A stretch of 64,000 bases of DNA from Cytophaga hutchinsonii ATCC 33406 (GCF_000014145.1 NC_008255.1:4046001-4110000); one strand, 5' to 3'. Shown: positions 1 to 64,000, counted from the stretch's first letter. Program-made: numbers and translations. Notes: generated by a model not told the origin, from the letters alone.

Positions 1-298
1 TGATATTCATAATCCAAAATCAAACGCCAAGACGTCGGGTTTTTTACCTGAAGAGCGCGAATGGATGAGTAAATTCTTTGACTCCGGTTTTGTTGATGCA
101 TTCAGGCATTTTAATGAAGAGCCGCACCACTATACCTGGTGGAGTTACCGGGCCGGATCAAGAGGTAAAAATCTGGGTTGGCGAATTGATTATCATTCAG
201 TAACACAGGAAATGGTTGGGAAATTAAAGCGTTCCGTAATTTTACCGGATGCCATACATTCTGACCATTGTCCTGTTTTATTAGAAATTATTCCCTAA
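1..298 (+). CDS. xth: Exodeoxyribonuclease III, C-terminal part (partial)
   Basis: Only the last 98 or so codons are in the window; the reading frame is open from base 2 to a TAA at 296. The translation carries the C-terminal signatures of the ExoIII/AP-endonuclease (EEP) family: an NPKS-N-AG-like stretch followed by the PEER(E)W helix, the GWRIDYHSVT block that corresponds to the conserved GWRLDY motif, and SDHCPVLLEI, whose SDH holds the catalytic histidine. Family members cut DNA 5' of abasic sites and remove 3' blocking groups in base excision repair. The start lies upstream of the window. The next gene begins 119 bases downstream, so it is probably a separate unit. Confidence 0.9.
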   Translation, partial: DIHNPKSNAKTSGFLPEEREWMSKFFDSGFVDAFRHFNEEPHHYTWWSYRAGSRGKNLGWRIDYHSVTQEMVGKLKRSVILPDAIHSDHCPVLLEIIP

Positions 299-417
299 TA
301 AATTTGTTTCTATTCAGAATTTGGTATATTGCTATACTAAAATAATTAACGTTTATTCGCATGCTGCGTATAAGAAAAAATTGTTAATATAAGTACATTA
401 TAATTTCTCACGATACA

Positions 418-2178
418 ATGAAAAAATCGTTACTACCACTTTTACTTGCAGTTTTTGTAATGGGATCTTGTTCCAATGACAAAGACGGAAAATCTGAAAA
501 TGCTGAAGCATTAATAGAAGCCAAAGGCGGTAAATATTCTGGTGGAATTTTTAAGTACAATGAATCCGAGTTTCTTAAAAATTTATTCCCGCATAACATT
601 ACTGATGCTACTTCATACAGAATTGCATCTCAGGTTTATGAAGGCTTGTTAAAATTCTCACAGGATTCGTTGCAGCTTACAAATGGCTTGGCTGAAAGCT
701 ATACCGTTGATGAAACACAAACGATTTACACATTTAAACTTCGTAAAGGTGTTAAGTTTCATGATAACGCTTGTTTCCCAGAAGGAAAAGGCCGTGAGTT
801 TACTGCAGAAGATGTGAAATATTGCTTCAGCTTACTGTGTACATCTAATCCTCAGCAAAATCAAGGTTTCAGCATGTTCCAGGGAATTCTTAAAGGTGCA
901 GATGCTTACTATGAAGCAAGTACCGGCGGAAAAAAACCTGAATTTGAAGTAGAAGGTATCAAAGTTATTGATCCGTATACAATTGAATTTACATTACTGG
1001 AGCCAAACTCTATTTTCCCATACAATCTTGCAAGACCATTCACATTTATCTTTGCTAAAGAAGCATATGAAAAATATGGCCAGGAAATGCGTGTTAAAGC
1101 GGTAGGGACAGGTCCATTTGTTATTTCAAGCATTGACGAAGGAACTTCCGTTAACTTATTAAAAAATCCGAACTATTACCTGAAAGATGAAGCAGGTAAC
1201 CAACTTCCTTATTTGAATGGTATTGCTGTTAAATTCTTAAAAGATCGTAAAATTGAATTGATCGAATTTAAGAAAGGCAATTTCCACATGATGTACCGTT
1301 TACCAACTGACTTCATTATTGATATTGAAGAACAATCTGTAAAGAAAACCGGCGAATACGGAATGTATGAATTACAGAAAAATCCTGAAATGGCTGTGCA
1401 CTTCCTTTCTTTTGCAAACCAGGGAAAAATGTTCAGCAACATTAATCTTCGTAAAGCAATTTCTTTTGGTATCGATAGAAAAATGATTTTGGATAAAGTA
1501 TTGGATGGTGAAGGCGATGCTCCTGGCTTCTGGGGAATTACACCGGTAAACGTTTTCCCTCAATATGATGCAAAATCAATTACCGGATATACCTTAAACT
1601 TAGATTCTGCAAACTATTACCTTAAAAAGGCCGGTTTCAAAAGCGGTGCAGATGTTCCTAAAATTGTTCTTGAGCTTAACTCAGACGGCGGAAGAAATGA
1701 AGCTGTAGCATCGGAAGTAAGAACACAATTAAAAAACAACCTGAACATCACAATCGAAACAAATGTAGTTACTACTGCAACATTGATCGATAACATGATC
1801 GGAGGTAAATCAGATCTGTTCCGTGTAGGTTGGATTGCTGATTATCCGAGTCCTGAAAACTTCCTTTGGTATTTGTATGGTAAAAACGTACCTGCAGGTC
1901 CTTCAAGTTCTTCTTACCCGAACATGGCACGTTACAAAAACAGCAAATTTGATGAGTTATATGAAAAAGGTTTAAAAGCTCAAACTGATGCTGATGCCTA
2001 TAAATATTTCTTAGAAGCTGAAAAAGTTGCGATGTATGAAGCTCCAATCGTAGTATTATGGTACGATGAAGCATACAGATTAATGCAGCCAACTGTTAAA
2101 AACTTCCCGAACAACGCAATGCAATACAGAGATTTCACAGCTGTTTATTTAACTCCTTCTAAGAGCGAAGCAAAATAA
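418..2178 (+). CDS. ABC transporter substrate-binding lipoprotein, peptide/oligopeptide type (SBP_bac_5)
   Basis: 586 aa, the usual length for an OppA/DppA-type binding protein. A lipoprotein signal peptide ends in VMGSC with Cys18 as the lipid-modified residue. The body has the hallmark order of the family: an early YEGLLKF segment, the LRKGVKFHD block, the FTAEDVKY segment, and later GTGPFV, LRKAISFGIDR and the RVGWIADYPSPENF region. The family captures peptides or related solutes and hands them to an ABC permease. No permease or ATPase gene lies beside it, so the partner must be elsewhere, or the protein acts as an orphan receptor. A strong terminator follows at 2222. The specific ligand cannot be read from sequence. 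Confidence 0.88.
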   Translation: MKKSLLPLLLAVFVMGSCSNDKDGKSENAEALIEAKGGKYSGGIFKYNESEFLKNLFPHNITDATSYRIASQVYEGLLKFSQDSLQLTNGLAESYTVDETQTIYTFKLRKGVKFHDNACFPEGKGREFTAEDVKYCFSLLCTSNPQQNQGFSMFQGILKGADAYYEASTGGKKPEFEVEGIKVIDPYTIEFTLLEPNSIFPYNLARPFTFIFAKEAYEKYGQEMRVKAVGTGPFVISSIDEGTSVNLLKNPNYYLKDEAGNQLPYLNGIAVKFLKDRKIELIEFKKGNFHMMYRLPTDFIIDIEEQSVKKTGEYGMYELQKNPEMAVHFLSFANQGKMFSNINLRKAISFGIDRKMILDKVLDGEGDAPGFWGITPVNVFPQYDAKSITGYTLNLDSANYYLKKAGFKSGADVPKIVLELNSDGGRNEAVASEVRTQLKNNLNITIETNVVTTATLIDNMIGGKSDLFRVGWIADYPSPENFLWYLYGKNVPAGPSSSSYPNMARYKNSKFDELYEKGLKAQTDADAYKYFLEAEKVAMYEAPIVVLWYDEAYRLMQPTVKNFPNNAMQYRDFTAVYLTPSKSEAK

Positions 2179-2221
2179 CACTGAGAGAATCTTCGTTGTA
2201 GAAGAACTATATTAATCATTT

Positions 2222-2264
2222 AAAACCCGTAATAATTTCACAAGAAATATATTACGGGTTTTTT
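2222..2264 (+). terminator. Rho-independent terminator after the binding-protein gene
   Basis: A 13-bp perfect stem (AAAACCCGTAATA at 2222-2234 with TATTACGGGTTTT at 2250-2262) and a 15-nt loop, followed by more T residues, 44 bases after the stop codon. Confidence 0.8.
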
Positions 2265-2301
2265 CTCATAACATACTATAGTATTTCAATCTATTGTATA
2301 C

Positions 2302-5300
2302 ATGGTGCATGACACAACATACGATGAGTTATTATCCAATCTCAGACAATACAAAAAGAAGTATTATCTAAACAGATTGGTGCGTGGTTCATTAATCACT
2401 ATTGGATTATTGTCTGCTGTATTTTTAGCTCTTGCTCTATCTGAGCATTATGGCAGGTTTAATAGTATCGTCCGTTTATCTTTTCTTTTATTGCTTATGG
2501 CCAGTGTTGGCTATACATTAATCAGCTGGGTAGGAAATCCGATCATTAAGCTGCTACAGCTTGATAAGGCATTATCCAATGAAGAAGCATCCAGACAAAT
2601 CGGACAATTTTTTCCGGAGATAAAAGACAAGCTTACCAATACGCTACAGCTTCATGCCAGTACAAACCGATCCAGCAACGATCTCATTCTGGCCAGTATC
2701 AAACAAAAGACAAAAGAGCTAAATACCTTTACATTTTCTGGTGCGATTGATCTATCAGAAAACCGTAAATATTTCAGATTTGTTCTACCACCTATATTTC
2801 TAATAATCATATTATTAATTGTTATACCAAGTTTATTAACAGATAGTGCAAACCGTATAATTAAATTTGATAAGCAATTTTTAGAACCGGCACCGTTTCA
2901 GTTCAATCTTTTGAATAAAAATTTGTCTGCCTACAAAAATGAAGATGTTGAGGTAGAGCTGGAATTGATCGGAAATGAAATTCCGGATCAATGTTATATT
3001 CTGATTCACGATCAGCGTTTTAAATTGAAGCGTAAAACCAACGGTGTTTTTACCTACGATTTTAAAAATGTTCAGCGGGAAGAAACATTTGCTTTCGAAG
3101 CTGCCGGTTTCAGATCTGCTGAATACAATCTTGATGTGCAGGTTAAACCTGATATCAAAGGCCTGGATATTGTTTTAAATTATCCGGCATATCTTAAGAA
3201 ACCAGCTGAATCCATTAAAAATGGCGGAAACCTGACCATACCTGAGGGAACGACCGCCACGTGGAACATAGAAACCGTTCACACGGAAACCTTATTCATT
3301 TCTTTTGAAAGTGAAAAAGGGAAAGAAGTCAAAGGAGAAAAAGATGGAGAAACATTCCGTTTCAAAAAAACCATTCGAAACGATGATAAATACTCCTTGC
3401 TCGTTAATCAATCCAAACTAAACCAACCGGCACCGATACAATATAGTCTGCACGTTATTAAAGATCAGTATCCGGCACTATTGGTGGAAGAGTTCAGAGA
3501 CTCTACCTTGATGGAAGCAATTCAATTTGGAGGTTCATTATCAGATGATTATGGAATTAATCGACTGCAATTGCATTACGTATTAAAAGATGCTTCTAAG
3601 AAACCGGTAAAAAAAGGAAGCAAAACTATTCCGATCGAAACCGGTAAGTCCAATCAGACTTTTTATTTCACATGGAACATTGATTCCGTTCAAATAAATC
3701 CGGGACAGGAGCTGGAGTATTATTTAGAAGTATTTGATAATGATGGCGTAAATGGTTCAAAAAGTACAAAGTCTTCCGTATTCTCCTGGAAAATACCAAG
3801 TAAAGAAGAGTTATCAGAAGAATTAAAAACTGCTTCAACGTCTGCATCCAATCAATTCCAGGAAGTGGCAGAACAAGCTAAGCAACTGCAAAAAGAAATG
3901 CAGCAGCTGGAAGAACGCCTTAAGTCTAAAAAGCAATTGAGCTGGCAGGATAAAAAAGCGATGGAAGAGATGGTTAAAAAGAATCAGGCGCTGGAAAAAG
4001 AGCTGGAAAAACTTCAGGAAAACCTTAAAAAGCTTCAGGAAAAACAAGATAAATTTGATCCTGCTTCTCAGGAATTAGCCGAAAAAATGAAGCAGCTGGA
4101 AAAATTGATGAATCAACTGCTGGATGAAGAGACGAAGAAATTAATGGCCGAACTTGAAAAATTGCTTCAGGAGAATGCCAAAAAAGAAGATTTAGACAAG
4201 GCGTTAAAAAACCTTACAAATAAAGATAAGTACCTGGAGAAAGAACTGGAACGTAATCTTGAACTTTTCAAGCAGATGCAGTTTGACCGCGAGCTGGAAA
4301 ACAATATTCAAAAACTCGAGGAACTGGCTAAAAAAGAAGAGGAACTGGCGGAGAAAACACTGGATCAGAAAATACCAAAAGAAGAACTTGTTAAGGAGCA
4401 GGAAGAGCTCAACAAGGAGTTTGATCAATTAAAAGAGGAAATGAAAAACCTTGAAGAGTTGAATAAAGAATTAGAAAACAAAAAACCGTTAGAAGATCTT
4501 GATCAGGAGCAGCAGGATATTGATCAGGAAATGCAGAAAAGCAGCGAGGAATTAAAAAATAACCAGAGTAAAAAGGCAGGAGCTTCTCAGAAAGGTGCGG
4601 CAGACAAAATGAAAAAGATGTCTGAAAAAATGCAGCAGATGCAGCAGGACATGCAGGCTGAAGAAGCGGCTGAAAATATGAAAGATCTGCGGCAGATACT
4701 GGATAACCTGCTTCACGTTTCTTTTGATCAGGAAGCACTGATGAAAGAGTTCCGCAAGGTACAGCAGACAGATCCAAGATACATCACCCTGGGGCAGCAG
4801 CAGGTTAAATTAAAAGACGCAACAAAAATCATTAAGGACAGCTTATATGCCTTAGCGAAACGTGTTCCCCAGATTGAAGCATTTGTTACAAAAGAGGTTT
4901 TAGCCATGAACCAACATATGGATGCAGCCGTACAACACATTAAAGAACGCCGGCCGGATCTGGCTGCTGCGGATGAGCAGTATGCGATGACTTCTATGAA
5001 TAACCTGGCACTGATGCTGAATGAAGTGTTAAAACAAATGCAGCAGGAGATGGCAAGCTCACAGCCTAAAATGGGTAGTGCACAATGCAATAAGCCTAAG
5101 CCCGGTGCTTCAGGAAAACCAAAGCCGGGTAATATGAGCCAGATGCAGAAGAGCCTGAGTGAAAAAATTGAACAGCTGAAGAAAAGCGGATTAAGCGGAA
5201 AAAGCTATTCAGAAGAATTGGCTAAACTGGCGGCAGAACAGGAGATGCTTAGAAAGTCTTTACAGGAAATGGAAAAGATGATGAAAGAGCAGGGTGGGAA

Positions 5301-5628
5301 GCCGGGCAATGAGTTGAAGCAGTTGAGTGATATGATGGAACAAACGGAACGCGATTTGGTAAACAAAAACATTACCAACGAGACCATCATGCGTCAGCGC
5401 GAAATCCAGACACGTTTATTAGAAGCAGAAAAATCTGTTCGGGAACGTGAGTGGGATAACACGCGCGAATCTAAAACTGCTGATCAGAAGCCAAACGAAT
5501 ATCCTCCGTCCTTAGAGAAATATTTAAAAGCGAAAGAAAAGCAATTAGAACTGATTAAGACGATTCCGCCATCATATACGCCCTATTACAAAGAAGAAAT
5601 AGACGATTATTTTAAGAATCTCGATTAA
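2302..5628 (+). CDS. Giant coiled-coil membrane protein, DUF4175 family
   Basis: 1108 aa. The N-terminus is basic, then two hydrophobic segments at about residues 30-48 and 57-76 and a third at about 160-178. An extracytoplasmic beta-rich region (about 200-500) resembles the Ig-like middle of DUF4175 proteins. From about 510 to 880 it is almost uninterrupted coiled coil rich in K, E, Q and L (repeats such as KQLQKEMQQLEERLK), with a second Gln/Lys/Met-rich helical part to the end. DUF4175 is a conserved Bacteroidetes family of unknown function, and I assign none. The gene stands alone, 124 bases after the previous stop, and the next gene starts 106 bases later. The low-complexity coiled coil makes spurious SMC-like database hits likely. 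Confidence 0.75.
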   Translation: MVHDTTYDELLSNLRQYKKKYYLNRLVRGSLITIGLLSAVFLALALSEHYGRFNSIVRLSFLLLLMASVGYTLISWVGNPIIKLLQLDKALSNEEASRQIGQFFPEIKDKLTNTLQLHASTNRSSNDLILASIKQKTKELNTFTFSGAIDLSENRKYFRFVLPPIFLIIILLIVIPSLLTDSANRIIKFDKQFLEPAPFQFNLLNKNLSAYKNEDVEVELELIGNEIPDQCYILIHDQRFKLKRKTNGVFTYDFKNVQREETFAFEAAGFRSAEYNLDVQVKPDIKGLDIVLNYPAYLKKPAESIKNGGNLTIPEGTTATWNIETVHTETLFISFESEKGKEVKGEKDGETFRFKKTIRNDDKYSLLVNQSKLNQPAPIQYSLHVIKDQYPALLVEEFRDSTLMEAIQFGGSLSDDYGINRLQLHYVLKDASKKPVKKGSKTIPIETGKSNQTFYFTWNIDSVQINPGQELEYYLEVFDNDGVNGSKSTKSSVFSWKIPSKEELSEELKTASTSASNQFQEVAEQAKQLQKEMQQLEERLKSKKQLSWQDKKAMEEMVKKNQALEKELEKLQENLKKLQEKQDKFDPASQELAEKMKQLEKLMNQLLDEETKKLMAELEKLLQENAKKEDLDKALKNLTNKDKYLEKELERNLELFKQMQFDRELENNIQKLEELAKKEEELAEKTLDQKIPKEELVKEQEELNKEFDQLKEEMKNLEELNKELENKKPLEDLDQEQQDIDQEMQKSSEELKNNQSKKAGASQKGAADKMKKMSEKMQQMQQDMQAEEAAENMKDLRQILDNLLHVSFDQEALMKEFRKVQQTDPRYITLGQQQVKLKDATKIIKDSLYALAKRVPQIEAFVTKEVLAMNQHMDAAVQHIKERRPDLAAADEQYAMTSMNNLALMLNEVLKQMQQEMASSQPKMGSAQCNKPKPGASGKPKPGNMSQMQKSLSEKIEQLKKSGLSGKSYSEELAKLAAEQEMLRKSLQEMEKMMKEQGGKPGNELKQLSDMMEQTERDLVNKNITNETIMRQREIQTRLLEAEKSVREREWDNTRESKTADQKPNEYPPSLEKYLKAKEKQLELIKTIPPSYTPYYKEEIDDYFKNLD

Positions 5629-5734
5629 AAAGAATAAAACATCTGATGTCTGCAGAACAAACTTTGAAATGACTGTAGACTTATTTTGTTATTAATTATC
5701 AATGAAATAACTTGCAATACAATTAAGAAAACAC

Positions 5735-6136
5735 ATGGAATCCTTGCGCATACAGATCCCTTCATTAGTAGAAAACATTCGCATCGTTGAAAGTTTTATT
5801 GATAATGTTAAAGACACGTTTGAAATAGATGATGATATCTATGGCAACATAATGGTTGCTATTACTGAGTCAGTAAACAATGCTATCCGACACGGTAATA
5901 AAGAAGACAATAAAAAGAACGTTACATTAACGGCTTCCTGTACAGAGAATGTATTGGTATTTACTGTTGAAGACGAAGGCCCGGGTTTCAATCCTGATAC
6001 ACTTCCTGATCCGACTGCTCCAGAAAACATTGAAAAAGTAGGCGGAAGAGGAATCTTTTTGATGAAGCATCTAGCCGATGAAGTTAAGTTTTCAAATGAA
6101 GGACGTAAAGTAGAGTTAACCTTTTTTAATAATTAG
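5735..6136 (+). CDS. RsbW/SpoIIAB-like ATP-binding protein (anti-sigma factor type HATPase)
   Basis: 133 aa, the size of a stand-alone anti-sigma-factor kinase. The GHKL fold motifs are in order: N box E45-S-V-N-N-A-I-R-H-G, G1 box D80-E-G-P-G-F, and G2 box G103-G-R-G-I-F. There is no phosphoacceptor domain. In the RsbW/SpoIIAB family such proteins bind a sigma factor and phosphorylate an STAS anti-anti-sigma protein. No STAS, PP2C phosphatase or sigma gene is next to it, so the partner is unknown. Its stop lies 2 bases before the ybeY start, which implies a shared transcript. Confidence 0.82.
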   Translation: MESLRIQIPSLVENIRIVESFIDNVKDTFEIDDDIYGNIMVAITESVNNAIRHGNKEDNKKNVTLTASCTENVLVFTVEDEGPGFNPDTLPDPTAPENIEKVGGRGIFLMKHLADEVKFSNEGRKVELTFFNN

Positions 6137-6138
6137 AA

Positions 6139-6570
6139 TTGAAAGAAGAAACAATCTTCTTCTTTAAAGAAGATACTCAGTACCAATTAAGGCAACGTGC
6201 AGAAATACGTACCTGGCTGAATACAATTGCTAAAAAGGAAAAGTATTCCATCTTAGAACTCAACTATATTTTTTGTTCGGATGAATACCTTCTTCAAATG
6301 AACAGAGATTTTTTAGACCACGATTATTATACCGATATTATCACGTTTGATAATAGCGAAGTTAAAGGTAAAATAGAAGGGGATATTTTTATCAGCATTG
6401 ATCGGGTTAAAGACAATGCACAGCTCCAGCATTCAACAGTTAAAGATGAGTTGCACCGGGTATTGGCACATGGTCTGCTCCATTTAACCGGATATAAAGA
6501 CAAAACAACAAAGGAAAAGGAAATGATGCGGGCAAAAGAAGACGCATCCTTATCTTTGCGTAAATTCTGA
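6139..6570 (+). CDS. ybeY: Endoribonuclease YbeY, 16S rRNA maturation
   Basis: 143 aa with a TTG start placed two bases after the previous stop; there is no ATG before residue 53, so TTG fits the known domain length. YbeY is a zinc endoribonuclease acting in 16S rRNA 3'-end processing and ribosome quality control. The signature reads H111-GLL-H115-LTGYK-D121, so the first two metal-binding histidines of the HGxLHLxGYDH motif are present while the third histidine is Asp. I recall this KDK variant from other Bacteroidetes, so it is probably a lineage variant and not a defect. Co-transcribed with the upstream ATPase gene. Confidence 0.9.
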   Translation: MKEETIFFFKEDTQYQLRQRAEIRTWLNTIAKKEKYSILELNYIFCSDEYLLQMNRDFLDHDYYTDIITFDNSEVKGKIEGDIFISIDRVKDNAQLQHSTVKDELHRVLAHGLLHLTGYKDKTTKEKEMMRAKEDASLSLRKF

Positions 6571-6967
6571 TTAATGCATTTACTGATAGATTCAAACATA
6601 CTTATTCAATAATGAATCTATTAGGTTAAATAATATGTTCAGCTAGTAGCTGAAACGTGTATGTTTATACAGGGCAAATAGATAGTAAAGCAAACCTTAT
6701 ATGAAGTGCATGTAGATTCATTAAACATCGAAGCTATTAATCACAGTATATAAACCTGCCGGAAATCAGCGATCTTTCCTGATCCTGTTTCATACGAATC
6801 AATCTTCTCTGAATAACCATCTTTACAACTCTATCAACAGAAACAATCTAAACTTGTTTCTTTAGCATAATGAAGCACTCTGAATGATGTTAACAAACAA
6901 AAGCGTTGAATCAATATTAGCATTACCGTTTCATGAATGCATGAATAATAAAATGTTTTTCTTTATA

Positions 6968-6983
6968 TGTTTCACGTGGAACA
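6968..6983. promoter_or_regulatory. parS-type ParB-binding site, copy 1
   Basis: The sequence is TGTTTCACGTGGAACA, which fits the published bacterial parS consensus tGTTNCACGTGNAACa at every position. It is followed by TAAAG, as is copy 2. Confidence 0.85.
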
Positions 6984-7166
6984 TAAAGTCTCTAATTGAT
7001 TTGATTTATCTGTAAGGGGCTTTAAGAAATAGGAGGATTAGAGAGGATTATAATTGCGAAGAAATAGACATCCTGCTGATGGTTAGGTTTCGGATTATTG
7101 AAGCGTACTTTGCTTTTAAAACGTTATCTGTTAAATGCATTGTTAATACTTATAAAAAATAAAATA

Positions 7167-7182
7167 TGTTTCACGTGGAACA
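7167..7182. promoter_or_regulatory. parS-type ParB-binding site, copy 2
   Basis: Identical 16-mer to copy 1, in the same orientation, 199 bases downstream of it. Confidence 0.85.
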
Positions 7183-7272
7183 TAAAGTTTAAAAAAGAAT
7201 AAGTAATAATATTGGCATGTCCTTTTGTATACAAACATAACTGGACAGGACAAGGAAATACATAGCATACAA

Positions 7273-7288
7273 TGTTTCACGTGGAACA
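7273..7288. promoter_or_regulatory. parS-type ParB-binding site, copy 3
   Basis: Identical 16-mer, same orientation, 106 bases after copy 2. Confidence 0.85.
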
Positions 7289-7347
7289 TAATACACACTG
7301 ATATTTGATATGTATACAGATATTAATATAAAAAAATTAAAACAGAT

Positions 7348-7363
7348 TGTTTCACGTGGAACA
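7348..7363. promoter_or_regulatory. parS-type ParB-binding site, copy 4
   Basis: Identical 16-mer, same orientation, 75 bases after copy 3 and 31 bases upstream of the mnmG start codon. ParB bound here could affect mnmG transcription. Confidence 0.85.
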
Positions 7364-7394
7364 AAACTGAAATAAGTAATAAAATTAAAAGAAT

Positions 7395-9260
7395 ATGTTT
7401 CCTGAATACGATGTGATTGTGGTGGGTGCCGGTCACGCTGGTTGTGAAGCGGCTGCGGCTGCGGCTAATATGGGTTCTAAAGTACTGCTTGCTACCATGA
7501 ATATGCAGACCATAGCACAGATGAGCTGCAACCCTGCAATGGGTGGGGTAGCAAAAGGACAAATTGTGCGTGAAATAGATGCGCTTGGAGGTTTATCAGG
7601 TATTGTATCTGATAAATCTATGATCCAATTCAGAATGTTAAACCGTTCAAAGGGTCCTGCTATGTGGAGTCCGCGTTCGCAAAACGACAGACATATGTTT
7701 GCCTGGGAATGGCGTATGCAATTAGAAGCACTGCCTAACGTAGACTTCTGGCAGGAGATGATCTCTGGCCTGATTGTTAAAAACGGGAAGGTGTGTGGCG
7801 TACGCACGGGTTTAGGAATAGAGATACCTTGCAAGTCTGTTGTACTAACCAATGGGACATTCTTAAACGGTATCATACATATAGGTGAAAAGAAACTAGG
7901 GGGTGGAAGAACGGGAGAGAAAGCAGCAACAGGTATTACAGAACAATTGGTTGAATTGGGCTTCGAAAGCGGCAGAATGAAGACTGGTACACCACCCCGT
8001 GTAGATGGAAGAAGTTTAGACTACAGTGTTATGCAGGAACAGGAGGGAGATGAAAACCCTTCCAAGTTTTCTTACTCTAAACAGACAACTTCTCTTACGA
8101 AACAACGCTCATGTCATATTACCTACACCAATCAAGCTGTACACGATACATTAAAAGAAGGTTTTGACCGTTCTCCGATGTTTACAGGAAGAATAAAAGG
8201 ATTAGGGCCTAGATACTGTCCTTCTGTTGAAGATAAGATCAACCGCTTTGCTGAGAAAGAAAGACATCAGATCTTTGTAGAACCTGAAGGCTGGAATACG
8301 GTTGAAGTATATGTAAATGGTTTCTCTACTTCTTTACCAGAAGATGTACAATACAAAGCCATTCGTAAAATAGCCGGATTTGAAAATGCAAAAATGTTCA
8401 GACCGGGTTATGCCATTGAATATGATTTCTTCCCGCCGACACAGTTGCAATTAAGCTTAGAGACTAGATTGGTAAAGAACCTGTTCTTTGCAGGACAGAT
8501 AAATGGTACTACAGGCTATGAAGAAGCAGCTTGTCAAGGTTTGATGGCAGGTATCAATGCACATAAAGCAGCTAAAGACCACGAGGCACTTATTCTAAAG
8601 AGATCTGAAGCCTATATAGGGGTATTGATAGACGACTTGGTGAATAAGGGCACAGAAGAGCCTTATAGAATGTTTACGTCGCGGGCCGAATACCGGATTC
8701 TTCTCAGACAGGATAATGCTGATCTAAGACTTACTCCAATAGGATATGAAATTGGTCTGGCAACAGAAGAACGCTACCAGGATATGCTTCTTAAGAAACA
8801 CAACAGTGAAAAACTGGTTGAAGAAATTAAAAACACAAAGATCAAGCCTGAAACAGCAAATGAAATTCTCGAAGAAAATGGTTCTGCTCCGATTAAGGAA
8901 AAAGTAGTTCTTTACAACCTGCTTAAACGTCCAAACATGGAAGTTAGCCTGTTTGCAGAAAAAGTAGAGGAAATAAAAACCCTGATCGAACCATACACAC
9001 AGGAAGAAATTGAACAGGCAATGATTGAAGTAAAATACAGAGATTATATTGATAAAGAGGAGCAGATGGCTCTTAAAATGACACAGCTTGAAAACATGGC
9101 TTTGAATCCTGATTTTGATTATAAAAAAATACAGGCATTATCACTGGAAGCAAGGGAAAAATTAAGCAAGCTAAAACCGGCAACATTAGGCCAGGCCTCA
9201 AGAATCAGCGGTGTTAACCCAGCTGATATTTCAATATTAATGATATACATGGGAAGATAA
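7395..9260 (+). CDS. mnmG: tRNA uridine-5-carboxymethylaminomethyl modification enzyme MnmG (GidA)
   Basis: 621 aa, the standard length. FAD-binding Rossmann motif VGAGHAGCEAA sits at residues 11-21, and the family signatures CNPAMGGVAKGQIVREIDALGG, GTPPRVDGR and the FFAGQINGTTGYEEAACQG block are all present. The C-terminus has the helical MnmE/tRNA-binding region ending GVNPADISILMIYMGR. With MnmE it installs the carboxymethylaminomethyl group at U34 of certain tRNAs, using FAD, methylenetetrahydrofolate and GTP. The gene leads an apparent run with the methyltransferase (2-base gap) and lipoprotein genes. The upstream parS cluster is discussed separately. Confidence 0.97.
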   Translation: MFPEYDVIVVGAGHAGCEAAAAAANMGSKVLLATMNMQTIAQMSCNPAMGGVAKGQIVREIDALGGLSGIVSDKSMIQFRMLNRSKGPAMWSPRSQNDRHMFAWEWRMQLEALPNVDFWQEMISGLIVKNGKVCGVRTGLGIEIPCKSVVLTNGTFLNGIIHIGEKKLGGGRTGEKAATGITEQLVELGFESGRMKTGTPPRVDGRSLDYSVMQEQEGDENPSKFSYSKQTTSLTKQRSCHITYTNQAVHDTLKEGFDRSPMFTGRIKGLGPRYCPSVEDKINRFAEKERHQIFVEPEGWNTVEVYVNGFSTSLPEDVQYKAIRKIAGFENAKMFRPGYAIEYDFFPPTQLQLSLETRLVKNLFFAGQINGTTGYEEAACQGLMAGINAHKAAKDHEALILKRSEAYIGVLIDDLVNKGTEEPYRMFTSRAEYRILLRQDNADLRLTPIGYEIGLATEERYQDMLLKKHNSEKLVEEIKNTKIKPETANEILEENGSAPIKEKVVLYNLLKRPNMEVSLFAEKVEEIKTLIEPYTQEEIEQAMIEVKYRDYIDKEEQMALKMTQLENMALNPDFDYKKIQALSLEAREKLSKLKPATLGQASRISGVNPADISILMIYMGR

Positions 9261-9262
9261 TT

Positions 9263-10126
9263 ATGAATCAAATTACTACGTGCAATTATTGTGAATGTGA
9301 TGATCTGACTCCAATCTTACAGGTAACCGATCATAGCATTACCAATGAAAAATTTGAATTACTGGAATGCTTTTGCTGTGGCTTAATCCATACCAGCCCT
9401 CAGCCCTCTGAAACTGAAATAGGGAAATACTATCAATCGGATAATTACGTTTCTCATTCAGATACAAAGGAAGGCTTAATCAATAAGATTTATCACATTG
9501 CCCGAAAGATTGCATTAAACAGAAAAGCATCGATCATATCTGATTTTCATAAAAAAACATCCCTTCTGGATATTGGTTGCGGTACAGGATATTTCGCAGC
9601 ACATATGCAACGTAGAGGATATACTGTTTCTGTTATGGAACCGGATCCGGGGGCAGCCGAACAGGCAAAACAGAAACTGAATGTTGATCCATATACAACA
9701 CTGGAAGCTGTTCAGGGAACGTATAAAACCATAACCATGTGGCACGTTTTTGAACATGTACTTGATATTAATAAAACGTTTGAAAAAATAGAATCACTTC
9801 TTGATACAGATGGAGTATTAGTATTGGCAGTACCAAATCCGGAATCTCCGGATGCAAAATTATACAAAGAAAACTGGGCAGCTTATGATGTACCCAGACA
9901 TGTGTATCATTATAAAAAAACAGTCATTAAACAGATTGCTAATAGATATGATTTAAAAGTACATTCTATTTTACCCATGAAAATGGATAGTTATTATATC
10001 AGCATGCTTAGTGAAAAATACAAAGGAGGAAATATTCTGAAGGCAATCTGGAATGGCTTGCGCTCAAATATTAAAGCAGGTAAACACAACACCTCTAGTT
10101 TGATTTATATTATAGAAAGAAAATAA
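9263..10126 (+). CDS. Class I SAM-dependent methyltransferase with N-terminal zinc-binding motif
   Basis: 287 aa. The N-terminus has two Cys pairs, C7-x2-C10 and a CFCC stretch near 36-39, a metal-binding knuckle common in sugar/lipid-type methyltransferases. The Rossmann SAM motif LLDIGCGTGYFAAHM lies near 100-114, the acidic end of beta-2 is the E of VMEPDPGA, and the TMWHVFEHVLD motif follows. Later NPESPDAKLYKENWAAYDVPRHVYHY is typical of Methyltransf_23 proteins. The substrate is unknown. It starts 2 bases after mnmG and shares one base with the next gene (TAATG), so the three genes are likely co-transcribed. Confidence 0.85.
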   Translation: MNQITTCNYCECDDLTPILQVTDHSITNEKFELLECFCCGLIHTSPQPSETEIGKYYQSDNYVSHSDTKEGLINKIYHIARKIALNRKASIISDFHKKTSLLDIGCGTGYFAAHMQRRGYTVSVMEPDPGAAEQAKQKLNVDPYTTLEAVQGTYKTITMWHVFEHVLDINKTFEKIESLLDTDGVLVLAVPNPESPDAKLYKENWAAYDVPRHVYHYKKTVIKQIANRYDLKVHSILPMKMDSYYISMLSEKYKGGNILKAIWNGLRSNIKAGKHNTSSLIYIIERK

Positions 10127-11682
10127 TGATCCGGATACTGATACTTCTTTTTTCCTGTTTGCTTTTTACACAATGTGCCAATATTGTACCACCAACCGGT
10201 GGGCCAAGAGATACAGAGGCACCAAAAATTATTTCTGCTTATCCTAAAAACGGACAGACTAATTATAAAGAAAACTTTATAACCATGACCTTTGATGAAG
10301 CTATTGTAGACAATCAATTAAGCTCAAAGATTCTTGTGAGCCCTACAATTGAAGGTTACTATACTGTTAAGATCAAAAAAAATACTGCTAAAGTAATCTG
10401 GAGAGATACCCTAAAAGAAAATACAACGTACAGTTTTAATATCATTGACGGTATTAAAGATAATACAGAAGGAAATTTATTAAAGAATTACAGCATTACT
10501 TTTTCAACCGGTAATGACATCGATTCCAACACAGTGAATTCAATTATAAAAAATATACCAGGTGCTGCACTCAATCCAAATTTAAAATTATTGCTCTTTG
10601 AAAAAACAGATTCAATTACGAATATATTAAGTAAAAAACCAGAGTACATAGGAATAGCTACAGATTCAGGAAAAGTCGAAATAGGATATATAAAAGAAAA
10701 AGAGTACACAGCTGTAGCAGTGGCAGATAATAATAAAAATAATAAATGGGATAAAAATGAACCTTTATCTGTAAAAAATATCATCGTAAAAGATAAGATA
10801 ACAGAATCTTTTCAGATTCAGGAAACAATACTTGATACAGCTAAAGTACTTTCGGCAAATTCAGTAAATAAAACTATTAACATATTCTTTAGTAAAGGTT
10901 TACAGTATTTAAAAATAAAAGGTGAAGAAGGTGAATATATATATACAAAACTCTCAAGCAGAAAATACAGCATCGAAAATCAATACAATTTAACAGATAC
11001 TACTAAAATACAAATTGAATATATTGATTCTGTGGGGATAAAAAGTGAATATGTAAAGAAAGTAAAATTCAAACAAATTGATTTACAAAAAGATAAAGAC
11101 AGTATTATAAACATTTCAACTATCAACAAAAAGAAAAGTTTGAAGCAGGTTATTGATTCAATTCAATTTAGTACAGACAAATTGATTACTAAAATTGATG
11201 TAGAGGTTATAGCACCAAAAAATGTAACTTATACATTGACAAATAATTATAATAATTTTGTTCTTGTTTTAAAAGGTCAAAAGGAAAAGGATACTGTAGA
11301 AGTAGTTATTCCACGTGAAAGTGCAACTTCAATATATGGGGAATATAACAGAAACTATAAAGAAAAGTTTGGTACAGATAATGAAAAGAATTACGGAAAT
11401 ATTCAATTCGAATTAAAAACAAATCAGACAGGGTTTACCACGTATTTTAAAAATAGCAAAGATGAAATTGTTTATACTTCAACAGACAAACATAAAAATC
11501 AAATAAAAAACTTAGAACCAGGCGAGTATATATTATTTGTACATATTGATACAAACAAAGACGGATATTGGAATGCATACGATCCAATCAGCAATACACC
11601 AGCTGAACCGATCTATTATTTTAAAGAAAAACTGGTAATACGGGCAAACTGGGATTTAGAAGATATACAAATGATATTTTAA
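10126..11682 (+). CDS. Lipoprotein with bacterial Ig-like (Big_5/SbsA-type) domain
   Basis: 518 aa. A lipoprotein signal peptide has Cys17 in LFTQC, followed by the PPTGGPRDTEAPKI segment that is typical of a conserved Bacteroidetes family with an N-terminal Ig-like domain (about 30-125; SAYPKNGQTN...ITMTFDEAI). Two Asp/Asn-rich loops, DNNKNNKWDKNEP and DTNKDGYWNAYDP, resemble calcium-binding turns and recur in this family. Probably anchored in the outer membrane facing the periplasm or surface. It overlaps the methyltransferase stop by one base. AT content is visibly higher than in mnmG. Function unknown. Confidence 0.78.
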   Translation: MIRILILLFSCLLFTQCANIVPPTGGPRDTEAPKIISAYPKNGQTNYKENFITMTFDEAIVDNQLSSKILVSPTIEGYYTVKIKKNTAKVIWRDTLKENTTYSFNIIDGIKDNTEGNLLKNYSITFSTGNDIDSNTVNSIIKNIPGAALNPNLKLLLFEKTDSITNILSKKPEYIGIATDSGKVEIGYIKEKEYTAVAVADNNKNNKWDKNEPLSVKNIIVKDKITESFQIQETILDTAKVLSANSVNKTINIFFSKGLQYLKIKGEEGEYIYTKLSSRKYSIENQYNLTDTTKIQIEYIDSVGIKSEYVKKVKFKQIDLQKDKDSIINISTINKKKSLKQVIDSIQFSTDKLITKIDVEVIAPKNVTYTLTNNYNNFVLVLKGQKEKDTVEVVIPRESATSIYGEYNRNYKEKFGTDNEKNYGNIQFELKTNQTGFTTYFKNSKDEIVYTSTDKHKNQIKNLEPGEYILFVHIDTNKDGYWNAYDPISNTPAEPIYYFKEKLVIRANWDLEDIQMIF

Positions 11683-12133
11683 ACAGCATTTATTAACAAA
11701 CTGTAGATAAGCACATTTACCATAATTATTTAAAATAATTATCCATAATCAACCTGTTAATAAGCCTATAATTAAACACAATTCATGGTATTATATGGTG
11801 TAGTAGAAAATTGAATCGTGTATAAAATACAAGCATAAGAATAAGTGTTGATGAGTGTGTATATCCACATACAGAATAAACAAGTAGTGCTATGTTGATA
11901 TAGGTGTATATATGTATTTAAGTAGTTTTTATAGTTGTTATCTAAAATATAAAATTCTAATTTACTGATACTTATTATATGGATAACGTGTTATTAATGT
12001 GTATATCGATTATTATTACTGTGCAAATCATATAATCAAGTGTGAATTCAAAAACTTATAAACGAATCCACAGCCTTAATAATAAAGACAAAAAATTTAA
12101 AAATTTTATTTTATAAAAATTATAATAGAAGAA
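11683..12133. other. Very AT-rich 451-bp gene-free spacer, origin-like
   Basis: No coding sequence. Several 9-mers lie one mismatch from the DnaA box TTATnCACA on one strand or the other: TGTAGATAA (11702), TTATCCATA (11739), TTAAACACA (11772), the overlapping pair TGTGTATAT and ATATCCACA (11856-11869), TGTGTATAT (11998) and TGTGCAAAT (12020). No perfect box is present. With mnmG and a parS cluster 2-5 kb upstream, an origin or DnaA-regulated promoter is possible, but base composition alone would produce some of these matches. Confidence 0.35.
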
Positions 12134-13942
12134 ATGATATATAGAATTCTTATAGTGATTTCAATTTTTATGATTTCTTTTTCCGGATTTGGGCAGACCG
12201 ATTATTTTAAACTGGGGAAAGAATATTATAACAACGGGGAATATGAAAAAGCTGCTGCCACTTATTCCGAAGTTATAAAAAAGGAAGAAAATCTCCCGAA
12301 AGTATACGAAACATACTTGTCTACTTTATATAAGTTGAAAAACTATACCGAAGCAGAGAAGATCATTAAAAAAATGGTAAAAGTGGGTTCACCGGAAAAT
12401 TATACGTACCGGATCGATTATGCACTATTTTATAAGCAACAGAATTTAACGGATAAAGCTGAAAAAGAATTTTCGGCTTTTGTTTCAGATATACAAAAGA
12501 ATTCAACAGCTGTGGATATATCAGGTGCATATCTGCAAAAGCTGGGAGAGTATACCTGGGCAAAACAATTATACCTGCAGGCCAGAAAAAATTTCGACCG
12601 CTACGCGTATTGTTTTGAATTATCCTCCATTTACAACAGGCTTGGTCAGACTGAGAATATGTTTGACGAACTTCTAAATTATTTAAGCGTAAATCCGGCC
12701 TCACTGGAAGAGGTACAAAATACGTTTCAAAATGAATTGGATACAGATGAAAAATTTGCGCTGTTCGAAACAAAAGTTTACGACCGCATAAATAAAGACC
12801 CGAACGATATTGTTTACAATCAGCTTTTACTGTGGCTCAACTTGCAGCGCAAAAACTTTACAAAAGCATTTATACAGGCAAAGGCAATTGACAAAAGAAA
12901 CCGTCAAACGGGAACAACGGTGCTGGAAGTGGGGAATATTGCACTGGAAAATAAAGATTACGATGCAGCCGGAGCCTGTTTTCAATATGTGTCTGATAAT
13001 TTTAAAGAAAGCTTTAATTACAGTATTGCCAGAAGACTGTTGATACAGACACGTGAAGAACAGATTAAAAATACGTTTCCCGTGGATAAACAGAAAATTG
13101 TGGGACTTATCAGCGATTATAATCAATTGTTGAAAGAGAACGGGCGTACAGCCTATACACTGGAGAGTTTACGGAACATGGCACTGCTGAATGCTTTCTA
13201 TCTGGACAAAAGAGATACAGCTGTCGTAATTTTAAAATCGCTGATCGAAAATCCATATACCGATAACCGCTTACGCGGCAAAGCCAAAATTGACCTGGGC
13301 GATATTTATCTGCTGACCGGCGAACCATGGGAATCGACATTATTATACAGCCAGGTGGAAAAAGATTTTAAAGAAGACCAGCTTGGCCACGAAGCAAAAC
13401 TACGTAATGCAGAATTGTATTATTATAAAGGAGAATTTGTGCTGGCACAGGAGCAGCTAGATGTATTGAAACTGGCAACCACCCGCGAAATTTCAAACGA
13501 TGCCATTCAGCTGAGTGTGTTTATAACAGAAAATTCCGGGCTCGATTCCACAACAGATGCTTTGAAAGATTACAGTGCAATACAATTATTGCTTTTCCAG
13601 CGAAAATACGATGAAGCTTTGCAGGCAGCCAATGCGCTGTTGAAACAGTATCCGCATCATGAATTAACGGATGATGTATATTGGCTGCAAGCTACAATCT
13701 TAAGACAGACAGGTAAACCAACCGAAGCACTGGAAATGCTTAAAAAAATATCGACCGGCTACGCCGATGATTTATTGGGTGACGATGCCTTATTTACATC
13801 CGCACAGATCTTCGATTATGATCTGAAAAATACAGAAAAAGCCATGCAGCTATATCAGGATTTTTTGATTCAGTATACAAACAGTGTTTATGTTACCGAA
13901 GCACGTAAGCGTTTCCGGATATTGAGAGGAGATAAGATCTAA
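12134..13942 (+). CDS. Exported tetratricopeptide-repeat protein
   Basis: 602 aa with a Sec signal peptide (MIYRILIVISIFMISFSGFGQ, cleavage probably after GFG or GQ). The first mature residues are a TPR unit (YFKLGKEYYNNGEYEKAAATYSEVI) followed by at least one more (VYETYLSTLYKLKNYTEAEKIIKKM). The C-terminal half again has TPR-like pairs (KYDEALQAANALLKQYPHHELTDDVYWLQATILRQTGKPTEALEMLKKI and the KNTEKAMQLYQDFL segment), as in BamD/YbgF-like scaffolds. It is likely periplasmic and acts as a protein-binding scaffold. The partner is unknown. It is preceded by the AT-rich spacer and so has its own promoter. Confidence 0.8.
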   Translation: MIYRILIVISIFMISFSGFGQTDYFKLGKEYYNNGEYEKAAATYSEVIKKEENLPKVYETYLSTLYKLKNYTEAEKIIKKMVKVGSPENYTYRIDYALFYKQQNLTDKAEKEFSAFVSDIQKNSTAVDISGAYLQKLGEYTWAKQLYLQARKNFDRYAYCFELSSIYNRLGQTENMFDELLNYLSVNPASLEEVQNTFQNELDTDEKFALFETKVYDRINKDPNDIVYNQLLLWLNLQRKNFTKAFIQAKAIDKRNRQTGTTVLEVGNIALENKDYDAAGACFQYVSDNFKESFNYSIARRLLIQTREEQIKNTFPVDKQKIVGLISDYNQLLKENGRTAYTLESLRNMALLNAFYLDKRDTAVVILKSLIENPYTDNRLRGKAKIDLGDIYLLTGEPWESTLLYSQVEKDFKEDQLGHEAKLRNAELYYYKGEFVLAQEQLDVLKLATTREISNDAIQLSVFITENSGLDSTTDALKDYSAIQLLLFQRKYDEALQAANALLKQYPHHELTDDVYWLQATILRQTGKPTEALEMLKKISTGYADDLLGDDALFTSAQIFDYDLKNTEKAMQLYQDFLIQYTNSVYVTEARKRFRILRGDKI

Positions 13943-14101
13943 TCTGTGCATCATAACATCAGCCCACGACTCTAGTTGGGCAAGGAAGCATACATTCCGG
14001 ATTTTGAAAAGCACCGCGATATCCACAAATGTTGTCAACGATGTTGACTGGAACATAAATATAAATAGTTGATTTTTAAATAATTATATTTTACACTTTT
14101 T

Positions 14102-14128
14102 AAAAGTTCGGAAATTATAAGAACTTTT
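14102..14128. promoter_or_regulatory. Candidate operator of the toxin-antitoxin operon
   Basis: A perfect 8-bp inverted repeat, AAAAGTTC (14102-14109) and GAACTTTT (14121-14128), 11 bases apart, ending 21 bases before the toxin ATG. It is followed at 14131 by TACATTTA, one base off the Bacteroidetes -7 element TAnnTTTG. Type II antitoxins usually repress their own operon through such palindromes; that the antitoxin binds here is inference. Confidence 0.45.
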
Positions 14129-14149
14129 TATACATTTATTTTGTTGTTT

Positions 14150-14494
14150 ATGGAAATTATTGGCATAAAGAAACTTCAAAAGCTTAAAAATAAAAATTTA
14201 GGAAATGGCCGTCTTGCTAATGCTATTGATGAGTTATTACAAGAACTAGAAGTTAAAAATTGGAAAAACGGTAAACAATTAAAACAAGATAGACCAGATG
14301 CAGATCTTGTTCATAATGATGGATTTTATTTCTTTAATATAAATATTCATCGAACGATGATTTTGATTGAGTTTTGTGATGATGGACAAGCAACGATTGT
14401 ATGGTGCGGAACTCATGATGAATATGAGTTAACATTTAAAAATAATAAAAAAACCATAGCAAACTGGTTAAAAAGTAAAGGATACACTAATTAA
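14150..14494 (+). CDS. higB: HigB-type toxin (RelE-like mRNA interferase superfamily)
   Basis: 114 aa from the ATG at 14150; an in-frame TTG nine bases upstream is less likely. The pattern matches the HigB_toxin family: an N-terminal helical part, the PDADLV...GFYFFNINIHRTMILIEF strand pair (compare YPSASIV...FNIKGNKYRLVVKI in canonical members), and the C-terminal IVWCGTHDEYE block corresponding to the conserved FVGTHAEYD. Canonical members cleave ribosome-bound mRNA. The antitoxin-like gene follows after 7 bases. The toxin-first order is the HigBA type. Composition is more AT-rich than the flanking genes, consistent with recent acquisition. Confidence 0.8.
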   Translation: MEIIGIKKLQKLKNKNLGNGRLANAIDELLQELEVKNWKNGKQLKQDRPDADLVHNDGFYFFNINIHRTMILIEFCDDGQATIVWCGTHDEYELTFKNNKKTIANWLKSKGYTN

Positions 14495-14501
14495 ACATAA
14501 G

Positions 14502-15062
14502 ATGAAAGAGCAAGCAGATTTAAGAATTATCTTGAAAAAGGGGATTCTTTCAGATGAATTAGAATTAGAAAGAGCATTAATTATGGATAGAAAACTTCGC
14601 TTGATGGTAAAGGAAAATCCAGAGCTTGTCGAATCCAGAAAGCAATTACGATCAATTATTAAAGCCTACGAAAATTTGAATTGGTCGGATGATACAAAAA
14701 TTACTGATAGGCAAATAAAAGAAAGCGATAATGCTGAATTTATTGCTGAACATGAAAGATATTTTTTAGAAAAAAGAAAAGATGTAATAAAAGAGCAACT
14801 TAAGAAATTTGATCTAACACAACAGGATTTGGGCAAAATATTAGGTCATGGAAAATCTTATATGTCAGAATTAATGAATGGCATAAGCCCTTTTAGTAAT
14901 AAAGACTTAATTATTATTCATAGGCTCTTTCATATTAAATTAGAATATTTAATTCCAACGTTTATTACTCAAAAAGAAAAAGAAAGATTAAGGATTTCAT
15001 TGAACAAAATTAATAAACCAGAGTTGAAATTGGGGAAAGATGATTTAATAATTGTCCAATAA
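14502..15062 (+). CDS. higA: HigA-like antitoxin with HTH_3 (XRE/Cro) domain
   Basis: 186 aa, longer than the about 100-aa minimal HigA. The Cro-type helix-turn-helix is at about residues 98-152 (LKKFDLTQQDLGKILGHGKSYMSELMNG, with the DLTQQDLGKIL first helix and the SYMSELMNG recognition helix), followed by a 35-residue tail. The N-terminal about 90 residues are helical and probably neutralise the toxin, as in HigA-2-like antitoxins with extra domains. It lies 7 bases after the toxin gene. It probably represses the operon through the palindrome at 14102-14128. Confidence 0.78.
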   Translation: MKEQADLRIILKKGILSDELELERALIMDRKLRLMVKENPELVESRKQLRSIIKAYENLNWSDDTKITDRQIKESDNAEFIAEHERYFLEKRKDVIKEQLKKFDLTQQDLGKILGHGKSYMSELMNGISPFSNKDLIIIHRLFHIKLEYLIPTFITQKEKERLRISLNKINKPELKLGKDDLIIVQ

Positions 15063-15094
15063 TATGACACTTATCTTAATTGTTTTGAAAATCT

Positions 15095-15739
15095 ATGCTG
15101 AATAAAAATCACACAGCTTACGTAATAGATATTCTGACGTTACTGTTTTTTTCAGGCTTAACCATTGTTGCAGTGGCTATGCATGAGATTACTATTTTTT
15201 ATCTGATCTATGTTTTCTGGTGGGATGAAATTATTAAAACGGTTTCGGATCTGTCGCGTCTGATTCTGCGCAAACACGAAATTGAAGACCGGGAACAATT
15301 CAAAAACGATATCAAAACCCGGTTTTTTATGTTGTTTCTGTATTTCGTTTTTATCATCATCTGTTTTTGTTTCATGATCGAATGGAATACGCAAGAAGGG
15401 CTTTACAGAAATATAGAAATTCTGTTATTCAAAAATGTTTATTTCAATATCAGCCTGCTTTCCTTTGCTGCACGGGAGATCTATGTATACAGCAATAAAA
15501 AGCTTGTAAAAAATAATCTTGCCCGCACGGTCATGTCGAAAGGAGTTATAACCCTGCACCTTTCCATCATATTAGGAATTTTATTGTGGACAGTTGCAAC
15601 AAAAAAATTGGCCTCGCTGCCATTTGAATTACAAAGCTACAGCACCATCTTAGCGATCGTCCCTTTTTTGACTATTAAGTTTTTATTTGAATGGTCGGAA
15701 ATAAAGGCGAAACGGAAGGAAATGCAAAAGCCGGGATGA
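15095..15739 (+). CDS. Integral membrane protein of unknown function (DUF6498-like)
   Basis: 214 aa with about six hydrophobic segments (roughly residues 8-26, 31-44, 74-96, 108-124, 149-167 and 182-199). Charged loops such as LRKHEIEDREQF face the cytoplasm by the positive-inside rule. The FYLIYVFWWDEIIKTVSDLSRL segment resembles the DUF6498 family, but I give this only as a lead. It begins 33 bases after the antitoxin gene on the same strand, though its composition is closer to the chromosomal average, so it may not belong to the toxin-antitoxin operon. Confidence 0.6.
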   Translation: MLNKNHTAYVIDILTLLFFSGLTIVAVAMHEITIFYLIYVFWWDEIIKTVSDLSRLILRKHEIEDREQFKNDIKTRFFMLFLYFVFIIICFCFMIEWNTQEGLYRNIEILLFKNVYFNISLLSFAAREIYVYSNKKLVKNNLARTVMSKGVITLHLSIILGILLWTVATKKLASLPFELQSYSTILAIVPFLTIKFLFEWSEIKAKRKEMQKPG

Positions 15740-15750
15740 ACCTACTAAGT

Positions 15751-15777
15751 TTCAAAAATTGCCGGCAATTCTTTGAA
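15751..15777. repeat. Near-perfect 27-bp palindrome
   Basis: The core AATTGCCGGCAATT (15757-15770) is a perfect 14-bp palindrome. It is flanked by TTCAAA on the left and, after one extra base, TTTGAA on the right. It starts 12 bases after the membrane-protein stop and 64 bases before the next gene. With no loop and no T tract it looks more like a dimeric protein-binding site than a terminator. Confidence 0.4.
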
Positions 15778-15840
15778 TGCATTAATCAGCTAAGTACATT
15801 TATACATTATTTTCTTTTTAATTTTTAAACAACATGTTTT

Positions 15841-16365
15841 ATGGCTATTACCACAAATGAAAAAGTTTTATCCGTTTGTACATTACGATACGATAAAAAC
15901 AATACATCAAAAAATAATATCTGTACCCTTACTCCAACGAAACTCTACATCGCAAGAGGAGAGAATGTTAAAAGTATCAGCTTACAAGATATTTCAAGTA
16001 TAGAATATTCAAAAAAAATAAACTGGAAATTAATAGGTATCGGTATTGCAGTTTTATTGTTTGCTTTTGCCAATCATGTATTAGGCTTGTTTCCCGCACA
16101 ATCAGAAAGTCTTAATGAATTATTATTGGACGAAGAGTTTAGAAAAGCAGCGATGGAATGGAACGAGAGCAATAATCAGATATCTATGGCAATAACGATG
16201 ATCGCTGGAATATTTTTGTATTTTGGATTCAAAAAGAAATCGTTTATTCACATTATTACGAACCGGGAAAATCTTTATCTGCGAGTATACATATTTACAG
16301 AAGAATATGAATCTTTTGTAAATATGTTAAACGATAAAATAGGATATGTAGGAGTTCCCTCATGA
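15841..16365 (+). CDS. Small membrane protein with split PH-like fold (unknown function)
   Basis: 174 aa. The N-terminal about 60 residues are beta-rich with a conserved pattern seen in bacterial PH-like proteins (CTLTPTKLYIARGENVKSISLQDISSIEY), then two transmembrane segments (about 62-82 and 118-134) flank a polar loop. A further beta strand region (IHIITNRENLYLRVYIFTEEYESFVNMLNDKI) resembles the last strand and helix of a PH-like domain. The membrane hairpin therefore seems to be inserted into, or to follow closely on, one PH-like fold. No function is assigned. A strong terminator follows at 16412. Confidence 0.6.
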   Translation: MAITTNEKVLSVCTLRYDKNNTSKNNICTLTPTKLYIARGENVKSISLQDISSIEYSKKINWKLIGIGIAVLLFAFANHVLGLFPAQSESLNELLLDEEFRKAAMEWNESNNQISMAITMIAGIFLYFGFKKKSFIHIITNRENLYLRVYIFTEEYESFVNMLNDKIGYVGVPS

Positions 16366-16411
16366 TATAATGTATTTTAAGTATAATCAGATCAATAAAT
16401 TTGTTAATTAA

Positions 16412-16445
16412 AAAAAGACTTCCATTTCCAGGTGGAAGTCTTTTT
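16412..16445. terminator. Rho-independent terminator
   Basis: A 13-bp perfect stem (left arm 16412-16424, right arm 16433-16445) with an 8-nt loop; A and T tracts on both sides allow it to work in both directions. Confidence 0.85.
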
Positions 16446-16537
16446 GATCACCGCTCCACAGAATACATTTATAAAGCTTTCAACCTTATATCGTATAGCA
16501 CGATTAATTTCTTAAATTGAAAGTAAAAAGCAGGTTG

Positions 16538-18340
16538 ATGGAATTTACCAAAGAACAGATTGAAATTATTAACTCCACCGGAGATATTAAGATCAACGCC
16601 GTTGCCGGTTCAGGAAAAACCACAACCATTATTGCATATGCAAAGGCTCGTCCGGCTTCAAGCAAAGTGCTTTACCTGGCATTTAATAAATCGGTGAAGC
16701 TGGAAGCCCAGAAAAAATTTACAGATCAGGGTTTGCATAATGTCAAAGTTGAAACGGCACATTCGCTCGCGTACCGCGAGATTGTTTTCAGATACAACTA
16801 CCGCGTAAAAGCAAACGGATATAAGACACACGAGATCGTTGATATTTTAGGTTTAAAAAATAACGGCGACAAACACGCCGAATATGTTGCGGCTAATCAC
16901 ATCAATAAATTTGTTGCGTACTTCTGCAACAGCGACAAACAAAAAGTGCAGGAACTCAATTACCGGGATGTAGTTTTTGATGCCGAAGCGAAAGCATTTG
17001 TTTCAGCTGCATATGAATACATAGAAAAGAATACACGCCTGTTTTTGGCCAAAATGGATAAAGGGGAAATCGAAATCACACATGATTTTTACCTGAAAAA
17101 ATTTCAGCTTTCCAATCCGCGTTTGTATTTCGATTATATACTGTTTGATGAAGGACAGGATGCTTCACCGGCTATGCTGGATATTTTTTTCAAACAGTCT
17201 GCTACAAAAGTTATAGTAGGAGATACCCACCAGCAGATCTATGGCTGGCGGTTTGCTGTAAACTCACTGGAGAAGGCAAATTTTAAAACACATCACTTAT
17301 CCTCCAGCTTCCGTTTCAGTGCGGATATTGCAAAGCTTGCGATCGATGTACTGAACTGGAAAAATTTTGTTGCAGAAGAACAGCAGTTTTTCATCGAAGG
17401 AAAAGGCTCCGGAAAAGAGACCACCGTAAAAGCCATTATTGCCCGTACCAATTTAGGTTTATTGCTGAAAGCCATTGAATATGTTACCGAAAAGAAAAAT
17501 GTTAAGCATATTTATTTTGAAGGTAACATACATTCCTATACGTATGCAGACGAAGGTACATCATTGTACGATGTGTTGAATCTGTATAATAAAAAACCTG
17601 CGCTGATCCGCGATAAGCTGATTGCGCAGATGAAGAACATGGACGAGCTGGAAGAGTATATCGAAAAAACAGAAGATGTGCAGCTCGGCATGATGATCGA
17701 AATCATACATGAATACGGAAACGACATTCCCAACATTTTAAAACTCATAAAAGAAAAACATGTTGGTAACGAAGAAAAGCATAAAGCGGAAATGATCTTT
17801 TCAACGGTACACCGCTGCAAAGGTATGGAATATGATTCGATACAGATTGTAAATGATTTTATTACCCAGGAAAAAATCGAGAAGCAAACCAAAGGTACAC
17901 GCACCGATGAACAAATAAATATTTCTAAACTGAATGAAGAGATCAATCTGCTGTATGTTGCGGTAACGCGTACAAAAAATCTCATTCATATTCCGGAAAC
18001 CCTGCTGCCTAAAAACGCGCTGCGCTCCGCGCAGATACAAGTCTTACGTGTACAGCCCGAAGAAGAGGAACGGAGAGCAGCACAGTCTGCCGCAAAATCA
18101 AAAAGTAAAAACCAGAAAGAACCCATCGGTTATTCAAAAGAAAAATCTGTTTCTTCGGAAGAGACGCGTGATAAAAATAAAGACGCGTACCAACCCTGGA
18201 CACATGCGCTGGATCAGGAACTGGCGCAGATGTATCTGCAAGGAATCAGCCTGGGTGATATGGCCAAGCATTTTGGACGTACACGCGGAGCCATTGGCTC
18301 ACGAATTAAAAAACTGGAATTGGAATATATTTATCGATAA
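16538..18340 (+). CDS. UvrD/Rep-like superfamily 1 DNA helicase with C-terminal HTH-like tail
   Basis: 600 aa from the ATG at 16538, which has an AGG a few bases upstream; an in-frame TTG at 16517 lacks any ribosome site. Motifs in order: Q-motif-like FTKEQIEIINS, Walker A AVAGSGKTTT (residues 21-30), Walker B-type LFDEGQDAS, motif III VGDTHQQIYGWR, motif IV SSSFRFS, motif V STVHRCKGMEYDS and motif VI LLYVAVTRTKN. The layout resembles the Fbh1-like branch rather than full-length UvrD. A basic, low-complexity linker (about 520-555) leads to WTHALDQELAQMYLQGISLGDMAKHFGRTRGAIGSRIKKL, a Myb/HTH-like DNA-binding module. It is a 3'-5' helicase by family; the partner pathway is unknown. Confidence 0.88.
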   Translation: MEFTKEQIEIINSTGDIKINAVAGSGKTTTIIAYAKARPASSKVLYLAFNKSVKLEAQKKFTDQGLHNVKVETAHSLAYREIVFRYNYRVKANGYKTHEIVDILGLKNNGDKHAEYVAANHINKFVAYFCNSDKQKVQELNYRDVVFDAEAKAFVSAAYEYIEKNTRLFLAKMDKGEIEITHDFYLKKFQLSNPRLYFDYILFDEGQDASPAMLDIFFKQSATKVIVGDTHQQIYGWRFAVNSLEKANFKTHHLSSSFRFSADIAKLAIDVLNWKNFVAEEQQFFIEGKGSGKETTVKAIIARTNLGLLLKAIEYVTEKKNVKHIYFEGNIHSYTYADEGTSLYDVLNLYNKKPALIRDKLIAQMKNMDELEEYIEKTEDVQLGMMIEIIHEYGNDIPNILKLIKEKHVGNEEKHKAEMIFSTVHRCKGMEYDSIQIVNDFITQEKIEKQTKGTRTDEQINISKLNEEINLLYVAVTRTKNLIHIPETLLPKNALRSAQIQVLRVQPEEEERRAAQSAAKSKSKNQKEPIGYSKEKSVSSEETRDKNKDAYQPWTHALDQELAQMYLQGISLGDMAKHFGRTRGAIGSRIKKLELEYIYR

Positions 18341-18442
18341 AAAGGTGAAGAAAATTTTAATAATGAAATTCATATTATTTCATTATTTCAACGGTTTAAC
18401 TGAAGTCGTAATTAAAAAACAGCAGGCTATACAAATTTATTT

Positions 18443-19438
18443 TTAATACGGCTGATTAATTTTTTCCAGATCTGTGATTTCATCGTTGTAATCATTTTCG
18501 ATAAAACTGATCGGCGGATTTGGGAACATGATAATTTCTTTCATCGTTAGACCCCAGGGTTTCCAGTAATTCGCCAGCACTTGTCCGTACATATTATCAT
18601 CCCAGTGATCAAACAACGGCGTGTTGTTTTTTGCGCTCAACGGTATTGATTCAACCGTTACTTTTTCGTCTGTTAACAAAACGTTGTACGTAGCATAACT
18701 GGTAAGTAAATAATTTGAATAAATAAACCGTGCGCACAATTCTTCAAACTGAATCGGATGCAATGTTTTATCGCCAATTCTGTCTGTAAGTTCATTCAGC
18801 TTTTTACCAACTTCACCATTGTCCTGCAGACAGGCAACAATACCAAAATCATTCATGCCTAAAGAGAAATTAAGATTGTTGGTTTCATCTTTGTAATGAA
18901 AAACATCTTTCGAATATTTTACACGAAATACCCGGATTGACCAGGGTTTTAATCCTTTAAATTCCATCGGTAAAACCAGAGATTGAAGCATCCAATGCAG
19001 TTTTTGAAAACGCGCTTTTAAAAAAGAAGATACATGCAAGATATCATTCTGCGCAGCTAATTTTTTTTGTGCAATCCGTAAGTCTTCAAATAACACACCA
19101 ATCATAAGTTTAGCCATCCATTGAAACAATCGTTCCTCCGGAATTTTTACAACTTCATCATAACCGGCACAAAAGGCTTTTTCTATTTCTGCTTCCAGCG
19201 GATTCATAGCTTGTTCAATAACAGCTTTTGAATACGGTACTTTCAGATTTTTATATTGAATGCGTGTGCCTTCATCCAGCATTTTAAATGTTTGATCGCT
19301 TAGATTATATCTTTTCAATACCCACTCCGGAAAAATAGAAACCGGTTCAGTATCTGCCTGCAATGTTTCTCCGGTTAGAAAACAGGTGTGCATATCAAAA
19401 TGCATTTCTTCAAAAGGATTGTAAATCTGGATTGCCAT
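18443..19438 (-). CDS. Conserved hypothetical protein with N-terminal Cys/acidic motif
   Basis: 331 aa, soluble, no signal peptide or membrane segment. I do not recognise the family with confidence. The first 50 residues (FDMHTCFLTGETL...SIFPEWVLKRYNL) recall the CxxTG...EHxFPxW start of HNH-like zinc proteins, but only one Cys of a pair and no His-Asn-His set is present. The rest is helical with an aromatic-rich C-terminus (HWDDNMYGQVLANYWKPWGLTMKEIIMFPNPP). It converges on the helicase gene with 102 bases between the stop codons. Confidence 0.6.
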   Translation of the reverse strand: MAIQIYNPFEEMHFDMHTCFLTGETLQADTEPVSIFPEWVLKRYNLSDQTFKMLDEGTRIQYKNLKVPYSKAVIEQAMNPLEAEIEKAFCAGYDEVVKIPEERLFQWMAKLMIGVLFEDLRIAQKKLAAQNDILHVSSFLKARFQKLHWMLQSLVLPMEFKGLKPWSIRVFRVKYSKDVFHYKDETNNLNFSLGMNDFGIVACLQDNGEVGKKLNELTDRIGDKTLHPIQFEELCARFIYSNYLLTSYATYNVLLTDEKVTVESIPLSAKNNTPLFDHWDDNMYGQVLANYWKPWGLTMKEIIMFPNPPISFIENDYNDEITDLEKINQPY

Positions 19439-19503
19439 GATCCAAAATTAATACTAAAAAAGGGAATTCCTATGTACGTATCTGCTTCGAAAAGGAGTTC
19501 AGA

Positions 19504-20121
19504 TTAGCGTTTTAAATTTTTCATTGCCGCCGCCACTTGCAGAGAATCCACATCACCTTTCTTTTCCAGTTCAGCTATAATGTTGTTGTAATTTTTTTCA
19601 TCTCTGTTTTGAGAAAGTTTTTCTGCAGCCTGTATCTCCGTGATGAGGATTTCAAAACCAACAATCGCTTTCATTTGGTTTTCAACCATACCGGCAGACA
19701 TTTTTGAAATACTTACGGGATTTTTATTTCCAGTTTCATATGTATCAACAAGTTTGCTCAACTGATTAAATACGGTTTTATTATCTGAAATTTTAATTTT
19801 TCCATATACATGTACGGCTGTGTAATTCCAGGTTGGGACATTTTCATGATCATACCAGGAAGAAGATATGTAGGCATGAGGTCCCTGAAAAATAACAAGT
19901 ACTTCCTGATCTTCGCGAAAAGCTTTCCATTGATTATTTGCTTTTGCTATGTGTCCGGACAAAATAGTTTCATTGTTACTGTTTGTTTCAATAAGCAGCG
20001 GAATATGCGTAGCCAAATGTTTGCCATCCAACTGATTTATTAAAATACCAAAACTGTTTTTTTCAATAAAAACGCGCGCCTTTTCAGGATCATCCAGTTT
20101 GAAAAACTTTGGAATATACAT
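19504..20121 (-). CDS. PaiB-like FMN-binding protein (FMN-binding negative transcriptional regulator family)
   Basis: 205 aa, the family's normal size. It starts MYIPKFFK like PaiB homologues (MYIPKHF), with the flavin split-barrel pattern GILINQ...THIPLL..., then LSGHIAKANNQWKAF, VLVIFQGPHAYISSSWY and PTWNYTAVHVYGKI, all characteristic of the FMN-binding 2 / PaiB family. In Bacillus subtilis PaiB is linked to repression of sporulation and degradative enzyme genes, but there is no DNA-binding motif here and a redox role is equally likely. 66 bases separate it from the gene downstream on the map. Confidence 0.85.
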   Translation of the reverse strand: MYIPKFFKLDDPEKARVFIEKNSFGILINQLDGKHLATHIPLLIETNSNNETILSGHIAKANNQWKAFREDQEVLVIFQGPHAYISSSWYDHENVPTWNYTAVHVYGKIKISDNKTVFNQLSKLVDTYETGNKNPVSISKMSAGMVENQMKAIVGFEILITEIQAAEKLSQNRDEKNYNNIIAELEKKGDVDSLQVAAAMKNLKR

Positions 20122-20178
20122 GTATCGTTGTAATTAAAAGCTTCCGTTTTTATTTTACCAGGGAATAAACAGCATGCA

Positions 20179-20931
20179 TCAGTCCTTGGCTCTTATAAAG
20201 AAATATTTTACCGTAAACTGTACGTACAAATCTTTTAACGTATACGGAACGCCTTCCCAATCTTCTTTGTATAAACTTTTGCAGGAATAGGTTGCACGAA
20301 GATCCAGCGCAACTGCCGGAGAAAGCTGATACTGTGCGCCGGCAACAAAGCCGTAGTATCTGGAGTTAACTTCTTTGCTGTAATTATATTCTTTATCTGT
20401 TACGGTGTTCGGATTTGAAATATCTGTCCGGCCAATAATACCGGTTGCCGTGCCTTTATTTGTTTTACTGAACGCCCACGAATAATACATCCCTGCATGA
20501 ATCTGCCAGTTGTTTCCGATAGCATATTGTGCCAGTAACGGAAATTCCAGGTAATGTATATCAAATTCACCTTTTGTGGTTCCGGTAAATGTTGTGGAAA
20601 CTTCAAACGTAACGGGATTATTGTTTATAATAATCGTGTTGCGGTCAATATAATTCTGGTCTTTTACTTCAGATGTATATGTAACTTTTCTGCGGCTATA
20701 AAAAGCTTCGGCAGCTAGCGACCATTTTTTTGAAAGCTTATAAGATATTCCTGTACCAATGATTGGGTTAAAACCCGGCGAACCGGATTTGCTCACAATC
20801 GTTGAGCTGTGATATAACGGTCCGCCAACCTGTATGCCTGTTTTAGCATACACATTCCAGTGTGCATGTTGTGCAAACGACACAGAAGAAATAAGGAGCA
20901 ACCAAGCTGTTGTGACAAAATACCTGCGCAT
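20179..20931 (-). CDS. Outer-membrane beta-barrel protein (OMP_b-brl_2/PorT-like)
   Basis: 250 aa with a signal peptide (VTTAWLLLISSVSFAQ). Alternating amphipathic strands with Gly/aromatic girdles (GTGISYKLSKKWSLAAEAFYSR, YLEFPLLAQYAIGNNWQIHAGMYYSW, GFVAGAQYQLSPAVALDLRATYS) and a terminal FTVKYFF strand match an eight-stranded barrel. The YLEFPLLAQY block is the usual mark of this Bacteroidetes family. It lies 4 bases downstream of the T9SS-cargo gene, so the two are one operon. Function unknown. Confidence 0.8.
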   Translation of the reverse strand: MRRYFVTTAWLLLISSVSFAQHAHWNVYAKTGIQVGGPLYHSSTIVSKSGSPGFNPIIGTGISYKLSKKWSLAAEAFYSRRKVTYTSEVKDQNYIDRNTIIINNNPVTFEVSTTFTGTTKGEFDIHYLEFPLLAQYAIGNNWQIHAGMYYSWAFSKTNKGTATGIIGRTDISNPNTVTDKEYNYSKEVNSRYYGFVAGAQYQLSPAVALDLRATYSCKSLYKEDWEGVPYTLKDLYVQFTVKYFFIRAKD

Positions 20932-20935
20932 CAGA

Positions 20936-21859
20936 TTATTCCGTAATTAATAATTTACCGGAGAAAACAGCTGTATCAGAAGTAATGAATTTACAGGTAT
21001 AAAATCCGGCCGGCATATTATCGAGTGCAAATTCAGGCGAAACGGTACCCGTCCATTTTTGTGAGGAAACCAGTTTGCCTGCAACATTATAGAAATAAAC
21101 CGTTCCAGATTCTGAAGGTGCATTTGAAAGAGCCACCCGTGATTGTGCCGGGTTTGGATATAACACAGCCGATACCGCAGCAAGGGAAGTTGCAATACTT
21201 AGCTCTTCAAACTCCAGCGAGAAATTATCAACGGTTAACGAGCTTCCAACCTGCCCGCGAAAATTTCCGCCATCGGCACTTGACGTAAATACCATTGCAA
21301 TTGAATCGGGAGCTGCAGTTGATGTATAGGTAACCGGAATGTGTAATAGCGTGTATACAGAAACGTTGGCCGTAGAAGAAAAATGACCTCTGCCAATGGT
21401 ATCTGTTTTTTTAGTAGAAGTATTGTATTTGGTTAACAGAACATAAATGGCGCAGGAATCACCATTTACCGGAGCATATTTATAATAAACATTAAATGCT
21501 GAAGGTCTGGATACATAAGGTATTCCCATTTGCACACTTTTTACAGGGTTCGATAAGTTTAACTGAAATTTTCCTGTAAAAAGATTGCCTGCGGCAATTT
21601 GTCCAAAGATAGACTGGGTTGTAAGTTTTACAGCAGCGTTTCCGTGCTGGGCATCTGTTGTTTTAGTGGTTGGAGGAGTTAAGCCGGGTGCAATATTTAC
21701 GGCGGCATTTCCCGAAGCCCAATTGTCTGCTTCATCGTAACTGCTGTATCCTCCGCTGCCCGGATGATTCGTCCAGTTTTCAAAATCACTGTTTAATAAT
21801 TGCTGACCCTGTGCAGATATAGCCAGGCAGGCAAATATAAGTATGTATAGATTTTTCAT
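20936..21859 (-). CDS. Secreted protein with type IX secretion C-terminal sorting domain
   Basis: 307 aa. Signal peptide MKNLYILIFACLAISAQG, then a jelly-roll-like domain starting NSDFENWTN...YDEADNWASGN, similar to the PCMD/carbohydrate-binding type seen in Bacteroidetes surface proteins, with an SLTVDNFSLEF strand near 210. The last about 75 residues form the T9SS type A sorting domain: VLYPNPAQSRVALSNAP, a middle YFYNVAGKLV strand and MPAGFYTCKFIT...GKLLITE. The protein is therefore predicted to be exported through the Por secretion system and attached to, or released from, the surface. Co-transcribed with the barrel gene. Confidence 0.87.
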   Translation of the reverse strand: MKNLYILIFACLAISAQGQQLLNSDFENWTNHPGSGGYSSYDEADNWASGNAAVNIAPGLTPPTTKTTDAQHGNAAVKLTTQSIFGQIAAGNLFTGKFQLNLSNPVKSVQMGIPYVSRPSAFNVYYKYAPVNGDSCAIYVLLTKYNTSTKKTDTIGRGHFSSTANVSVYTLLHIPVTYTSTAAPDSIAMVFTSSADGGNFRGQVGSSLTVDNFSLEFEELSIATSLAAVSAVLYPNPAQSRVALSNAPSESGTVYFYNVAGKLVSSQKWTGTVSPEFALDNMPAGFYTCKFITSDTAVFSGKLLITE

Positions 21860-21963
21860 AGTTGAGAAGGTTTTTCCCGAATCTACAAAAAAAATTCATT
21901 TTATAAATTCTGTTCAAATTAAGTTTAACATTCAGCAGCATAGATTAATAAAGCACACTGCAA

Positions 21964-22098
21964 TTAATCAACATTCGGTTCATCCCGTTCTTTTAAATAA
22001 TTTTCAATCAGTTGTTCCACATACGTGAAAATGAAAATTGCAATAATAAAAACGAAAATACCACTGATGGTTTCAAACCGTTCTTTACGCACTATCAT
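21964..22098 (-). CDS. Candidate small membrane protein, 44 aa
   Basis: An ATG-initiated frame reading MIVRKERFETISG, then a hydrophobic stretch (IFVFIIAIFIFTYV) and an acidic amphipathic tail ending DEPNVD, stop TAA. One transmembrane helix with a basic N-terminus suggests an in-out orientation. The residue pattern (positive flank, clean helix, charged tail) is protein-like, but no strong ribosome site is visible and no homologue is recognised. Confidence 0.45.
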   Translation of the reverse strand: MIVRKERFETISGIFVFIIAIFIFTYVEQLIENYLKERDEPNVD

Positions 22099-22417
22099 TT
22101 TATCATTTTTAGTAGCAAATCCCAAAATATTTTTGACACGTTTAACAACAATAAAATGCTGTAAAAGCTTATAGACAATGCATGCTCAGATACCAGCAAC
22201 AGCATTGCCATCATATGAATACGGTTCGTGTTTTTAGATTGTTTTGCAATACAAACAATTTATACGTTACAATTGAATGGTTTATAATGGGTTTTAATGA
22301 TCCTATTTTAAAAAAGAGATGAAAACAGCACATCTCTACTATATAAAGGACGTAAATAATGGTGCATTTTCTAACGAAAAAAGTAACATTTCATTATATA
22401 ACCTCTTGAAATCTACG

Positions 22418-22425
22418 TAACTTTG
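22418..22425 (+). promoter_or_regulatory. Bacteroidetes -7 promoter element for yebC
   Basis: TAACTTTG fits the -7 consensus TAnnTTTG exactly and lies 26 bases before the yebC ATG. No clear TTG -33 element is present at the expected spacing. Confidence 0.45.
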
Positions 22426-22450
22426 GCGCAAGATTGCAAATACAACTATT

Positions 22451-23167
22451 ATGGGAAGAGCATACGAACTTCGAAAAGGAAGAAGAGCAAAACGTTTCGA
22501 TCGAATGGCCAAAGCCTTTACACGTTTAGGTAAAGAGATCGTTATGGCTGCCAAACAAGGCGGCGGAAATATAGAAACCAATTCTCGTTTGCGTACGGCA
22601 GTAAACAATGCCAAAAGTGTAAACATGCCGAAGGACAGAATTGATGCAGCAATAAAAAGAGCTTCAGGTAAAGACGAATCGGATTACGAGGAAGTAGTGT
22701 TTGAAGGATACGGCCCTTATGGTATTGCCATTCTTGTTGAATGTGCAACAGATAACAATACACGAACGGTTGCCAATGTGCGATCATACTTTACACGTTC
22801 AGGCGGAGCATTAGGAAAAACGGGTTCGTTGGAATTTTTATTTGAACGTAAAGGCGTGATCAAAATTGATGGCACCGGTTTAGATCCGGAAGAACTGGAA
22901 CTGGAACTGATTGATTTTGGTGCAGAAGAAATTGTAAAAGATGGAAATGAAATTTTCATTTATACGGCGTTTGTTGATTTCGGAACGATGCTGAAAGAAT
23001 TGGAGCAAAGAAATATTACTGTTATCAATGCAGAAACAGAACGTATTCCGAATACAACTACAACGTTAACTACAGAGCAGCAGGAAGAAATATATAAGCT
23101 TCTGGAAAAATTTGAAGACGATGATGATGTGCAGGCGGTGTTCCATAATATGGCTGAAACGGAATAA
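22451..23167 (+). CDS. yebC: YebC/PmpR (TACO1) family protein
   Basis: 238 aa, standard length. The start MGRAYELRKGRRAKRFDRMAKAFTRLGKEIVMAAKQGG is the Bacteroidetes form of the family's N-terminus, followed by the conserved NMPKDRIDAAIKRASGKDESDYEEVVFEGYGPYG and the NVRSYFTRSGGALGKTGSLEFLF blocks. Family members were described as transcriptional regulators and more recently as translation factors that relieve ribosome stalling, including at proline stretches. Single-gene unit with its own -7 element and a terminator right after. Confidence 0.95.
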   Translation: MGRAYELRKGRRAKRFDRMAKAFTRLGKEIVMAAKQGGGNIETNSRLRTAVNNAKSVNMPKDRIDAAIKRASGKDESDYEEVVFEGYGPYGIAILVECATDNNTRTVANVRSYFTRSGGALGKTGSLEFLFERKGVIKIDGTGLDPEELELELIDFGAEEIVKDGNEIFIYTAFVDFGTMLKELEQRNITVINAETERIPNTTTTLTTEQQEEIYKLLEKFEDDDDVQAVFHNMAETE

Positions 23168-23187
23168 GGCTTATCAGAATTGACAAT

Positions 23188-23225
23188 AAAAAGGCGTTGT
23201 ACGGATTTTTGTATAACGCCTTTTT
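23188..23225. terminator. Terminator after yebC
   Basis: A 15-bp stem with one G-T wobble (left arm 23188-23202, right arm 23211-23225) flanked by A and T tracts, so it can serve both yebC and the converging DUF2569 gene. Confidence 0.85.
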
Positions 23226-23273
23226 ATTCAAAAAAATTTCCGCTACGCGTTTTGTTATAAGCCGCCGCGATTT

Positions 23274-23777
23274 TTATTTTACAAAGGTTCCTTTAACCCG
23301 CTCCGATAATAAAAAGAAAGGAATCCAGATGCTGCACGAAACAATAGCCTGGAATAATTCTTTATCAAAAAAATCGCCGGTGGTCCCTAATCCAAGTTGC
23401 AGCACGATCAAAGAATCTGCAACAACAAACACCAGATTTGAAACAACAAACGTAATGTATAAAAGAGGTGTTATCGATTTAAACTTAAATAAATGTACAA
23501 GGATCACGATCGCAAAAATTGAAAATCCTACATTAACAAAGATTTCTCCATAAAGAAGATACCGTAAAGCCGGCGTATACAATTCAGATGCCGGATCTTC
23601 ATACAAGGCAATATCAGGGCCGGTAACAGCCGGAATCAAATCCTTAAATAAGGAAACGGTCAGGCGCAGCGGTGTAATAAATAATCCAATAACAGGGATA
23701 ATCATCCATCCGCCGATTTTGTTGTATTTCTGCTCTTTTTCAGGAAGCTGGTCCAGGTCTAATGTGTCGTTTTCCAT
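23274..23777 (-). CDS. DUF2569 family membrane protein
   Basis: 167 aa with four hydrophobic segments (about 21-45, 71-96, 100-125 and 140-157). The IGGWMIIPVIGLFITPLRLTVSLFKDL segment is the hallmark GGWL...GL...P start of DUF2569. The N-terminus is acidic and soluble. Function unknown. It converges on yebC, with the shared hairpin at 23188-23225 between them. Confidence 0.75.
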   Translation of the reverse strand: MENDTLDLDQLPEKEQKYNKIGGWMIIPVIGLFITPLRLTVSLFKDLIPAVTGPDIALYEDPASELYTPALRYLLYGEIFVNVGFSIFAIVILVHLFKFKSITPLLYITFVVSNLVFVVADSLIVLQLGLGTTGDFFDKELFQAIVSCSIWIPFFLLSERVKGTFVK

Positions 23778-23944
23778 AAGATAACTCGGGTTGAGATTTA
23801 TACAATAGCAAGGGTATTGTACGTAAGCAATATAATTCTGATTTTTTTGTCAGACAAGAAAGCGCAGCGAATAAAATATTTCATTGAATTTTACATAAAT
23901 TTAAAGCATTGCTCCTGCAGCATAATAAAAAACAAACAACAGGA

Positions 23945-24703
23945 ATGAATATAACGGCACTCGTACTTCTTTATCTGGCAACCATTGTGGTTAGTGTGCT
24001 AACAATCGTAACAGTGAATCTGTATGCTAAACTTAAAAAATCGAAGCAGATTCAGCAGGAAGCAGAATTAAAGTTTAATGTGCTGGAAGAAAAAATAAAC
24101 GGACTTCAACTTCAAACACTTGAGTCCAGATTAAATCCGCATTTGTTTAAAAACATTCTTAACTCCATTCAGTCGCATGCCTATCAAACCTATTATGCGC
24201 TTGATAAATTAGCGAATGTACTGGATTATATTTTATATGAAAGCCGCAACAAACTTGTTTCTCCCAAAGAAGAAATTGAATTTGCACTTGACCTGATAGA
24301 AATAAATAAAATCAAGATCAGTCCGTTGTTTGAATTAAACGTTAAAACAAAAATAGATGACTCGGATCCGCTCTATAACCAACAGATCCTGGCACCGTTG
24401 ATTTCTATTGATCTGATTGAAAATGCCTTTAAGCATGCTGATCTGCAAAGTGCAGAGTCATTTATATCGATTGTTTTTGAATTTAAAAACAGCAGCCTGT
24501 ATCTAACCGTTTCAAATAAAACGTCTGGTAAAGCCGCTATGCAAAAAGACCGCAGCGGCATAGGCAGCGAAACGTTTGAACAGCGCCTTAAAATATTGTA
24601 TAATGGCAACTATACATTAGACCGGTTTATTGAAGACGATATTTATACCACACATTTAAAAATAAATTTACTTGAATATAAAACTAAAGTGCATACTGCT
24701 TGA
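23945..24703 (+). CDS. LytS-type sensor histidine kinase (His_kinase PF06580)
   Basis: 252 aa from the ATG at 23945; a TTG 36 bases upstream is in frame but less likely. A single N-terminal membrane helix (about 5-27), then a coiled linker, then LESRLNPHLFKNILNSIQSH with the phosphoacceptor histidine at about residue 66, the signature of the LytS/YehU family. The ATP-binding part has the N box LIENAFKHA and a G box DRSGIGSETFEQRL. No sensor domain is obvious, so the signal may be sensed by the helix or by a partner. It overlaps the response-regulator gene by 32 bases. Confidence 0.87.
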   Translation: MNITALVLLYLATIVVSVLTIVTVNLYAKLKKSKQIQQEAELKFNVLEEKINGLQLQTLESRLNPHLFKNILNSIQSHAYQTYYALDKLANVLDYILYESRNKLVSPKEEIEFALDLIEINKIKISPLFELNVKTKIDDSDPLYNQQILAPLISIDLIENAFKHADLQSAESFISIVFEFKNSSLYLTVSNKTSGKAAMQKDRSGIGSETFEQRLKILYNGNYTLDRFIEDDIYTTHLKINLLEYKTKVHTA

Positions 24704-25391
24704 TGATGAGCTGCCGGGATTAACGTATTTGAAAATGTTATGCGAGCAAATTCCGGAACTGGAAGTTGTAAAAGCGTTTAACAAACCGGAAGTTTTTCTT
24801 GCTGAACAGGCTGATCTGGATTTCGACCTGTGTATTTTAGATATTGAAATGCCGGGGATGAATGGCTTGCAGGTGGCTAATTTATTAAACGGCAAACCGG
24901 TAATTTTTACAACGGCTTATAAAGAATATGCCGCGGAAGCGTTTGATCTGAATGCTGTTGATTATGTACGTAAACCGGTAAAGAAAGAACGCCTTCAGCA
25001 AGCTGTGCAGAAACTGCTGCAGAAAATCAATATCAAACCAAATACAAAATCTTTTGTTCAGCTAAATACAGATAAAGGAAAAGCATTGATCTTTTTCGAT
25101 CAGCTGTGTTACATAAAAAGTTCTGAATCTGATAGCCGGGATAAATTTGCACAGTTTGTTGATGGGGCAACCTTAACACTAAAAAATATTTCATTTGAAA
25201 AACTGCAGGAAATATTGCCCGCAGACCAGTTTTGCCGCATTAATAAAAAAGAATTAATTGCGCTGAAATCGGTACAGCTATTTTCATTTGATGAGATCAC
25301 CACAAACCTTACCGACAAATCCGGTGGTTTATTGAAGCTGACCTTAAGTGATGTTTATAGAAATACGTTTATAGAATTAATCAAACCCTGA
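24672..25391 (+). CDS. LytTR-family response regulator
   Basis: 239 aa starting at TTG inside the kinase gene, giving MNIKLKCILLDDELPG; the receiver then begins at its normal place. Receiver motifs: acidic pair D11-D12, phosphoacceptor D57 in CILDIEMPGMNG, Thr80, and Lys101 in VRKPVKK. Residues about 130-239 form a LytTR DNA-binding domain (YIKSSESDSRDKF...LKNISFEKLQEILPADQFCRINKKELIAL). With the overlapping LytS-type kinase it forms a two-component pair; translational coupling follows from the 32-base overlap. The targets are unknown; the antiporter gene just downstream is a candidate. Confidence 0.87.
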   Translation: MNIKLKCILLDDELPGLTYLKMLCEQIPELEVVKAFNKPEVFLAEQADLDFDLCILDIEMPGMNGLQVANLLNGKPVIFTTAYKEYAAEAFDLNAVDYVRKPVKKERLQQAVQKLLQKINIKPNTKSFVQLNTDKGKALIFFDQLCYIKSSESDSRDKFAQFVDGATLTLKNISFEKLQEILPADQFCRINKKELIALKSVQLFSFDEITTNLTDKSGGLLKLTLSDVYRNTFIELIKP

Positions 25392-25418
25392 TTTTATTAC
25401 AAAAAAATTCCATCTTAC

Positions 25419-25426
25419 TACATTTG
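25419..25426 (+). promoter_or_regulatory. Candidate -7 promoter element for the antiporter gene
   Basis: TACATTTG matches TAnnTTTG exactly, 110 bases before the antiporter ATG. No -33 TTG is seen at the usual distance, so this rests on one short match. Confidence 0.3.
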
Positions 25427-25536
25427 TGGGATATTTTAAATCAAGGGTTATTTTTTCCTTAAAAATCCAGCCATTTTTGTATCCGGGCAGTCTTAAAAAC
25501 ATTTTAACCTCAGCATAATCGTAAAAGTAAATCAGA

Positions 25537-27831
25537 ATGAAAAAATTTAAAAACGGCTTTTTTTATATTGGTATAATCAGTGTGTTTTCGGTACTGATGT
25601 ATTGGATCGTATTGACAGGGGCATCGCTGGAGAAAGGCAGAAATATTGTAATACCGCAATCCGGTAAAAGTCAGTGGCAGGAATTTTTGGTAGCAATGCA
25701 ACATAACCTGCAGCATCCGCTTGCAATTATGCTGGCACAGATCGTAACAATTATTATTATTGCACGCTTATTGGGCTGGGTGTGCAAAAAGATCGGGCAG
25801 CCTTCCGTAGTCGGTGAAATTATAGCCGGCATCATCTTGGGGCCATCATTAATCGGCATGTATTTTCCGGAATTTTCAGCCGCCTTGTTTCCTGTAAAAT
25901 CATTGGGTAACCTTCAGTTTCTAAGCCAGATCGGCTTGATACTTTTTATGTTCATCGTAGGCATGGAGCTGGATCTGAAAGTTTTGAGAAACAAGGCACA
26001 TGAAGCAGTTGTTATAAGTCACGCAAGTATTATTATTCCGTTTGCTTTAGGCATGGGGCTCGCGTTTTTTATTTATCAGTCTTTTGCACCAGAAGGCGTA
26101 CAGTTTTTATCGTTTGCTCTTTTTCTCGGTATTGCCATGAGTATAACAGCCTTTCCGGTACTGGCGCGTATTGTTCAGGAGCGCGGCATCCATAAAACAA
26201 AATTAGGAACAGTTGTTATTACGTGTGCAGCAGCAGATGATATTACGGCATGGTGCATTCTTGCAGCTGTAATTGCAATTGTAAAAGCCGGTTCTTTTAT
26301 AAGTGCCTTTTACATCATGGGACTTGCCTTGGGTTATGTTGTTATTATGATCTATGTGATCAAGCCATTTTTAAAACGTGTGGGTGAACTGCATGCAACA
26401 AGAGAAAATTTAAGTAAACCAATTGTAGCCATATTCTTACTTATATTATTGATTTCTTCTTATGCTACCGAAGTGATTGGTATTCACGCATTATTCGGCG
26501 CATTTATGGCAGGTGCTATCATGCCTGAAAACATTCGGTTCAGAAATATTTTCATTGAAAAAGTAGAAGACGTAGCATTGGTTTTATTGCTGCCCTTGTT
26601 TTTTGTTTTTACAGGATTAAGAACACAGATCGGATTACTGAATGATCCGTATCTATGGAAGATTACCGGATTGATTATCCTTGTTGCGGTAGCCGGAAAA
26701 TTTATTGGCAGTGCACTGGCAGCAAAATTTGTAGGACAGAACTGGAAAAACAGTTTAACCATCGGAGCACTTATGAATACAAGAGGTTTGATGGAGCTGG
26801 TTGTATTAAACATTGGCTATGACTTAGGTGTTTTAACTCCGGAAATATTTACCATGATGGTGATCATGGCATTACTCACAACTGTTATGACAGGGCCCGC
26901 GCTTGACGCAATTAATTTTCTGTTCAGAAGTAAAGTGCAGATTGTACCACAGGAAATTAAAGACATCAGCAAATACAAAATTTTAGTATCGTTCAGTAAT
27001 CCGGAATCGGGAAAGACGTTATTAAAACTTGCAAACGGTTTAACAAAAAAACTAAACAGCAATGCATCCTTAACGGCGCTGCACCTTTCGCCAACCAATG
27101 AATTACATCATTATAATATCGAAGAATATGAAAAAGAAATCTTCGATCCGATTATCGAAGAATCACAGCAGCTGAACCAGAAAGTAACAACCATATTCAA
27201 AGCGTCTAACGATATTAATTATGAGGTTGCAGATACAGCAAACAAAGGAGATTACGATCTGCTTTTAGTAGGCTTAAGCGAATCTATTTTTCAGGGAAGC
27301 TTGTTAGGGAAAGTACTTGGCTTTACAACCCGCATTATTAATCCTGAAAAATTATTAAATACCGTAACAGGAAAAGAAAAATTGTTTGATAATTCGCCGT
27401 TTGATGAAAGTACAAAACTTATCTTATCAAGAACACATGTACCAGTAGGAATTTTAATTGATAAGAACCTGACAAAAGTTGATCGCATTTTCATTCCGAT
27501 CTTTGATGTCAAAGATGCATACCTGGTTAATTATGCACAGAAGCTTATTCATAACAGCGGCGCGCAGGTAGTGGTGCTGGATGCAGCCGGTGAAATAAAA
27601 AACAATTCTGAAACCAAAGAAAAAATACGTGCCATTGAGCAAAATGCACCAAACCACATTACGCTGCAAAATCAACGTATAATTGAAAAAACATTTTTAC
27701 AGCAACAGGACATGATGATTATAAGTTTGGCCAGCTGGAAAAAATTAGTAGAAACAAAAAGTGTATGGTTATCAGATATACCGTCCACATTAATCATTTC
27801 GGAAAAACAACTTCATGGGAACCGTTCCTGA
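25537..27831 (+). CDS. Cation:proton antiporter, CPA2 (Kef/NapA-like) family
   Basis: 764 aa. An N-terminal membrane helix (about 8-28) precedes a Na_H_Exchanger domain of about 12-13 helices (about 60-450), with the conserved LGWVCKKIGQPSVVGEIIAGIILGPSLIG opening, GLILFMFIVGMELDL, and the AADDITAWC segment that carries the acidic ion-binding pair of CPA2 proteins. The last about 290 residues (from IVPQEIKDISKYKILVSFSNPESGK) form a soluble domain with two universal-stress-like repeats rather than RCK/TrkA domains. It is expected to exchange K+ or Na+ for H+. A terminator follows immediately. Confidence 0.88.
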   Translation: MKKFKNGFFYIGIISVFSVLMYWIVLTGASLEKGRNIVIPQSGKSQWQEFLVAMQHNLQHPLAIMLAQIVTIIIIARLLGWVCKKIGQPSVVGEIIAGIILGPSLIGMYFPEFSAALFPVKSLGNLQFLSQIGLILFMFIVGMELDLKVLRNKAHEAVVISHASIIIPFALGMGLAFFIYQSFAPEGVQFLSFALFLGIAMSITAFPVLARIVQERGIHKTKLGTVVITCAAADDITAWCILAAVIAIVKAGSFISAFYIMGLALGYVVIMIYVIKPFLKRVGELHATRENLSKPIVAIFLLILLISSYATEVIGIHALFGAFMAGAIMPENIRFRNIFIEKVEDVALVLLLPLFFVFTGLRTQIGLLNDPYLWKITGLIILVAVAGKFIGSALAAKFVGQNWKNSLTIGALMNTRGLMELVVLNIGYDLGVLTPEIFTMMVIMALLTTVMTGPALDAINFLFRSKVQIVPQEIKDISKYKILVSFSNPESGKTLLKLANGLTKKLNSNASLTALHLSPTNELHHYNIEEYEKEIFDPIIEESQQLNQKVTTIFKASNDINYEVADTANKGDYDLLLVGLSESIFQGSLLGKVLGFTTRIINPEKLLNTVTGKEKLFDNSPFDESTKLILSRTHVPVGILIDKNLTKVDRIFIPIFDVKDAYLVNYAQKLIHNSGAQVVVLDAAGEIKNNSETKEKIRAIEQNAPNHITLQNQRIIEKTFLQQQDMMIISLASWKKLVETKSVWLSDIPSTLIISEKQLHGNRS

Positions 27832-27837
27832 TGTTTT

Positions 27838-27868
27838 AAACCGGGGCTGATCAGCCCCGGTTTTTTTT
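27838..27868 (+). terminator. Rho-independent terminator after the antiporter gene
   Basis: A 13-bp self-complementary stem centred on TGATCA (AAACCGGGGCTGA/TCAGCCCCGGTTT, 27838-27863) followed by a run of T, six bases after the stop codon. Confidence 0.88.
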
Positions 27869-28252
27869 GCATCAATTTTTATTCTCTGCCTGCAATTTCA
27901 TTACGCACACATCTAAAAAAAACAAACCTCTAAAAAGTAATATATGTATGGTTGCACAAACGCCTATTGAAATAGTCAAAAAAAGTGTAACTTATATATA
28001 GCAACGGATTAAACGGAAAGAGCGCATTAACAATTGTTATCTAACCAGACCGTATTCTTCCTAAAAAAGGATCAGGAGAATATATTTAGTTGAAACAGAT
28101 TAAAAACAAAACCTTTTTTATTCTGTTGGTCGTATAAAAGACAATGCTGGCATGCTTCTTTTCTGAAAGAAGACATTCGACATAGATCCTGCTTTTTTTC
28201 AGGGAAATTCAGTACAATTTTTTTAATCGTTATAAACCGTAATCAAAATGCT
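27869..28252. other. 384-bp gene-free spacer before the FadL-type gene
   Basis: No coding sequence. A small perfect hairpin, CTTCTTT/AAAGAAG with a 4-nt loop, lies at 28155-28172 in what would be the 5' leader of the porin gene. Nothing else is recognised. Confidence 0.4.
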
Positions 28253-29476
28253 ATGAAACAATTACTAATTATCGTTTGTATTCTATCGCCGGCATTACTG
28301 TTTGCCCAGGGCTTTCAGGTAAATTTGCAGGGGCAAAAGCAGCAAGCTATGGGTGGAGCAGGCGTTGCAACAAACTTAGATGCCGCCAGTGTTTTCTTCA
28401 ACCCCGGCAGTGTTGCGCACTTAGAGCAAAACAGTGTGAGTGCAGGGGTGAGTTTAACCGCTGAAAGTACCGCCTTCCGCGACGGGAACAGCCAGCAGGA
28501 GTTTAATACAAATTCTCCGGTCAGCACACCATTTACGGGCTATGGCGTTTGGGGACCGAAAGAAAGCAAATTTAAATTTGGTATGGGTGTATATACACCA
28601 TTCGGAAGTACCATTACATACGAAGATGGCTGGTCCGGACGATTTAGCTTAACACAAATGAAATTGCTTTCCGTATTTTTTCAGCCGACAGTAAGTTATA
28701 AAATCAACGACAAGTTTGGCATAGGTGCAGGTTTTGTATATGGCTATGGAAATATAGATTTAAGCAGAGACCTGCCGATTAGCAATTCAAACGGAGATTA
28801 TGCTACAGCTAACTTAAAAGGTACAGCCGGCGGCATGGGTTATAATCTTGGTATCTATTACAAACCCAGTGACAAACTTTCGTTTGGTCTGAGTTACCGC
28901 TCGGAAGTAAAGATGAAAGTAAACAAGGGCACGGCAACGTTTAATGTACCTCCATCCCTTGCCAGCAGCTTTCCATCAGGTAATTTCAGTGCGTCCCTTC
29001 CACTTCCTCAAGTGTTAACATTAGGGATCGGCTACAATGCGAGCGAACGGTTATTACTTACTTTTGATGTGAACTACATCGGCTGGGGAAGTTACAAATC
29101 ACTGGCGTTTGATTACGAACAGAATACTTCTTCGTTAAAAGACACAGAGTCGCCCCGTAATTATAAAAACACGTATGCATTGCGTTTAGGTGCACAATAT
29201 AAAGTGAGTGAAAAGTTTTTAGTGCGTGCAGGTACAAACTATGAAAAAACACCAATCAAAGATGGATATGTAACACCGGAAGTTCCGGATGCAGACAGGT
29301 TGAATTTTACAGGAGGTATCGGGTACAAGCCCAGCGACCGTTTTGTAATAGATGCTTCATTCAGTTATATCAACTTTATGAAACGTACGGACACCAACAT
29401 AGAAACACACATGTCCGGTACATACAAAACACGCATTTTAGTGCCAGGTATTTCATTAACCTATAACTTCAACTAG
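28253..29476 (+). CDS. FadL/OmpP1/TodX-type outer-membrane transporter
   Basis: 407 aa with a signal peptide (LLIIVCILSPALLFAQ). The mature N-terminus GFQVNLQGQKQQAMGGAGVATNLDAASVFFNPGSVAHL is the diagnostic hatch region of the FadL family (GxxxAMGGAG...SVFFNPA). The rest is a 14-strand barrel pattern ending TRILVPGISLTYNFN with the terminal aromatic-Asn. FadL proteins carry long-chain fatty acids or other hydrophobic compounds across the outer membrane. The next gene, an SGNH hydrolase lipoprotein, starts 2 bases after the stop, which suggests hydrolysis and uptake of lipids together. Confidence 0.92.
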   Translation: MKQLLIIVCILSPALLFAQGFQVNLQGQKQQAMGGAGVATNLDAASVFFNPGSVAHLEQNSVSAGVSLTAESTAFRDGNSQQEFNTNSPVSTPFTGYGVWGPKESKFKFGMGVYTPFGSTITYEDGWSGRFSLTQMKLLSVFFQPTVSYKINDKFGIGAGFVYGYGNIDLSRDLPISNSNGDYATANLKGTAGGMGYNLGIYYKPSDKLSFGLSYRSEVKMKVNKGTATFNVPPSLASSFPSGNFSASLPLPQVLTLGIGYNASERLLLTFDVNYIGWGSYKSLAFDYEQNTSSLKDTESPRNYKNTYALRLGAQYKVSEKFLVRAGTNYEKTPIKDGYVTPEVPDADRLNFTGGIGYKPSDRFVIDASFSYINFMKRTDTNIETHMSGTYKTRILVPGISLTYNFN

Positions 29477-29478
29477 TC

Positions 29479-30825
29479 ATGAAAAAATATAAAAACAGCT
29501 TATATGTACTGGCATTATGCGGAACTATGGCTGCCTGTAAACCACACATAGAAGAACCTTCCATTGATAAAGGAAGTTTAGATGTAACCAAATATGTTGC
29601 CGTTGGCAATTCCATTACTTCCGGTTATGCAGATAATGCATTGTATTATGATGGGCAGCAGGTTTCATTTGCGAATCTCTTATCCGGCCAGTTTTCTAAA
29701 ATAGGCGGCGGTGAGTTTAAACAACCGCTGGTTAGTCAAACCTCTGTAGGTGTAGGATCAACTGGCGGCGCAAGATTGAAACTGGCGCTGAAGACAGATT
29801 GTCTGGGTAACACATCTTTGTCGCCCGTACCTGTAGCAGCATCTGGAGATTTAAGTATCTTTGGAAATATTTACAGTTCTGCCGGTCCGTTTAATAACAT
29901 GGGTGTACCGGGAGCGAAATCAGTAACAACGATCTATCATGGTTATGGTAATCCTGGAAACGGTTTGGGAAAGTTTAATCCGTTCTTTACACGTATGGCT
30001 TCGAATCCGGCAACAGCATCGATTCTGCAGGATGCCATGGCACAGAACCCTACCTTCTTTACCTTATTTATCGGAAGTAATGATGTGTTGTTATATGCAT
30101 TAGCAGGTGCTGCAAATGATAGTATTACACCGGTCGCCGGCGGCCCGGGCGTAGGGTTTGATGCAAGTATGGATGCTATTGTCAATACACTTGTTTCAGG
30201 TGGTGCAAAAGGAGCGATCGGAAATGTACCGGATATTACTTCATTGCCTTATTTTACAACCGTACCATACAATGGTTTGGTATTAACAAGCCAGGCTCAG
30301 GTAGATGCGTTGAATACAGCATATACACCGTTTGGTATTACGTTCCACCTGGGGCAGAATCCATTTATTATTGCAGATGCAGCAGCTCCGGGGGGCAGAA
30401 GACAAATTACTTCATCAGAATACGTGCTGTTGTCTGTACCGCAGGATTCATTGAAATGCAACCAATGGGGTTCTGCAAAACCAATTCCGAATCAGTATAT
30501 TTTAACAGCTTCTGAAATTTCAAATATACGTACTGCCATAACAAACTATAATTCAAAAATTAAAAACCTGGCTGCTGCACATGGTTTAGCATTTGTAGAT
30601 GTAAACAGCTTCTTAATGATGGCTGAAACGGGAATCACTTACAATGGTATAAATCTGAATACAACGTTTGTGAGCGGCGGCGCCTTTTCATTGGATGGTG
30701 TACATTTAACACCTATAGGCAACGCGATGTTAGCAAATGAGTTTATTAAATCCATTAATATGACATACGGGTCAACGCTTCCATTGATTGATGCGACGAA
30801 ATATTCCGGTGTCAAATTCCCATAA
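29479..30825 (+). CDS. SGNH/GDSL-family hydrolase lipoprotein
   Basis: 448 aa. Lipoprotein signal with Cys in GTMAAC near residue 20. Block I is YVAVGNSITSGY with the nucleophile Ser, block III is FTLFIGSNDVLLYAL (the Asn of GSND), and block V is LDGVHLTPIGNAMLANE, with Asp and His of the catalytic set. The insertions between blocks make it longer than minimal SGNH enzymes. Such enzymes are lipases or esterases; the pairing with the FadL-type porin 2 bases upstream supports a lipid substrate released at the cell surface. A terminator follows at 30863. Confidence 0.86.
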   Translation: MKKYKNSLYVLALCGTMAACKPHIEEPSIDKGSLDVTKYVAVGNSITSGYADNALYYDGQQVSFANLLSGQFSKIGGGEFKQPLVSQTSVGVGSTGGARLKLALKTDCLGNTSLSPVPVAASGDLSIFGNIYSSAGPFNNMGVPGAKSVTTIYHGYGNPGNGLGKFNPFFTRMASNPATASILQDAMAQNPTFFTLFIGSNDVLLYALAGAANDSITPVAGGPGVGFDASMDAIVNTLVSGGAKGAIGNVPDITSLPYFTTVPYNGLVLTSQAQVDALNTAYTPFGITFHLGQNPFIIADAAAPGGRRQITSSEYVLLSVPQDSLKCNQWGSAKPIPNQYILTASEISNIRTAITNYNSKIKNLAAAHGLAFVDVNSFLMMAETGITYNGINLNTTFVSGGAFSLDGVHLTPIGNAMLANEFIKSINMTYGSTLPLIDATKYSGVKFP

Positions 30826-30862
30826 TTGTTTCGTTGTTCAAGGTAGCAATTATTTTGAGAGG

Positions 30863-30893
30863 AGAGTGGTGCGTTAGGCATCACTCTTTTTTT
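30863..30893 (+). terminator. Terminator after the porin-esterase operon
   Basis: A 10-bp stem with one G-T wobble (30863-30872 with 30878-30887), a 5-nt loop and a run of seven T, 38 bases after the stop. Confidence 0.8.
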
Positions 30894-31030
30894 GGTTTTA
30901 ACACAGGTTAAAACATTTACCCGGACAAAAAATCTTTTTCATGCATACCTAAAACAGTAGCATAATGACAAATTATTTCCGAAATTAATAGAAGGCTATA
31001 TACAGAAGGCAGCCCAAAATTCTCTCAGCT

Positions 31031-32080
31031 ATGTTATTAAAATTTGATCCGTACGGAATTTATTGTCCGCAGGCCGATGTATATATCGACCCCTGGCGGC
31101 CGGTAAAAAATGCCATTATTACGCATGCACATTCGGATCATGCGAAATGGGGAAATGAAAAGTATCTTTCTCATCATCTAAGCGTTCCGGTATTGAAATT
31201 CCGGTTAGGAGAAAACATACACGTACGCGGCGTAGAATACGGCGAAGAAATTCTCATGAACGGTGTTAAGATCAGTCTGCATCCCGCAGGACATATTCCG
31301 GGTTCAGCACAGATCCGCCTGGAATATAAAGGAGAAATATGGGTTGCGTCCGGAGATTATAAATTGCAGCAGGATCAGGTATCCGCCGCTTTTGAGCCCG
31401 TGCGTTGTCAGCATTTTGTAACAGAGTCGACCTTTGGCTTACCCGTATACCGGTTTCCTCAGGCAGAAGATACACACGCAGATATTAATACCTGGTGGCA
31501 GAAAAATAAAGAAGAAGGAAAGGCCAGTGTTATTATCGGTTATGCGTTGGGTAAAGCGCAGCGCATCATCAAACACCTGGACCCAGCCATCGGAACAATT
31601 TACACGCACGGCGCAGTAGATAATCTGAACCGTGTGTTAACTCAATGCGGATTGGAATTGCCGCCCACCATTCGGGTTGAAGGGGAAACGAATAAATCTT
31701 TATTCAAAGGAAATATAATTGTTGCGCCGCCGTCAGCAATCGGAACGCCCTGGCTCAAACGTTTTGATCCCTTCTCTGTAGCTATCTGCAGCGGCTGGAT
31801 GCAGCTCCGCGGAACACGCCGCCGTAAAAGTGCCGATCGGGGATTTGTACTATCCGACCATGCCGATTGGGAAGGCTTGAATACTGCTGTAAAAGAAACC
31901 GGTGCAGAAAATGTATATGTAACACATGGTTATAAATCAGTGTTTGCAAAATGGCTGCGCGAAGAATCAAAACTGAATGCAGTAGAAGTAGATACTTTAT
32001 ACGAAGGTGAATCATTGAATGAAGGCGAAGTAAAAGAAGGCAGCAACGAAACCGAAGAGGAGCATGAAGAAGTTCGCTGA
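31031..32080 (+). CDS. Ligase-associated DNA exonuclease (metallo-beta-lactamase fold)
   Basis: 349 aa. The MBL metal-binding motif is TH32AH34SDH37 and the second His block is HPAGHIPGSAQI; further conserved stretches are GDYKLQQDQ, STFGLPVYRFP and LSDHADWEGL. These match the ligase-associated exonuclease family, a relative of SNM1/CPSF-73 nucleases. It overlaps the ATP-dependent DNA ligase gene by 17 bases, the first of four overlapping genes of one repair operon. The acidic C-terminal tail (EGESLNEGEVKEGSNETEEEHEE) is unusual in composition. Expected role: end processing during DNA damage repair. Confidence 0.92.
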   Translation: MLLKFDPYGIYCPQADVYIDPWRPVKNAIITHAHSDHAKWGNEKYLSHHLSVPVLKFRLGENIHVRGVEYGEEILMNGVKISLHPAGHIPGSAQIRLEYKGEIWVASGDYKLQQDQVSAAFEPVRCQHFVTESTFGLPVYRFPQAEDTHADINTWWQKNKEEGKASVIIGYALGKAQRIIKHLDPAIGTIYTHGAVDNLNRVLTQCGLELPPTIRVEGETNKSLFKGNIIVAPPSAIGTPWLKRFDPFSVAICSGWMQLRGTRRRKSADRGFVLSDHADWEGLNTAVKETGAENVYVTHGYKSVFAKWLREESKLNAVEVDTLYEGESLNEGEVKEGSNETEEEHEEVR

Positions 32081-33680
32081 ATTGTTTACGGAGCTGGATC
32101 AGACCACCAGGACAAATGCAAAAATAGATGCCCTGGCCGACTACTTTGCGGTGTCTGATGCAGCAGATGCTTTATGGGCTGTAGCTTTATTAACAGGGAA
32201 AAAACCAAAGCGTACCGTGAAGACTTCCGAATTGAAGCTCTGGTCCATGGAACTTTCCGGTGTAAACGAATGGCTGTTCGAAGAATCCTATCATGTAGTC
32301 GGTGATCTGGCAGAAACAATTACCTTATTGCTGCCCGCTGCTGAAACACAAGCCGATTATTCATTAAGTGGCATGATGGCCTTATTGAAAACGCTTGATA
32401 CAAAAACAGAAGAACAGCGGAAGAATATTATTCAGGAAATCTGGATGCAGCTCAGCACAGCCGAACGGTTCGTGTTCAACAAACTTATTACCGGAAGTTT
32501 TCGCGTGGGCGTTTCTCAGCAACTGGTGATTAAGGCACTGGCAAAAAATTACAAGCTTGTTGAAAGCAACGTAGCACACCGCCTTATGGGTAACTGGCTT
32601 CCGGATACTTCAACGTTAGATAATTTATTATTCAATACAGATATACAAGAAGATCTTTCAAAACCGTATCCGTTTTATCTGGCTTATCAGCTGGATGTAC
32701 CGGCGGAAACGCTGGGAGATATTACAGCGTGGCAGATCGAATATAAATACGACGGCATCCGCGGACAGATTATTGTGCGTCGCGGTGAACTATTTGTATG
32801 GTCCAGAGGAGAAGAACTGATGACGGATAAATTTCCGGAGTTTGAACGGTTAAAAGAAGCCTTACCCGACGGCACAGTGATTGACGGCGAGATTCTTCCG
32901 TTTAATGGAAATGAACCGATGCCGTTTCATATTATGCAGACACGCATCGGCAGGAAAAATCTTTCGAAAAAAAGTTTAGCAGATGCACCGCTTGCCATGA
33001 TGTGTTATGACCTGCTGGAATATAAAGGCAATGATGTACGTCTGCTGCCGATGAGTGAACGCAGGGCCCTGCTGGAAAATTTACTGAAAGAACTGGCAGA
33101 AAAAAATTCAGCCGCGGCAGCGGTATTAAAATTATCGCCGGTGTTTGTGTGCAAAACAGTTGAAGAAATGGTTTTGTTACGGCTTGCATCACGCGACCGG
33201 ATGTGCGAAGGCTTAATGCTGAAACACAAAGACAGTTTGTATGAAGCAGGCAGAAGAAGAGGCAAGTGGTGGAAATGGAAAATTGATCCGCTAACGGTTG
33301 ATGGTGTACTGCTTTATGCACAGCGCGGCCATGGACGAAGAGCAGATCTGTATACCGATTATACGTTTGCGGTTTGGAGCGGAGAAGAACTTGTTCCGTT
33401 TGCCAAAGCCTATTCCGGGTTAACGGATAAAGAATTAGTAGAAGTAGATAACTGGGTAAAAAAGAATACCAAGGAAAAATTTGGTCCGGTACGAAGCGTT
33501 ACACCGGAGCTGGTATTTGAAATTGCCTTTGAAGGAATTAATCCATCGCCGCGGCATAAATCCGGCGTGGCGCTGCGGTTCCCGCGGATTCTGCGCTGGC
33601 GGAAAGACAAGGGCATAAAAGATGCAAACAGTAAAGAAGATCTTTTGCATTTGATTCAGCAATTAAACCGTACGGCATGA
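32064..33680 (+). CDS. ATP-dependent DNA ligase, ligase-associated repair type
   Basis: 538 aa. N-terminal helical DNA-binding domain (about 1-200), then the nucleotidyltransferase motif I IEYK228YDGIRG with the lysine that becomes adenylated, motif III (EELMTDKFPEF...DGTVIDGEIL), motif IV region LMLKHKDSLYEAGRRRGKWWKWK, and a C-terminal OB domain. It seals nicks or ends using ATP. Overlaps the exonuclease gene by 17 bases and the helicase gene by 4. Bacteria already have the essential NAD-dependent ligase, so this enzyme is an accessory repair ligase. Confidence 0.94.
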   Translation: MKKFAELFTELDQTTRTNAKIDALADYFAVSDAADALWAVALLTGKKPKRTVKTSELKLWSMELSGVNEWLFEESYHVVGDLAETITLLLPAAETQADYSLSGMMALLKTLDTKTEEQRKNIIQEIWMQLSTAERFVFNKLITGSFRVGVSQQLVIKALAKNYKLVESNVAHRLMGNWLPDTSTLDNLLFNTDIQEDLSKPYPFYLAYQLDVPAETLGDITAWQIEYKYDGIRGQIIVRRGELFVWSRGEELMTDKFPEFERLKEALPDGTVIDGEILPFNGNEPMPFHIMQTRIGRKNLSKKSLADAPLAMMCYDLLEYKGNDVRLLPMSERRALLENLLKELAEKNSAAAAVLKLSPVFVCKTVEEMVLLRLASRDRMCEGLMLKHKDSLYEAGRRRGKWWKWKIDPLTVDGVLLYAQRGHGRRADLYTDYTFAVWSGEELVPFAKAYSGLTDKELVEVDNWVKKNTKEKFGPVRSVTPELVFEIAFEGINPSPRHKSGVALRFPRILRWRKDKGIKDANSKEDLLHLIQQLNRTA

Positions 33681-36118
33681 CACAAAAAGAAATACTTGCC
33701 TGGTTTAAAAATCAAAAATGGAAACCGCACCTGTTTCAGCAGGATACCTGGAAGGCCATGCTGGAAGGCTATTCCGGACTGGTTAATGCACCAACGGGAA
33801 GCGGTAAAACGTATTCTGTATGGTTTGGGATTTTGTTGGAATACCTGCAAAAACATCCCGATTATAAAACAAAAACAAAGCAAGGCCTGCAAGCGATCTG
33901 GATCACGCCGATCCGGGCGCTGGCCAAAGAGATTGAATATTCAACAAAACGTTCCTGCATAGATCTGGATATTCCCTTTGAAGTAGCCATACGCAGCGGG
34001 GATACGACTTCCGCACAAAAAACAAAACAGAAAAAAAACATGCCGCAGCTGCTGGTAACCACACCGGAAAGTTTGCACCTGTTGCTTTCACAAAAAGGCT
34101 ATGCGGATGTATTTAAAAATCTGTCGACCGTAGTGGTAGATGAATGGCATGAACTGATCGGGTCTAAACGCGGTGTTCAGATGGAACTTGCCTTATCTCG
34201 GCTGAAAGGATTAAATCCGATGCTGAAGATCTGGGGAATCTCTGCAACCATAGGCAACCTGGAAGAAGCCAAGGATGTGCTGCTTGGTAAGTATGGAAAC
34301 CCGACAAAGATGATCCGTGCAGAATTGCCGAAGCGGGTTGAGATCGAAACCGTATTTCCCGATAAAATCGAAAACTTTCCCTGGTCGGGTTTTGTAGGAA
34401 CGAAGCTGGTACCCAAAGTAATACCGATCATACATAATAGTCATTCTGTTTTAATTTTTACCAATACCCGTTCACAATCTGAGATCTGGTACCGGCAGCT
34501 GCTGGACGTGGCGCCGGAATTTGCCGGGCTAATTGCACTGCACCACGGTTCCCTGGATCAGAAGACACGTACCTGGGTAGAAGATAACCTGCATGCAGGA
34601 AAATTAAAAGCGGTGATCTGTACATCCAGTTTAGACTTAGGTGTAGATTTCAGTGCAGTTGATACGGTAGTTCAGGTAGGAAGTCCCAAAGGAGTTGCGC
34701 GGTTTATGCAACGGGCGGGCAGGAGCGGCCACAGTCCGGGTGCGTTGAGTAAGATCTATTTTGTGCCGACCAATTCACTTGAGATCATTGAAGGCGCTGC
34801 TATGCGCGAAGCCATCAAACGCAATGTGGTAGAGAGCCGTGTTCCCTATGTCAGAAGCTTTGATGTGCTGGTACAATACCTGGTAACGCTGGCCGTATCG
34901 GATGGTTTCCGGCCGGAAATTATTTACGAAGAAATTAAAAAAACATTTTGTTATGCCAGTGTAACCCCGGAAGAATTTGCCTGGGCTCTGCAATTCATTA
35001 CCAACGGGGGCAACTCACTTGATGCATACGACGAGTTTCATAAAGTAATTATTGAAGAAGGTATTTATAAAGTAACGAGCCGCGCCATTGCCACCAGGCA
35101 CCGGCTTTCCATGGGTACCATCGTAAGCGATTCTGCCATGCAGGTGAAATACATGAGCGGGAAACGGCTGGGCAGTATTGAAGAAAGTTTCATTTCAAAA
35201 TTAAAACCCGGAGACGTATTCTGGTTCTCCGGAAATAACCTGGAGATCGTACACATTCACCACATGGATGTGCTGGTACGGAAAAGTAAAGCAAAAAAAG
35301 GAATGATCCCGAGCTGGCAGGGCGGGCGTATGCCTTTGTCTTCTCAGCTTGCCGAAATGATCCGCTATAAGATCGATCATTTTTTTGATGCCGGTGCAAT
35401 TGAAGAAGAAGAACTTAATAAACTAAAAGAACTGTTTGACCTGCAGGCGAAACGTTCGCACTTACCGACCAATAAAGAATTTCTGATCGAGTATGTACAG
35501 AGCCGCGAAGGATATCATGTATTTATGTATCCGTTTGAAGGCAGGTTTGTACACGAAGGAATGGCGGCGATTGTATCGCATAAAATTTCGGAAATCCAGC
35601 CTATAACGTTTTCGGTGGCGATGAATGATTATGGGTTTGAATTATTATCCGATCAGGAAATTCCGATTGAAGAAGCATTGGAGCTTGATCTGTTTAATAT
35701 TGACAATCTGGAAAAAGAAATTCAGTTAAGTGTAAATGCAACTGAGATGGCGCGCCGCCGCTTCCGCGAAATTGCTTCTATCGCCGGACTGGTATTTCAG
35801 GGCTATCCCGGAAAATCTGCGAAGACACGGCACCTGCAGGCCAATGCCGAATTGTTTTTCAAAGTATTTGAACAATATGACAGCAATAATCTGTTATTGC
35901 GGCAGGCATATGATGAAGTGCTGGATTTTCAGTTAGAGATCCGCCGGATGCGTAAAGCCTATAACCGTATTAATGAGCAGAAGCTTGTACTGGTAAGGCC
36001 TGACAAACCAACACCGTTTGCATACCCGATCATGGTCGACCGCATGCGCGGGAAGTTCAGCAATGAAAAACTGGAGGACCGTTTATTTAAAATGAAAACA
36101 CAACTGGAAAAAGAATAA
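33677..36118 (+). CDS. Ligase-associated DNA damage response DExH-box helicase (Lhr-like)
   Basis: 813 aa. Motif I APTGSGK44T near the N-terminus, motif Ia TPIRALAKEI, motif II VVVDEWHEL (DExH), motif III SATIGN, and in the second RecA domain FTNTRSQSE, TSSLDLGVDFSAVD and QRAGRSGHSPG (motif VI). The C-terminal half is the Lhr-type region. It is predicted to unwind or remodel DNA for the ligase and nuclease encoded beside it. It overlaps the ligase gene by 4 bases (ATGA) and the phosphoesterase by 1 base. Confidence 0.93.
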   Translation: MTQKEILAWFKNQKWKPHLFQQDTWKAMLEGYSGLVNAPTGSGKTYSVWFGILLEYLQKHPDYKTKTKQGLQAIWITPIRALAKEIEYSTKRSCIDLDIPFEVAIRSGDTTSAQKTKQKKNMPQLLVTTPESLHLLLSQKGYADVFKNLSTVVVDEWHELIGSKRGVQMELALSRLKGLNPMLKIWGISATIGNLEEAKDVLLGKYGNPTKMIRAELPKRVEIETVFPDKIENFPWSGFVGTKLVPKVIPIIHNSHSVLIFTNTRSQSEIWYRQLLDVAPEFAGLIALHHGSLDQKTRTWVEDNLHAGKLKAVICTSSLDLGVDFSAVDTVVQVGSPKGVARFMQRAGRSGHSPGALSKIYFVPTNSLEIIEGAAMREAIKRNVVESRVPYVRSFDVLVQYLVTLAVSDGFRPEIIYEEIKKTFCYASVTPEEFAWALQFITNGGNSLDAYDEFHKVIIEEGIYKVTSRAIATRHRLSMGTIVSDSAMQVKYMSGKRLGSIEESFISKLKPGDVFWFSGNNLEIVHIHHMDVLVRKSKAKKGMIPSWQGGRMPLSSQLAEMIRYKIDHFFDAGAIEEEELNKLKELFDLQAKRSHLPTNKEFLIEYVQSREGYHVFMYPFEGRFVHEGMAAIVSHKISEIQPITFSVAMNDYGFELLSDQEIPIEEALELDLFNIDNLEKEIQLSVNATEMARRRFREIASIAGLVFQGYPGKSAKTRHLQANAELFFKVFEQYDSNNLLLRQAYDEVLDFQLEIRRMRKAYNRINEQKLVLVRPDKPTPFAYPIMVDRMRGKFSNEKLEDRLFKMKTQLEKE

Positions 36119-36762
36119 TGACCGGACAGCTACTGAATATTAACAACAATGTATTGGAATTGCTTCCACAAAAAGCTATTTACTGGCACGATACGCAAAC
36201 GCTTATTGTAGCGGATATACATTTAGGAAAGGCTTCACACTTTCGCAAACACGGATTACCGATTCCGATGGAATCGGGTACGGATGATCTGCAGCAACTG
36301 GATGCATTGCTGAGCAGTTACCGGCCAAAACGTTTATTGATTTTAGGTGATTTGTTTCACAGCGATTATAATCAGGAGTGGGAATTTTTCGGTGCGCTGC
36401 GTAGAAAATATGCAAACATCACCTTTCAGTTGGTACGGGGAAATCACGATATCTTACAACAGCCACATTATGAAAAATATGATATTGAACTTCATAAAAA
36501 AACACTTAGTGAAAGTAGCTTTATTTTTGCGCACGATTTTGTAACCCTGCAAGAGCAGGAATTCTCCATCACGGGCCACATTCATCCGGGTTTTGTATTG
36601 CATGGGAAAGGAAGACAAAGCATAACACTGCCGTGCTTTTATAAAAAGAAAAATACGCTGATCATGCCTGCCTTCGGCCGGTTAACTGGTCTGGTGCACA
36701 TGCCGCCAGCGGATGATGCTGAGATCTTTGTAATGACCGAAGAGGAAGTGCATCGGGTGTGA
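36118..36762 (+). CDS. pdeM: PdeM-type metallophosphoesterase of the ligase-associated operon
   Basis: 214 aa calcineurin-like phosphoesterase. Metal ligands are visible in order: D33-I-H35 in VADIHLGKASHFRKHGLPIP, GD78LFHSDYN, GN109H110D, the FAHDF segment and GHIHPG. The family is listed as a ligase-associated DNA damage response endonuclease, and the gene starts within the stop codon of the helicase (TAATG), completing the exonuclease, ligase, helicase, phosphoesterase set. Probable role: nucleolytic trimming of DNA ends or removal of adducts. Confidence 0.92.
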   Translation: MTGQLLNINNNVLELLPQKAIYWHDTQTLIVADIHLGKASHFRKHGLPIPMESGTDDLQQLDALLSSYRPKRLLILGDLFHSDYNQEWEFFGALRRKYANITFQLVRGNHDILQQPHYEKYDIELHKKTLSESSFIFAHDFVTLQEQEFSITGHIHPGFVLHGKGRQSITLPCFYKKKNTLIMPAFGRLTGLVHMPPADDAEIFVMTEEEVHRV

Positions 36763-36779
36763 GTTAGAAAAATATTTCC

Positions 36780-36959
36780 ATGATTTTTTTTAAACCGAAA
36801 TGTTTTATAAGACCTTTCTCATCTTTCCAGGCATATAGATCAGAAAAATCAACACATCTAAACCGCGAGTTTATGAATGAAACATTTGGAAGCAGAGAAA
36901 AATGTATTGCTTTTCGTAAAACGAATTCCATTCCGGCAAAAATATTATTTGAAGAATAA
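36780..36959 (+). CDS. Doubtful small open reading frame, 59 aa
   Basis: ATG at 36780, 18 bases after the pdeM stop, to TAA at 36957. The product is basic and Phe/Ser-rich (MIFFKPKCFIRPF...SIPAKILFEE), soluble, with no motif. Same strand as the repair operon, so it would be co-transcribed, but no ribosome site or homologue supports it. Confidence 0.2.
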   Translation: MIFFKPKCFIRPFSSFQAYRSEKSTHLNREFMNETFGSREKCIAFRKTNSIPAKILFEE

Positions 36960-37070
36960 TCAACCTATAGTTACTGCTTGTGATAGAACTTGCCGCGGTG
37001 GATCATTTAGAGTAGTATAGAAGCAATTAATAAGCTTAAGACAGGACTCCAGCAAAATTTATCGGTAAGA

Positions 37071-37111
37071 AAAAACATCTCCAGGCTTTTCAAAACCCTG
37101 GAGGTGTTTTT
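37071..37111. terminator. Bidirectional terminator
   Basis: A 15-bp stem with one wobble (core CATCTCCAGG/CCTGGAGGTG, left arm 37071-37085, right arm 37097-37111) flanked by A and T tracts, placed between the repair operon and the converging YiaA-like gene. Confidence 0.82.
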
Positions 37112-37138
37112 AATTAAGTCGACTCGCAGAGATTTAAT

Positions 37139-37546
37139 CTATTCCGCTGTATCTGACTTTTTAAAAGACTGATTGTCGCGGGTGTTTTTTTGCACGGTAA
37201 TAACAGCAAAAAGTGCCAGCAAAAAAGAGAAGGCGTAAAAGCCCTTTTCACTGGGCAGGAGCGCGGCGTTCCATAAACCAACCCCAAGCAGCAGTATGGA
37301 AAGCAGACTTGAAAACCAGGCCAAACCAAAATAGATATCGGTTACCGGAACACCTTCCAGCCGGTCGCGTACCGCTTTTTGTAAAGATACTACGGAGAAC
37401 AAACCGTACATAAGTACAGTAAAGTAATACCCTTTTTCACTCAACATCATATCTGACCGCCATAAGCCGATCAAATATCCGATCAATCCTGCTCCGAGCG
37501 CTACCCAGGATGCACCAATAAAAGCACTTGATGGTTTTTGATTCAT
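37139..37546 (-). CDS. YiaA/YiaB-family inner membrane protein
   Basis: 135 aa with four hydrophobic segments (about 9-27, 41-57, 70-94 and 99-116) arranged as two similar helical pairs, each with a LSEKGYYF / PSEKGFYAF motif between the helices and a following QKxxRD motif. This internal repeat is the YiaA/B two-helix domain. Function unknown. The start ATG lies in a 272-bp spacer shared with the divergent lemA gene. Confidence 0.82.
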   Translation of the reverse strand: MNQKPSSAFIGASWVALGAGLIGYLIGLWRSDMMLSEKGYYFTVLMYGLFSVVSLQKAVRDRLEGVPVTDIYFGLAWFSSLLSILLLGVGLWNAALLPSEKGFYAFSFLLALFAVITVQKNTRDNQSFKKSDTAE

Positions 37547-37818
37547 AATTTAAAATTTGGTTAACGCGTAAACCTACAAATTATATCGATGCTTCAAAAT
37601 AGATTTAATAAAAACTAACGTTTGTTAAGTATGCTTCGTGTATGAAAAAATCTGCATAAAATTTTTATATACAATAAAATAATTCAGCGGCTTCAGAAAT
37701 ATTCAATGAATACAAAGCATGAAATGCACGGATAAAAAGTCAAGAAAGTACTAGAGAATAATTAAAAACAGCATTTAATAATTTATGCTTTGTTTCTATT
37801 TCTTAAATACGTAATTTT

Positions 37819-38412
37819 TTGAAATCAAATCACTTAAAACGTATTGCAATGCTAGGTTTAATTTTATTGCTCGTACCCATCGCCTTAATTATTTTCTGGT
37901 TCATCGGAATTTATAATTCATTGATCGGACTTCGTAACCGCAGGGAGCAGGCATTTTCTGATATTGATGTACAGCTGAGACAACGCAGCGATCTTATTCC
38001 TCAACTGGTTGAAACCGTAAAAGGCTATGCCGGCCATGAAAGTAAAACACTTACAGATGTTATTGCTGCACGTAACAGTGTATTGAGCGCCCAATCGATT
38101 GATGAAAAAATAAAATCAGACAGCCAGCTTACCTCGGCATTGCAAGGCCTGCGTCTGACTGTAGAAGCCTATCCTGATTTGAAAGCAAATCAGAATTTTT
38201 TACATCTGCAGCAGGAGATAAGCGATATCGAAAATAAACTTGCAGCAGCGCGCCGTTTCTTTAATGCAGCAACCAAAGAATATAATACTTCGGTTGAATC
38301 ATTTCCGAATAATATTATTGCGGGCAGGTATAATTTTAAAAAAGAATCTATGTACGACCTGGGTACAGAGAAAAGAAAAACGATGGAAGAACCGCCGGTA
38401 ATTAAGTTTTAA
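37819..38412 (+). CDS. lemA: LemA family protein
   Basis: 197 aa from a TTG start; an ATG ten codons later (37849) is an alternative, but the longer form supplies basic residues before the membrane helix (about 11-32). After the helix come the LemA hallmarks: YNSLIGLRNRREQAFSDIDVQLRQRSDLIPQLVETVKGYAGHE, AYPDLKANQNFLHLQQEISDIENKLAAARRFFNAATKEYN and FPNNIIAG. It has a periplasm-exposed four-helix bundle. The M48 metalloprotease gene follows after 18 bases, a common pairing in bacteria. Confidence 0.93.
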   Translation: MKSNHLKRIAMLGLILLLVPIALIIFWFIGIYNSLIGLRNRREQAFSDIDVQLRQRSDLIPQLVETVKGYAGHESKTLTDVIAARNSVLSAQSIDEKIKSDSQLTSALQGLRLTVEAYPDLKANQNFLHLQQEISDIENKLAAARRFFNAATKEYNTSVESFPNNIIAGRYNFKKESMYDLGTEKRKTMEEPPVIKF

Positions 38413-38430
38413 TTAAGGAAAAATAAACAG

Positions 38431-39315
38431 GTGAAATATATCGGTATTCAAAAACAAATTCGACGCAACAACAGAAAAACGCTGTTGTTGCTTTTTTTGT
38501 TTCCAATGATATTGATTGTATTATCTGTTATTATTTTGGGTTCGCTTGAGCTCTCGTTTTTATTTTTGTGTCTTTCAGCTGTATGGTTTGTGATTGCTTA
38601 TTTTTTTCACAACAAAATGATTGAAGGGGCAACGGCATCTTATACGATGCCGCGAAAAGAAAATACACGGGTGTATAATTTGCTGGAAAATATGTGTATT
38701 TCGCAGGGAATGCAGATGCCGCAACTGAATATTATTGATGATGATTCATTAAATGCTTTTGCGAGCGGAATCAATCAAAAAACATTTACCATAACACTTT
38801 CAAAAGGAATTATTGAAAAATTAAATGACGAAGAACTGGAAGGTGTAATTGCACACGAACTTTCACACATCATAAACAGGGATGTACGCTTGCTGATTAT
38901 TTCGATTGTGTTTGTCGGTATATTTTCTTTTATATCTGAAATGGCACTGCGCGGCAGATTTTTTGCAGGAAGACGCGACAACGATGGAAAAAGCAACCTG
39001 CCGGTTATATTACTTGTAATACTTGCTTCCGTTGTGGCATTTTTAATTGCGCGGCTGTTGCATTTTGCTATTTCGCGTAAACGTGAATACCTGGCAGACG
39101 CCGGTGCGGCAGAAATTACAAAGAAACCCTATGCGCTGGCTTCCGCCCTTCGAAAGATTTCCGAAGACCCATACATAGAATCTGTTACGAGAAGGGATGT
39201 AGCCCAGTTGTTTATGCATAATCCGCAATTCCGCGAAAGGAATATTTTTGGCTCACTGTTTTCCACACACCCGCCCATTGAGAAACGCATAGCACTTTTA
39301 GAACAGTTTGTGTAG
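38431..39315 (+). CDS. M48-family zinc metalloprotease (HtpX-like)
   Basis: 294 aa with a GTG start preceded by AAGGAA. Two hydrophobic segments (about 18-57) precede the catalytic domain; zinc motif HELSH is at residues 142-146, two more membrane segments lie at about 153-170 and 188-210, and the third ligand is in KREYLADAGAAE. This is the HtpX membrane-protease layout, involved in quality control of membrane proteins. Operon with lemA. Confidence 0.9.
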   Translation: MKYIGIQKQIRRNNRKTLLLLFLFPMILIVLSVIILGSLELSFLFLCLSAVWFVIAYFFHNKMIEGATASYTMPRKENTRVYNLLENMCISQGMQMPQLNIIDDDSLNAFASGINQKTFTITLSKGIIEKLNDEELEGVIAHELSHIINRDVRLLIISIVFVGIFSFISEMALRGRFFAGRRDNDGKSNLPVILLVILASVVAFLIARLLHFAISRKREYLADAGAAEITKKPYALASALRKISEDPYIESVTRRDVAQLFMHNPQFRERNIFGSLFSTHPPIEKRIALLEQFV

Positions 39316-39404
39316 AACACATATTAAACTGTTTTTATTCTATTCAGCCTATACAATAAAATCCTTCTCCATACGACTACAACATTAAAGCACATTTTGT
39401 GTTG

Positions 39405-39412
39405 TACCTTTG
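39405..39412 (+). promoter_or_regulatory. -7 promoter element of the ABC exporter gene
   Basis: TACCTTTG matches TAnnTTTG exactly, 27 bases before the ATG at 39440. It overlaps an in-frame upstream TTG, which argues that the ATG is the true start. Confidence 0.45.
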
Positions 39413-39439
39413 TCTCTGAATATACATTCTATATCTATA

Positions 39440-41182
39440 ATGGAAAAAAAGAAAAATAAAGTAACACTTGCGCAGGTTTTCAAAACATTTATTTGGCCAC
39501 GAAGAACAATCCTGTTGATCGGTTTAATCATGATTATTATAAGCCGGTTGGCCAGCCTTGTTTTACCGGGAGCCAGCAAATATTTACTGGATGATGTTGT
39601 GGCCAATAAAGACATCGATATGCTTTATACGCTGCTTTGGGTTGTTGGTTTATCGATTGCGGTAAATGCTGCCATGTCTTTTTTACTGACAAAACTATTA
39701 AGTGTGGAAGCACAATTGCTGATTTCAAAATTACGTGTGCAGGTGCAGCGTAAAATTCTGGGTTTACCCATCAGTTATTTCGATAATAATAAATCAGGCG
39801 CTTTGGTATCCCGGATCATGACGGATGTAGAAGGGGTACGAAACCTGATCGGTACGGGTTTGGTTCAGCTGATCGGAGGAACAATTACGTCGGTAATCGC
39901 GCTTATACTGCTGATAAAAATCAGTCCCGTTATGACGGTATATGTTTTGCTGCCGGTAGCTATTTTTGCGTTCATTGCGATGAAAGCATTCGGATACATC
40001 CGCCCGATCTTTAAAGAGCGGGGTATAATAAATGCAGATGTAACCGGCCGGTTAACGGAAACTTTAAACGGTGTCCGCATCATTAAAGGGTTTAACGCAG
40101 AAGAGCAGGAAAACAAAACGTTTGAAGCAGGTGTGGAACGCTTGTTTGATAATGTGAAAAAAAGTTTAACCTCTACGTCACTAATAACCAGCGCTTCGTT
40201 ATTTCTCCTGGGTATGGCAACATTAGGTATCATGGGCATCGGCGGTTACTTAATGATTAAAGGTGAAATGACCAGCGGTGATTTTCTTTCGTTCACGTTA
40301 TATCTTGGTTTTATGATTGCGCCGATCGTTCAGATGAGTAATATCGGAAGCCAGCTGACAGAGGCCTTTGCCGGCTTGGATCGTACGGAAGAAATCATGA
40401 ATATGGACCCGGAAGAGGATACTGAAAAACGGAAAACGGTATTGAAGGAAATTAAAGGAGACGTTACCTTTGATGGTGTTTCGTTTGCGTATCAGGAAGG
40501 AAAAGAAGTATTACACGATGTAAGCTTTGATGCTCCTGCGGGAACGGTTACGGCGCTTGTTGGCACGTCAGGTTCAGGTAAATCAACCATTGCCGGTTTG
40601 GTTGCTACGTTCCTGAATCCTGAATCAGGAAAAATCACGATTGATGGAGTAGATTTATCCGAAGTTACGTTGAGCAGCTATCGCAAAAATTTAGGAGTGG
40701 TCTTACAGGATGATTTTCTGTTTGAAGGAACGATCAGAGAAAACATTTTATTTCCACGGCCAAATGCAACCGAAGAACAACTGCTCAATGCCGTGAAAGC
40801 AGGGTATGTAAATGAATTTACAGACCGTTTTGAAAAAGGGCTGGACACATTAATTGGAGAGCGTGGCGTTAAATTATCAGGCGGGCAGCGTCAGCGGATT
40901 GCAATAGCACGTGCGATACTGGCAGATCCTAAAATTATTATTCTGGATGAAGCAACCTCAAATCTTGATACGCAAAGCGAATCGCTGATCCAGCAGAGCT
41001 TAGCTGAGTTAATGAAAGGCAGGACAACATTTGTGATTGCACACAGGTTAAGCACGATCAGGCAGGCTAACCAGATTCTGGTAATTGAAAACGGAAAAAT
41101 TGCCGAACAGGGAAGCCATGCAGAATTGATTGCAAAAGAAGGACGGTATTATGAACTGCATACATACCAGGCAAGAATTTAA
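39440..41182 (+). CDS. ABC transporter, fused permease and ATP-binding protein (exporter type)
   Basis: 580 aa from the ATG at 39440. A six-helix ABC_membrane domain (about 20-305) precedes the ATPase: Walker A GTSGSGKST, Q-loop LQDDFLFEGTI, signature LSGGQRQR, Walker B IIILDEATSNLD and H-loop VIAHRLST. This half-transporter should form a homodimer that exports a lipid, peptide or drug, in the MsbA/BmrA class. The substrate cannot be read from sequence. A G+C-rich hairpin follows. Confidence 0.93.
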   Translation: MEKKKNKVTLAQVFKTFIWPRRTILLIGLIMIIISRLASLVLPGASKYLLDDVVANKDIDMLYTLLWVVGLSIAVNAAMSFLLTKLLSVEAQLLISKLRVQVQRKILGLPISYFDNNKSGALVSRIMTDVEGVRNLIGTGLVQLIGGTITSVIALILLIKISPVMTVYVLLPVAIFAFIAMKAFGYIRPIFKERGIINADVTGRLTETLNGVRIIKGFNAEEQENKTFEAGVERLFDNVKKSLTSTSLITSASLFLLGMATLGIMGIGGYLMIKGEMTSGDFLSFTLYLGFMIAPIVQMSNIGSQLTEAFAGLDRTEEIMNMDPEEDTEKRKTVLKEIKGDVTFDGVSFAYQEGKEVLHDVSFDAPAGTVTALVGTSGSGKSTIAGLVATFLNPESGKITIDGVDLSEVTLSSYRKNLGVVLQDDFLFEGTIRENILFPRPNATEEQLLNAVKAGYVNEFTDRFEKGLDTLIGERGVKLSGGQRQRIAIARAILADPKIIILDEATSNLDTQSESLIQQSLAELMKGRTTFVIAHRLSTIRQANQILVIENGKIAEQGSHAELIAKEGRYYELHTYQARI

Positions 41183-41222
41183 TACGTTGTAAAAAATCCA
41201 AATTTCAAAAACAAATTACAGT

Positions 41223-41264
41223 GCGCACGGTTCGTGTATGTTGTACGAACCGCGCGCTTTTTTA
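41223..41264. terminator. G+C-rich terminator between converging genes
   Basis: Two arms, 41223-41235 and 41245-41257, pair at 12 of 13 positions around a 9-nt loop, followed by a run of T on the plus strand. It lies between the ABC exporter stop and the minus-strand PepSY-like gene. Confidence 0.8.
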
Positions 41265-41702
41265 TTAGTCCATTTTGTTTTCTTCAATTTTTCCATCGGC
41301 ACTGAAAGTTACTTTACGTTCTTCTGCGCCTTTTTCAACATCAACTTTATAACGTACTGTATTTCCCACTTCAATTTTTTTAGCATCATCCACTTTATAA
41401 CCGCTGAAGTTTTTCTGAATGGAAGCGGTAACAGCCGATGGAAGATCGCTTACAGCTATTTCCTGTTTGTGTTTAACAATTTTTCCGGTACTGTCTAAAT
41501 AAACACTGTGGTCCATATTTTTAATTTCGAATTCTGCTTCGTACAATCCTCTTTTTAATTCCCACTCAACAACAGATTGCTGCGGAAATTTTTGCTGAAA
41601 GGCATTTACAACAACAGCCGGTACATCTTTCTGAGCAATATCCTGTGCATACGAAACACAGCCTGTGCTCATAACTAAAAACAATATAGATAGCTTTTTC
41701 AT
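41265..41702 (-). CDS. PepSY-like (DUF2874) periplasmic protein
   Basis: 145 aa with a signal peptide (MKKLSILFLVMSTGCVSYAQ). Two PepSY-like repeats follow: VPAVVVNAFQQKFPQQSVVEWELKRGLYEAEFEI... and LPSAVTASIQKNFSGYKVDDAKKIEVGNTVRYKVDVEKG, each an alpha helix then a beta sheet. Members of this Bacteroidetes family are periplasmic and often encoded beside two-component systems. Here it is the last gene of the OmpR regulator, kinase and outer-membrane protein module, with its own upstream copy of the shared 17-bp element at 41747-41763. Confidence 0.87.
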   Translation of the reverse strand: MKKLSILFLVMSTGCVSYAQDIAQKDVPAVVVNAFQQKFPQQSVVEWELKRGLYEAEFEIKNMDHSVYLDSTGKIVKHKQEIAVSDLPSAVTASIQKNFSGYKVDDAKKIEVGNTVRYKVDVEKGAEERKVTFSADGKIEENKMD

Positions 41703-41746
41703 AAATTTTTTTTGGTTTGGTTATATTACAAATAAATACATTAAAA

Positions 41747-41763
41747 CAGGAAACAATTGGGAA
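41747..41763 (-). promoter_or_regulatory. Shared 17-bp regulator element, copy upstream of the PepSY-like gene
   Basis: On the minus strand it reads TTCCCAATTGTTTCCTG, with TTCCC and TTTCC ten bases apart, starting 61 bases upstream of the start codon. It matches the copies at 42621 and 44601 at 14 of 17 positions or better. A TTTATTTG sequence about 18 bases downstream could be the -7 element. Confidence 0.6.
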
Positions 41764-41778
41764 CAGAAATTTATTGTA

Positions 41779-42585
41779 TTATTTTCTTTTGGGTTCATAA
41801 ATAAATCTGAAAAATACAGATGGTTCATAAGCCTGGTTGATTGGTATGGCTGTTACAAGGCCAACAGCGATTGAAGAAGAAACGTTATATTTTATCTGGG
41901 GATGCAGAATTGTTGAATAGCTGTCATTCAAATACACATGATTTAATTCCGCACCGGCAAAATTCTTTTTTAAGAATGCATAAAACATGCTTGCATGTAC
42001 CTGATATCCCAGGGAATTTGCAGTTGAAGAAAACATCTGCTCATAAAGTGGTCCGGCGATAAGCATGGTATGCATATTTGCCCCCCATTTTTTTGCTGTA
42101 ATTAAAAACGGACTGTATAAATTTCCTTTGGCTAATTTATTTTCATTGCTTAGTGTTTTAAAAGAATGAAACAGAAATTGATTGGTATATGCTACAGCCA
42201 TGGATAACTTCTTTTCAGGAGAAACTAAAAAGGTGTATTGCGCAGATACTTTTATTCCTTCCATTCTGTTTTTAGGATTGAGCGCAGGATTTGTATTTTC
42301 AAACGGCAGCACCTGATAAAATGCAAGCGGCACTTCAACTTCCATGTCGAAGCGATTGAACAAAGCAAATTCGTATTCTATAAAACTGCCGTACGAAATA
42401 TATTGATTGTTTTTTTGAATACTGCCGCCAACATTTAATTCCTGTTCGCCGCGCCTTGCACCAAGGTCACGGATCAGGTCCATGTATAACGGTTCGGCAT
42501 GGCTTACTTTAGGTAAAACAGGATTCTGCGCCAGTACAGAATACATGCTTATAATACAGATAATAAAAGATAGGAGTTGTTTCAT
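41779..42585 (-). CDS. Predicted outer-membrane beta-barrel protein of the PepSY/two-component module
   Basis: 268 aa from the ATG at 42585, which gives a clean signal peptide (LLSFIICIISMYSVLAQ); a start 21 bases upstream would spoil it. The early HAEPLYMDLIRDLGARRGEQELNVGG motif is strongly conserved in a Bacteroidetes family of this kind. The rest shows alternating hydrophobic strands (FIEYEFALFNRFDMEVEVPLAF, GIKVSAQYTFLVSPEKKLSMAVAYT) ending SVFFRFIYEPKRK. Function unknown. It lies between the kinase and PepSY genes and has its own copy of the shared upstream element. Confidence 0.72.
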   Translation of the reverse strand: MKQLLSFIICIISMYSVLAQNPVLPKVSHAEPLYMDLIRDLGARRGEQELNVGGSIQKNNQYISYGSFIEYEFALFNRFDMEVEVPLAFYQVLPFENTNPALNPKNRMEGIKVSAQYTFLVSPEKKLSMAVAYTNQFLFHSFKTLSNENKLAKGNLYSPFLITAKKWGANMHTMLIAGPLYEQMFSSTANSLGYQVHASMFYAFLKKNFAGAELNHVYLNDSYSTILHPQIKYNVSSSIAVGLVTAIPINQAYEPSVFFRFIYEPKRK

Positions 42586-42620
42586 GATTCCTGAATTTTC
42601 AGTCAAATTAAAAACTGAAT

Positions 42621-42637
42621 CAGGAAAGAATTGGGAA
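42621..42637 (-). promoter_or_regulatory. Shared 17-bp regulator element, copy upstream of the outer-membrane protein gene
   Basis: Minus strand TTCCCAATTCTTTCCTG, 16 of 17 identical to the PepSY copy, between the kinase stop and the outer-membrane gene start. Confidence 0.6.
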
Positions 42638-42645
42638 ATAAAATA

Positions 42646-43905
42646 TTAAAACCCGATTTTAATTTTATGCATTCCCTGATAGGAATAAAAGATCTTGAAT
42701 TTATATTTGTCGGCAATTGTTTTTACAATAGCGAGCCCGAGACCGGTAGTGTTTTTTTCAGCGGAATTTTTATAAAAGCGCATAAAAATATTTTTTTCAT
42801 CAAGCGCGGTATCCCCGGAGTTTTGAATGGTTACCGCATGCGCTTCAGTAATAATTTGTACAGAACCATTTGCCGGCGTATGCACAATGGCATTTTTAAT
42901 TAAATTGCTTAATAAAACATCTGCCAGATCTTTATTCATTTTTACAGAAACATCCGCTTGGTTAACATATTTAAGAGAAATATTTTTAAAGGAAGCCAGA
43001 TCTGAAAAATCAGTTGTTAAGCGCTCACAAATTTCAGCAATCGAAATCTGTGCTTCATCGGTAAATTGTTTGTTTTCAATTTTAGATAGTAATAGTAAGG
43101 ATTTATTTAAACGCGTCAGGCGATGCAGATTTTCGATTGCAGAAGCTACCATGGACAGATCAGATTCTGAAAGATCATTTTTTTCTGCCAGCAGCTCCAG
43201 CTTGTTAATACTTATAGCAAGAGGTGTCTGTAATTCATGCGAAGCATTTTCTATAAATTGTTTTTGACTGTTATAGAGTTCTATATTCTTTTTTAGAAGA
43301 TCAGAAATGGCAGTATTCAACAGTTTAAACTCATGTACATTTGTTTGCGGAGTATTGAAGTTGCTGGAATGTAAACTGAAGCTTTCCAGCTGCTTCAATA
43401 AACCATAAAATGGTTTCCAGATTTTTTTTAATAAAACAGTATTAACAATAAAAATACTGATCAGTAAAATGATATAGAGCCAGATGAGTGAATAAAAAAG
43501 ATCTTCGATAAGATCATCTTCCTCAACCATAGATGAAATGATGCGTAATTCATAATAATCGGAATGGTTTATTGTAAAAACAGTTTTTAGTAAACGCACG
43601 GTTTCCAGATCGTCTTCGTTAAGCATATACATGCTTGTATCTTTAAACACATCTTTTCTTTTATGTATTTCCAGATCGGTAATTTTACGGATGGCATAAT
43701 TGCTTTCATCAAAAGATGTTTTTTGAAGAATAGAAGAATCTTTATGTGCCTTTTGAATAATGAGCAGTTTGTAATTTTCAAGGTTATCATCGATACTATC
43801 GTACACTTCATCGAGCATCTGGAAATAAAACGTGGCCGCCCAAACACTAATGATGAAAAAAAGTGCAACAGATATGTAGAGTAATGTATAGTTGTGTAAC
43901 CTCAT
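42646..43905 (-). CDS. Sensor histidine kinase of OmpR-type two-component system
   Basis: 419 aa. Membrane helices at about 9-28 and 138-158 enclose a periplasmic sensor region of about 110 residues (YDSIDDNLENYK...), then a linker. The HisKA phosphoacceptor is His223 in QFIENASHELQTPLA, the N box is LLSNLIKNAIVHTP, and the G boxes are represented by TIQNSGDTALD and TTGLGLAIV. The ATP-binding domain looks complete. It overlaps the response-regulator gene by 4 bases, so the two are translationally coupled. The sensed signal is unknown; the periplasmic PepSY-like protein nearby is a plausible accessory. Confidence 0.92.
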   Translation of the reverse strand: MRLHNYTLLYISVALFFIISVWAATFYFQMLDEVYDSIDDNLENYKLLIIQKAHKDSSILQKTSFDESNYAIRKITDLEIHKRKDVFKDTSMYMLNEDDLETVRLLKTVFTINHSDYYELRIISSMVEEDDLIEDLFYSLIWLYIILLISIFIVNTVLLKKIWKPFYGLLKQLESFSLHSSNFNTPQTNVHEFKLLNTAISDLLKKNIELYNSQKQFIENASHELQTPLAISINKLELLAEKNDLSESDLSMVASAIENLHRLTRLNKSLLLLSKIENKQFTDEAQISIAEICERLTTDFSDLASFKNISLKYVNQADVSVKMNKDLADVLLSNLIKNAIVHTPANGSVQIITEAHAVTIQNSGDTALDEKNIFMRFYKNSAEKNTTGLGLAIVKTIADKYKFKIFYSYQGMHKIKIGF

Positions 43906-44579
43906 AAAGCGATAAGCTTATAACCAATGCCGTAAACTGCCTGAATTTCGATTGCAGCTTGTTGATCCTTTAATTTTTTACGCAGATTTTTTATTTGCGA
44001 ATAAATGAATTCAAAATCATCTGATTCATCGGTAAAGTCGCCCCATACATGTTCGGCTAAAGAAGTTTTATTTATGAGCCTGTTTTTGTTTACCATAAAA
44101 TAAGCCAGCACGTCAAACTCTTTTCTGTTCAGTGCAATAGGTTCATTGTTTATAAACGCAACGCGGTCTTCAAACTGAATCTTAACATTGTTGATCTCGA
44201 GTTCATTTTTCCCCTTCAATGTTTTTCTCCTAAGCACAGATTTAACGCGTGCTGTTAGTTCCGCAATATGAAAGGGCTTGATTAAATAATCATCCGCACC
44301 AAGATTAAGTCCTGCAACTTTATCTTCAATAGAATTTTTTGCTGAAATAATAATGACGTTACTTGCTTTGTCAAGCCGTTTCAATTCTTTTAAAATATCA
44401 AAACCACTTCCATCGGGCAGCATAATATCAAGTAAAATACAATCGTAATCAAACGAAATAATTTTGTCCAAAGCGCTCTGATACGTGGTTGCTGATTCTA
44501 CAACATACAATTCCTTTTCGAGTGTTTCCTGAACTATTTCCTGCATGGAAACTTCATCTTCGATCACTAAAATTTTCAT
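43902..44579 (-). CDS. OmpR/PhoB-family response regulator
   Basis: 225 aa. Receiver domain with acidic pair E7-D8, phosphoacceptor D51 in ILLDIMLPDGSG, Ser79 in the T/S position and Lys101 in LIKPFHIAEL. The winged-helix output domain (about 128-225) has ALNRKEFDVLAYFMVN and the DDFEFIYSQIKNLRKKLKDQQAAIEIQAVYGIGYKL recognition-helix region typical of the family. OmpR-type dimers bind tandem 10-bp-spaced repeats, the same spacing seen in the shared element upstream of this gene (44601-44617). Confidence 0.93.
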   Translation of the reverse strand: MKILVIEDEVSMQEIVQETLEKELYVVESATTYQSALDKIISFDYDCILLDIMLPDGSGFDILKELKRLDKASNVIIISAKNSIEDKVAGLNLGADDYLIKPFHIAELTARVKSVLRRKTLKGKNELEINNVKIQFEDRVAFINNEPIALNRKEFDVLAYFMVNKNRLINKTSLAEHVWGDFTDESDDFEFIYSQIKNLRKKLKDQQAAIEIQAVYGIGYKLIAL

Positions 44580-44911
44580 GATTCAATTAACAGTTTAATT
44601 CTGTAAAGAATTGGGAATTAAAGCAATTAACAAAGGTTAATTCACATCATTTTTAATTTTATTGAAAAAAACTTCACAAAAGCACATTTTATATATTTTA
44701 TTCAACAAGCTGAATTTACATAATACCTGTCAAATAGAAATAGTATTTGAAAGTAAAAATTTCGCAGAATTATTTTTAATTTCAATCTATAAACCAGCTA
44801 TTTTTTGATCTTATTCAGGTCACATACGTTACAATGAAATAATCACGATAAGCATTGTATTTATTGTAACAGCACGGCTGGCATGCAATCACGCTAAATG
44901 GAAAAGAACGT
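44580..44911. other. 332-bp divergent intergenic region
   Basis: Lies between the minus-strand response regulator and the plus-strand PAS-domain gene. It holds the regulator element at 44601 and a perfect 8-bp inverted repeat GTTACAAT/ATTGTAAC (44828-44835 and 44863-44870, 27 bases apart) 41 bases before the PAS gene. The rest is AT-rich without recognisable features. Confidence 0.5.
44601..44617 (-). promoter_or_regulatory. Shared 17-bp regulator element, copy upstream of the response-regulator gene
   Basis: Minus strand TTCCCAATTCTTTACAG. Its distance to the start codon is only 21 bases from the near end, which would leave almost no leader if the same promoter spacing applied, so here it may act in autoregulation with a different promoter position. 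Confidence 0.5.
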
Positions 44912-45511
44912 ATGACAGGAGAATTATCTGAAAGCAGAAATCAGGAAACAACACTTGATAATCTTATAGAGGGGTTTCAACTAATAAGTTTTGATTGGAA
45001 GTACTTGTATGTGAATGACGCTGTCATAAAGCATAGTAAGTATTCCAAAGAAGAATTACTTGGCTATACGATGATGGAAAAATATCCGGGTATTGAAAAA
45101 ACGCCGATGTTTGATCTGTTAAAAGTTTGTATGCGCGAACGCAAAGCAGATTATTTTGAAAATGAATTTACATATCCCGACAATTCTAAAGGCTGGTTTG
45201 AATTGCGGATACAGCCAGTTTCAGAAGGGTTGTTTATACTATCCATTGATATCACAGAACGTAAAAAAATTGAAGAAAACAGAATTGAATATATTAACGG
45301 CCTGGAAAAAATGCTGTTCATGACATCGCACCGGGTACGTCAGCCAATTACACAAATCATGGGAATGTCTTCACTATTAAATACAACAAAAAGTACACGC
45401 GAAGACCTGTTACAGATTACCGATTACATGAAACAGTCCGTTGAATCACTGGATTCTTTCACCAAAGAATTAACAACGTATATGAATAGCCTGCACGATC
45501 GGTTCAAGTAG
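44912..45511 (+). CDS. PAS-domain protein with orphan histidine-kinase-like dimerisation helix
   Basis: 199 aa. One PAS fold (about 15-120; LIEGFQLISFDWKYLYVNDAVIKHSKYSKEELLGYT...FILSIDITERKKIEE) is followed by a DHp-like helical pair with an H-box, MTSH140RVRQPITQIMG. The frame ends there: no N, G1 or F boxes and hence no ATPase domain. It cannot phosphorylate itself, so it could be a phosphotransfer or decoy partner for a full kinase, or a remnant. The TAG stop is part of the terminal repeat of the palindromic element at 45508. Confidence 0.8.
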   Translation: MTGELSESRNQETTLDNLIEGFQLISFDWKYLYVNDAVIKHSKYSKEELLGYTMMEKYPGIEKTPMFDLLKVCMRERKADYFENEFTYPDNSKGWFELRIQPVSEGLFILSIDITERKKIEENRIEYINGLEKMLFMTSHRVRQPITQIMGMSSLLNTTKSTREDLLQITDYMKQSVESLDSFTKELTTYMNSLHDRFK

Positions 45512-45612
45512 GGGCAACTTTTTACGGTTGCCGATATTTTGGCAACCGTAAAGCTCTGTAATTGTAAAGGGTAGTAACCGTAAAGATGCGTAAGCGTAAC
45601 CGTTGCCCCTAC
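45508..45612. repeat. 105-bp palindromic element that supplies two stop codons
   Basis: Perfect 11-bp terminal inverted repeats, GTAGGGGCAAC (45508-45518) and GTTGCCCCTAC (45602-45612), enclose a perfect 12-bp inner hairpin (TTTACGGTTGCC 45521-45532 and GGCAACCGTAAA 45541-45552) and further GTAACCGTAAAG-like repeats. The converging PAS gene and OmpA-family gene both end in TAG codons within the two terminal repeats. It resembles a REP or MITE-like element, and could also work as a bidirectional terminator. Confidence 0.65.
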
Positions 45613-47126
45613 ATGGTTATAATGCGGAGTTCAACACGTCTGTTGTATTTTCTGGTTTGTTCACCATCATTGCTGGCCACAGGATATTTGCTTCCGTAAC
45701 CAACACTTTTAATGCGGTCGGCGCTGATGCCTTTGCTTACCAGATATTTTTTTGCAGATTCAACACGATTTTTTGACAACTCCATATTTTTTTTCGCACT
45801 GCCCACATTATCCGTATGTCCTGAAAGCTCGATGATCATACCCGGATACTGATTCATTACTGTAACTAATTGATCAAGCGCTGGTAGCGAAGAAGATAGC
45901 AGCTCATAGCTGGTACGTTCAAAAAGCACATTGTGCAGCAAAATGTTTGTACCTGAAGATAGTTTTGATAACTCAATGATACGTGTGGCATACAGCGCCT
46001 TTTGTTCGGCAGCAGTAATCACAAATGTATCAAGTGTTGGATAGTAGGAAGGCAGAAATGTTTTGACAATAACATAAGGTGCTACAGAAATATCGGTACT
46101 ATATAATCCTTCTTTTGAAATCACACTTACAGATGTTGCCTGCGAATAAATATCAATATGCCCATCAATAGGTTTTGTAGAACTTTTATCAATGATTTCG
46201 ATCATTACATTAAGCTTGGGCTCTGTTTTTACCGGTTCTTTTTTAACAATACCTGCCGCGGCAATTGCATCGTTGCTGCATGCATACGGCGTACTTTGCA
46301 GTTTAGAAAATTCCCAGTAACCAAACTTTGTTGTATCAGTGCCATACCCCCAGATGCCGTTCATCTTTGTTCCTTCTTTATTCAATACAAGTAAACACCA
46401 ACCAGAAAGTTTCTCATCGTCGTTTTGCTTCCAGGCGAATGTGTATGTTTTCCGGCTAACCTGTGTCAGATATATTTCTCCGTTTTTCCATTTGTAGCAG
46501 CCATATATGGTTCCGTTTGCAACTTTATTAATACTTACCCAATCAAAGTTGGTATTCCAAACACCTGTGATAGAAGCAGCAGTAACACCAGGTGTAACAA
46601 ATGTGCCCCATGCTTCAAACTCCATTAACTCCGTCCATTGCAGGTTTCCGTAGTTTGATAAAATGGTAAGTTTAATCCAGCGGGCTTTTACGGGCGCAAT
46701 ATCAAAGGAATTGTATTTATTTTCTTCCAGCAGATACGTTGCTGCAGGCAGAAAGCCAGACTTGGCCGAGGTCATTGAATATTCAACTTTAATATCTTTG
46801 GCACTGATGTTTTTATATTCTTTCTGGCAAAATGTATTGAATGCAAAATTGCTGATCAGAAAATCTTCCGATAATTCAAAGACAAATACATACGGCACTT
46901 TGGATGTTGCGCCCGAACACCAGCCAGTAGCAGCGTTTTGATCCAGTAAACCAAAAACCGACCAATCATTTATTTTAGCAGCATATGGTGTAGGTGTAAA
47001 AAATGTAGAAGGTTTTTGTATAATGCTGCAACCGTTTTTTAACGCCAGGGCATTAATTTTATTCGCATGACCAAATGAAACGGATAAAAGAAATATAAAA
47101 AGAAAACCTATTTGCTTGCGTATCAT
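45609..47126 (-). CDS. OmpA-family peptidoglycan-binding protein with discoidin-like domain
   Basis: 505 aa with a signal peptide (IGFLFIFLLSVSFGHA). An F5/8-type or NADase-associated glycan-binding-like domain follows (about 50-175: VFGLLDQNAATGWCSG...PYVFVFELSEDFLISNFAFNTF...ARWIKLTILSNYGNLQWTELMEFEAWG), then a beta-rich middle part. The C-terminal OmpA domain (about 390-505) has ELSGHTDNVGSAKKNMELSKNRVESAKKYLVSKGISADRIKSVGYG and ends RKYNRRVELRI. It likely tethers the outer membrane to peptidoglycan. Its TAG stop sits in the palindromic element. Confidence 0.88.
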   Translation of the reverse strand: MIRKQIGFLFIFLLSVSFGHANKINALALKNGCSIIQKPSTFFTPTPYAAKINDWSVFGLLDQNAATGWCSGATSKVPYVFVFELSEDFLISNFAFNTFCQKEYKNISAKDIKVEYSMTSAKSGFLPAATYLLEENKYNSFDIAPVKARWIKLTILSNYGNLQWTELMEFEAWGTFVTPGVTAASITGVWNTNFDWVSINKVANGTIYGCYKWKNGEIYLTQVSRKTYTFAWKQNDDEKLSGWCLLVLNKEGTKMNGIWGYGTDTTKFGYWEFSKLQSTPYACSNDAIAAAGIVKKEPVKTEPKLNVMIEIIDKSSTKPIDGHIDIYSQATSVSVISKEGLYSTDISVAPYVIVKTFLPSYYPTLDTFVITAAEQKALYATRIIELSKLSSGTNILLHNVLFERTSYELLSSSLPALDQLVTVMNQYPGMIIELSGHTDNVGSAKKNMELSKNRVESAKKYLVSKGISADRIKSVGYGSKYPVASNDGEQTRKYNRRVELRIITM

Positions 47127-47148
47127 GAATCGAATGTTTGCTGTAAAA

Positions 47149-47179
47149 TAAAAAAAAAGAGTCGCATTTGCGACTCTTT
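47149..47179 (-). terminator. Terminator of the tpx transcript (minus strand)
   Basis: A 10-bp perfect stem AAAGAGTCGC/GCGACTCTTT with a 4-nt loop, next to a run of A on the plus strand, i.e. a T tract downstream for minus-strand transcription, between the tpx stop and the OmpA-family start. Confidence 0.85.
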
Positions 47180-47207
47180 ACAATATAATAAGATAAGCGG
47201 TCAGAAT

Positions 47208-47717
47208 CTATTTTAATGATTCGATTGCTTTTAATACGTGCTCATAATCAGGTTCAGAAGCAATTTCAGGAACCAATTCGGTATAGCGAACCACATTGTC
47301 TTGATCCACAACAATAATAGCACGTGCGGAAAGGCCTTTTAACGGTCCTTCCAAAATTTCAGTATTGTATTTTTGAACAAACTCAGATCCTCTGAAATCA
47401 GATCCGCTTGTTACATTTGCAATACCTTCTGTTTCACAAAAACGTTTCATGGCAAAAGGCAGATCTTTGGAAATAACCAACCCTTTAACACCTGTGGAAG
47501 CAGCAAGCTTCTGGTTGAACTGTCTTGTTTCAAGAGCACACACACTTGTATCTAAACTTGGAACGGCAATAATAACTTTTACAACTTTGCCTTCACCATA
47601 TAATGTACCTTCAGACAAATCTGTTTTTACGAATGTGAAGTCAGGTGCAGTATTTCCAATGCTTGGCAGATCACCTTTGATGGTTGTTGCGTTTCCTTTT
47701 AATGTTACTTTAGTCAT
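47208..47717 (-). CDS. tpx: Thiol peroxidase Tpx
   Basis: 169 aa, standard length. Peroxidatic Cys60 lies in PSLDTSVC and the resolving Cys94 in KRFCETEG, as in the atypical 2-Cys peroxiredoxin Tpx family; the FVQKYNTEILEGPLKGLSARAIIVVDQDNVV region is also conserved. The enzyme reduces hydrogen peroxide and alkyl hydroperoxides using thioredoxin. Single-gene unit with its own terminator. Confidence 0.96.
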   Translation of the reverse strand: MTKVTLKGNATTIKGDLPSIGNTAPDFTFVKTDLSEGTLYGEGKVVKVIIAVPSLDTSVCALETRQFNQKLAASTGVKGLVISKDLPFAMKRFCETEGIANVTSGSDFRGSEFVQKYNTEILEGPLKGLSARAIIVVDQDNVVRYTELVPEIASEPDYEHVLKAIESLK

Positions 47718-48079
47718 GATATAAATTAATTACGATGAGATGATAAACACATATAACATATCAATAAAGCACGTTATGTTTTATGCTCTAAGCTATTCCA
47801 ATTTATGCAATAGTTATGAGGAAAACAGATGGATGTATAAAATTAATCAGGCGGCAGATGTGAAAGAAATTATTGGAAGGCTGATTGTAAAAAAACAATA
47901 CCAATAACAGCTACAACCAGCGCTGCTGCTACCGTAGATCAGGTAGTAACCCAATAAAATGCAGGTCGGTATGTACCTTCTTTATACACAAATAGTCTTG
48001 CGTAAGGTTTCCTTTTGGTGTTTTTTCATGTAAATTTCCATTTGAAAGAGTTATTAATCAATAAATTAAGAAATTTCTT
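47718..48079. other. 362-bp region between divergent genes, holding a possible gene remnant
   Basis: No intact gene. The minus strand of 47803-48029 reads like a decayed small membrane protein (see that entry). Promoters of tpx and the DUF4380 gene must lie at its ends but no consensus element is clear. Confidence 0.4.
47803..48029 (-). pseudogene. Possible decayed gene for a small membrane protein
   Basis: From an ATG at 48029 the minus strand reads MKKHQK, then needs one frameshift to continue as PYARLFVYKEGTYRPAFYWVTT, a TGA stop, then STVAAALVVAVIGIVFYNQ with a clear membrane helix, and runs on to a TAA at 47805. The uninterrupted, protein-like composition across two lesions suggests a broken gene. 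Alternatively it is chance; no homologue is known to me. Confidence 0.3.
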
Positions 48080-49042
48080 ATGAAAATAAAGTACCTATTC
48101 CCATCTGTTATAATTTTTGGAACAGTATTCTTTTCCTGTACAGAAACTAAAACGGTAGAAAATGCGGAAACAAAAGACACAATAAAAAATGCAACGGTTC
48201 AAATCGCAGCTATTGGTGACAGCGCGTACACACTTGCTTTTGGTGATATACAGGCATTGATTGATTATAAAAACGGCGGAAGATTAGAAGCGTTTTCGTT
48301 AAGCGGAACAAATATTTTATCCGGCAAAACAGTTAATGCCGGAAACTGGGGAACATCTATGTGGCCTAGTCCGCAACGCGCATGGGGATGGCCGCCTTCA
48401 CAACAATTAGACAATCTGGCGTATACCGTTTTACAGGATTCCGGAGCGGTGGTATTAAAAAGTCAAAAAGATCCGAAACAGGGATTTGTATTTACAAAGG
48501 CATACAGCATTGACACAAAAGACACATCGTTAATTATAACCTATACAATTTTAAACGATACAACAGTTGCACAAAAAGTTGCTGGCTGGGAAATTTCAAG
48601 AGTAGCACCGGGCGGCTTAACATTCTATCCATCCGGCGACGAGGCTAAACGCGGACAGCTGGCACCGTTAACCAAAGATACATTAGGTGTTACCTGGTTT
48701 GAATATAAAGCCGCAACAATTCCGTCCGGTGTGCCTAAATTATTGGCAGACGGAAAAGAAGGCTGGCTTGCACAGGCAAAAGGTGCGCTATTATTAGTAA
48801 AAACATTTGAAGATGTAGCAACAGGGAAATATGCACCGGAAGAAGGTGAAATTGAATTATATGCGAACCCGGATCACAGCTACATTGAAATTGAACAGCA
48901 AGGTACGTATGTTCAATTAAAAGCCGGAGAAACATTAACATACGTTGTTAGATATAAACTTGTAAAAATACCGTTGGAATTAGCGCTTATAGCAGGCAAT
49001 TCTGAATTGTTGAAAATTACACGTAGCGTAGTGAAAAGGTAA
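48080..49042 (+). CDS. DUF4380 family lipoprotein
   Basis: 320 aa with a lipoprotein signal (VIIFGTVFFSC, Cys20). The GDIQALIDYKNGGRLEAFSLSGTNIL opening and MWPSPQRAWGWPPSQQLDN match DUF4380, a beta-sandwich family related to sugar epimerase-like folds (galactose mutarotase-like). No catalytic residues can be assigned. It is probably in the periplasm or outer membrane. The histidine kinase gene follows after 35 bases, but shared function is not evident. Confidence 0.75.
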   Translation: MKIKYLFPSVIIFGTVFFSCTETKTVENAETKDTIKNATVQIAAIGDSAYTLAFGDIQALIDYKNGGRLEAFSLSGTNILSGKTVNAGNWGTSMWPSPQRAWGWPPSQQLDNLAYTVLQDSGAVVLKSQKDPKQGFVFTKAYSIDTKDTSLIITYTILNDTTVAQKVAGWEISRVAPGGLTFYPSGDEAKRGQLAPLTKDTLGVTWFEYKAATIPSGVPKLLADGKEGWLAQAKGALLLVKTFEDVATGKYAPEEGEIELYANPDHSYIEIEQQGTYVQLKAGETLTYVVRYKLVKIPLELALIAGNSELLKITRSVVKR

Positions 49043-49077
49043 TATGCTTATCAGAAGCACTGCAGCTTCATGTATGT

Positions 49078-50418
49078 ATGAATAAAATTTTTTCACCAAA
49101 AATACTTACGGAAAACAGCATAGACGCAAAGCGCAATTTCATTGCTAAAGTGACAATTGCGCTTTGCTTTGTATTAAGTGTTGGCTTTTCGATTGTATTT
49201 TTTATACAAAAGATTTATCCTTTAAATATTATTTTTGCATTTTTCTCTATTGTATATGTGATTGCATGGTCCATGTACGAGCTTAAAAACCCGCTGGCCG
49301 CAAAGGTTATGCTATATAGTGCAATGCTGGCGCAGGTTTTTTTTATGGCAATTGTGTTAGGTGTTTTCGTTGAGATTAAAGTGTTCTTTATACCAATCGC
49401 AATTGTGCCCTTATTGATTTTTTCAAAAAAAGAGAAAGTGCCAATGTACGCACTGCTGATCCTCACAGCAGTCAATATTGTTATGATCAATACATTTGTT
49501 CACCGGATTTATGGTCCGGAACAGATTTATTCATTTGAAACATACAGAAATATAAATAATGCATTCGACATAACATCGATGCTTTGTATGGTTATCCTTG
49601 CCTTTTTATTCCTTCAACTGACTGAAGCCGGAGAGATAGAATTAATAGATGCGAATAAAGCTCTGTCAAAACAAAAGGAAGTAGAACTTCAAAATAATTT
49701 TTTATTAAAACGGGCAAAGGAAGACCAGGAGCGAATGAATCTTATGAAAGATCATTTGTTCCGCATCATCTCTCACGATCTGAGAAGCCCGATAAACACA
49801 ATCCATGGGTTAACAGAATTATTGATCAGTAAAAAATTATCAAGAGAAGAAGAAACCGTTATAACGGAACAATTAAAAAAATCTACCGACAGCACCAATC
49901 AGTTGCTGGACAATTTACTAAGCTGGTCTGCATTTCAGATTAATAATGCCTCGAAGCCTAACATTGTAGAGGTTAACATTAAAGAACTCATCAACGACAT
50001 CTTTAAGCAGCTTGATGTAAAGCTTACGCAAAAAAATATTTCGATTATTGAAAAAATAGATCACACTATTTTTATTCAGGCAGACTCAAGCATGCTTGAA
50101 ATCGTTATCCGGAATATTATTTCAAATGCTATAAAATTCAGCTATCAGGAACAGGTTATTCATGTGCATGCGGAAATTGCTGATAGAGATTTAGTTATTC
50201 AGGTTAAAGATTCAGGTATTGGTATGCCGAAAGAAATACTGGACAAACTTTTTACAAATGATAAATCTGTAAGCAGGGCAGGCACGTATAACGAAAAAGG
50301 ATCAGGGATTGGCTTGCTGCTGTGCAAAAATCTCCTTGAAAACTGCGGCGGAAAAATCGAAGCTAAAAGTATCCCCAAACAGCAAACGATATTTACCATT
50401 AAGCTCCCAATGAATTAA
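49078..50418 (+). CDS. Membrane sensor histidine kinase, tandem copy 1
   Basis: 446 aa. About six membrane helices (roughly 24-44, 49-66, 77-97, 101-115, 123-139 and 166-182) act as the sensor, without a large periplasmic loop. A coiled linker leads to FRIISH233DLRSPINTIHGL (HisKA H box). ATPase boxes: N box IRNIISNAIKFS, G1 VKDSGIGMPK, F box and G2 NEKGSGIGLLLCKNL. The next gene is a paralogue 18 bases downstream. No response regulator is encoded nearby on this strand. Confidence 0.9.
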   Translation: MNKIFSPKILTENSIDAKRNFIAKVTIALCFVLSVGFSIVFFIQKIYPLNIIFAFFSIVYVIAWSMYELKNPLAAKVMLYSAMLAQVFFMAIVLGVFVEIKVFFIPIAIVPLLIFSKKEKVPMYALLILTAVNIVMINTFVHRIYGPEQIYSFETYRNINNAFDITSMLCMVILAFLFLQLTEAGEIELIDANKALSKQKEVELQNNFLLKRAKEDQERMNLMKDHLFRIISHDLRSPINTIHGLTELLISKKLSREEETVITEQLKKSTDSTNQLLDNLLSWSAFQINNASKPNIVEVNIKELINDIFKQLDVKLTQKNISIIEKIDHTIFIQADSSMLEIVIRNIISNAIKFSYQEQVIHVHAEIADRDLVIQVKDSGIGMPKEILDKLFTNDKSVSRAGTYNEKGSGIGLLLCKNLLENCGGKIEAKSIPKQQTIFTIKLPMN

Positions 50419-50436
50419 TCATTAAAACGTAAAAAT

Positions 50437-51783
50437 TTGCTACTAGAACTGTTTTTAAAAGGCATTAATTCAAAAATCGAATCCATCGATGCAAAACGTA
50501 TTTACTTTGTAAATGTTTTGTCTTTGTTATGTTTGTTTACATCCATAGCAATTGTCATTCCTTACATAATACTTAACCTGCACGTGCTTGCCGGAGTGTG
50601 CGTGATTTTTTCTGCCGGTTATGTAATCAGCTTTAATTTTAATGCACGGGGTTTGTATAGTGTTGCCAAATCATTTTTATTTTCAACAATAGCCATAAAC
50701 ATCTTTGCCTTATCGGTAATCTTCGGAAGCAGAATAAATATGACTGTTTTTTATATTCCGTTAGTGGTAATTTTGTTTTTGCTATTTGACAAAGAACACA
50801 GAGCTGCATTTTTTGTTTCAATCATTGTTGTAATAGCTATGTGTATACTGGGCTTTGTGATGAATAATTTTACCGTGAGTTCTTTAATGGTTTTAGAAGA
50901 AACAGAGATTTTTATTATTAATACGATATTCAGCGGAGTGTCGTTGTTTGGTACATTATTCGTTTGTTATGTATTTATTTTTTCTTCAGAACTGCTGCTA
51001 AAGGGTTTGGCAAAAAAAAATGAACGCTTGCAGCAGGAGCGTAATGCACTCTATGAATCTACCATTCAATTAAATAAGACAGCACAAGAGCAGGAAGACC
51101 TGAATACGTTAAAAAATAAATTGTTATCCATCATTTCGCATGATGTGCGCCAGCCGGTAAACAATCTGTTGAGTCTTTCAGAAATTATGCTTCAGGCAAA
51201 AATATCAGAAGAAGAAATTCAGCTGCTTGGGTTACGGTTAAAGGAAACATCTATTTATGTATATCAAATGCTGGACAATCTCCTTACCTGGTCCTATTCT
51301 CAAATGAATGGCTTACATCCTGAGCCTATAAAACTGATTCTGAAAGAGGATATTGAAAAGGAACTGAAGAACCTCTCGTATTTAATAGATCAAAAGAAAA
51401 TCCATATTGAATTAAACGTGAACGATGCTGACCACATTCAATTTGATAAAGTAATGTTTCAGATCGTATTTAGAAACATTGTGAGCAACGCAATAAAATT
51501 TTCTCAGGCAGAAGGCCGTATTAGAATTAACACAGAAAAAGCAGACAATAAAATTGCCTTATCAATAAGTGATGATGGGATTGGTATTCCAAAGGAAATT
51601 ATGGAAAAGCTTTTTGTAAATAATTTCTCTAAAAACAGATTTGGCACACAAAATGAAAAAGGGGCAGGTATTGGTTTGATGTTGTGCAAACAGCTGATGG
51701 ATGCAAACAATTCAGAAATAAAGGTTAAATCCAATTTGGGCAAAGGCTGTACGTTTGTACTTATTTTTCCTGCAGGCTCTTAA
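50437..51783 (+). CDS. Membrane sensor histidine kinase, tandem copy 2
   Basis: 448 aa from a TTG start, the only plausible one since the next in-frame ATG lies near residue 102. The same architecture as its neighbour: six membrane helices, then LSIISH235DVRQPVNNLLSL, N box FRNIVSNAIKFS, G1 ISDDGIGIPKE and G2 NEKGAGIGLMLCKQL. The IESIDAKRIYFVNVL start parallels NSIDAKRNFIAKVTI in copy 1. A product of gene duplication that has diverged mostly in the membrane part. Confidence 0.88.
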   Translation: MLLELFLKGINSKIESIDAKRIYFVNVLSLLCLFTSIAIVIPYIILNLHVLAGVCVIFSAGYVISFNFNARGLYSVAKSFLFSTIAINIFALSVIFGSRINMTVFYIPLVVILFLLFDKEHRAAFFVSIIVVIAMCILGFVMNNFTVSSLMVLEETEIFIINTIFSGVSLFGTLFVCYVFIFSSELLLKGLAKKNERLQQERNALYESTIQLNKTAQEQEDLNTLKNKLLSIISHDVRQPVNNLLSLSEIMLQAKISEEEIQLLGLRLKETSIYVYQMLDNLLTWSYSQMNGLHPEPIKLILKEDIEKELKNLSYLIDQKKIHIELNVNDADHIQFDKVMFQIVFRNIVSNAIKFSQAEGRIRINTEKADNKIALSISDDGIGIPKEIMEKLFVNNFSKNRFGTQNEKGAGIGLMLCKQLMDANNSEIKVKSNLGKGCTFVLIFPAGS

Positions 51784-52126
51784 AATGCCAACCCATTTTT
51801 AGTAAAGAGCATAAAACCGATTGGTTTTTTACTCAACGTGAATCTCGCCGGATACGGTTTCTCAAGTAGTAAGAAAAAAAATTGGAATGCGCAGACATGA
51901 ATTTTAAAGATACCTTATTTATAATATTTGAATTAATTTAATATAACTGACTGAAATTAAATGAAATAATAGCAAGTGGTATGTTAACCTATATACACAA
52001 CATGTAATTTTTGTAACAATAGCCTAAAATCCTGTAATGTATTAGCCGCTCAAACTCCGCACTTTTACAACACTCTAATGGAAGATTAATTCCTGTAGAC
52101 CATACTACTAATAAAAGAATTGTGTT
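51784..52126. other. 343-bp gene-free spacer
   Basis: Holds a weak 6-bp hairpin with T tract at 51813-51830 (AAAACC/GGTTTT), which may end the kinase transcript. Nothing else is recognised. Confidence 0.45.
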
Positions 52127-53200
52127 ATGAGAAAGTTGAGAAATAAAAGCAACGCTAAAAGCGAGCAGGATGTTATAAAAACATTTTCAACAACCCAAGC
52201 TACAGATGTTATAAATGCCGCCCCGCAAAAAGCGGCAGCATTGCACACATCAAATGCTGTATTAACATATAAAACAATACCGGCATATAATAAGCAGTCG
52301 GCTGATTACACAAATCAATCTTTTGCAGAGTATAGCTTCAACCAGATCAAAACGCTGACTACCGATTTCGGGTTCAAGCAGAATATCAACGATACAGATT
52401 TAAATATTTACGCATTGGATGATAATGCTACCGCATTGGTTATCATGTGTGAACATTATGAATTAACAAGAGAAAAAACAGATCTTGAACTGATAGACAT
52501 TTACTTGAATTTCATTCAATATTGCCTGCAGCCTAATGGCTATTTTTTCAAATATGTAGATATAGAAAAGAAATTTACAGACGAAAACAACGGTGTAAAT
52601 TTAGCAGATACAACAGGTTGTGCTATCTGGGCTCTTGGATACTTAATATCTAAGAAGAAAATGCTTCCTGCAGAAACAGTAGAGAAAGCCGAAGCAATGT
52701 TTGTAGAAGCATTAGCCGGCATTAAAAAAATACATTCCGTTAATGCTATTGCGTATATTATTAAAGGTTTGCACTACCGCAATACGCGCAACGAAACAAT
52801 TGAAGGCGTTTGGTTAATCAAACAATACGCAAATATATTGGTGAACTTGTATAAAGATGTAGAAAACAATAACTGGAAATGGTTTCAAAGTACTATATCC
52901 TTATCAAGCAGCCAGATATCAGAAGCATTGCTTTGCGCATGGCTGTCAACAGGTGAGCCTGCTTACAAACAAATATCAAAAACATCATTTGATTTCCTTT
53001 TGTCAAAAGTTTTCAAAAACGATGATTCCGCATCTTTTTTACAGGAAGAAAAAATGTTTGAAGGTAAAAAATCAACGGAAGTAAACACCTTGATTTTTGC
53101 TTTAAATACCTTCCACAAAGTTTTTAAAGATGATGAGTATCTGGTTAAAATAAAACGTTCTGCAGAATGGCTTGAATGGAATAAATTCATGTCTATCTAA
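52127..53200 (+). CDS. Hypothetical protein with predicted alpha/alpha-toroid fold
   Basis: 357 aa, no signal peptide or membrane helix. After a low-complexity N-terminus (about 1-65), the rest is made of paired helices with Asp and aromatic residues at their ends: YALDDNATALVIMCEHYEL, LNFIQYCLQPNGYFFKYVD, TTGCAIWALGYLIS, AIAYIIKGLHYR, ENNNWKWFQSTISLSSSQISEALL. The DDNATAL motif and the repeats resemble the helical domains found with glycosyltransferases and glycosidases. Function is not assigned. It precedes a two-helix membrane protein by 33 bases. Confidence 0.6.
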   Translation: MRKLRNKSNAKSEQDVIKTFSTTQATDVINAAPQKAAALHTSNAVLTYKTIPAYNKQSADYTNQSFAEYSFNQIKTLTTDFGFKQNINDTDLNIYALDDNATALVIMCEHYELTREKTDLELIDIYLNFIQYCLQPNGYFFKYVDIEKKFTDENNGVNLADTTGCAIWALGYLISKKKMLPAETVEKAEAMFVEALAGIKKIHSVNAIAYIIKGLHYRNTRNETIEGVWLIKQYANILVNLYKDVENNNWKWFQSTISLSSSQISEALLCAWLSTGEPAYKQISKTSFDFLLSKVFKNDDSASFLQEEKMFEGKKSTEVNTLIFALNTFHKVFKDDEYLVKIKRSAEWLEWNKFMSI

Positions 53201-53233
53201 GAAAAATCTTTCTATTAACAACTAATTTTATAT

Positions 53234-53440
53234 ATGAGAAATGCAGGAATTTTAGTGATCATTATCGGAGCTCTTATGATCGCATATACAGGCTTTAATA
53301 TTATCACAAAGGAAAAAGTAGTAGATGTTGGTCCGATTGAAATCAACAAAGAAGAAAAACATCCCGTACAATGGTCACCAATTGTTGGCGTAATTTTAGT
53401 AATTGGCGGAATCGCTATGGTTGCAATGAATAAAAAATAA
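53234..53440 (+). CDS. Small two-helix membrane protein (DUF3185-like)
   Basis: 68 aa: helix 1 at about 5-23 (ILVIIIGALMIAYTGFNII), a charged loop with the KEKVVDVGPIEINKEEKHPVQWSPIV motif, and helix 2 at about 48-64. The VDVGPIEI...WSPIVGVILVIGGI pattern is typical of DUF3185-like proteins common in stress clusters. Both termini are predicted on the same side. Confidence 0.7.
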   Translation: MRNAGILVIIIGALMIAYTGFNIITKEKVVDVGPIEINKEEKHPVQWSPIVGVILVIGGIAMVAMNKK

Positions 53441-53543
53441 TAAACATACGATATTCTTTATAATATGCCTTGTCACAGTTAATTTTGAGACAAGGTTTAT
53501 TATTTATACCCCAAAAATATTTATATTTATTAAAAGAAGAATA

Positions 53544-54104
53544 ATGAAGCTCTATTTAAAATTTGACATAAATACCATTTGTAAAAAGGTATTACAGGAA
53601 CAACTGGAGACATTAAATCTAAACTATTCAGTACTTGGTTTTGGTGAAGTTGAAATCAACAATGACCCTTCTGCAGAAACCATAAAAAAATTAAATCAAA
53701 ACTTAAATGATTATGGTATTTCTGTTGTAGAAAGCCATAAGAGTGTTTTGGTACAAAAGATCAAAGACGCCATTGTTGAAATGGTATATTCAGAAGAGAA
53801 ATTGTCCAATTCAAAAACGTCAGCATATCTGGCAGACAAGATTGGCCAAAGCTATGGATACATTTCAAATCTTTTTTCTGATGTGACGTATACATCTATT
53901 GCCAATTTCATTATTCTGCAAAAGATTGAACGTGCCAAGCAATTGATATTGACAAATGAGTTAACCATTACTGAAATTGCCTGGAAGCTGAACTACAGCA
54001 GTGTTGCGCATTTCAGTAACCAGTTTAAAAGTGCTACAGGACTTACGCCAAGCGCATTCCAACGGATCATTGACAAGCGTAAAAGTGCGCTTCAAAACAA
54101 ATAA
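53544..54104 (+). CDS. AraC-family transcriptional regulator
   Basis: 186 aa. The C-terminal about 100 residues hold the double helix-turn-helix of AraC proteins: LADKIGQSYGYISNLFSDVTYTSIANFIILQKIERAKQLIL and ELTITEIAWKLNYSSVAHFSNQFKSATGLTPSAFQ. The first about 75 residues form a small alpha/beta domain (LYLKFDINTICKKVLQEQLETLNLNYSVLGFGEVEIN) seen in other Bacteroidetes AraC regulators without a sugar-binding cupin. It is the likely regulator of the neighbouring stress genes; the CheY-like and kinase genes follow. Confidence 0.86.
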   Translation: MKLYLKFDINTICKKVLQEQLETLNLNYSVLGFGEVEINNDPSAETIKKLNQNLNDYGISVVESHKSVLVQKIKDAIVEMVYSEEKLSNSKTSAYLADKIGQSYGYISNLFSDVTYTSIANFIILQKIERAKQLILTNELTITEIAWKLNYSSVAHFSNQFKSATGLTPSAFQRIIDKRKSALQNK

Positions 54105-54139
54105 TTAAAATTTTTAATAAACAATAAACACTACATAAG

Positions 54140-54586
54140 ATGCAGAACGAACTGATTAGAGTAATGCTGGCAGATGATGATGAAGACGACAGACTCTTTT
54201 TCAAAGAAGCATTTGATGAAATTAAGATAAAAACGTCTGTAACAACATTAAATAACGGTATTGAATTAATGAACTATCTGACCAAACCAGACGCAGTTCT
54301 GCCGCACGTGTTGTTTCTGGATTTGAATATGCCCGGAAAAACAGGGATTGATTGTTTAAAAGAAATAAAGCAGATAGACCGGTTAAAGAATATAGCAATC
54401 GCTATTTATTCTACTTCAGCTTCGGACGAAGATATTGAAGAAACATTTGTACAGGGAGCTAATGTATACATCAAAAAGCCGCATGAATTTTCTACCTTAA
54501 AAAATATCCTTTCAGATGTAATAACACTTAACTGGCAATATCATACAAGCGGGTTAAACAGAGATAATTTTTTATTAAGCATATAA
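54140..54586 (+). CDS. Single-domain response regulator (Rcp1-like, CheY superfamily)
   Basis: 148 aa, only a receiver domain. Acidic triplet ADDDEDDR near residues 11-18, phosphoacceptor Asp in VLFLDLNMPGKTG (about 61), Thr/Ser in IYSTSAS (about 94) and Lys in VYIKKPHEF. The N-terminal acidic cluster and length match Rcp1-type regulators found with phytochrome-like kinases. It lies 26 bases before the CHASE3-PAS kinase gene and is its probable partner. With no output domain it must act through protein contacts or phosphorelay. Confidence 0.88.
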   Translation: MQNELIRVMLADDDEDDRLFFKEAFDEIKIKTSVTTLNNGIELMNYLTKPDAVLPHVLFLDLNMPGKTGIDCLKEIKQIDRLKNIAIAIYSTSASDEDIEETFVQGANVYIKKPHEFSTLKNILSDVITLNWQYHTSGLNRDNFLLSI

Positions 54587-54612
54587 CATCTAAAGGTATA
54601 AGCATATAAGGA

Positions 54613-56406
54613 ATGAACATTAAGTCAGTATTTAATAAATCAATTTTGCTAAAATGCATTTTTGTTGCATCATTGTTTATATTAATATTCATTTCAACAT
54701 TTACGTATAAGCACTCTACAGGCCTCATTCATTCATCCAAACGCTTAATTCATTCGCATAAAGTAAATCTGGAGCTGGAGCAATTAAACTCGCTGCTTAA
54801 AGATGTTGAAATTAATCAAACGGCTTATTTCATTTCAAGAGACACCACTTTCCTTTCTGCATTTAATAATTCAAGAACCCGCATAAGCCAATCTATAAAC
54901 AGACTGCAGGGTTTGACACAGGATAATTTAAAACAACAGAACAATTTAGATTCTCTTGTAAAACTCATAAAGGTTCGATACAATATTCTTTTTGAGAACT
55001 CCATTAATCTAAATGACTCTGTGCCCGTAAATGCAAAGCGCTTTAACAAGAGTTTGATAGACGGGAAGGCTGTAATGCGCACAATCCGCAGTCAGATTAA
55101 CCAGATGATCGAGCTGGAAAATATTTATTTAGTAGAACGGCAGGAAAAGTATGAGAACGAATCGTTTCTTACTCCATTCTATTCCTTAATGCTGTTATTG
55201 TTTTCTTTAATCGTATTTATTTTTTCATATTATAAAATAAGCCGCGATTTAGAATCGCTTAAAAAGTCAAACCTTGTTCTGAAAATTGCTACCGAAACGA
55301 TGAAACATGCCGAAGAGATCGGCGGTTTCAGTAGTTGGCAATGGGATCTGGCCACGAATAAATTTATCTATTCCGACAATCAGCACCGTTTACTTGGAGT
55401 TGAACGGGATTCATTTGAATCAAGCAATGATGCATTTATTAATTTTGTGCATCCGGAAGACAGGCATGTTATAAAAAATGGAGAGCGAATGGTATTGGAT
55501 GAACAGCAATCCAGTGTCGCATTCTTCAGAGTGATCCGGAAAGATGGCCAAATGAGGTACTTTAAATCTATTGGCAAGCTTCTTACCGATTCTTCAGGCA
55601 ATAAAATTCTCATTGGTATAAACAATGATATCACAGAAGAACATCTGGTGAGCAAATCGCTGGAAGACCGAAACAGTGAATTAGAAAAAAGCAATAAAGA
55701 ACTGGCATCCTTCAACCACGTTGCCAGCCATGACCTTCAGGAGCCGCTTAGAAAAATTCAAACATTTATTTCGCGGATATATGAGAAAGAAAGCAGCAAT
55801 CTATCACAGCAAGGAAAAGATTACCTGGAAAGGATACAGATTGCAGCAAAACGCATGCGTGTATTGATAGATGATCTGCTATTATTTTCACGAACAAATA
55901 AAGTTGAAAAAATATTTGAACACACAGACCTCAATCTGTTGCTGGATGAGGCAATACAGGAACTGACGCAGCAAATAGAAGAGACGGGAGCAACGATTTC
56001 TTCAGATCCTTTGCCGCAACTTATTATAATACCGTTCCAGATTCAACAGTTATTTATAAATCTGATTGCAAATTCTTTAAAATACAGCAAGCCAGATGTG
56101 CCGCCGGCAATTAAAATTGAAAGCTCTATTATCAATTCCAATGATTATGAAGCAATTATTAAAGAAAAGAATAAAGAGTTTTATAAAATATCCATTATGG
56201 ATAACGGACTGGGTTTTGATCAGGAATACGAAGAGGCGATTTTTACATTATTTTATCGTTTGCATAACAATTCAGACTATCCGGGAACAGGAATAGGCCT
56301 GGCTATCTGTAAAAAAATTGTTGAAAATCATAAAGGTTACATCAGAGCAGAAAGCGTTCCAGGCAAAGGATCTGTCTTTAGTTTTTTCCTGCCGCTGTAT
56401 CATTAA
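54613..56406 (+). CDS. CHASE3-PAS sensor histidine kinase
   Basis: 597 aa. Two membrane helices (about 9-29 and 190-211) enclose a CHASE3-type helical sensor (ELEQLNSLLKDVEINQTAYFISRDTTFLSAF...). A PAS domain follows (about 245-350, GFSSWQWDLATNKFIYSDN...), then HisKA with SFNHVASHDLQEPLRKI (His about 377) and a full HATPase with N box LINLIANSLKYS, G1 DNGLGFD and G2 GTGIGLAICKKI. The CHASE3 plus response regulator plus AraC arrangement suggests it controls the envelope-stress genes downstream. Confidence 0.92.
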   Translation: MNIKSVFNKSILLKCIFVASLFILIFISTFTYKHSTGLIHSSKRLIHSHKVNLELEQLNSLLKDVEINQTAYFISRDTTFLSAFNNSRTRISQSINRLQGLTQDNLKQQNNLDSLVKLIKVRYNILFENSINLNDSVPVNAKRFNKSLIDGKAVMRTIRSQINQMIELENIYLVERQEKYENESFLTPFYSLMLLLFSLIVFIFSYYKISRDLESLKKSNLVLKIATETMKHAEEIGGFSSWQWDLATNKFIYSDNQHRLLGVERDSFESSNDAFINFVHPEDRHVIKNGERMVLDEQQSSVAFFRVIRKDGQMRYFKSIGKLLTDSSGNKILIGINNDITEEHLVSKSLEDRNSELEKSNKELASFNHVASHDLQEPLRKIQTFISRIYEKESSNLSQQGKDYLERIQIAAKRMRVLIDDLLLFSRTNKVEKIFEHTDLNLLLDEAIQELTQQIEETGATISSDPLPQLIIIPFQIQQLFINLIANSLKYSKPDVPPAIKIESSIINSNDYEAIIKEKNKEFYKISIMDNGLGFDQEYEEAIFTLFYRLHNNSDYPGTGIGLAICKKIVENHKGYIRAESVPGKGSVFSFFLPLYH

Positions 56407-56491
56407 TTTAGGGTAGTAATAATACAATACTTTCAGAAAGCAGTGTAAAACATTGATTTTATAATAGTAATAAATTGCTGTTGTAAATTAA

Positions 56492-57106
56492 ATGCATGCA
56501 ATCATGAAAGACATATCAAGTATTAAAACAATCTTTCTTCAGATAAGTTGCTTTTTAGGATTAATGCTGGGGGTATCCGTATTATTTTCAAGTTCCTTCT
56601 GCAATAAATCAGCAGCCAAATCGGCTTCCATAGTAAATCAGGTCAATGATTCAAAATTCAGTTCAGATGCAGACCGAAAAAATGCGCTGATTTTAGTTTC
56701 AACAGCAGAGATTTGTTTGAGGGAAATTAAACTCGCACAGTTAGCTCAGAAGAGAGCGAAAACAGCAGATGTTAAAGAATTGGGCAAAATGAATGAAGAG
56801 TTTTATACACAAAAATTATTATCTGTTATTAAGCTGGCAAAAATAAAATCCATCTCGATTCCAACATCGCTTAGCACAGAAGGCGAAAAAATTTTTACGG
56901 AGCTTGAGAATAAATCAGAAGCATCGTTTGATGAATATTATTGTGACGAGATGATATACAATCATAAGCAAACGATTAATTTTTTTGAAGCCGTTTATTC
57001 GGAAACCAGTGATGAATATATAAACGCCTGGGCTAAAAATATGATTCCGGATCTGGACAAGCAATTATCGTATGCAGTGCTTTGTCAGAGAAGTGCAACT
57101 AAATAA
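56492..57106 (+). CDS. DUF4142 family membrane-anchored protein, copy 1
   Basis: 204 aa from the first ATG; a second ATG 12 bases later (56504) gives a typical MKD start. A hydrophobic segment (about 14-38) ends in a Cys-containing stretch SSSFCNKS, which is not a clean lipobox. The DUF4142 helical domain follows: ALILVSTAEICLREIKLAQLAQKRAKTADVKELGKMNEEFY, with the closing NAWAKNMIPDLDKQLSYAV. Paralogue of the gene at 58443, with YihY between them. Related to ferritin-like bundles; function unknown. Confidence 0.8.
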   Translation: MHAIMKDISSIKTIFLQISCFLGLMLGVSVLFSSSFCNKSAAKSASIVNQVNDSKFSSDADRKNALILVSTAEICLREIKLAQLAQKRAKTADVKELGKMNEEFYTQKLLSVIKLAKIKSISIPTSLSTEGEKIFTELENKSEASFDEYYCDEMIYNHKQTINFFEAVYSETSDEYINAWAKNMIPDLDKQLSYAVLCQRSATK

Positions 57107-57263
57107 AATTGTTTAGCACGTTGAATGGCAGACAGTCCTTGAAGTTCCTTGCAGGCGGCTTTATTGTGATAGATGATTAAGAGTATGTTCTTCGAATATT
57201 AAATGCTGCTATTTACTGAATTCCATAAAGCTCTTATTTATTTTATATTTAACAATTTTCAAT

Positions 57264-58163
57264 ATGCTTATCTACTTGAAAGATTTCCCCGGTTTATTAA
57301 AAACAACATTTAAAGAATGGAATAAAAGAGACCCATTCAGACAAAGCGCCGTGATTGCTTACTATGCAATTTTCAGTATGCCGGGCTTGCTGGTATTAAT
57401 AGTAACGATTATGGGTTATTTTTTCAGCAGAGATGTAGTGAGTCAAAACATCATACATCAGATTGCAAGCACCTTTGGAGCTGAAGTAGCTAAGCAGACA
57501 GAGTTAATGTTACTTAACGCAGGTAAAACAAAAGAAACCATTTTAGGCTCTATCATTGGAGTCGCTACCTTACTTGTTGGTGCAACGGGAGTATTTGTTG
57601 CACTTCAAAAAACATTAAATGAAATATGGGAAGTAGAAATCACAAATAAAAAGGGAATACTGCCGATGCTTAAAAACAGGCTTTTTTCTTTTGGGTTAAT
57701 ATTAGCCATTGCATTTTTATTGCTGATCTCACTTGTAGTATCTACAGCACTTTCCGCAGTTGGAGAATGGATACAATCAGACATGTCTGAAATATTTATT
57801 GCATTCTTTAACATTATTAATTTTACTGTTTCTTTAATAATTATTTCATTTCTGTTCGCATTAATTTTCAGAATACTGCCGGATGTACATATAACCTGGA
57901 AACAGGTATGGCTAGGCGCAATTCTTACAGGCATATTGTTTACAATAGGTAAAACAGCCATTGGTTTTTATTTTGGCAAGGCAACACCTGAATCGGCTTA
58001 TGGAGCCGGCGGCTCAATTGTACTGCTGTTATTGTGGGTTTCTTACTCTTCGATGATTTTATTTTTCGGAGCAGAATTTACACATACGTTTACAAAAAAA
58101 TATTTTCCGGTTAAAACCGATCAGCTTTCTAAAGAGGAAAAGGAAGAAGTGTTAAAAGTATAA
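57264..58163 (+). CDS. yihY: YihY/BrkB-family membrane protein
   Basis: 299 aa. Six hydrophobic segments: about 28-54, 92-118, 136-160, 174-204, 210-235 and 243-268. Conserved features are FRQSAVIAYYAIFSMPGLLVLIV, LNEIWEVEITNKKGI, FRILPDVHITWKQVWLGAILTGILFTIGK and YGAGGSIVLLLLWVSYSSMILFFGAEFTHTF. This is the YihY/virulence-factor BrkB family. Once named ribonuclease BN, it is now regarded as a transporter-like protein of unknown function. Between two DUF4142 genes in the stress cluster. Confidence 0.92.
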   Translation: MLIYLKDFPGLLKTTFKEWNKRDPFRQSAVIAYYAIFSMPGLLVLIVTIMGYFFSRDVVSQNIIHQIASTFGAEVAKQTELMLLNAGKTKETILGSIIGVATLLVGATGVFVALQKTLNEIWEVEITNKKGILPMLKNRLFSFGLILAIAFLLLISLVVSTALSAVGEWIQSDMSEIFIAFFNIINFTVSLIIISFLFALIFRILPDVHITWKQVWLGAILTGILFTIGKTAIGFYFGKATPESAYGAGGSIVLLLLWVSYSSMILFFGAEFTHTFTKKYFPVKTDQLSKEEKEEVLKV

Positions 58164-58192
58164 AATATGTTATAACACAGATTAACTCAAGT

Positions 58193-58239
58193 AAACAAGA
58201 TGGGCTTTCCTGTTATAAACAGGAAAGCCCATCTTGTTT
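58193..58239. terminator. Long perfect hairpin after yihY
   Basis: Two 21-base arms (58193-58213 and 58219-58239) are perfectly complementary around a 5-nt TATAA loop, 29 bases after the yihY stop. Only three T residues end the right arm, so it may be a terminator or a transcript-stabilising element. Confidence 0.7.
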
Positions 58240-58442
58240 AGAGCTCTTTATTTACGGCAGTTCACAGAGATTGATAAAAAATCATGTTATAAAAAATAAA
58301 AAAATTCAAAATGGGAATGATATAACACTTATATATTTTCCTGTAATAAATAACGCACAGATCGGTTGCACATTTGTAATGTTAATTAACAACAAGCTAT
58401 ATAAAACAAAAAACAACAAACACCATTAAAACTTTTAACATT

Positions 58443-59057
58443 ATGAAAACTACTACAATCAAAGCATCAATAATCAGTCTTTTTATTTCAACAGCTCTTG
58501 TAGGATTTACTTCATGCGAAAATAAAACAGAAACACACGCAGAAGAGAAACATTCTGAATCAAAAACAGAAGAAGTAGCAAAAGATCAAAACGATGCTAA
58601 ATTCAATGACAATGACGATGAAAAGAATGCTAAATTTTTAGTAAAAGCGGCTGAGATTAATTTAGAAGAAATTGCTCTTGGTAAACTGGCACAGGAAAAA
58701 AGCACAAATGCGGATGTAAAAGAACTTGGTAAAATGATGGAGAAGGCACATACAAAAGCATTCGAAGATCTTAAAGGACTTGCTTCTAAAAAAGGTATTT
58801 CAATTCCTACTGAAAATACAGAAGATATAAAAAATGCATGGACTAAGTTAAATGACAAAACGGATCAAAAAGACTTTAACAAAGCATATACAGATAAAAT
58901 GGTTAGCGGTCACAAAGATGCAGTAGACTTGTTTGAAAAACAATCAACGGAATCAAGTGATGCAGATATCAGAGCCTGGGCTACATCTATGTTACCTGAA
59001 TTGAGAACGCATTTAGATCATGCTGTAACTGTTCAAAACAAAGTTGACAAAAAGTAA
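58443..59057 (+). CDS. DUF4142 family lipoprotein, copy 2
   Basis: 204 aa, the same length as the copy at 56492. Lipoprotein signal peptide with Cys26 in VGFTSC, then a Glu/Lys-rich linker with NKTETHAEEKHSESKTEEVAKDQ. The DUF4142 domain shares the same spacing: KNAKFLVKAAEINLEEIALGKLAQEKSTNADVKELGKMMEKAH, and HKDAVDLFEKQSTESSDADIRAWATSMLPELRTHLDHAV at the end. The two genes are therefore paralogues. It starts the membrane-protein stress operon that follows. Confidence 0.85.
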   Translation: MKTTTIKASIISLFISTALVGFTSCENKTETHAEEKHSESKTEEVAKDQNDAKFNDNDDEKNAKFLVKAAEINLEEIALGKLAQEKSTNADVKELGKMMEKAHTKAFEDLKGLASKKGISIPTENTEDIKNAWTKLNDKTDQKDFNKAYTDKMVSGHKDAVDLFEKQSTESSDADIRAWATSMLPELRTHLDHAVTVQNKVDKK

Positions 59058-59124
59058 TTGAAACACATTGCATCTTTCAACCAGCTATAAAAAATTATCA
59101 AACTACATCTAAACAAATACAAAC

Positions 59125-59280
59125 ATGGGAAATATATTATACATCATCGCAGTAATCTTGGTCATCTTTTGGGCAGTAGGATTCTTTGCTTACACAGCAG
59201 GTGGCATCATACACGTATTGTTAGTATTAGCAATTATTGCTATTCTGATCCGTGTAATTCAAGGCGACAAAGTTGTCTGA
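59125..59280 (+). CDS. Lmo0937-family small membrane protein, copy 1 (51 aa)
   Basis: 51 aa starting MGNILYIIAVILVIFWAVGFFAYTAGGIIHVLLVLAIIAILIRVIQ, two membrane segments joined by the GGIIHVLLV motif that marks this family. Its near copy lies at 61878 (MGNLLYFIAVILVLFW...GGIIHILLVIAIIAVLLRVIR). It falls below a 60-aa cut-off and is easy to miss. Small proteins of this type are frequent in stress-induced clusters of Bacteroidetes and other bacteria; function unknown. It lies 68 bases after the DUF4142 gene and 66 bases before ytxH. Confidence 0.85.
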   Translation: MGNILYIIAVILVIFWAVGFFAYTAGGIIHVLLVLAIIAILIRVIQGDKVV

Positions 59281-59345
59281 TAAGAATAAAACAACAACAA
59301 CAACCAAAACAAACAAATCAATTCAACATCTAAACAATTACCACT

Positions 59346-59630
59346 ATGAGTTCAGGAAAAGTATTATTAGGAGTATTAGCAGGTATCGCTGCAGGTGCAT
59401 TAGTAGGAACATTATTAGCGCCGGAAAAAGGTTCAGACACAAGAAAAAAATTATTGAGCAAAGGGGATGATTATCTTGATGAGATCAAAGATCAGTTCAA
59501 TGAATTGCTTGGTTCTTTGAAAAATAAATTCGAAGAGAAATCTGAAGAAGCACAAGAGGCTTACGGAAAAGGCAAAACTAAATTCAACGAAGCTAAGAAT
59601 GAATTTAAAAATTCAATGGCTGAATTATAA
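59346..59630 (+). CDS. YtxH-like (gas vesicle/stress-related) protein
   Basis: 94 aa. One membrane segment (about 4-24, GKVLLGVLAGIAAGALVGTLLAPEKGSDTRKKL) is the YtxH domain mark, including the LLAPEKGSDTRKK motif. A helical, highly charged tail (KDQFNELLGSLKNKFEEKSEEAQEAYGKGKTKFNEAKNEFKNS) follows. YtxH proteins belong to the general-stress regulon in Bacillus. In an operon with the Lmo0937-type protein before and the holin-like protein after. Confidence 0.85.
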   Translation: MSSGKVLLGVLAGIAAGALVGTLLAPEKGSDTRKKLLSKGDDYLDEIKDQFNELLGSLKNKFEEKSEEAQEAYGKGKTKFNEAKNEFKNSMAEL

Positions 59631-59662
59631 GATTTTGATTAATTAAAATTATACATACAACT

Positions 59663-60019
59663 ATGGAAAATGCATCACCAATATCAAAGCTTATTCAACG
59701 AGCTGAGGATTATGCCAAAACAACTTTAACCTTGTATAAACTTACAATGGTTCAAAAATCGGCAGACATTGTATCAGGAATTGTATCTAAGCTATTATTG
59801 CTATTGGTGATGGCATTTTTCTTACTTATGTTAAGTTTAGGCGCTTCATTGTGGATAGGAGAAATGCTTGGAAAATCATACTACGGATTTTTTATAGTAA
59901 CAGCATTCTATTTATTGCTCTTTATTCTATTATATATATTCAGAGCACAATTCATTGTATCACCAACAAGAAATGCAGTAGTGGTTGAAATGTTAAAAAA
60001 AGACGCAAATGAAGAATGA
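59663..60019 (+). CDS. Holin-like (Phage_holin_3_6) membrane protein
   Basis: 118 aa. A soluble amphipathic N-terminus (SPISKLIQRAEDYAKTTLTLYKLTMVQKSADIVSGIVSKL) is followed by two membrane helices (about 45-68 and 74-95) and a charged tail. The pattern is typical of YqjE/Phage_holin_3_6 proteins, which in Bacteroidetes stress clusters are not phage-derived. Overlaps the next gene by 11 bases. Confidence 0.78.
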   Translation: MENASPISKLIQRAEDYAKTTLTLYKLTMVQKSADIVSGIVSKLLLLLVMAFFLLMLSLGASLWIGEMLGKSYYGFFIVTAFYLLLFILLYIFRAQFIVSPTRNAVVVEMLKKDANEE

Positions 60020-60413
60020 ATATGATAATTTGAGAGAAGCAATTTTGCTCTTGAAAAAGAAAAGACGCATTGAGCGTAATCTGTTAAATGAAAATTTTCA
60101 GGATACACTCGAATCGATAAAACCAATAAATCTGATTAAGGGTTTATTTACTCAAAAATCATTTAATGAATTAGGCGGCAGCTCTTCAATTATAGATACG
60201 CTAATGGGTCTGGCAACGGGTTATATATCTAAAAAAACATTCGTTGGCGGCTCACATAACCTATTTAAAAACGGATTGGGGATGTTGCTTCAAATGGGTA
60301 TCCAGAACTTAACCATCAGCAATTCAGATACTATAAAAGTGTTCGGGAAAAAAATACTCCAGAGCATTTTCAAAAAGAAGCCTGAAGACGAATTAGAAAC
60401 GCTTTATAGATAA
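60009..60413 (+). CDS. Hypothetical protein of the stress cluster
   Basis: 134 aa, overlapping the holin-like gene by 11 bases and so translationally coupled. The N-terminus is a charged helix (LREAILLLKKKRRIERNLLNENF), the middle has a weakly hydrophobic Gly-rich stretch (SSSIIDTLMGLATGYISKKTFVGGSHNLFKNGLGMLLQMGIQNL), and the end is basic. I do not recognise the family. In related clusters the YtxH, holin-like and a third protein of this kind occur together, suggesting a membrane-associated complex. Confidence 0.6.
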   Translation: MKNEYDNLREAILLLKKKRRIERNLLNENFQDTLESIKPINLIKGLFTQKSFNELGGSSSIIDTLMGLATGYISKKTFVGGSHNLFKNGLGMLLQMGIQNLTISNSDTIKVFGKKILQSIFKKKPEDELETLYR

Positions 60414-60471
60414 GTTCTGTATAAAGAAGAAATACCTTTTTTTATTAACATGGCAAATAAAAATTATAAAA

Positions 60472-60537
60472 ATGGTATTAATCACTATTGGCTTAACAAC
60501 GGTATTATTTTCCGGCCTGCTTATTTCTTATAAATAA
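60472..60537 (+). CDS. Possible 21-aa membrane peptide
   Basis: ATG at 60472, reading MVLITIGLTTVLFSGLLISYK, one hydrophobic helix with a Lys end, stop TAA. It lies 58 bases after the previous gene in the stress cluster, and its codon use is unremarkable. Peptides of this size are common in such clusters, but a chance frame is at least as likely. Confidence 0.25.
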   Translation: MVLITIGLTTVLFSGLLISYK

Positions 60538-60611
60538 GGTTGGAATTAATTTATTGACAGCTATTCAAGTAACATAACTCATAAACATATACACGCTCCG
60601 GCGGAAAATTT

Positions 60612-60656
60612 AACACAAATCCCCCTGCATATGCAATGCAGGGGGATTTGTGTTTT
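60612..60656. terminator. Strong terminator in the stress cluster
   Basis: A 19-bp perfect stem (60612-60630 and 60636-60654) with a 5-nt loop, followed by TT. It separates the YtxH/holin-like transcript from the CsbD-like gene at 60751. Confidence 0.85.
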
Positions 60657-60750
60657 AAAACCTTCCTGAATTGTTGCAATAAAAAAGTGTTTTCATGTAA
60701 AACAATATACCTTGGCCGGTTATATTTTTACATATATCATTGAAACAGCT

Positions 60751-60942
60751 ATGGAAAACAGAACGCGTTTATTAAGTAATTGGAACCGGGTCAAAAAAAG
60801 GCTTCAGGAAAAATTTTCAATCCTTACAGATGAAGATTTGTATTTGCATACAGAAAATCAAGATGAAATGCTGAGAAAAATAGGGGAAAAGCTTGGCATG
60901 CAAAGACAATTTGTTTTAAAGATGATTACAACTCTATTATAA
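60751..60942 (+). CDS. CsbD-like general stress protein
   Basis: 63 aa from the ATG at 60751 (MENRTRLLSNWNRVKKRLQ); an upstream in-frame start would add a hydrophobic extension unusual for this family. The NWNRVKKRLQEKFSILTDEDLYL...DEMLRKIGEKLGM pattern matches the CsbD fold (NWNQxKGKxKEKxGxLTDDDL...RxxLxGKIQxxYG). CsbD proteins belong to the SigB general-stress regulon in Bacillus. It is followed by a small lipoprotein gene 19 bases later. Confidence 0.75.
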   Translation: MENRTRLLSNWNRVKKRLQEKFSILTDEDLYLHTENQDEMLRKIGEKLGMQRQFVLKMITTLL

Positions 60943-60961
60943 ACACTAAACTGATACAGCT

Positions 60962-61207
60962 ATGAAATACATACAATCGCTCATCACATTGCTTATAGTA
61001 ATCTTCTGCTCAGGAACACTAGTTACGAGCTGCATGGAATCAAGCAAAAAGGTTACAGATGTAACCCATACGATGAAGTCTGCAAAAGAAAAATTTAATA
61101 CAGAATATAATGCCGCAAAAACGGAGACACACACTTCAGAAAAAATCGTTTCAATATCGGCAAACAAAAAACAAAAAGGACTGAGATCATTTACGTATAG
61201 TTTATGA
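60962..61207 (+). CDS. Small lipoprotein of unknown function
   Basis: 81 aa. A lipoprotein signal peptide ends in LVTSC, with Cys24 as the modified residue. The rest is a charged helical tail (KEKFNTEYNAAKTETHTSEKIVSIS) without recognisable motifs. It overlaps the following beta-barrel gene by 4 bases (ATGA), so the two are translated together. Confidence 0.7.
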   Translation: MKYIQSLITLLIVIFCSGTLVTSCMESSKKVTDVTHTMKSAKEKFNTEYNAAKTETHTSEKIVSISANKKQKGLRSFTYSL

Positions 61208-61842
61208 GATCGTTCATCTATTTGTTGGTTGTTTTACTAAAGGCAAACATCTGCCTGGCTCAGGATGAATATATAGAAGAAACAAAAGAAGCAGCCTCAT
61301 TTGGAATTAAAGCAGGCATTAATTATACGAATATATATCAATGCAGTACAAAAGATTTTAATACCCAAGGGAAAGCAGGATTTGCAGGTGGGATATTTGT
61401 ATCAATTCCAATTTGCAAATATATAGGCCTGCAACCGGAATTGCTTTTTTCACAAAGAGGATTCAAAGCCACCGGAAACTACTGGGGAAGCGAATATGAA
61501 CTGAACAGAACATTAAATTATATAGATGTGCCGCTATTGGCTTCATTTAATCCGGTTTCAGGTTTGAGTATATTGTTTGGTCCTCAATATTCCTATTTAC
61601 TGAATCAGCATGACTCATTTACAAACTCCGTTTTGACGGTGGCTCAGGAAGATGACTTTAAAAATGATAAAATAAGAAAAGGCATTTTCTGCCTAACTGG
61701 CGGATTAGATTTCAATTTAAATAATACGGTGTTGGGATTAAGAGCAGGCTGGGATCTTATAAATAATAAAGACGACGAAACATTTGAAACACCGCAATAT
61801 AAAAATGTGTGGATTCAAGGTACATTAGGATTTAGAATTTAA
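61204..61842 (+). CDS. Outer-membrane beta-barrel protein, PorT-like
   Basis: 212 aa, signal peptide (SFIYLLVVLLKANICLAQ). The barrel signature is present: SFGIKAGINYTNIY...GFAGGIFVSIPICKYIGLQPELLFSQRGFKATG, then LNRTLNYIDVPLLASFNPVSGLSILFGPQYSYLL and a closing QGTLGFRI strand. This is the OMP_b-brl/PorT-like family. It overlaps the small lipoprotein gene by 4 bases. Confidence 0.85.
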   Translation: MRSFIYLLVVLLKANICLAQDEYIEETKEAASFGIKAGINYTNIYQCSTKDFNTQGKAGFAGGIFVSIPICKYIGLQPELLFSQRGFKATGNYWGSEYELNRTLNYIDVPLLASFNPVSGLSILFGPQYSYLLNQHDSFTNSVLTVAQEDDFKNDKIRKGIFCLTGGLDFNLNNTVLGLRAGWDLINNKDDETFETPQYKNVWIQGTLGFRI

Positions 61843-61877
61843 TAAATAAACAATACATACAACTTAACTATTACATT

Positions 61878-62021
61878 ATGGGAAATTTACTTTACTTCAT
61901 CGCAGTTATTTTGGTTCTTTTTTGGGCAATCGGTTTCTTAGGATATCATGCCGGCGGTATTATACATATTTTATTAGTAATTGCTATCATCGCCGTATTA
62001 CTAAGAGTTATCAGAAGCTAA
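61878..62021 (+). CDS. Lmo0937-family small membrane protein, copy 2 (47 aa)
   Basis: 47 aa, clearly homologous to the 51-aa protein at 59125 along its whole length (MGN.LY.IAVILV.FWA.GF...GGIIH.LLV.AIIA.L.RVI). Two membrane segments. It lies 35 bases after the PorT-like gene and before a terminator at 62044. Confidence 0.83.
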   Translation: MGNLLYFIAVILVLFWAIGFLGYHAGGIIHILLVIAIIAVLLRVIRS

Positions 62022-62043
62022 ATTAAAAAACTAAAAATGTATT

Positions 62044-62088
62044 GTTCCCTCCGGTTAAAGTGCATAATTTAACCAGAGGGAACTTTTT
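62044..62088 (+). terminator. Terminator after the second Lmo0937-type gene
   Basis: A stem pairing at 15 of 16 positions (62044-62059 with 62068-62083), loop of eight bases, followed by five T. Confidence 0.82.
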
Positions 62089-62148
62089 GTTTATAACGGA
62101 ATGTATTATAATAAAAATAAACCTGAGGTTTAATCCGTTTAAAGTTAT

Positions 62149-62844
62149 ATGAAACTTATTAGTGCAGTCCTGTTAGTATTCTTTCATGTAACTGTATTTG
62201 CCCAGGCAAATCCGGATAGCAGTGTATTCAATAATAGCTTTGTATTCAACAATGGCATTTACACTTCGCTTGAAGAATTAAAAGAGAATGCTCCGCGATT
62301 TTTGAATTGCGAATTAGATCTTGATAAAAAAAACGAAAAAATATATACAGAAGATCTGTATTATATAAACAGCAGAAAAACGCGGTTAAAATATGAAGCA
62401 CCTTTATATGCAGTAGTTGCAGATGGGCGATTATCAATATTTTATAAAACAAAACTGAATATAATTTTTTTAAAAGGTGCTCTGTCTACTTTTATTTTAG
62501 AAGAAGTTGTTACAACAACCCAATACCCGCAAAACAATGCTGGTGGTTATGGGTATCCAGGCTATGGATATCCGGGATATGGTATGGGCCCCTCAATGCC
62601 CATTACTACAAGCCATGTAGAGACAAATATTTATTTTCTGGATTATGAAACGGGCATCATTGAAAAAGTATCAAGAGAAAATCTTGAACCATTTATATAC
62701 CGGGATGCGATACTCTACGAAAGTTTCAAAAAAATAAAAGGTGATTCAAACCATAGAAAATCATATCCTTTTATCTCGCAATACAATACGCGGAATCCGG
62801 TTTATATCGCTATATTGCCTGAAGAAAATACAGATAACGATTGA
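62149..62844 (+). CDS. Hypothetical exported protein with Gly-Tyr-Pro repeats
   Basis: 231 aa. A signal peptide (LISAVLLVFFHVTVFAQA) and then a soluble domain with no motif that I recognise. Near residues 127-148 there is a Gly/Tyr/Pro-rich run containing GYPGYGYPGYGMGP, possibly a flexible linker. YIAIL and LPEEN close the chain. Probably periplasmic or surface-exposed. It has its own unit after a terminator. Confidence 0.65.
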   Translation: MKLISAVLLVFFHVTVFAQANPDSSVFNNSFVFNNGIYTSLEELKENAPRFLNCELDLDKKNEKIYTEDLYYINSRKTRLKYEAPLYAVVADGRLSIFYKTKLNIIFLKGALSTFILEEVVTTTQYPQNNAGGYGYPGYGYPGYGMGPSMPITTSHVETNIYFLDYETGIIEKVSRENLEPFIYRDAILYESFKKIKGDSNHRKSYPFISQYNTRNPVYIAILPEENTDND

Positions 62845-62897
62845 CCAGAATGAAGTCTATAAATTAACAGTTCAGGTTGATCTAAACATAAAATAAA

Positions 62898-63632
62898 ATG
62901 GTACAGTACTTTTTAGGATTTGTATTTGCAGCTACCACCTTATTGGTATCGTGCTCAAATCAACAGACACAGACAAAAGCAATCACAGTATCTGATACAA
63001 CCTTGTTATCAGCAGAAGAATTTTCTCAAAAAATAAAAAAAGAACCCAATGCGCTGATTCTGGATGTACGAACTCCGGAAGAATTTTCTGAAGCACATAT
63101 TGCCAATGCAACAAATGTAAACTGGAAAGATAATTTTGCATCCGGCATAACGGAAGTAAATAAAAATCAACCGGTGTTGGTGTATTGTTTAAGCGGGGGA
63201 AGAAGTGCTTCCGCTTCAGACTACCTGAGAAAAAATGGCTACACACAGGTATATGAACTGCAAGGCGGGTTATTAAAATGGCAGGCTTCAAATTTTGAAG
63301 TGGTTGCAGATACCGTAACTGCCGCTCAGGATTCAGGAATGACGCTGCAGCAATTCGAAGCACTGTTGGTAACGGATAAATATGTACTGATAGACTTCTA
63401 TGCTACGTGGTGCGGCCCATGTAAAATGATGGAGCCTGCGTTAGAAGATATTGCTGCAACAATGTCTGACAAAGTTATCGTTGTGCGGATTGATGTAGAT
63501 AAAAATGAAGAACTCTCTAAACATTTTGAAGTTGAATCCTTGCCGACCGTTCAGATCTATAAAAATAAAAAACTGGTTTGGGAAGACATCGGCTATAAAA
63601 CAAAAAAACAATTGGTCAGCCAGTTGAAATAA
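62898..63632 (+). CDS. Rhodanese-thioredoxin fusion lipoprotein
   Basis: 244 aa. Lipoprotein signal with Cys19 in LLVSC. The rhodanese domain (about 35-132) has LILDVRTPEEFSEAHIANATNV and the active-site loop C97-LSGGRS, then ELQGGLLKW. The thioredoxin domain (about 145-244) has the WC172GPC175KMMEP active site and the cis-proline loop SLPT (Pro216). Lipid anchoring puts both activities in the periplasm: sulfur transfer and disulfide reduction or thiol repair on one chain. Such fusions occur in several Bacteroidetes. Own transcript with a terminator right after. Confidence 0.9.
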   Translation: MVQYFLGFVFAATTLLVSCSNQQTQTKAITVSDTTLLSAEEFSQKIKKEPNALILDVRTPEEFSEAHIANATNVNWKDNFASGITEVNKNQPVLVYCLSGGRSASASDYLRKNGYTQVYELQGGLLKWQASNFEVVADTVTAAQDSGMTLQQFEALLVTDKYVLIDFYATWCGPCKMMEPALEDIAATMSDKVIVVRIDVDKNEELSKHFEVESLPTVQIYKNKKLVWEDIGYKTKKQLVSQLK

Positions 63633-63652
63633 GCAATTTATAAAGACCTTAC

Positions 63653-63688
63653 AGAAGCCGGGAACCGATAACAGTTCCCGGCTTCTTT
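63653..63688 (+). terminator. Terminator after the fusion gene
   Basis: A 13-bp perfect stem AGAAGCCGGGAAC/GTTCCCGGCTTCT (63653-63665 and 63674-63686), 8-nt loop, followed by two T. Confidence 0.85.
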
Positions 63689-63773
63689 GTTAGCTACCGG
63701 ATGCATTAAAAACCGAATATTTTTAGACGTGTCGGTTTATCTGGTTATTTTTGTTCCCTTCAATACTTCATGT

Positions 63774-64000
63774 ATGCGCAACGAATTTAAAAGCCTGCTG
63801 AAAGACACCATAAAGTCTGCAGTAGGTTTATATAAAATAATGATACCCATTTCGATTATTGTAAAATTGCTGCAATATTTTGGCTTCATTGCCATTTTGG
63901 GAGAAGTACTTGCACCTGTAATGAAATTGGTTGGTTTACCCGGCGCATGCGGCATTGTTTGGGCTACAACTATGGTTACCAATATTTATGGCGGCATGAT
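63774..64000 (+). CDS. Nucleoside-recognition (gate) domain membrane protein, N-terminal part (partial)
   Basis: Open from the ATG at 63774 to the window end. The 75 residues show an amphipathic start (MRNEFKSLLKDTIKSAVGLYKIM), a membrane segment (PISIIVKLLQYFGFIAILGEVLAPVMKLVGLPG) and the ACGIVWATTMVTNIYGG sequence that is typical of nucleoside-recognition/Gate domains, as in SpmA/SpmB-like proteins and CNT transporters. An ATG four bases upstream is out of frame and stops early. The rest lies beyond the window. Confidence 0.82.
   Translation, partial: MRNEFKSLLKDTIKSAVGLYKIMIPISIIVKLLQYFGFIAILGEVLAPVMKLVGLPGACGIVWATTMVTNIYGGM

Follow-up and report, generated by a model that had tools for sequence, protein, structure and literature searches.

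A conserved 11-bp direct-repeat element at the promoters of a regulator-kinase, PepSY and outer-membrane protein module in Cytophaga hutchinsonii and other Bacteroidota

Three promoters in one gene cluster of Cytophaga hutchinsonii ATCC 33406 share an element that consists of two 11-bp direct repeats followed by a -7 box, and this element recurs at the equivalent genes across Bacteroidota, where its presence tracks one clade of response regulators. Very probably, the element is the previously undescribed docking site of the regulator encoded in the cluster rather than a chance match, and comparison of the genomes presents it as new and widely conserved, an operator for a regulator of a known kind. 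No prior description of the motif was found in the literature on PepSY proteins with two-component systems in Bacteroidetes and, to our knowledge, few regulator binding sites have been described in Bacteroidota. With conservation extending from Cytophaga to Bacteroidales, regulons in many genomes could be annotated from one footprint, and the element gives a regulatory context to two families of unknown function, HAEPLYID and DUF2490.

The module and its repeat element

The cluster lies on the minus strand of the window, the whole 64,000-nucleotide stretch of DNA that was analysed (NC_008255.1:4046001-4110000); positions are counted from the first letter of the window unless they are given as genome coordinates. 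The first gene encodes an OmpR/PhoB-type response regulator of 225 amino acids (43902-44579; MKILVIEDE...GIGYKLIAL), in which a receiver domain (Pfam Response_reg, PF00072, 101 bits) is combined with a winged-helix output domain (Trans_reg_C, PF00486, 64 bits). The start of the sensor histidine kinase gene (42646-43905) overlaps the end of the regulator gene by 4 bp, and the same adjacency is found in most of the relatives. The kinase (419 amino acids; HisKA and HATPase_c domains) has two transmembrane segments, a loop of ~105 amino acids (about 31-135) and the phospho-acceptor His223 in the motif HELQT; Tyr35, 70, 87, 93, 117 and 118 are conserved in 14-22 of the 22 sequences, with Phe87 in C. 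hutchinsonii.

Further downstream are the genes for a HAEPLYID-family outer-membrane protein of 268 amino acids (41779-42585; NF041634, 291.6 bits) and a PepSY_like exported protein of 145 amino acids (41265-41702; PF11396, E 7.5e-12), a family in which the relatives with solved structures include 3u1w, 4fr9, 3due and 3db7. The AlphaFold model of the HAEPLYID protein (pLDDT 70.5; moderate confidence, six sequences) is a 12-stranded barrel, with FapF and the COG4313 channel as the best neighbours in the PDB. HAEPLYID was considered as a marker of the module and rejected, most of its relatives being encoded away from the regulator-kinase pair; in other genomes, a DUF2490 gene takes its place inside the module. 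On the opposite side of the regulator, a divergent gene (44912-45511, plus strand) encodes a 199-amino-acid protein with PAS and HisKA domains but without an ATPase domain, and in each of the two other Cytophaga genomes (L115, L124) this gene has likewise been kept beside the module.

A reading of the DNA made from the sequence alone (hereafter, the sequence-only reading) had placed a 17-bp element upstream of three of these genes, and exact matches were found at all three positions on the minus strand: TTCCCAATTGTTTCCTG at 41747-41763, 44 nt upstream of the ATG of the PepSY gene, TTCCCAATTCTTTCCTG at 42621-42637, 35 nt upstream of that of the HAEPLYID gene, and TTCCCAATTCTTTACAG at 44601-44617, 21 nt upstream of that of the regulator gene. 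The three copies are identical at 14 of the 17 positions, as that reading had it with its minimum of 14, but two of its details had to be revised: the half-sites are not 10 but 11 bases apart, in the register TTCC-N7-TT(C/A)C, and a -7 sequence, noticed at two copies only, is recognizable as a -7-like box at the equivalent position in all three. The full element runs ~5 bp 3' beyond the 17-mer (AGAATTC) and comprises two 11-bp direct repeats, ATTCCCAATTCT-TTCCAGAATTC, with the consensus half-site TTCCNRATTSN; the -7 box, of the Bacteroidota type (TAnnTTTG), is located ~6 bp further. The element spans 44596-44617 (the 17-mer plus 5 bp) in the regulator-kinase promoter, where it is conserved in orthologues, 42616-42637 in the promoter of the outer-membrane protein gene and 41742-41763 in that of the PepSY gene, each interval containing the respective 17-mer. 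The corresponding -7-like boxes, also on the minus strand, are TTAATTG (44584-44590), 4 nt before the ATG of the regulator gene and ~10 nt after the 17-mer, a position that is fixed in orthologues, TTAATTTG (42604-42611) for the outer-membrane protein gene and TTTATTTG (41729-41736) for the PepSY gene, the latter two with the same spacing as in orthologues.

Conservation of the element and its link to one regulator clade

The first five orthologous modules from the same order all have the element at the equivalent genes, and the surrounding DNA differs. The comparison was extended to 80 loci within the order whose kinases are of the same family and to 80 named loci from Cytophagia, Flavobacteriia, Sphingobacteriia, Chitinophagia and Bacteroidales. 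Among the named loci, TTCC-N7-TT(C/A)C is present upstream of the regulator gene in 47 of 77 and upstream of the PepSY gene in 48 of 57, compared with a mean of 0.3 for shuffled sequences and 0-7 for other spacings, and it is found in none of the 79 regions upstream of the kinase gene, inside the operon. The element has the form expected of an operator for OmpR/PhoB-type regulators, at least two direct half-sites 10-11 bp apart, with the N7 spacing far ahead of any other; sites of this kind come from Cytophaga, Flavobacterium, Sphingobacterium, Chitinophagaceae and Bacteroidales loci. Some close orthologues have no recognizable site upstream of the regulator gene (for example, L228, L235, L236, L122 and L123), and some of the loci scored as lacking a site (L218 is one) contain a near form, which falls outside the strict pattern. 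Bacteroidales regulators at 36-40% identity were set aside as other regulators, with no kinase or PepSY match in the region examined. No relatives were found in viral contigs.

The aligned sites read aATTCCCAATTCTTTCCaGAATT......tAatTTt in the regulator promoters and ATTCCCAATTCTTTCCAGATTCg.....TA.cTTTG in the PepSY promoters, and in most of the promoters with a recognizable canonical box, the -7 box starts 10-11 nt after the 17-mer. The majority of the regulator promoters have just 22-25 nt between the 17-mer and the start codon, so that the regulator mRNA should be leaderless or near-leaderless. No separate -33 element is conserved in these alignments; the repeat takes its place, which suggests an activator site. 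In two loci, arrays of 3-4 half-sites (L293:5834-5872 and L242:5819-5846) precede two-domain PepSY genes with a step of exactly 11 bp, as expected for a tandem-binding regulator, and these arrays suggest cooperative binding.

The presence of the site follows the regulator. Under the strict pattern, the site was detected in 82 of the 98 loci with a regulator at least 55% identical, compared with 18 of the 61 loci below 55%. In the tree of 159 regulators, with site presence scored under the same pattern, a single supported clade has the site in 84 of its 100 members, and presence or absence changes 16 times along the tree, compared with 47.8 times when the labels are shuffled. Gln195 in the DNA-binding domain of the regulator occurs in 85 of the 100 proteins with the motif vs 19 of the 59 without it, an association that is a correlation only and partly reflects phylogeny.

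The targets vary by lineage, namely, HAEPLYID, DUF2490 or TolC/RND. In a sister group of regulators from Spirosoma/Dyadobacter-type genomes (L125-L149), the site is present on both strands of the DNA that separates the regulator gene from a divergent operon for an outer-membrane efflux protein (TolC; PF02321) and an AcrB-type RND pump (PF00873). The related regulator of this group seems to control efflux. Across lineages, then, the targets are exchanged and the pairing of site and regulator is kept. A second regulator-kinase pair of the same family in C. hutchinsonii, at 3.115 Mb, lacks the site, so membership in the kinase family alone does not imply it. This second pair (genome 3115345-3117272; L120), outside the window, scores over the PorY-family cut-off and adjoins genes that read like ftsA-ftsZ; the region upstream of it contains no TTCC repeat but has a different stretch, AGTTAATTAAAAAAA(G/C)TAAATTTAG, in common with two congeners (L174, L183).

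Genome-wide scans and the extent of the probable regulon

Pattern searches of the complete genome, a single contig of 4,433,218 bp (4.43 Mb), yielded exact matches to the 17-mer only at the three module copies and no matches with one mismatch. Two mismatches gave 10 further matches, seven of these inside ORFs, which we regard as background because the reversed pattern gives seven. A wider regulon defined by exact or near-exact 17-mers was accordingly rejected, given the lack of an excess over the reversed pattern. One match, at 340430, falls within the beginning of a coding sequence, has no -7 box at a suitable position and is probably due to chance. The sole promoter-like site among the ten two-mismatch matches inspected is a weak copy, TTCTCAATAGTTTACAG, at genome 4118740-4118756 (L355), 30 nt before an ORF that begins MRKVKIVLLIALAAFASCTIVRPGEVG, a lipoprotein-like start; this ORF is a possible minor target.

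A search for the architecture of the promoters, that is, the repeat plus the -7 box, returned five matches in the whole genome, namely, the three module promoters, the promoter of a DUF2490 outer-membrane protein gene and one site inside a gene, compared with one match for the reversed control. The DUF2490 gene (genome 4170381-4171265; L356, L368) is located outside the window, ~80 kb from the module, and the match at 4,171,232-4,171,265 combines a diverged copy of the element, which reads TTCCTGTTTTTTTCCGG, with a -7 box. This site was first predicted from another Cytophaga species (L190), in which a perfect site and a -7 box precede the orthologous gene; the C. hutchinsonii protein is 67% identical to that orthologue, and the site was then found upstream of its gene. 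Because this remote promoter bears the same site, which is kept in a second Cytophaga, the module is not the closed signalling circuit that the sequence-only reading had proposed, and relatives swap in other targets.

Proposed mode of action and comparison with known systems

We consider it likely that the cluster regulator binds the element at four promoters and activates them, with the kinase sensing a periplasmic cue. Under this scenario, a phosphorylated dimer of the regulator would bind the two 11-bp direct half-sites; with the half-sites occupying the stretch in which a -33 element would be expected, the regulator would recruit RNA polymerase to the -7 box at a fixed distance, and transcription would be activated from the regulator-bound promoters. 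One of these promoters would drive the regulator-kinase pair, by positive autoregulation and from a near-leaderless mRNA, and the other three would drive the expression of two outer-membrane proteins, the HAEPLYID barrel and the distant DUF2490 protein, and of the periplasmic PepSY protein. The signal may be haem or iron, by analogy with HaeSR of P. gingivalis, and sensing of an envelope condition by the module is plausible given the periplasmic loop of the kinase. The earlier proposal that the regulator controls all three units, including itself, holds in the sense that one element is common to the promoters of a module built around the regulator, the regulator's own included, which is strongly supported by the conservation at orthologous modules and the agreement with the regulator clade; binding by this particular regulator is what we infer.

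The choice of activation follows from the position of the site, and this same position could be read in the opposite way, with the cluster regulator binding as a repressor and the module being switched on upon release. Because it extends over the -33 region to a point near the -7 box, the site could also block the polymerase by overlapping the core promoter, and both activation and repression by HaeR, at different promoters, have been reported (PMC3764172). However, no -33 consensus is conserved beside the site, as expected of an activator-dependent promoter, a fixed phase between site and -7 box is what activators typically show, and HaeR, which binds the promoter of its own gene, activates itself (PMC3764172). 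Repression therefore appears unlikely. The element might, instead, be recognized by another DNA-binding protein or represent a -35-type element of an ECF sigma factor, and merely travel with the module. The connection between the protein and the site is indirect, and P. gingivalis PorXY acts via the ECF factor SigP (PMC4800418), but the tandem structure of the site with its arrays of 3-4 units, the primary-sigma type of the -7 box and the persistence of the site within the regulator clade even as the targets change make this improbable.

The kinase itself could be PorY acting on PorX, which would make the module part of type IX secretion control. NCBIfam assigns the kinase to the PorY family (NF052314; 501.7 bits vs a cut-off of 350), and the genome has, at 1.201 Mb, a gene for a protein with a PglZ domain like that of PorX. 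However, the second gene pair of C. hutchinsonii is over the same cut-off, and the kinase gene of the module overlaps an OmpR-type regulator gene, a neighbour that nearly all of the relatives found have, whereas PorY has no adjacent regulator (PMC8050853, PMC4800418) and the partner expected for it, PorX, with a PglZ-type domain in place of an OmpR-type one, has its candidate 2.9 Mb away. In addition, P. gingivalis porY and porX are far apart, and PorXY was reported not to be autoregulated (PMC8050853). Thus, a role in type IX secretion control is very improbable. Finally, chance resemblance or recent local duplication of the three copies, which lie within 2.9 kb, is refuted by the recurrence of the site at orthologous promoters throughout the phylum, where the flanks are otherwise unrelated.

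The element resembles the sites of several known regulators. PmrA, PhoB, CpxR and BqsR are OmpR/PhoB-family regulators with 11-bp tandem sites; like the module, they have a pair of direct half-sites spaced by one helical turn in the -35/-33 region, a small regulon, autoregulation and exported targets. The half-site TTCCNRATTSN and the Bacteroidota -7 box set the module apart, the sequence being unlike any of theirs.

The nearest studied system, judged on gene order and published features, appears to be HaeSR of P. gingivalis (PG0719-PG0720, with PG0717 in the same locus; PMC3764172, PMC5706477), which is a better match than PorXY. In both cases, the regulator-kinase pair is located near a PF11396/DUF2874 (PepSY_like) gene (P. 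gingivalis gene order from PMC3764172). By the published description, HaeS consists of 427 amino acids, with phospho-His226, a periplasmic part of 104 amino acids and conserved tyrosines, including Y88, which is important for the binding of haemin (PMC5706477), compared with 419 amino acids, His223 and ~105 amino acids in the module kinase, which also has the HExxT phospho-site and conserved periplasmic tyrosines. The two systems differ in that PG0717 has four DUF2874 domains, with PG0718 located between, and the HaeR regulon is far larger, with 57 genes identified by ChIP-seq, including gingipains and haem uptake (PMC3764172, PMC5706477). Haemin or iron is, accordingly, offered as a lead for the signal of the module, taken from HaeSR (PMC3764172, PMC5706477). 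A broader generalization, to which we give somewhat less than even chances, is that one conserved operator defines a phylum-wide HaeSR-type system of Bacteroidota, in which an autoregulated regulator, with an 11-bp tandem repeat replacing the -33 element, would in every case be coupled to a PepSY protein of the periplasm and to outer-membrane barrels or efflux pumps that can stand in for one another, in response to haem, iron or another envelope-related signal. The binding of HaeR to promoters was published without a binding motif (PMC3764172), and the element described here offers a motif to test in HaeR.
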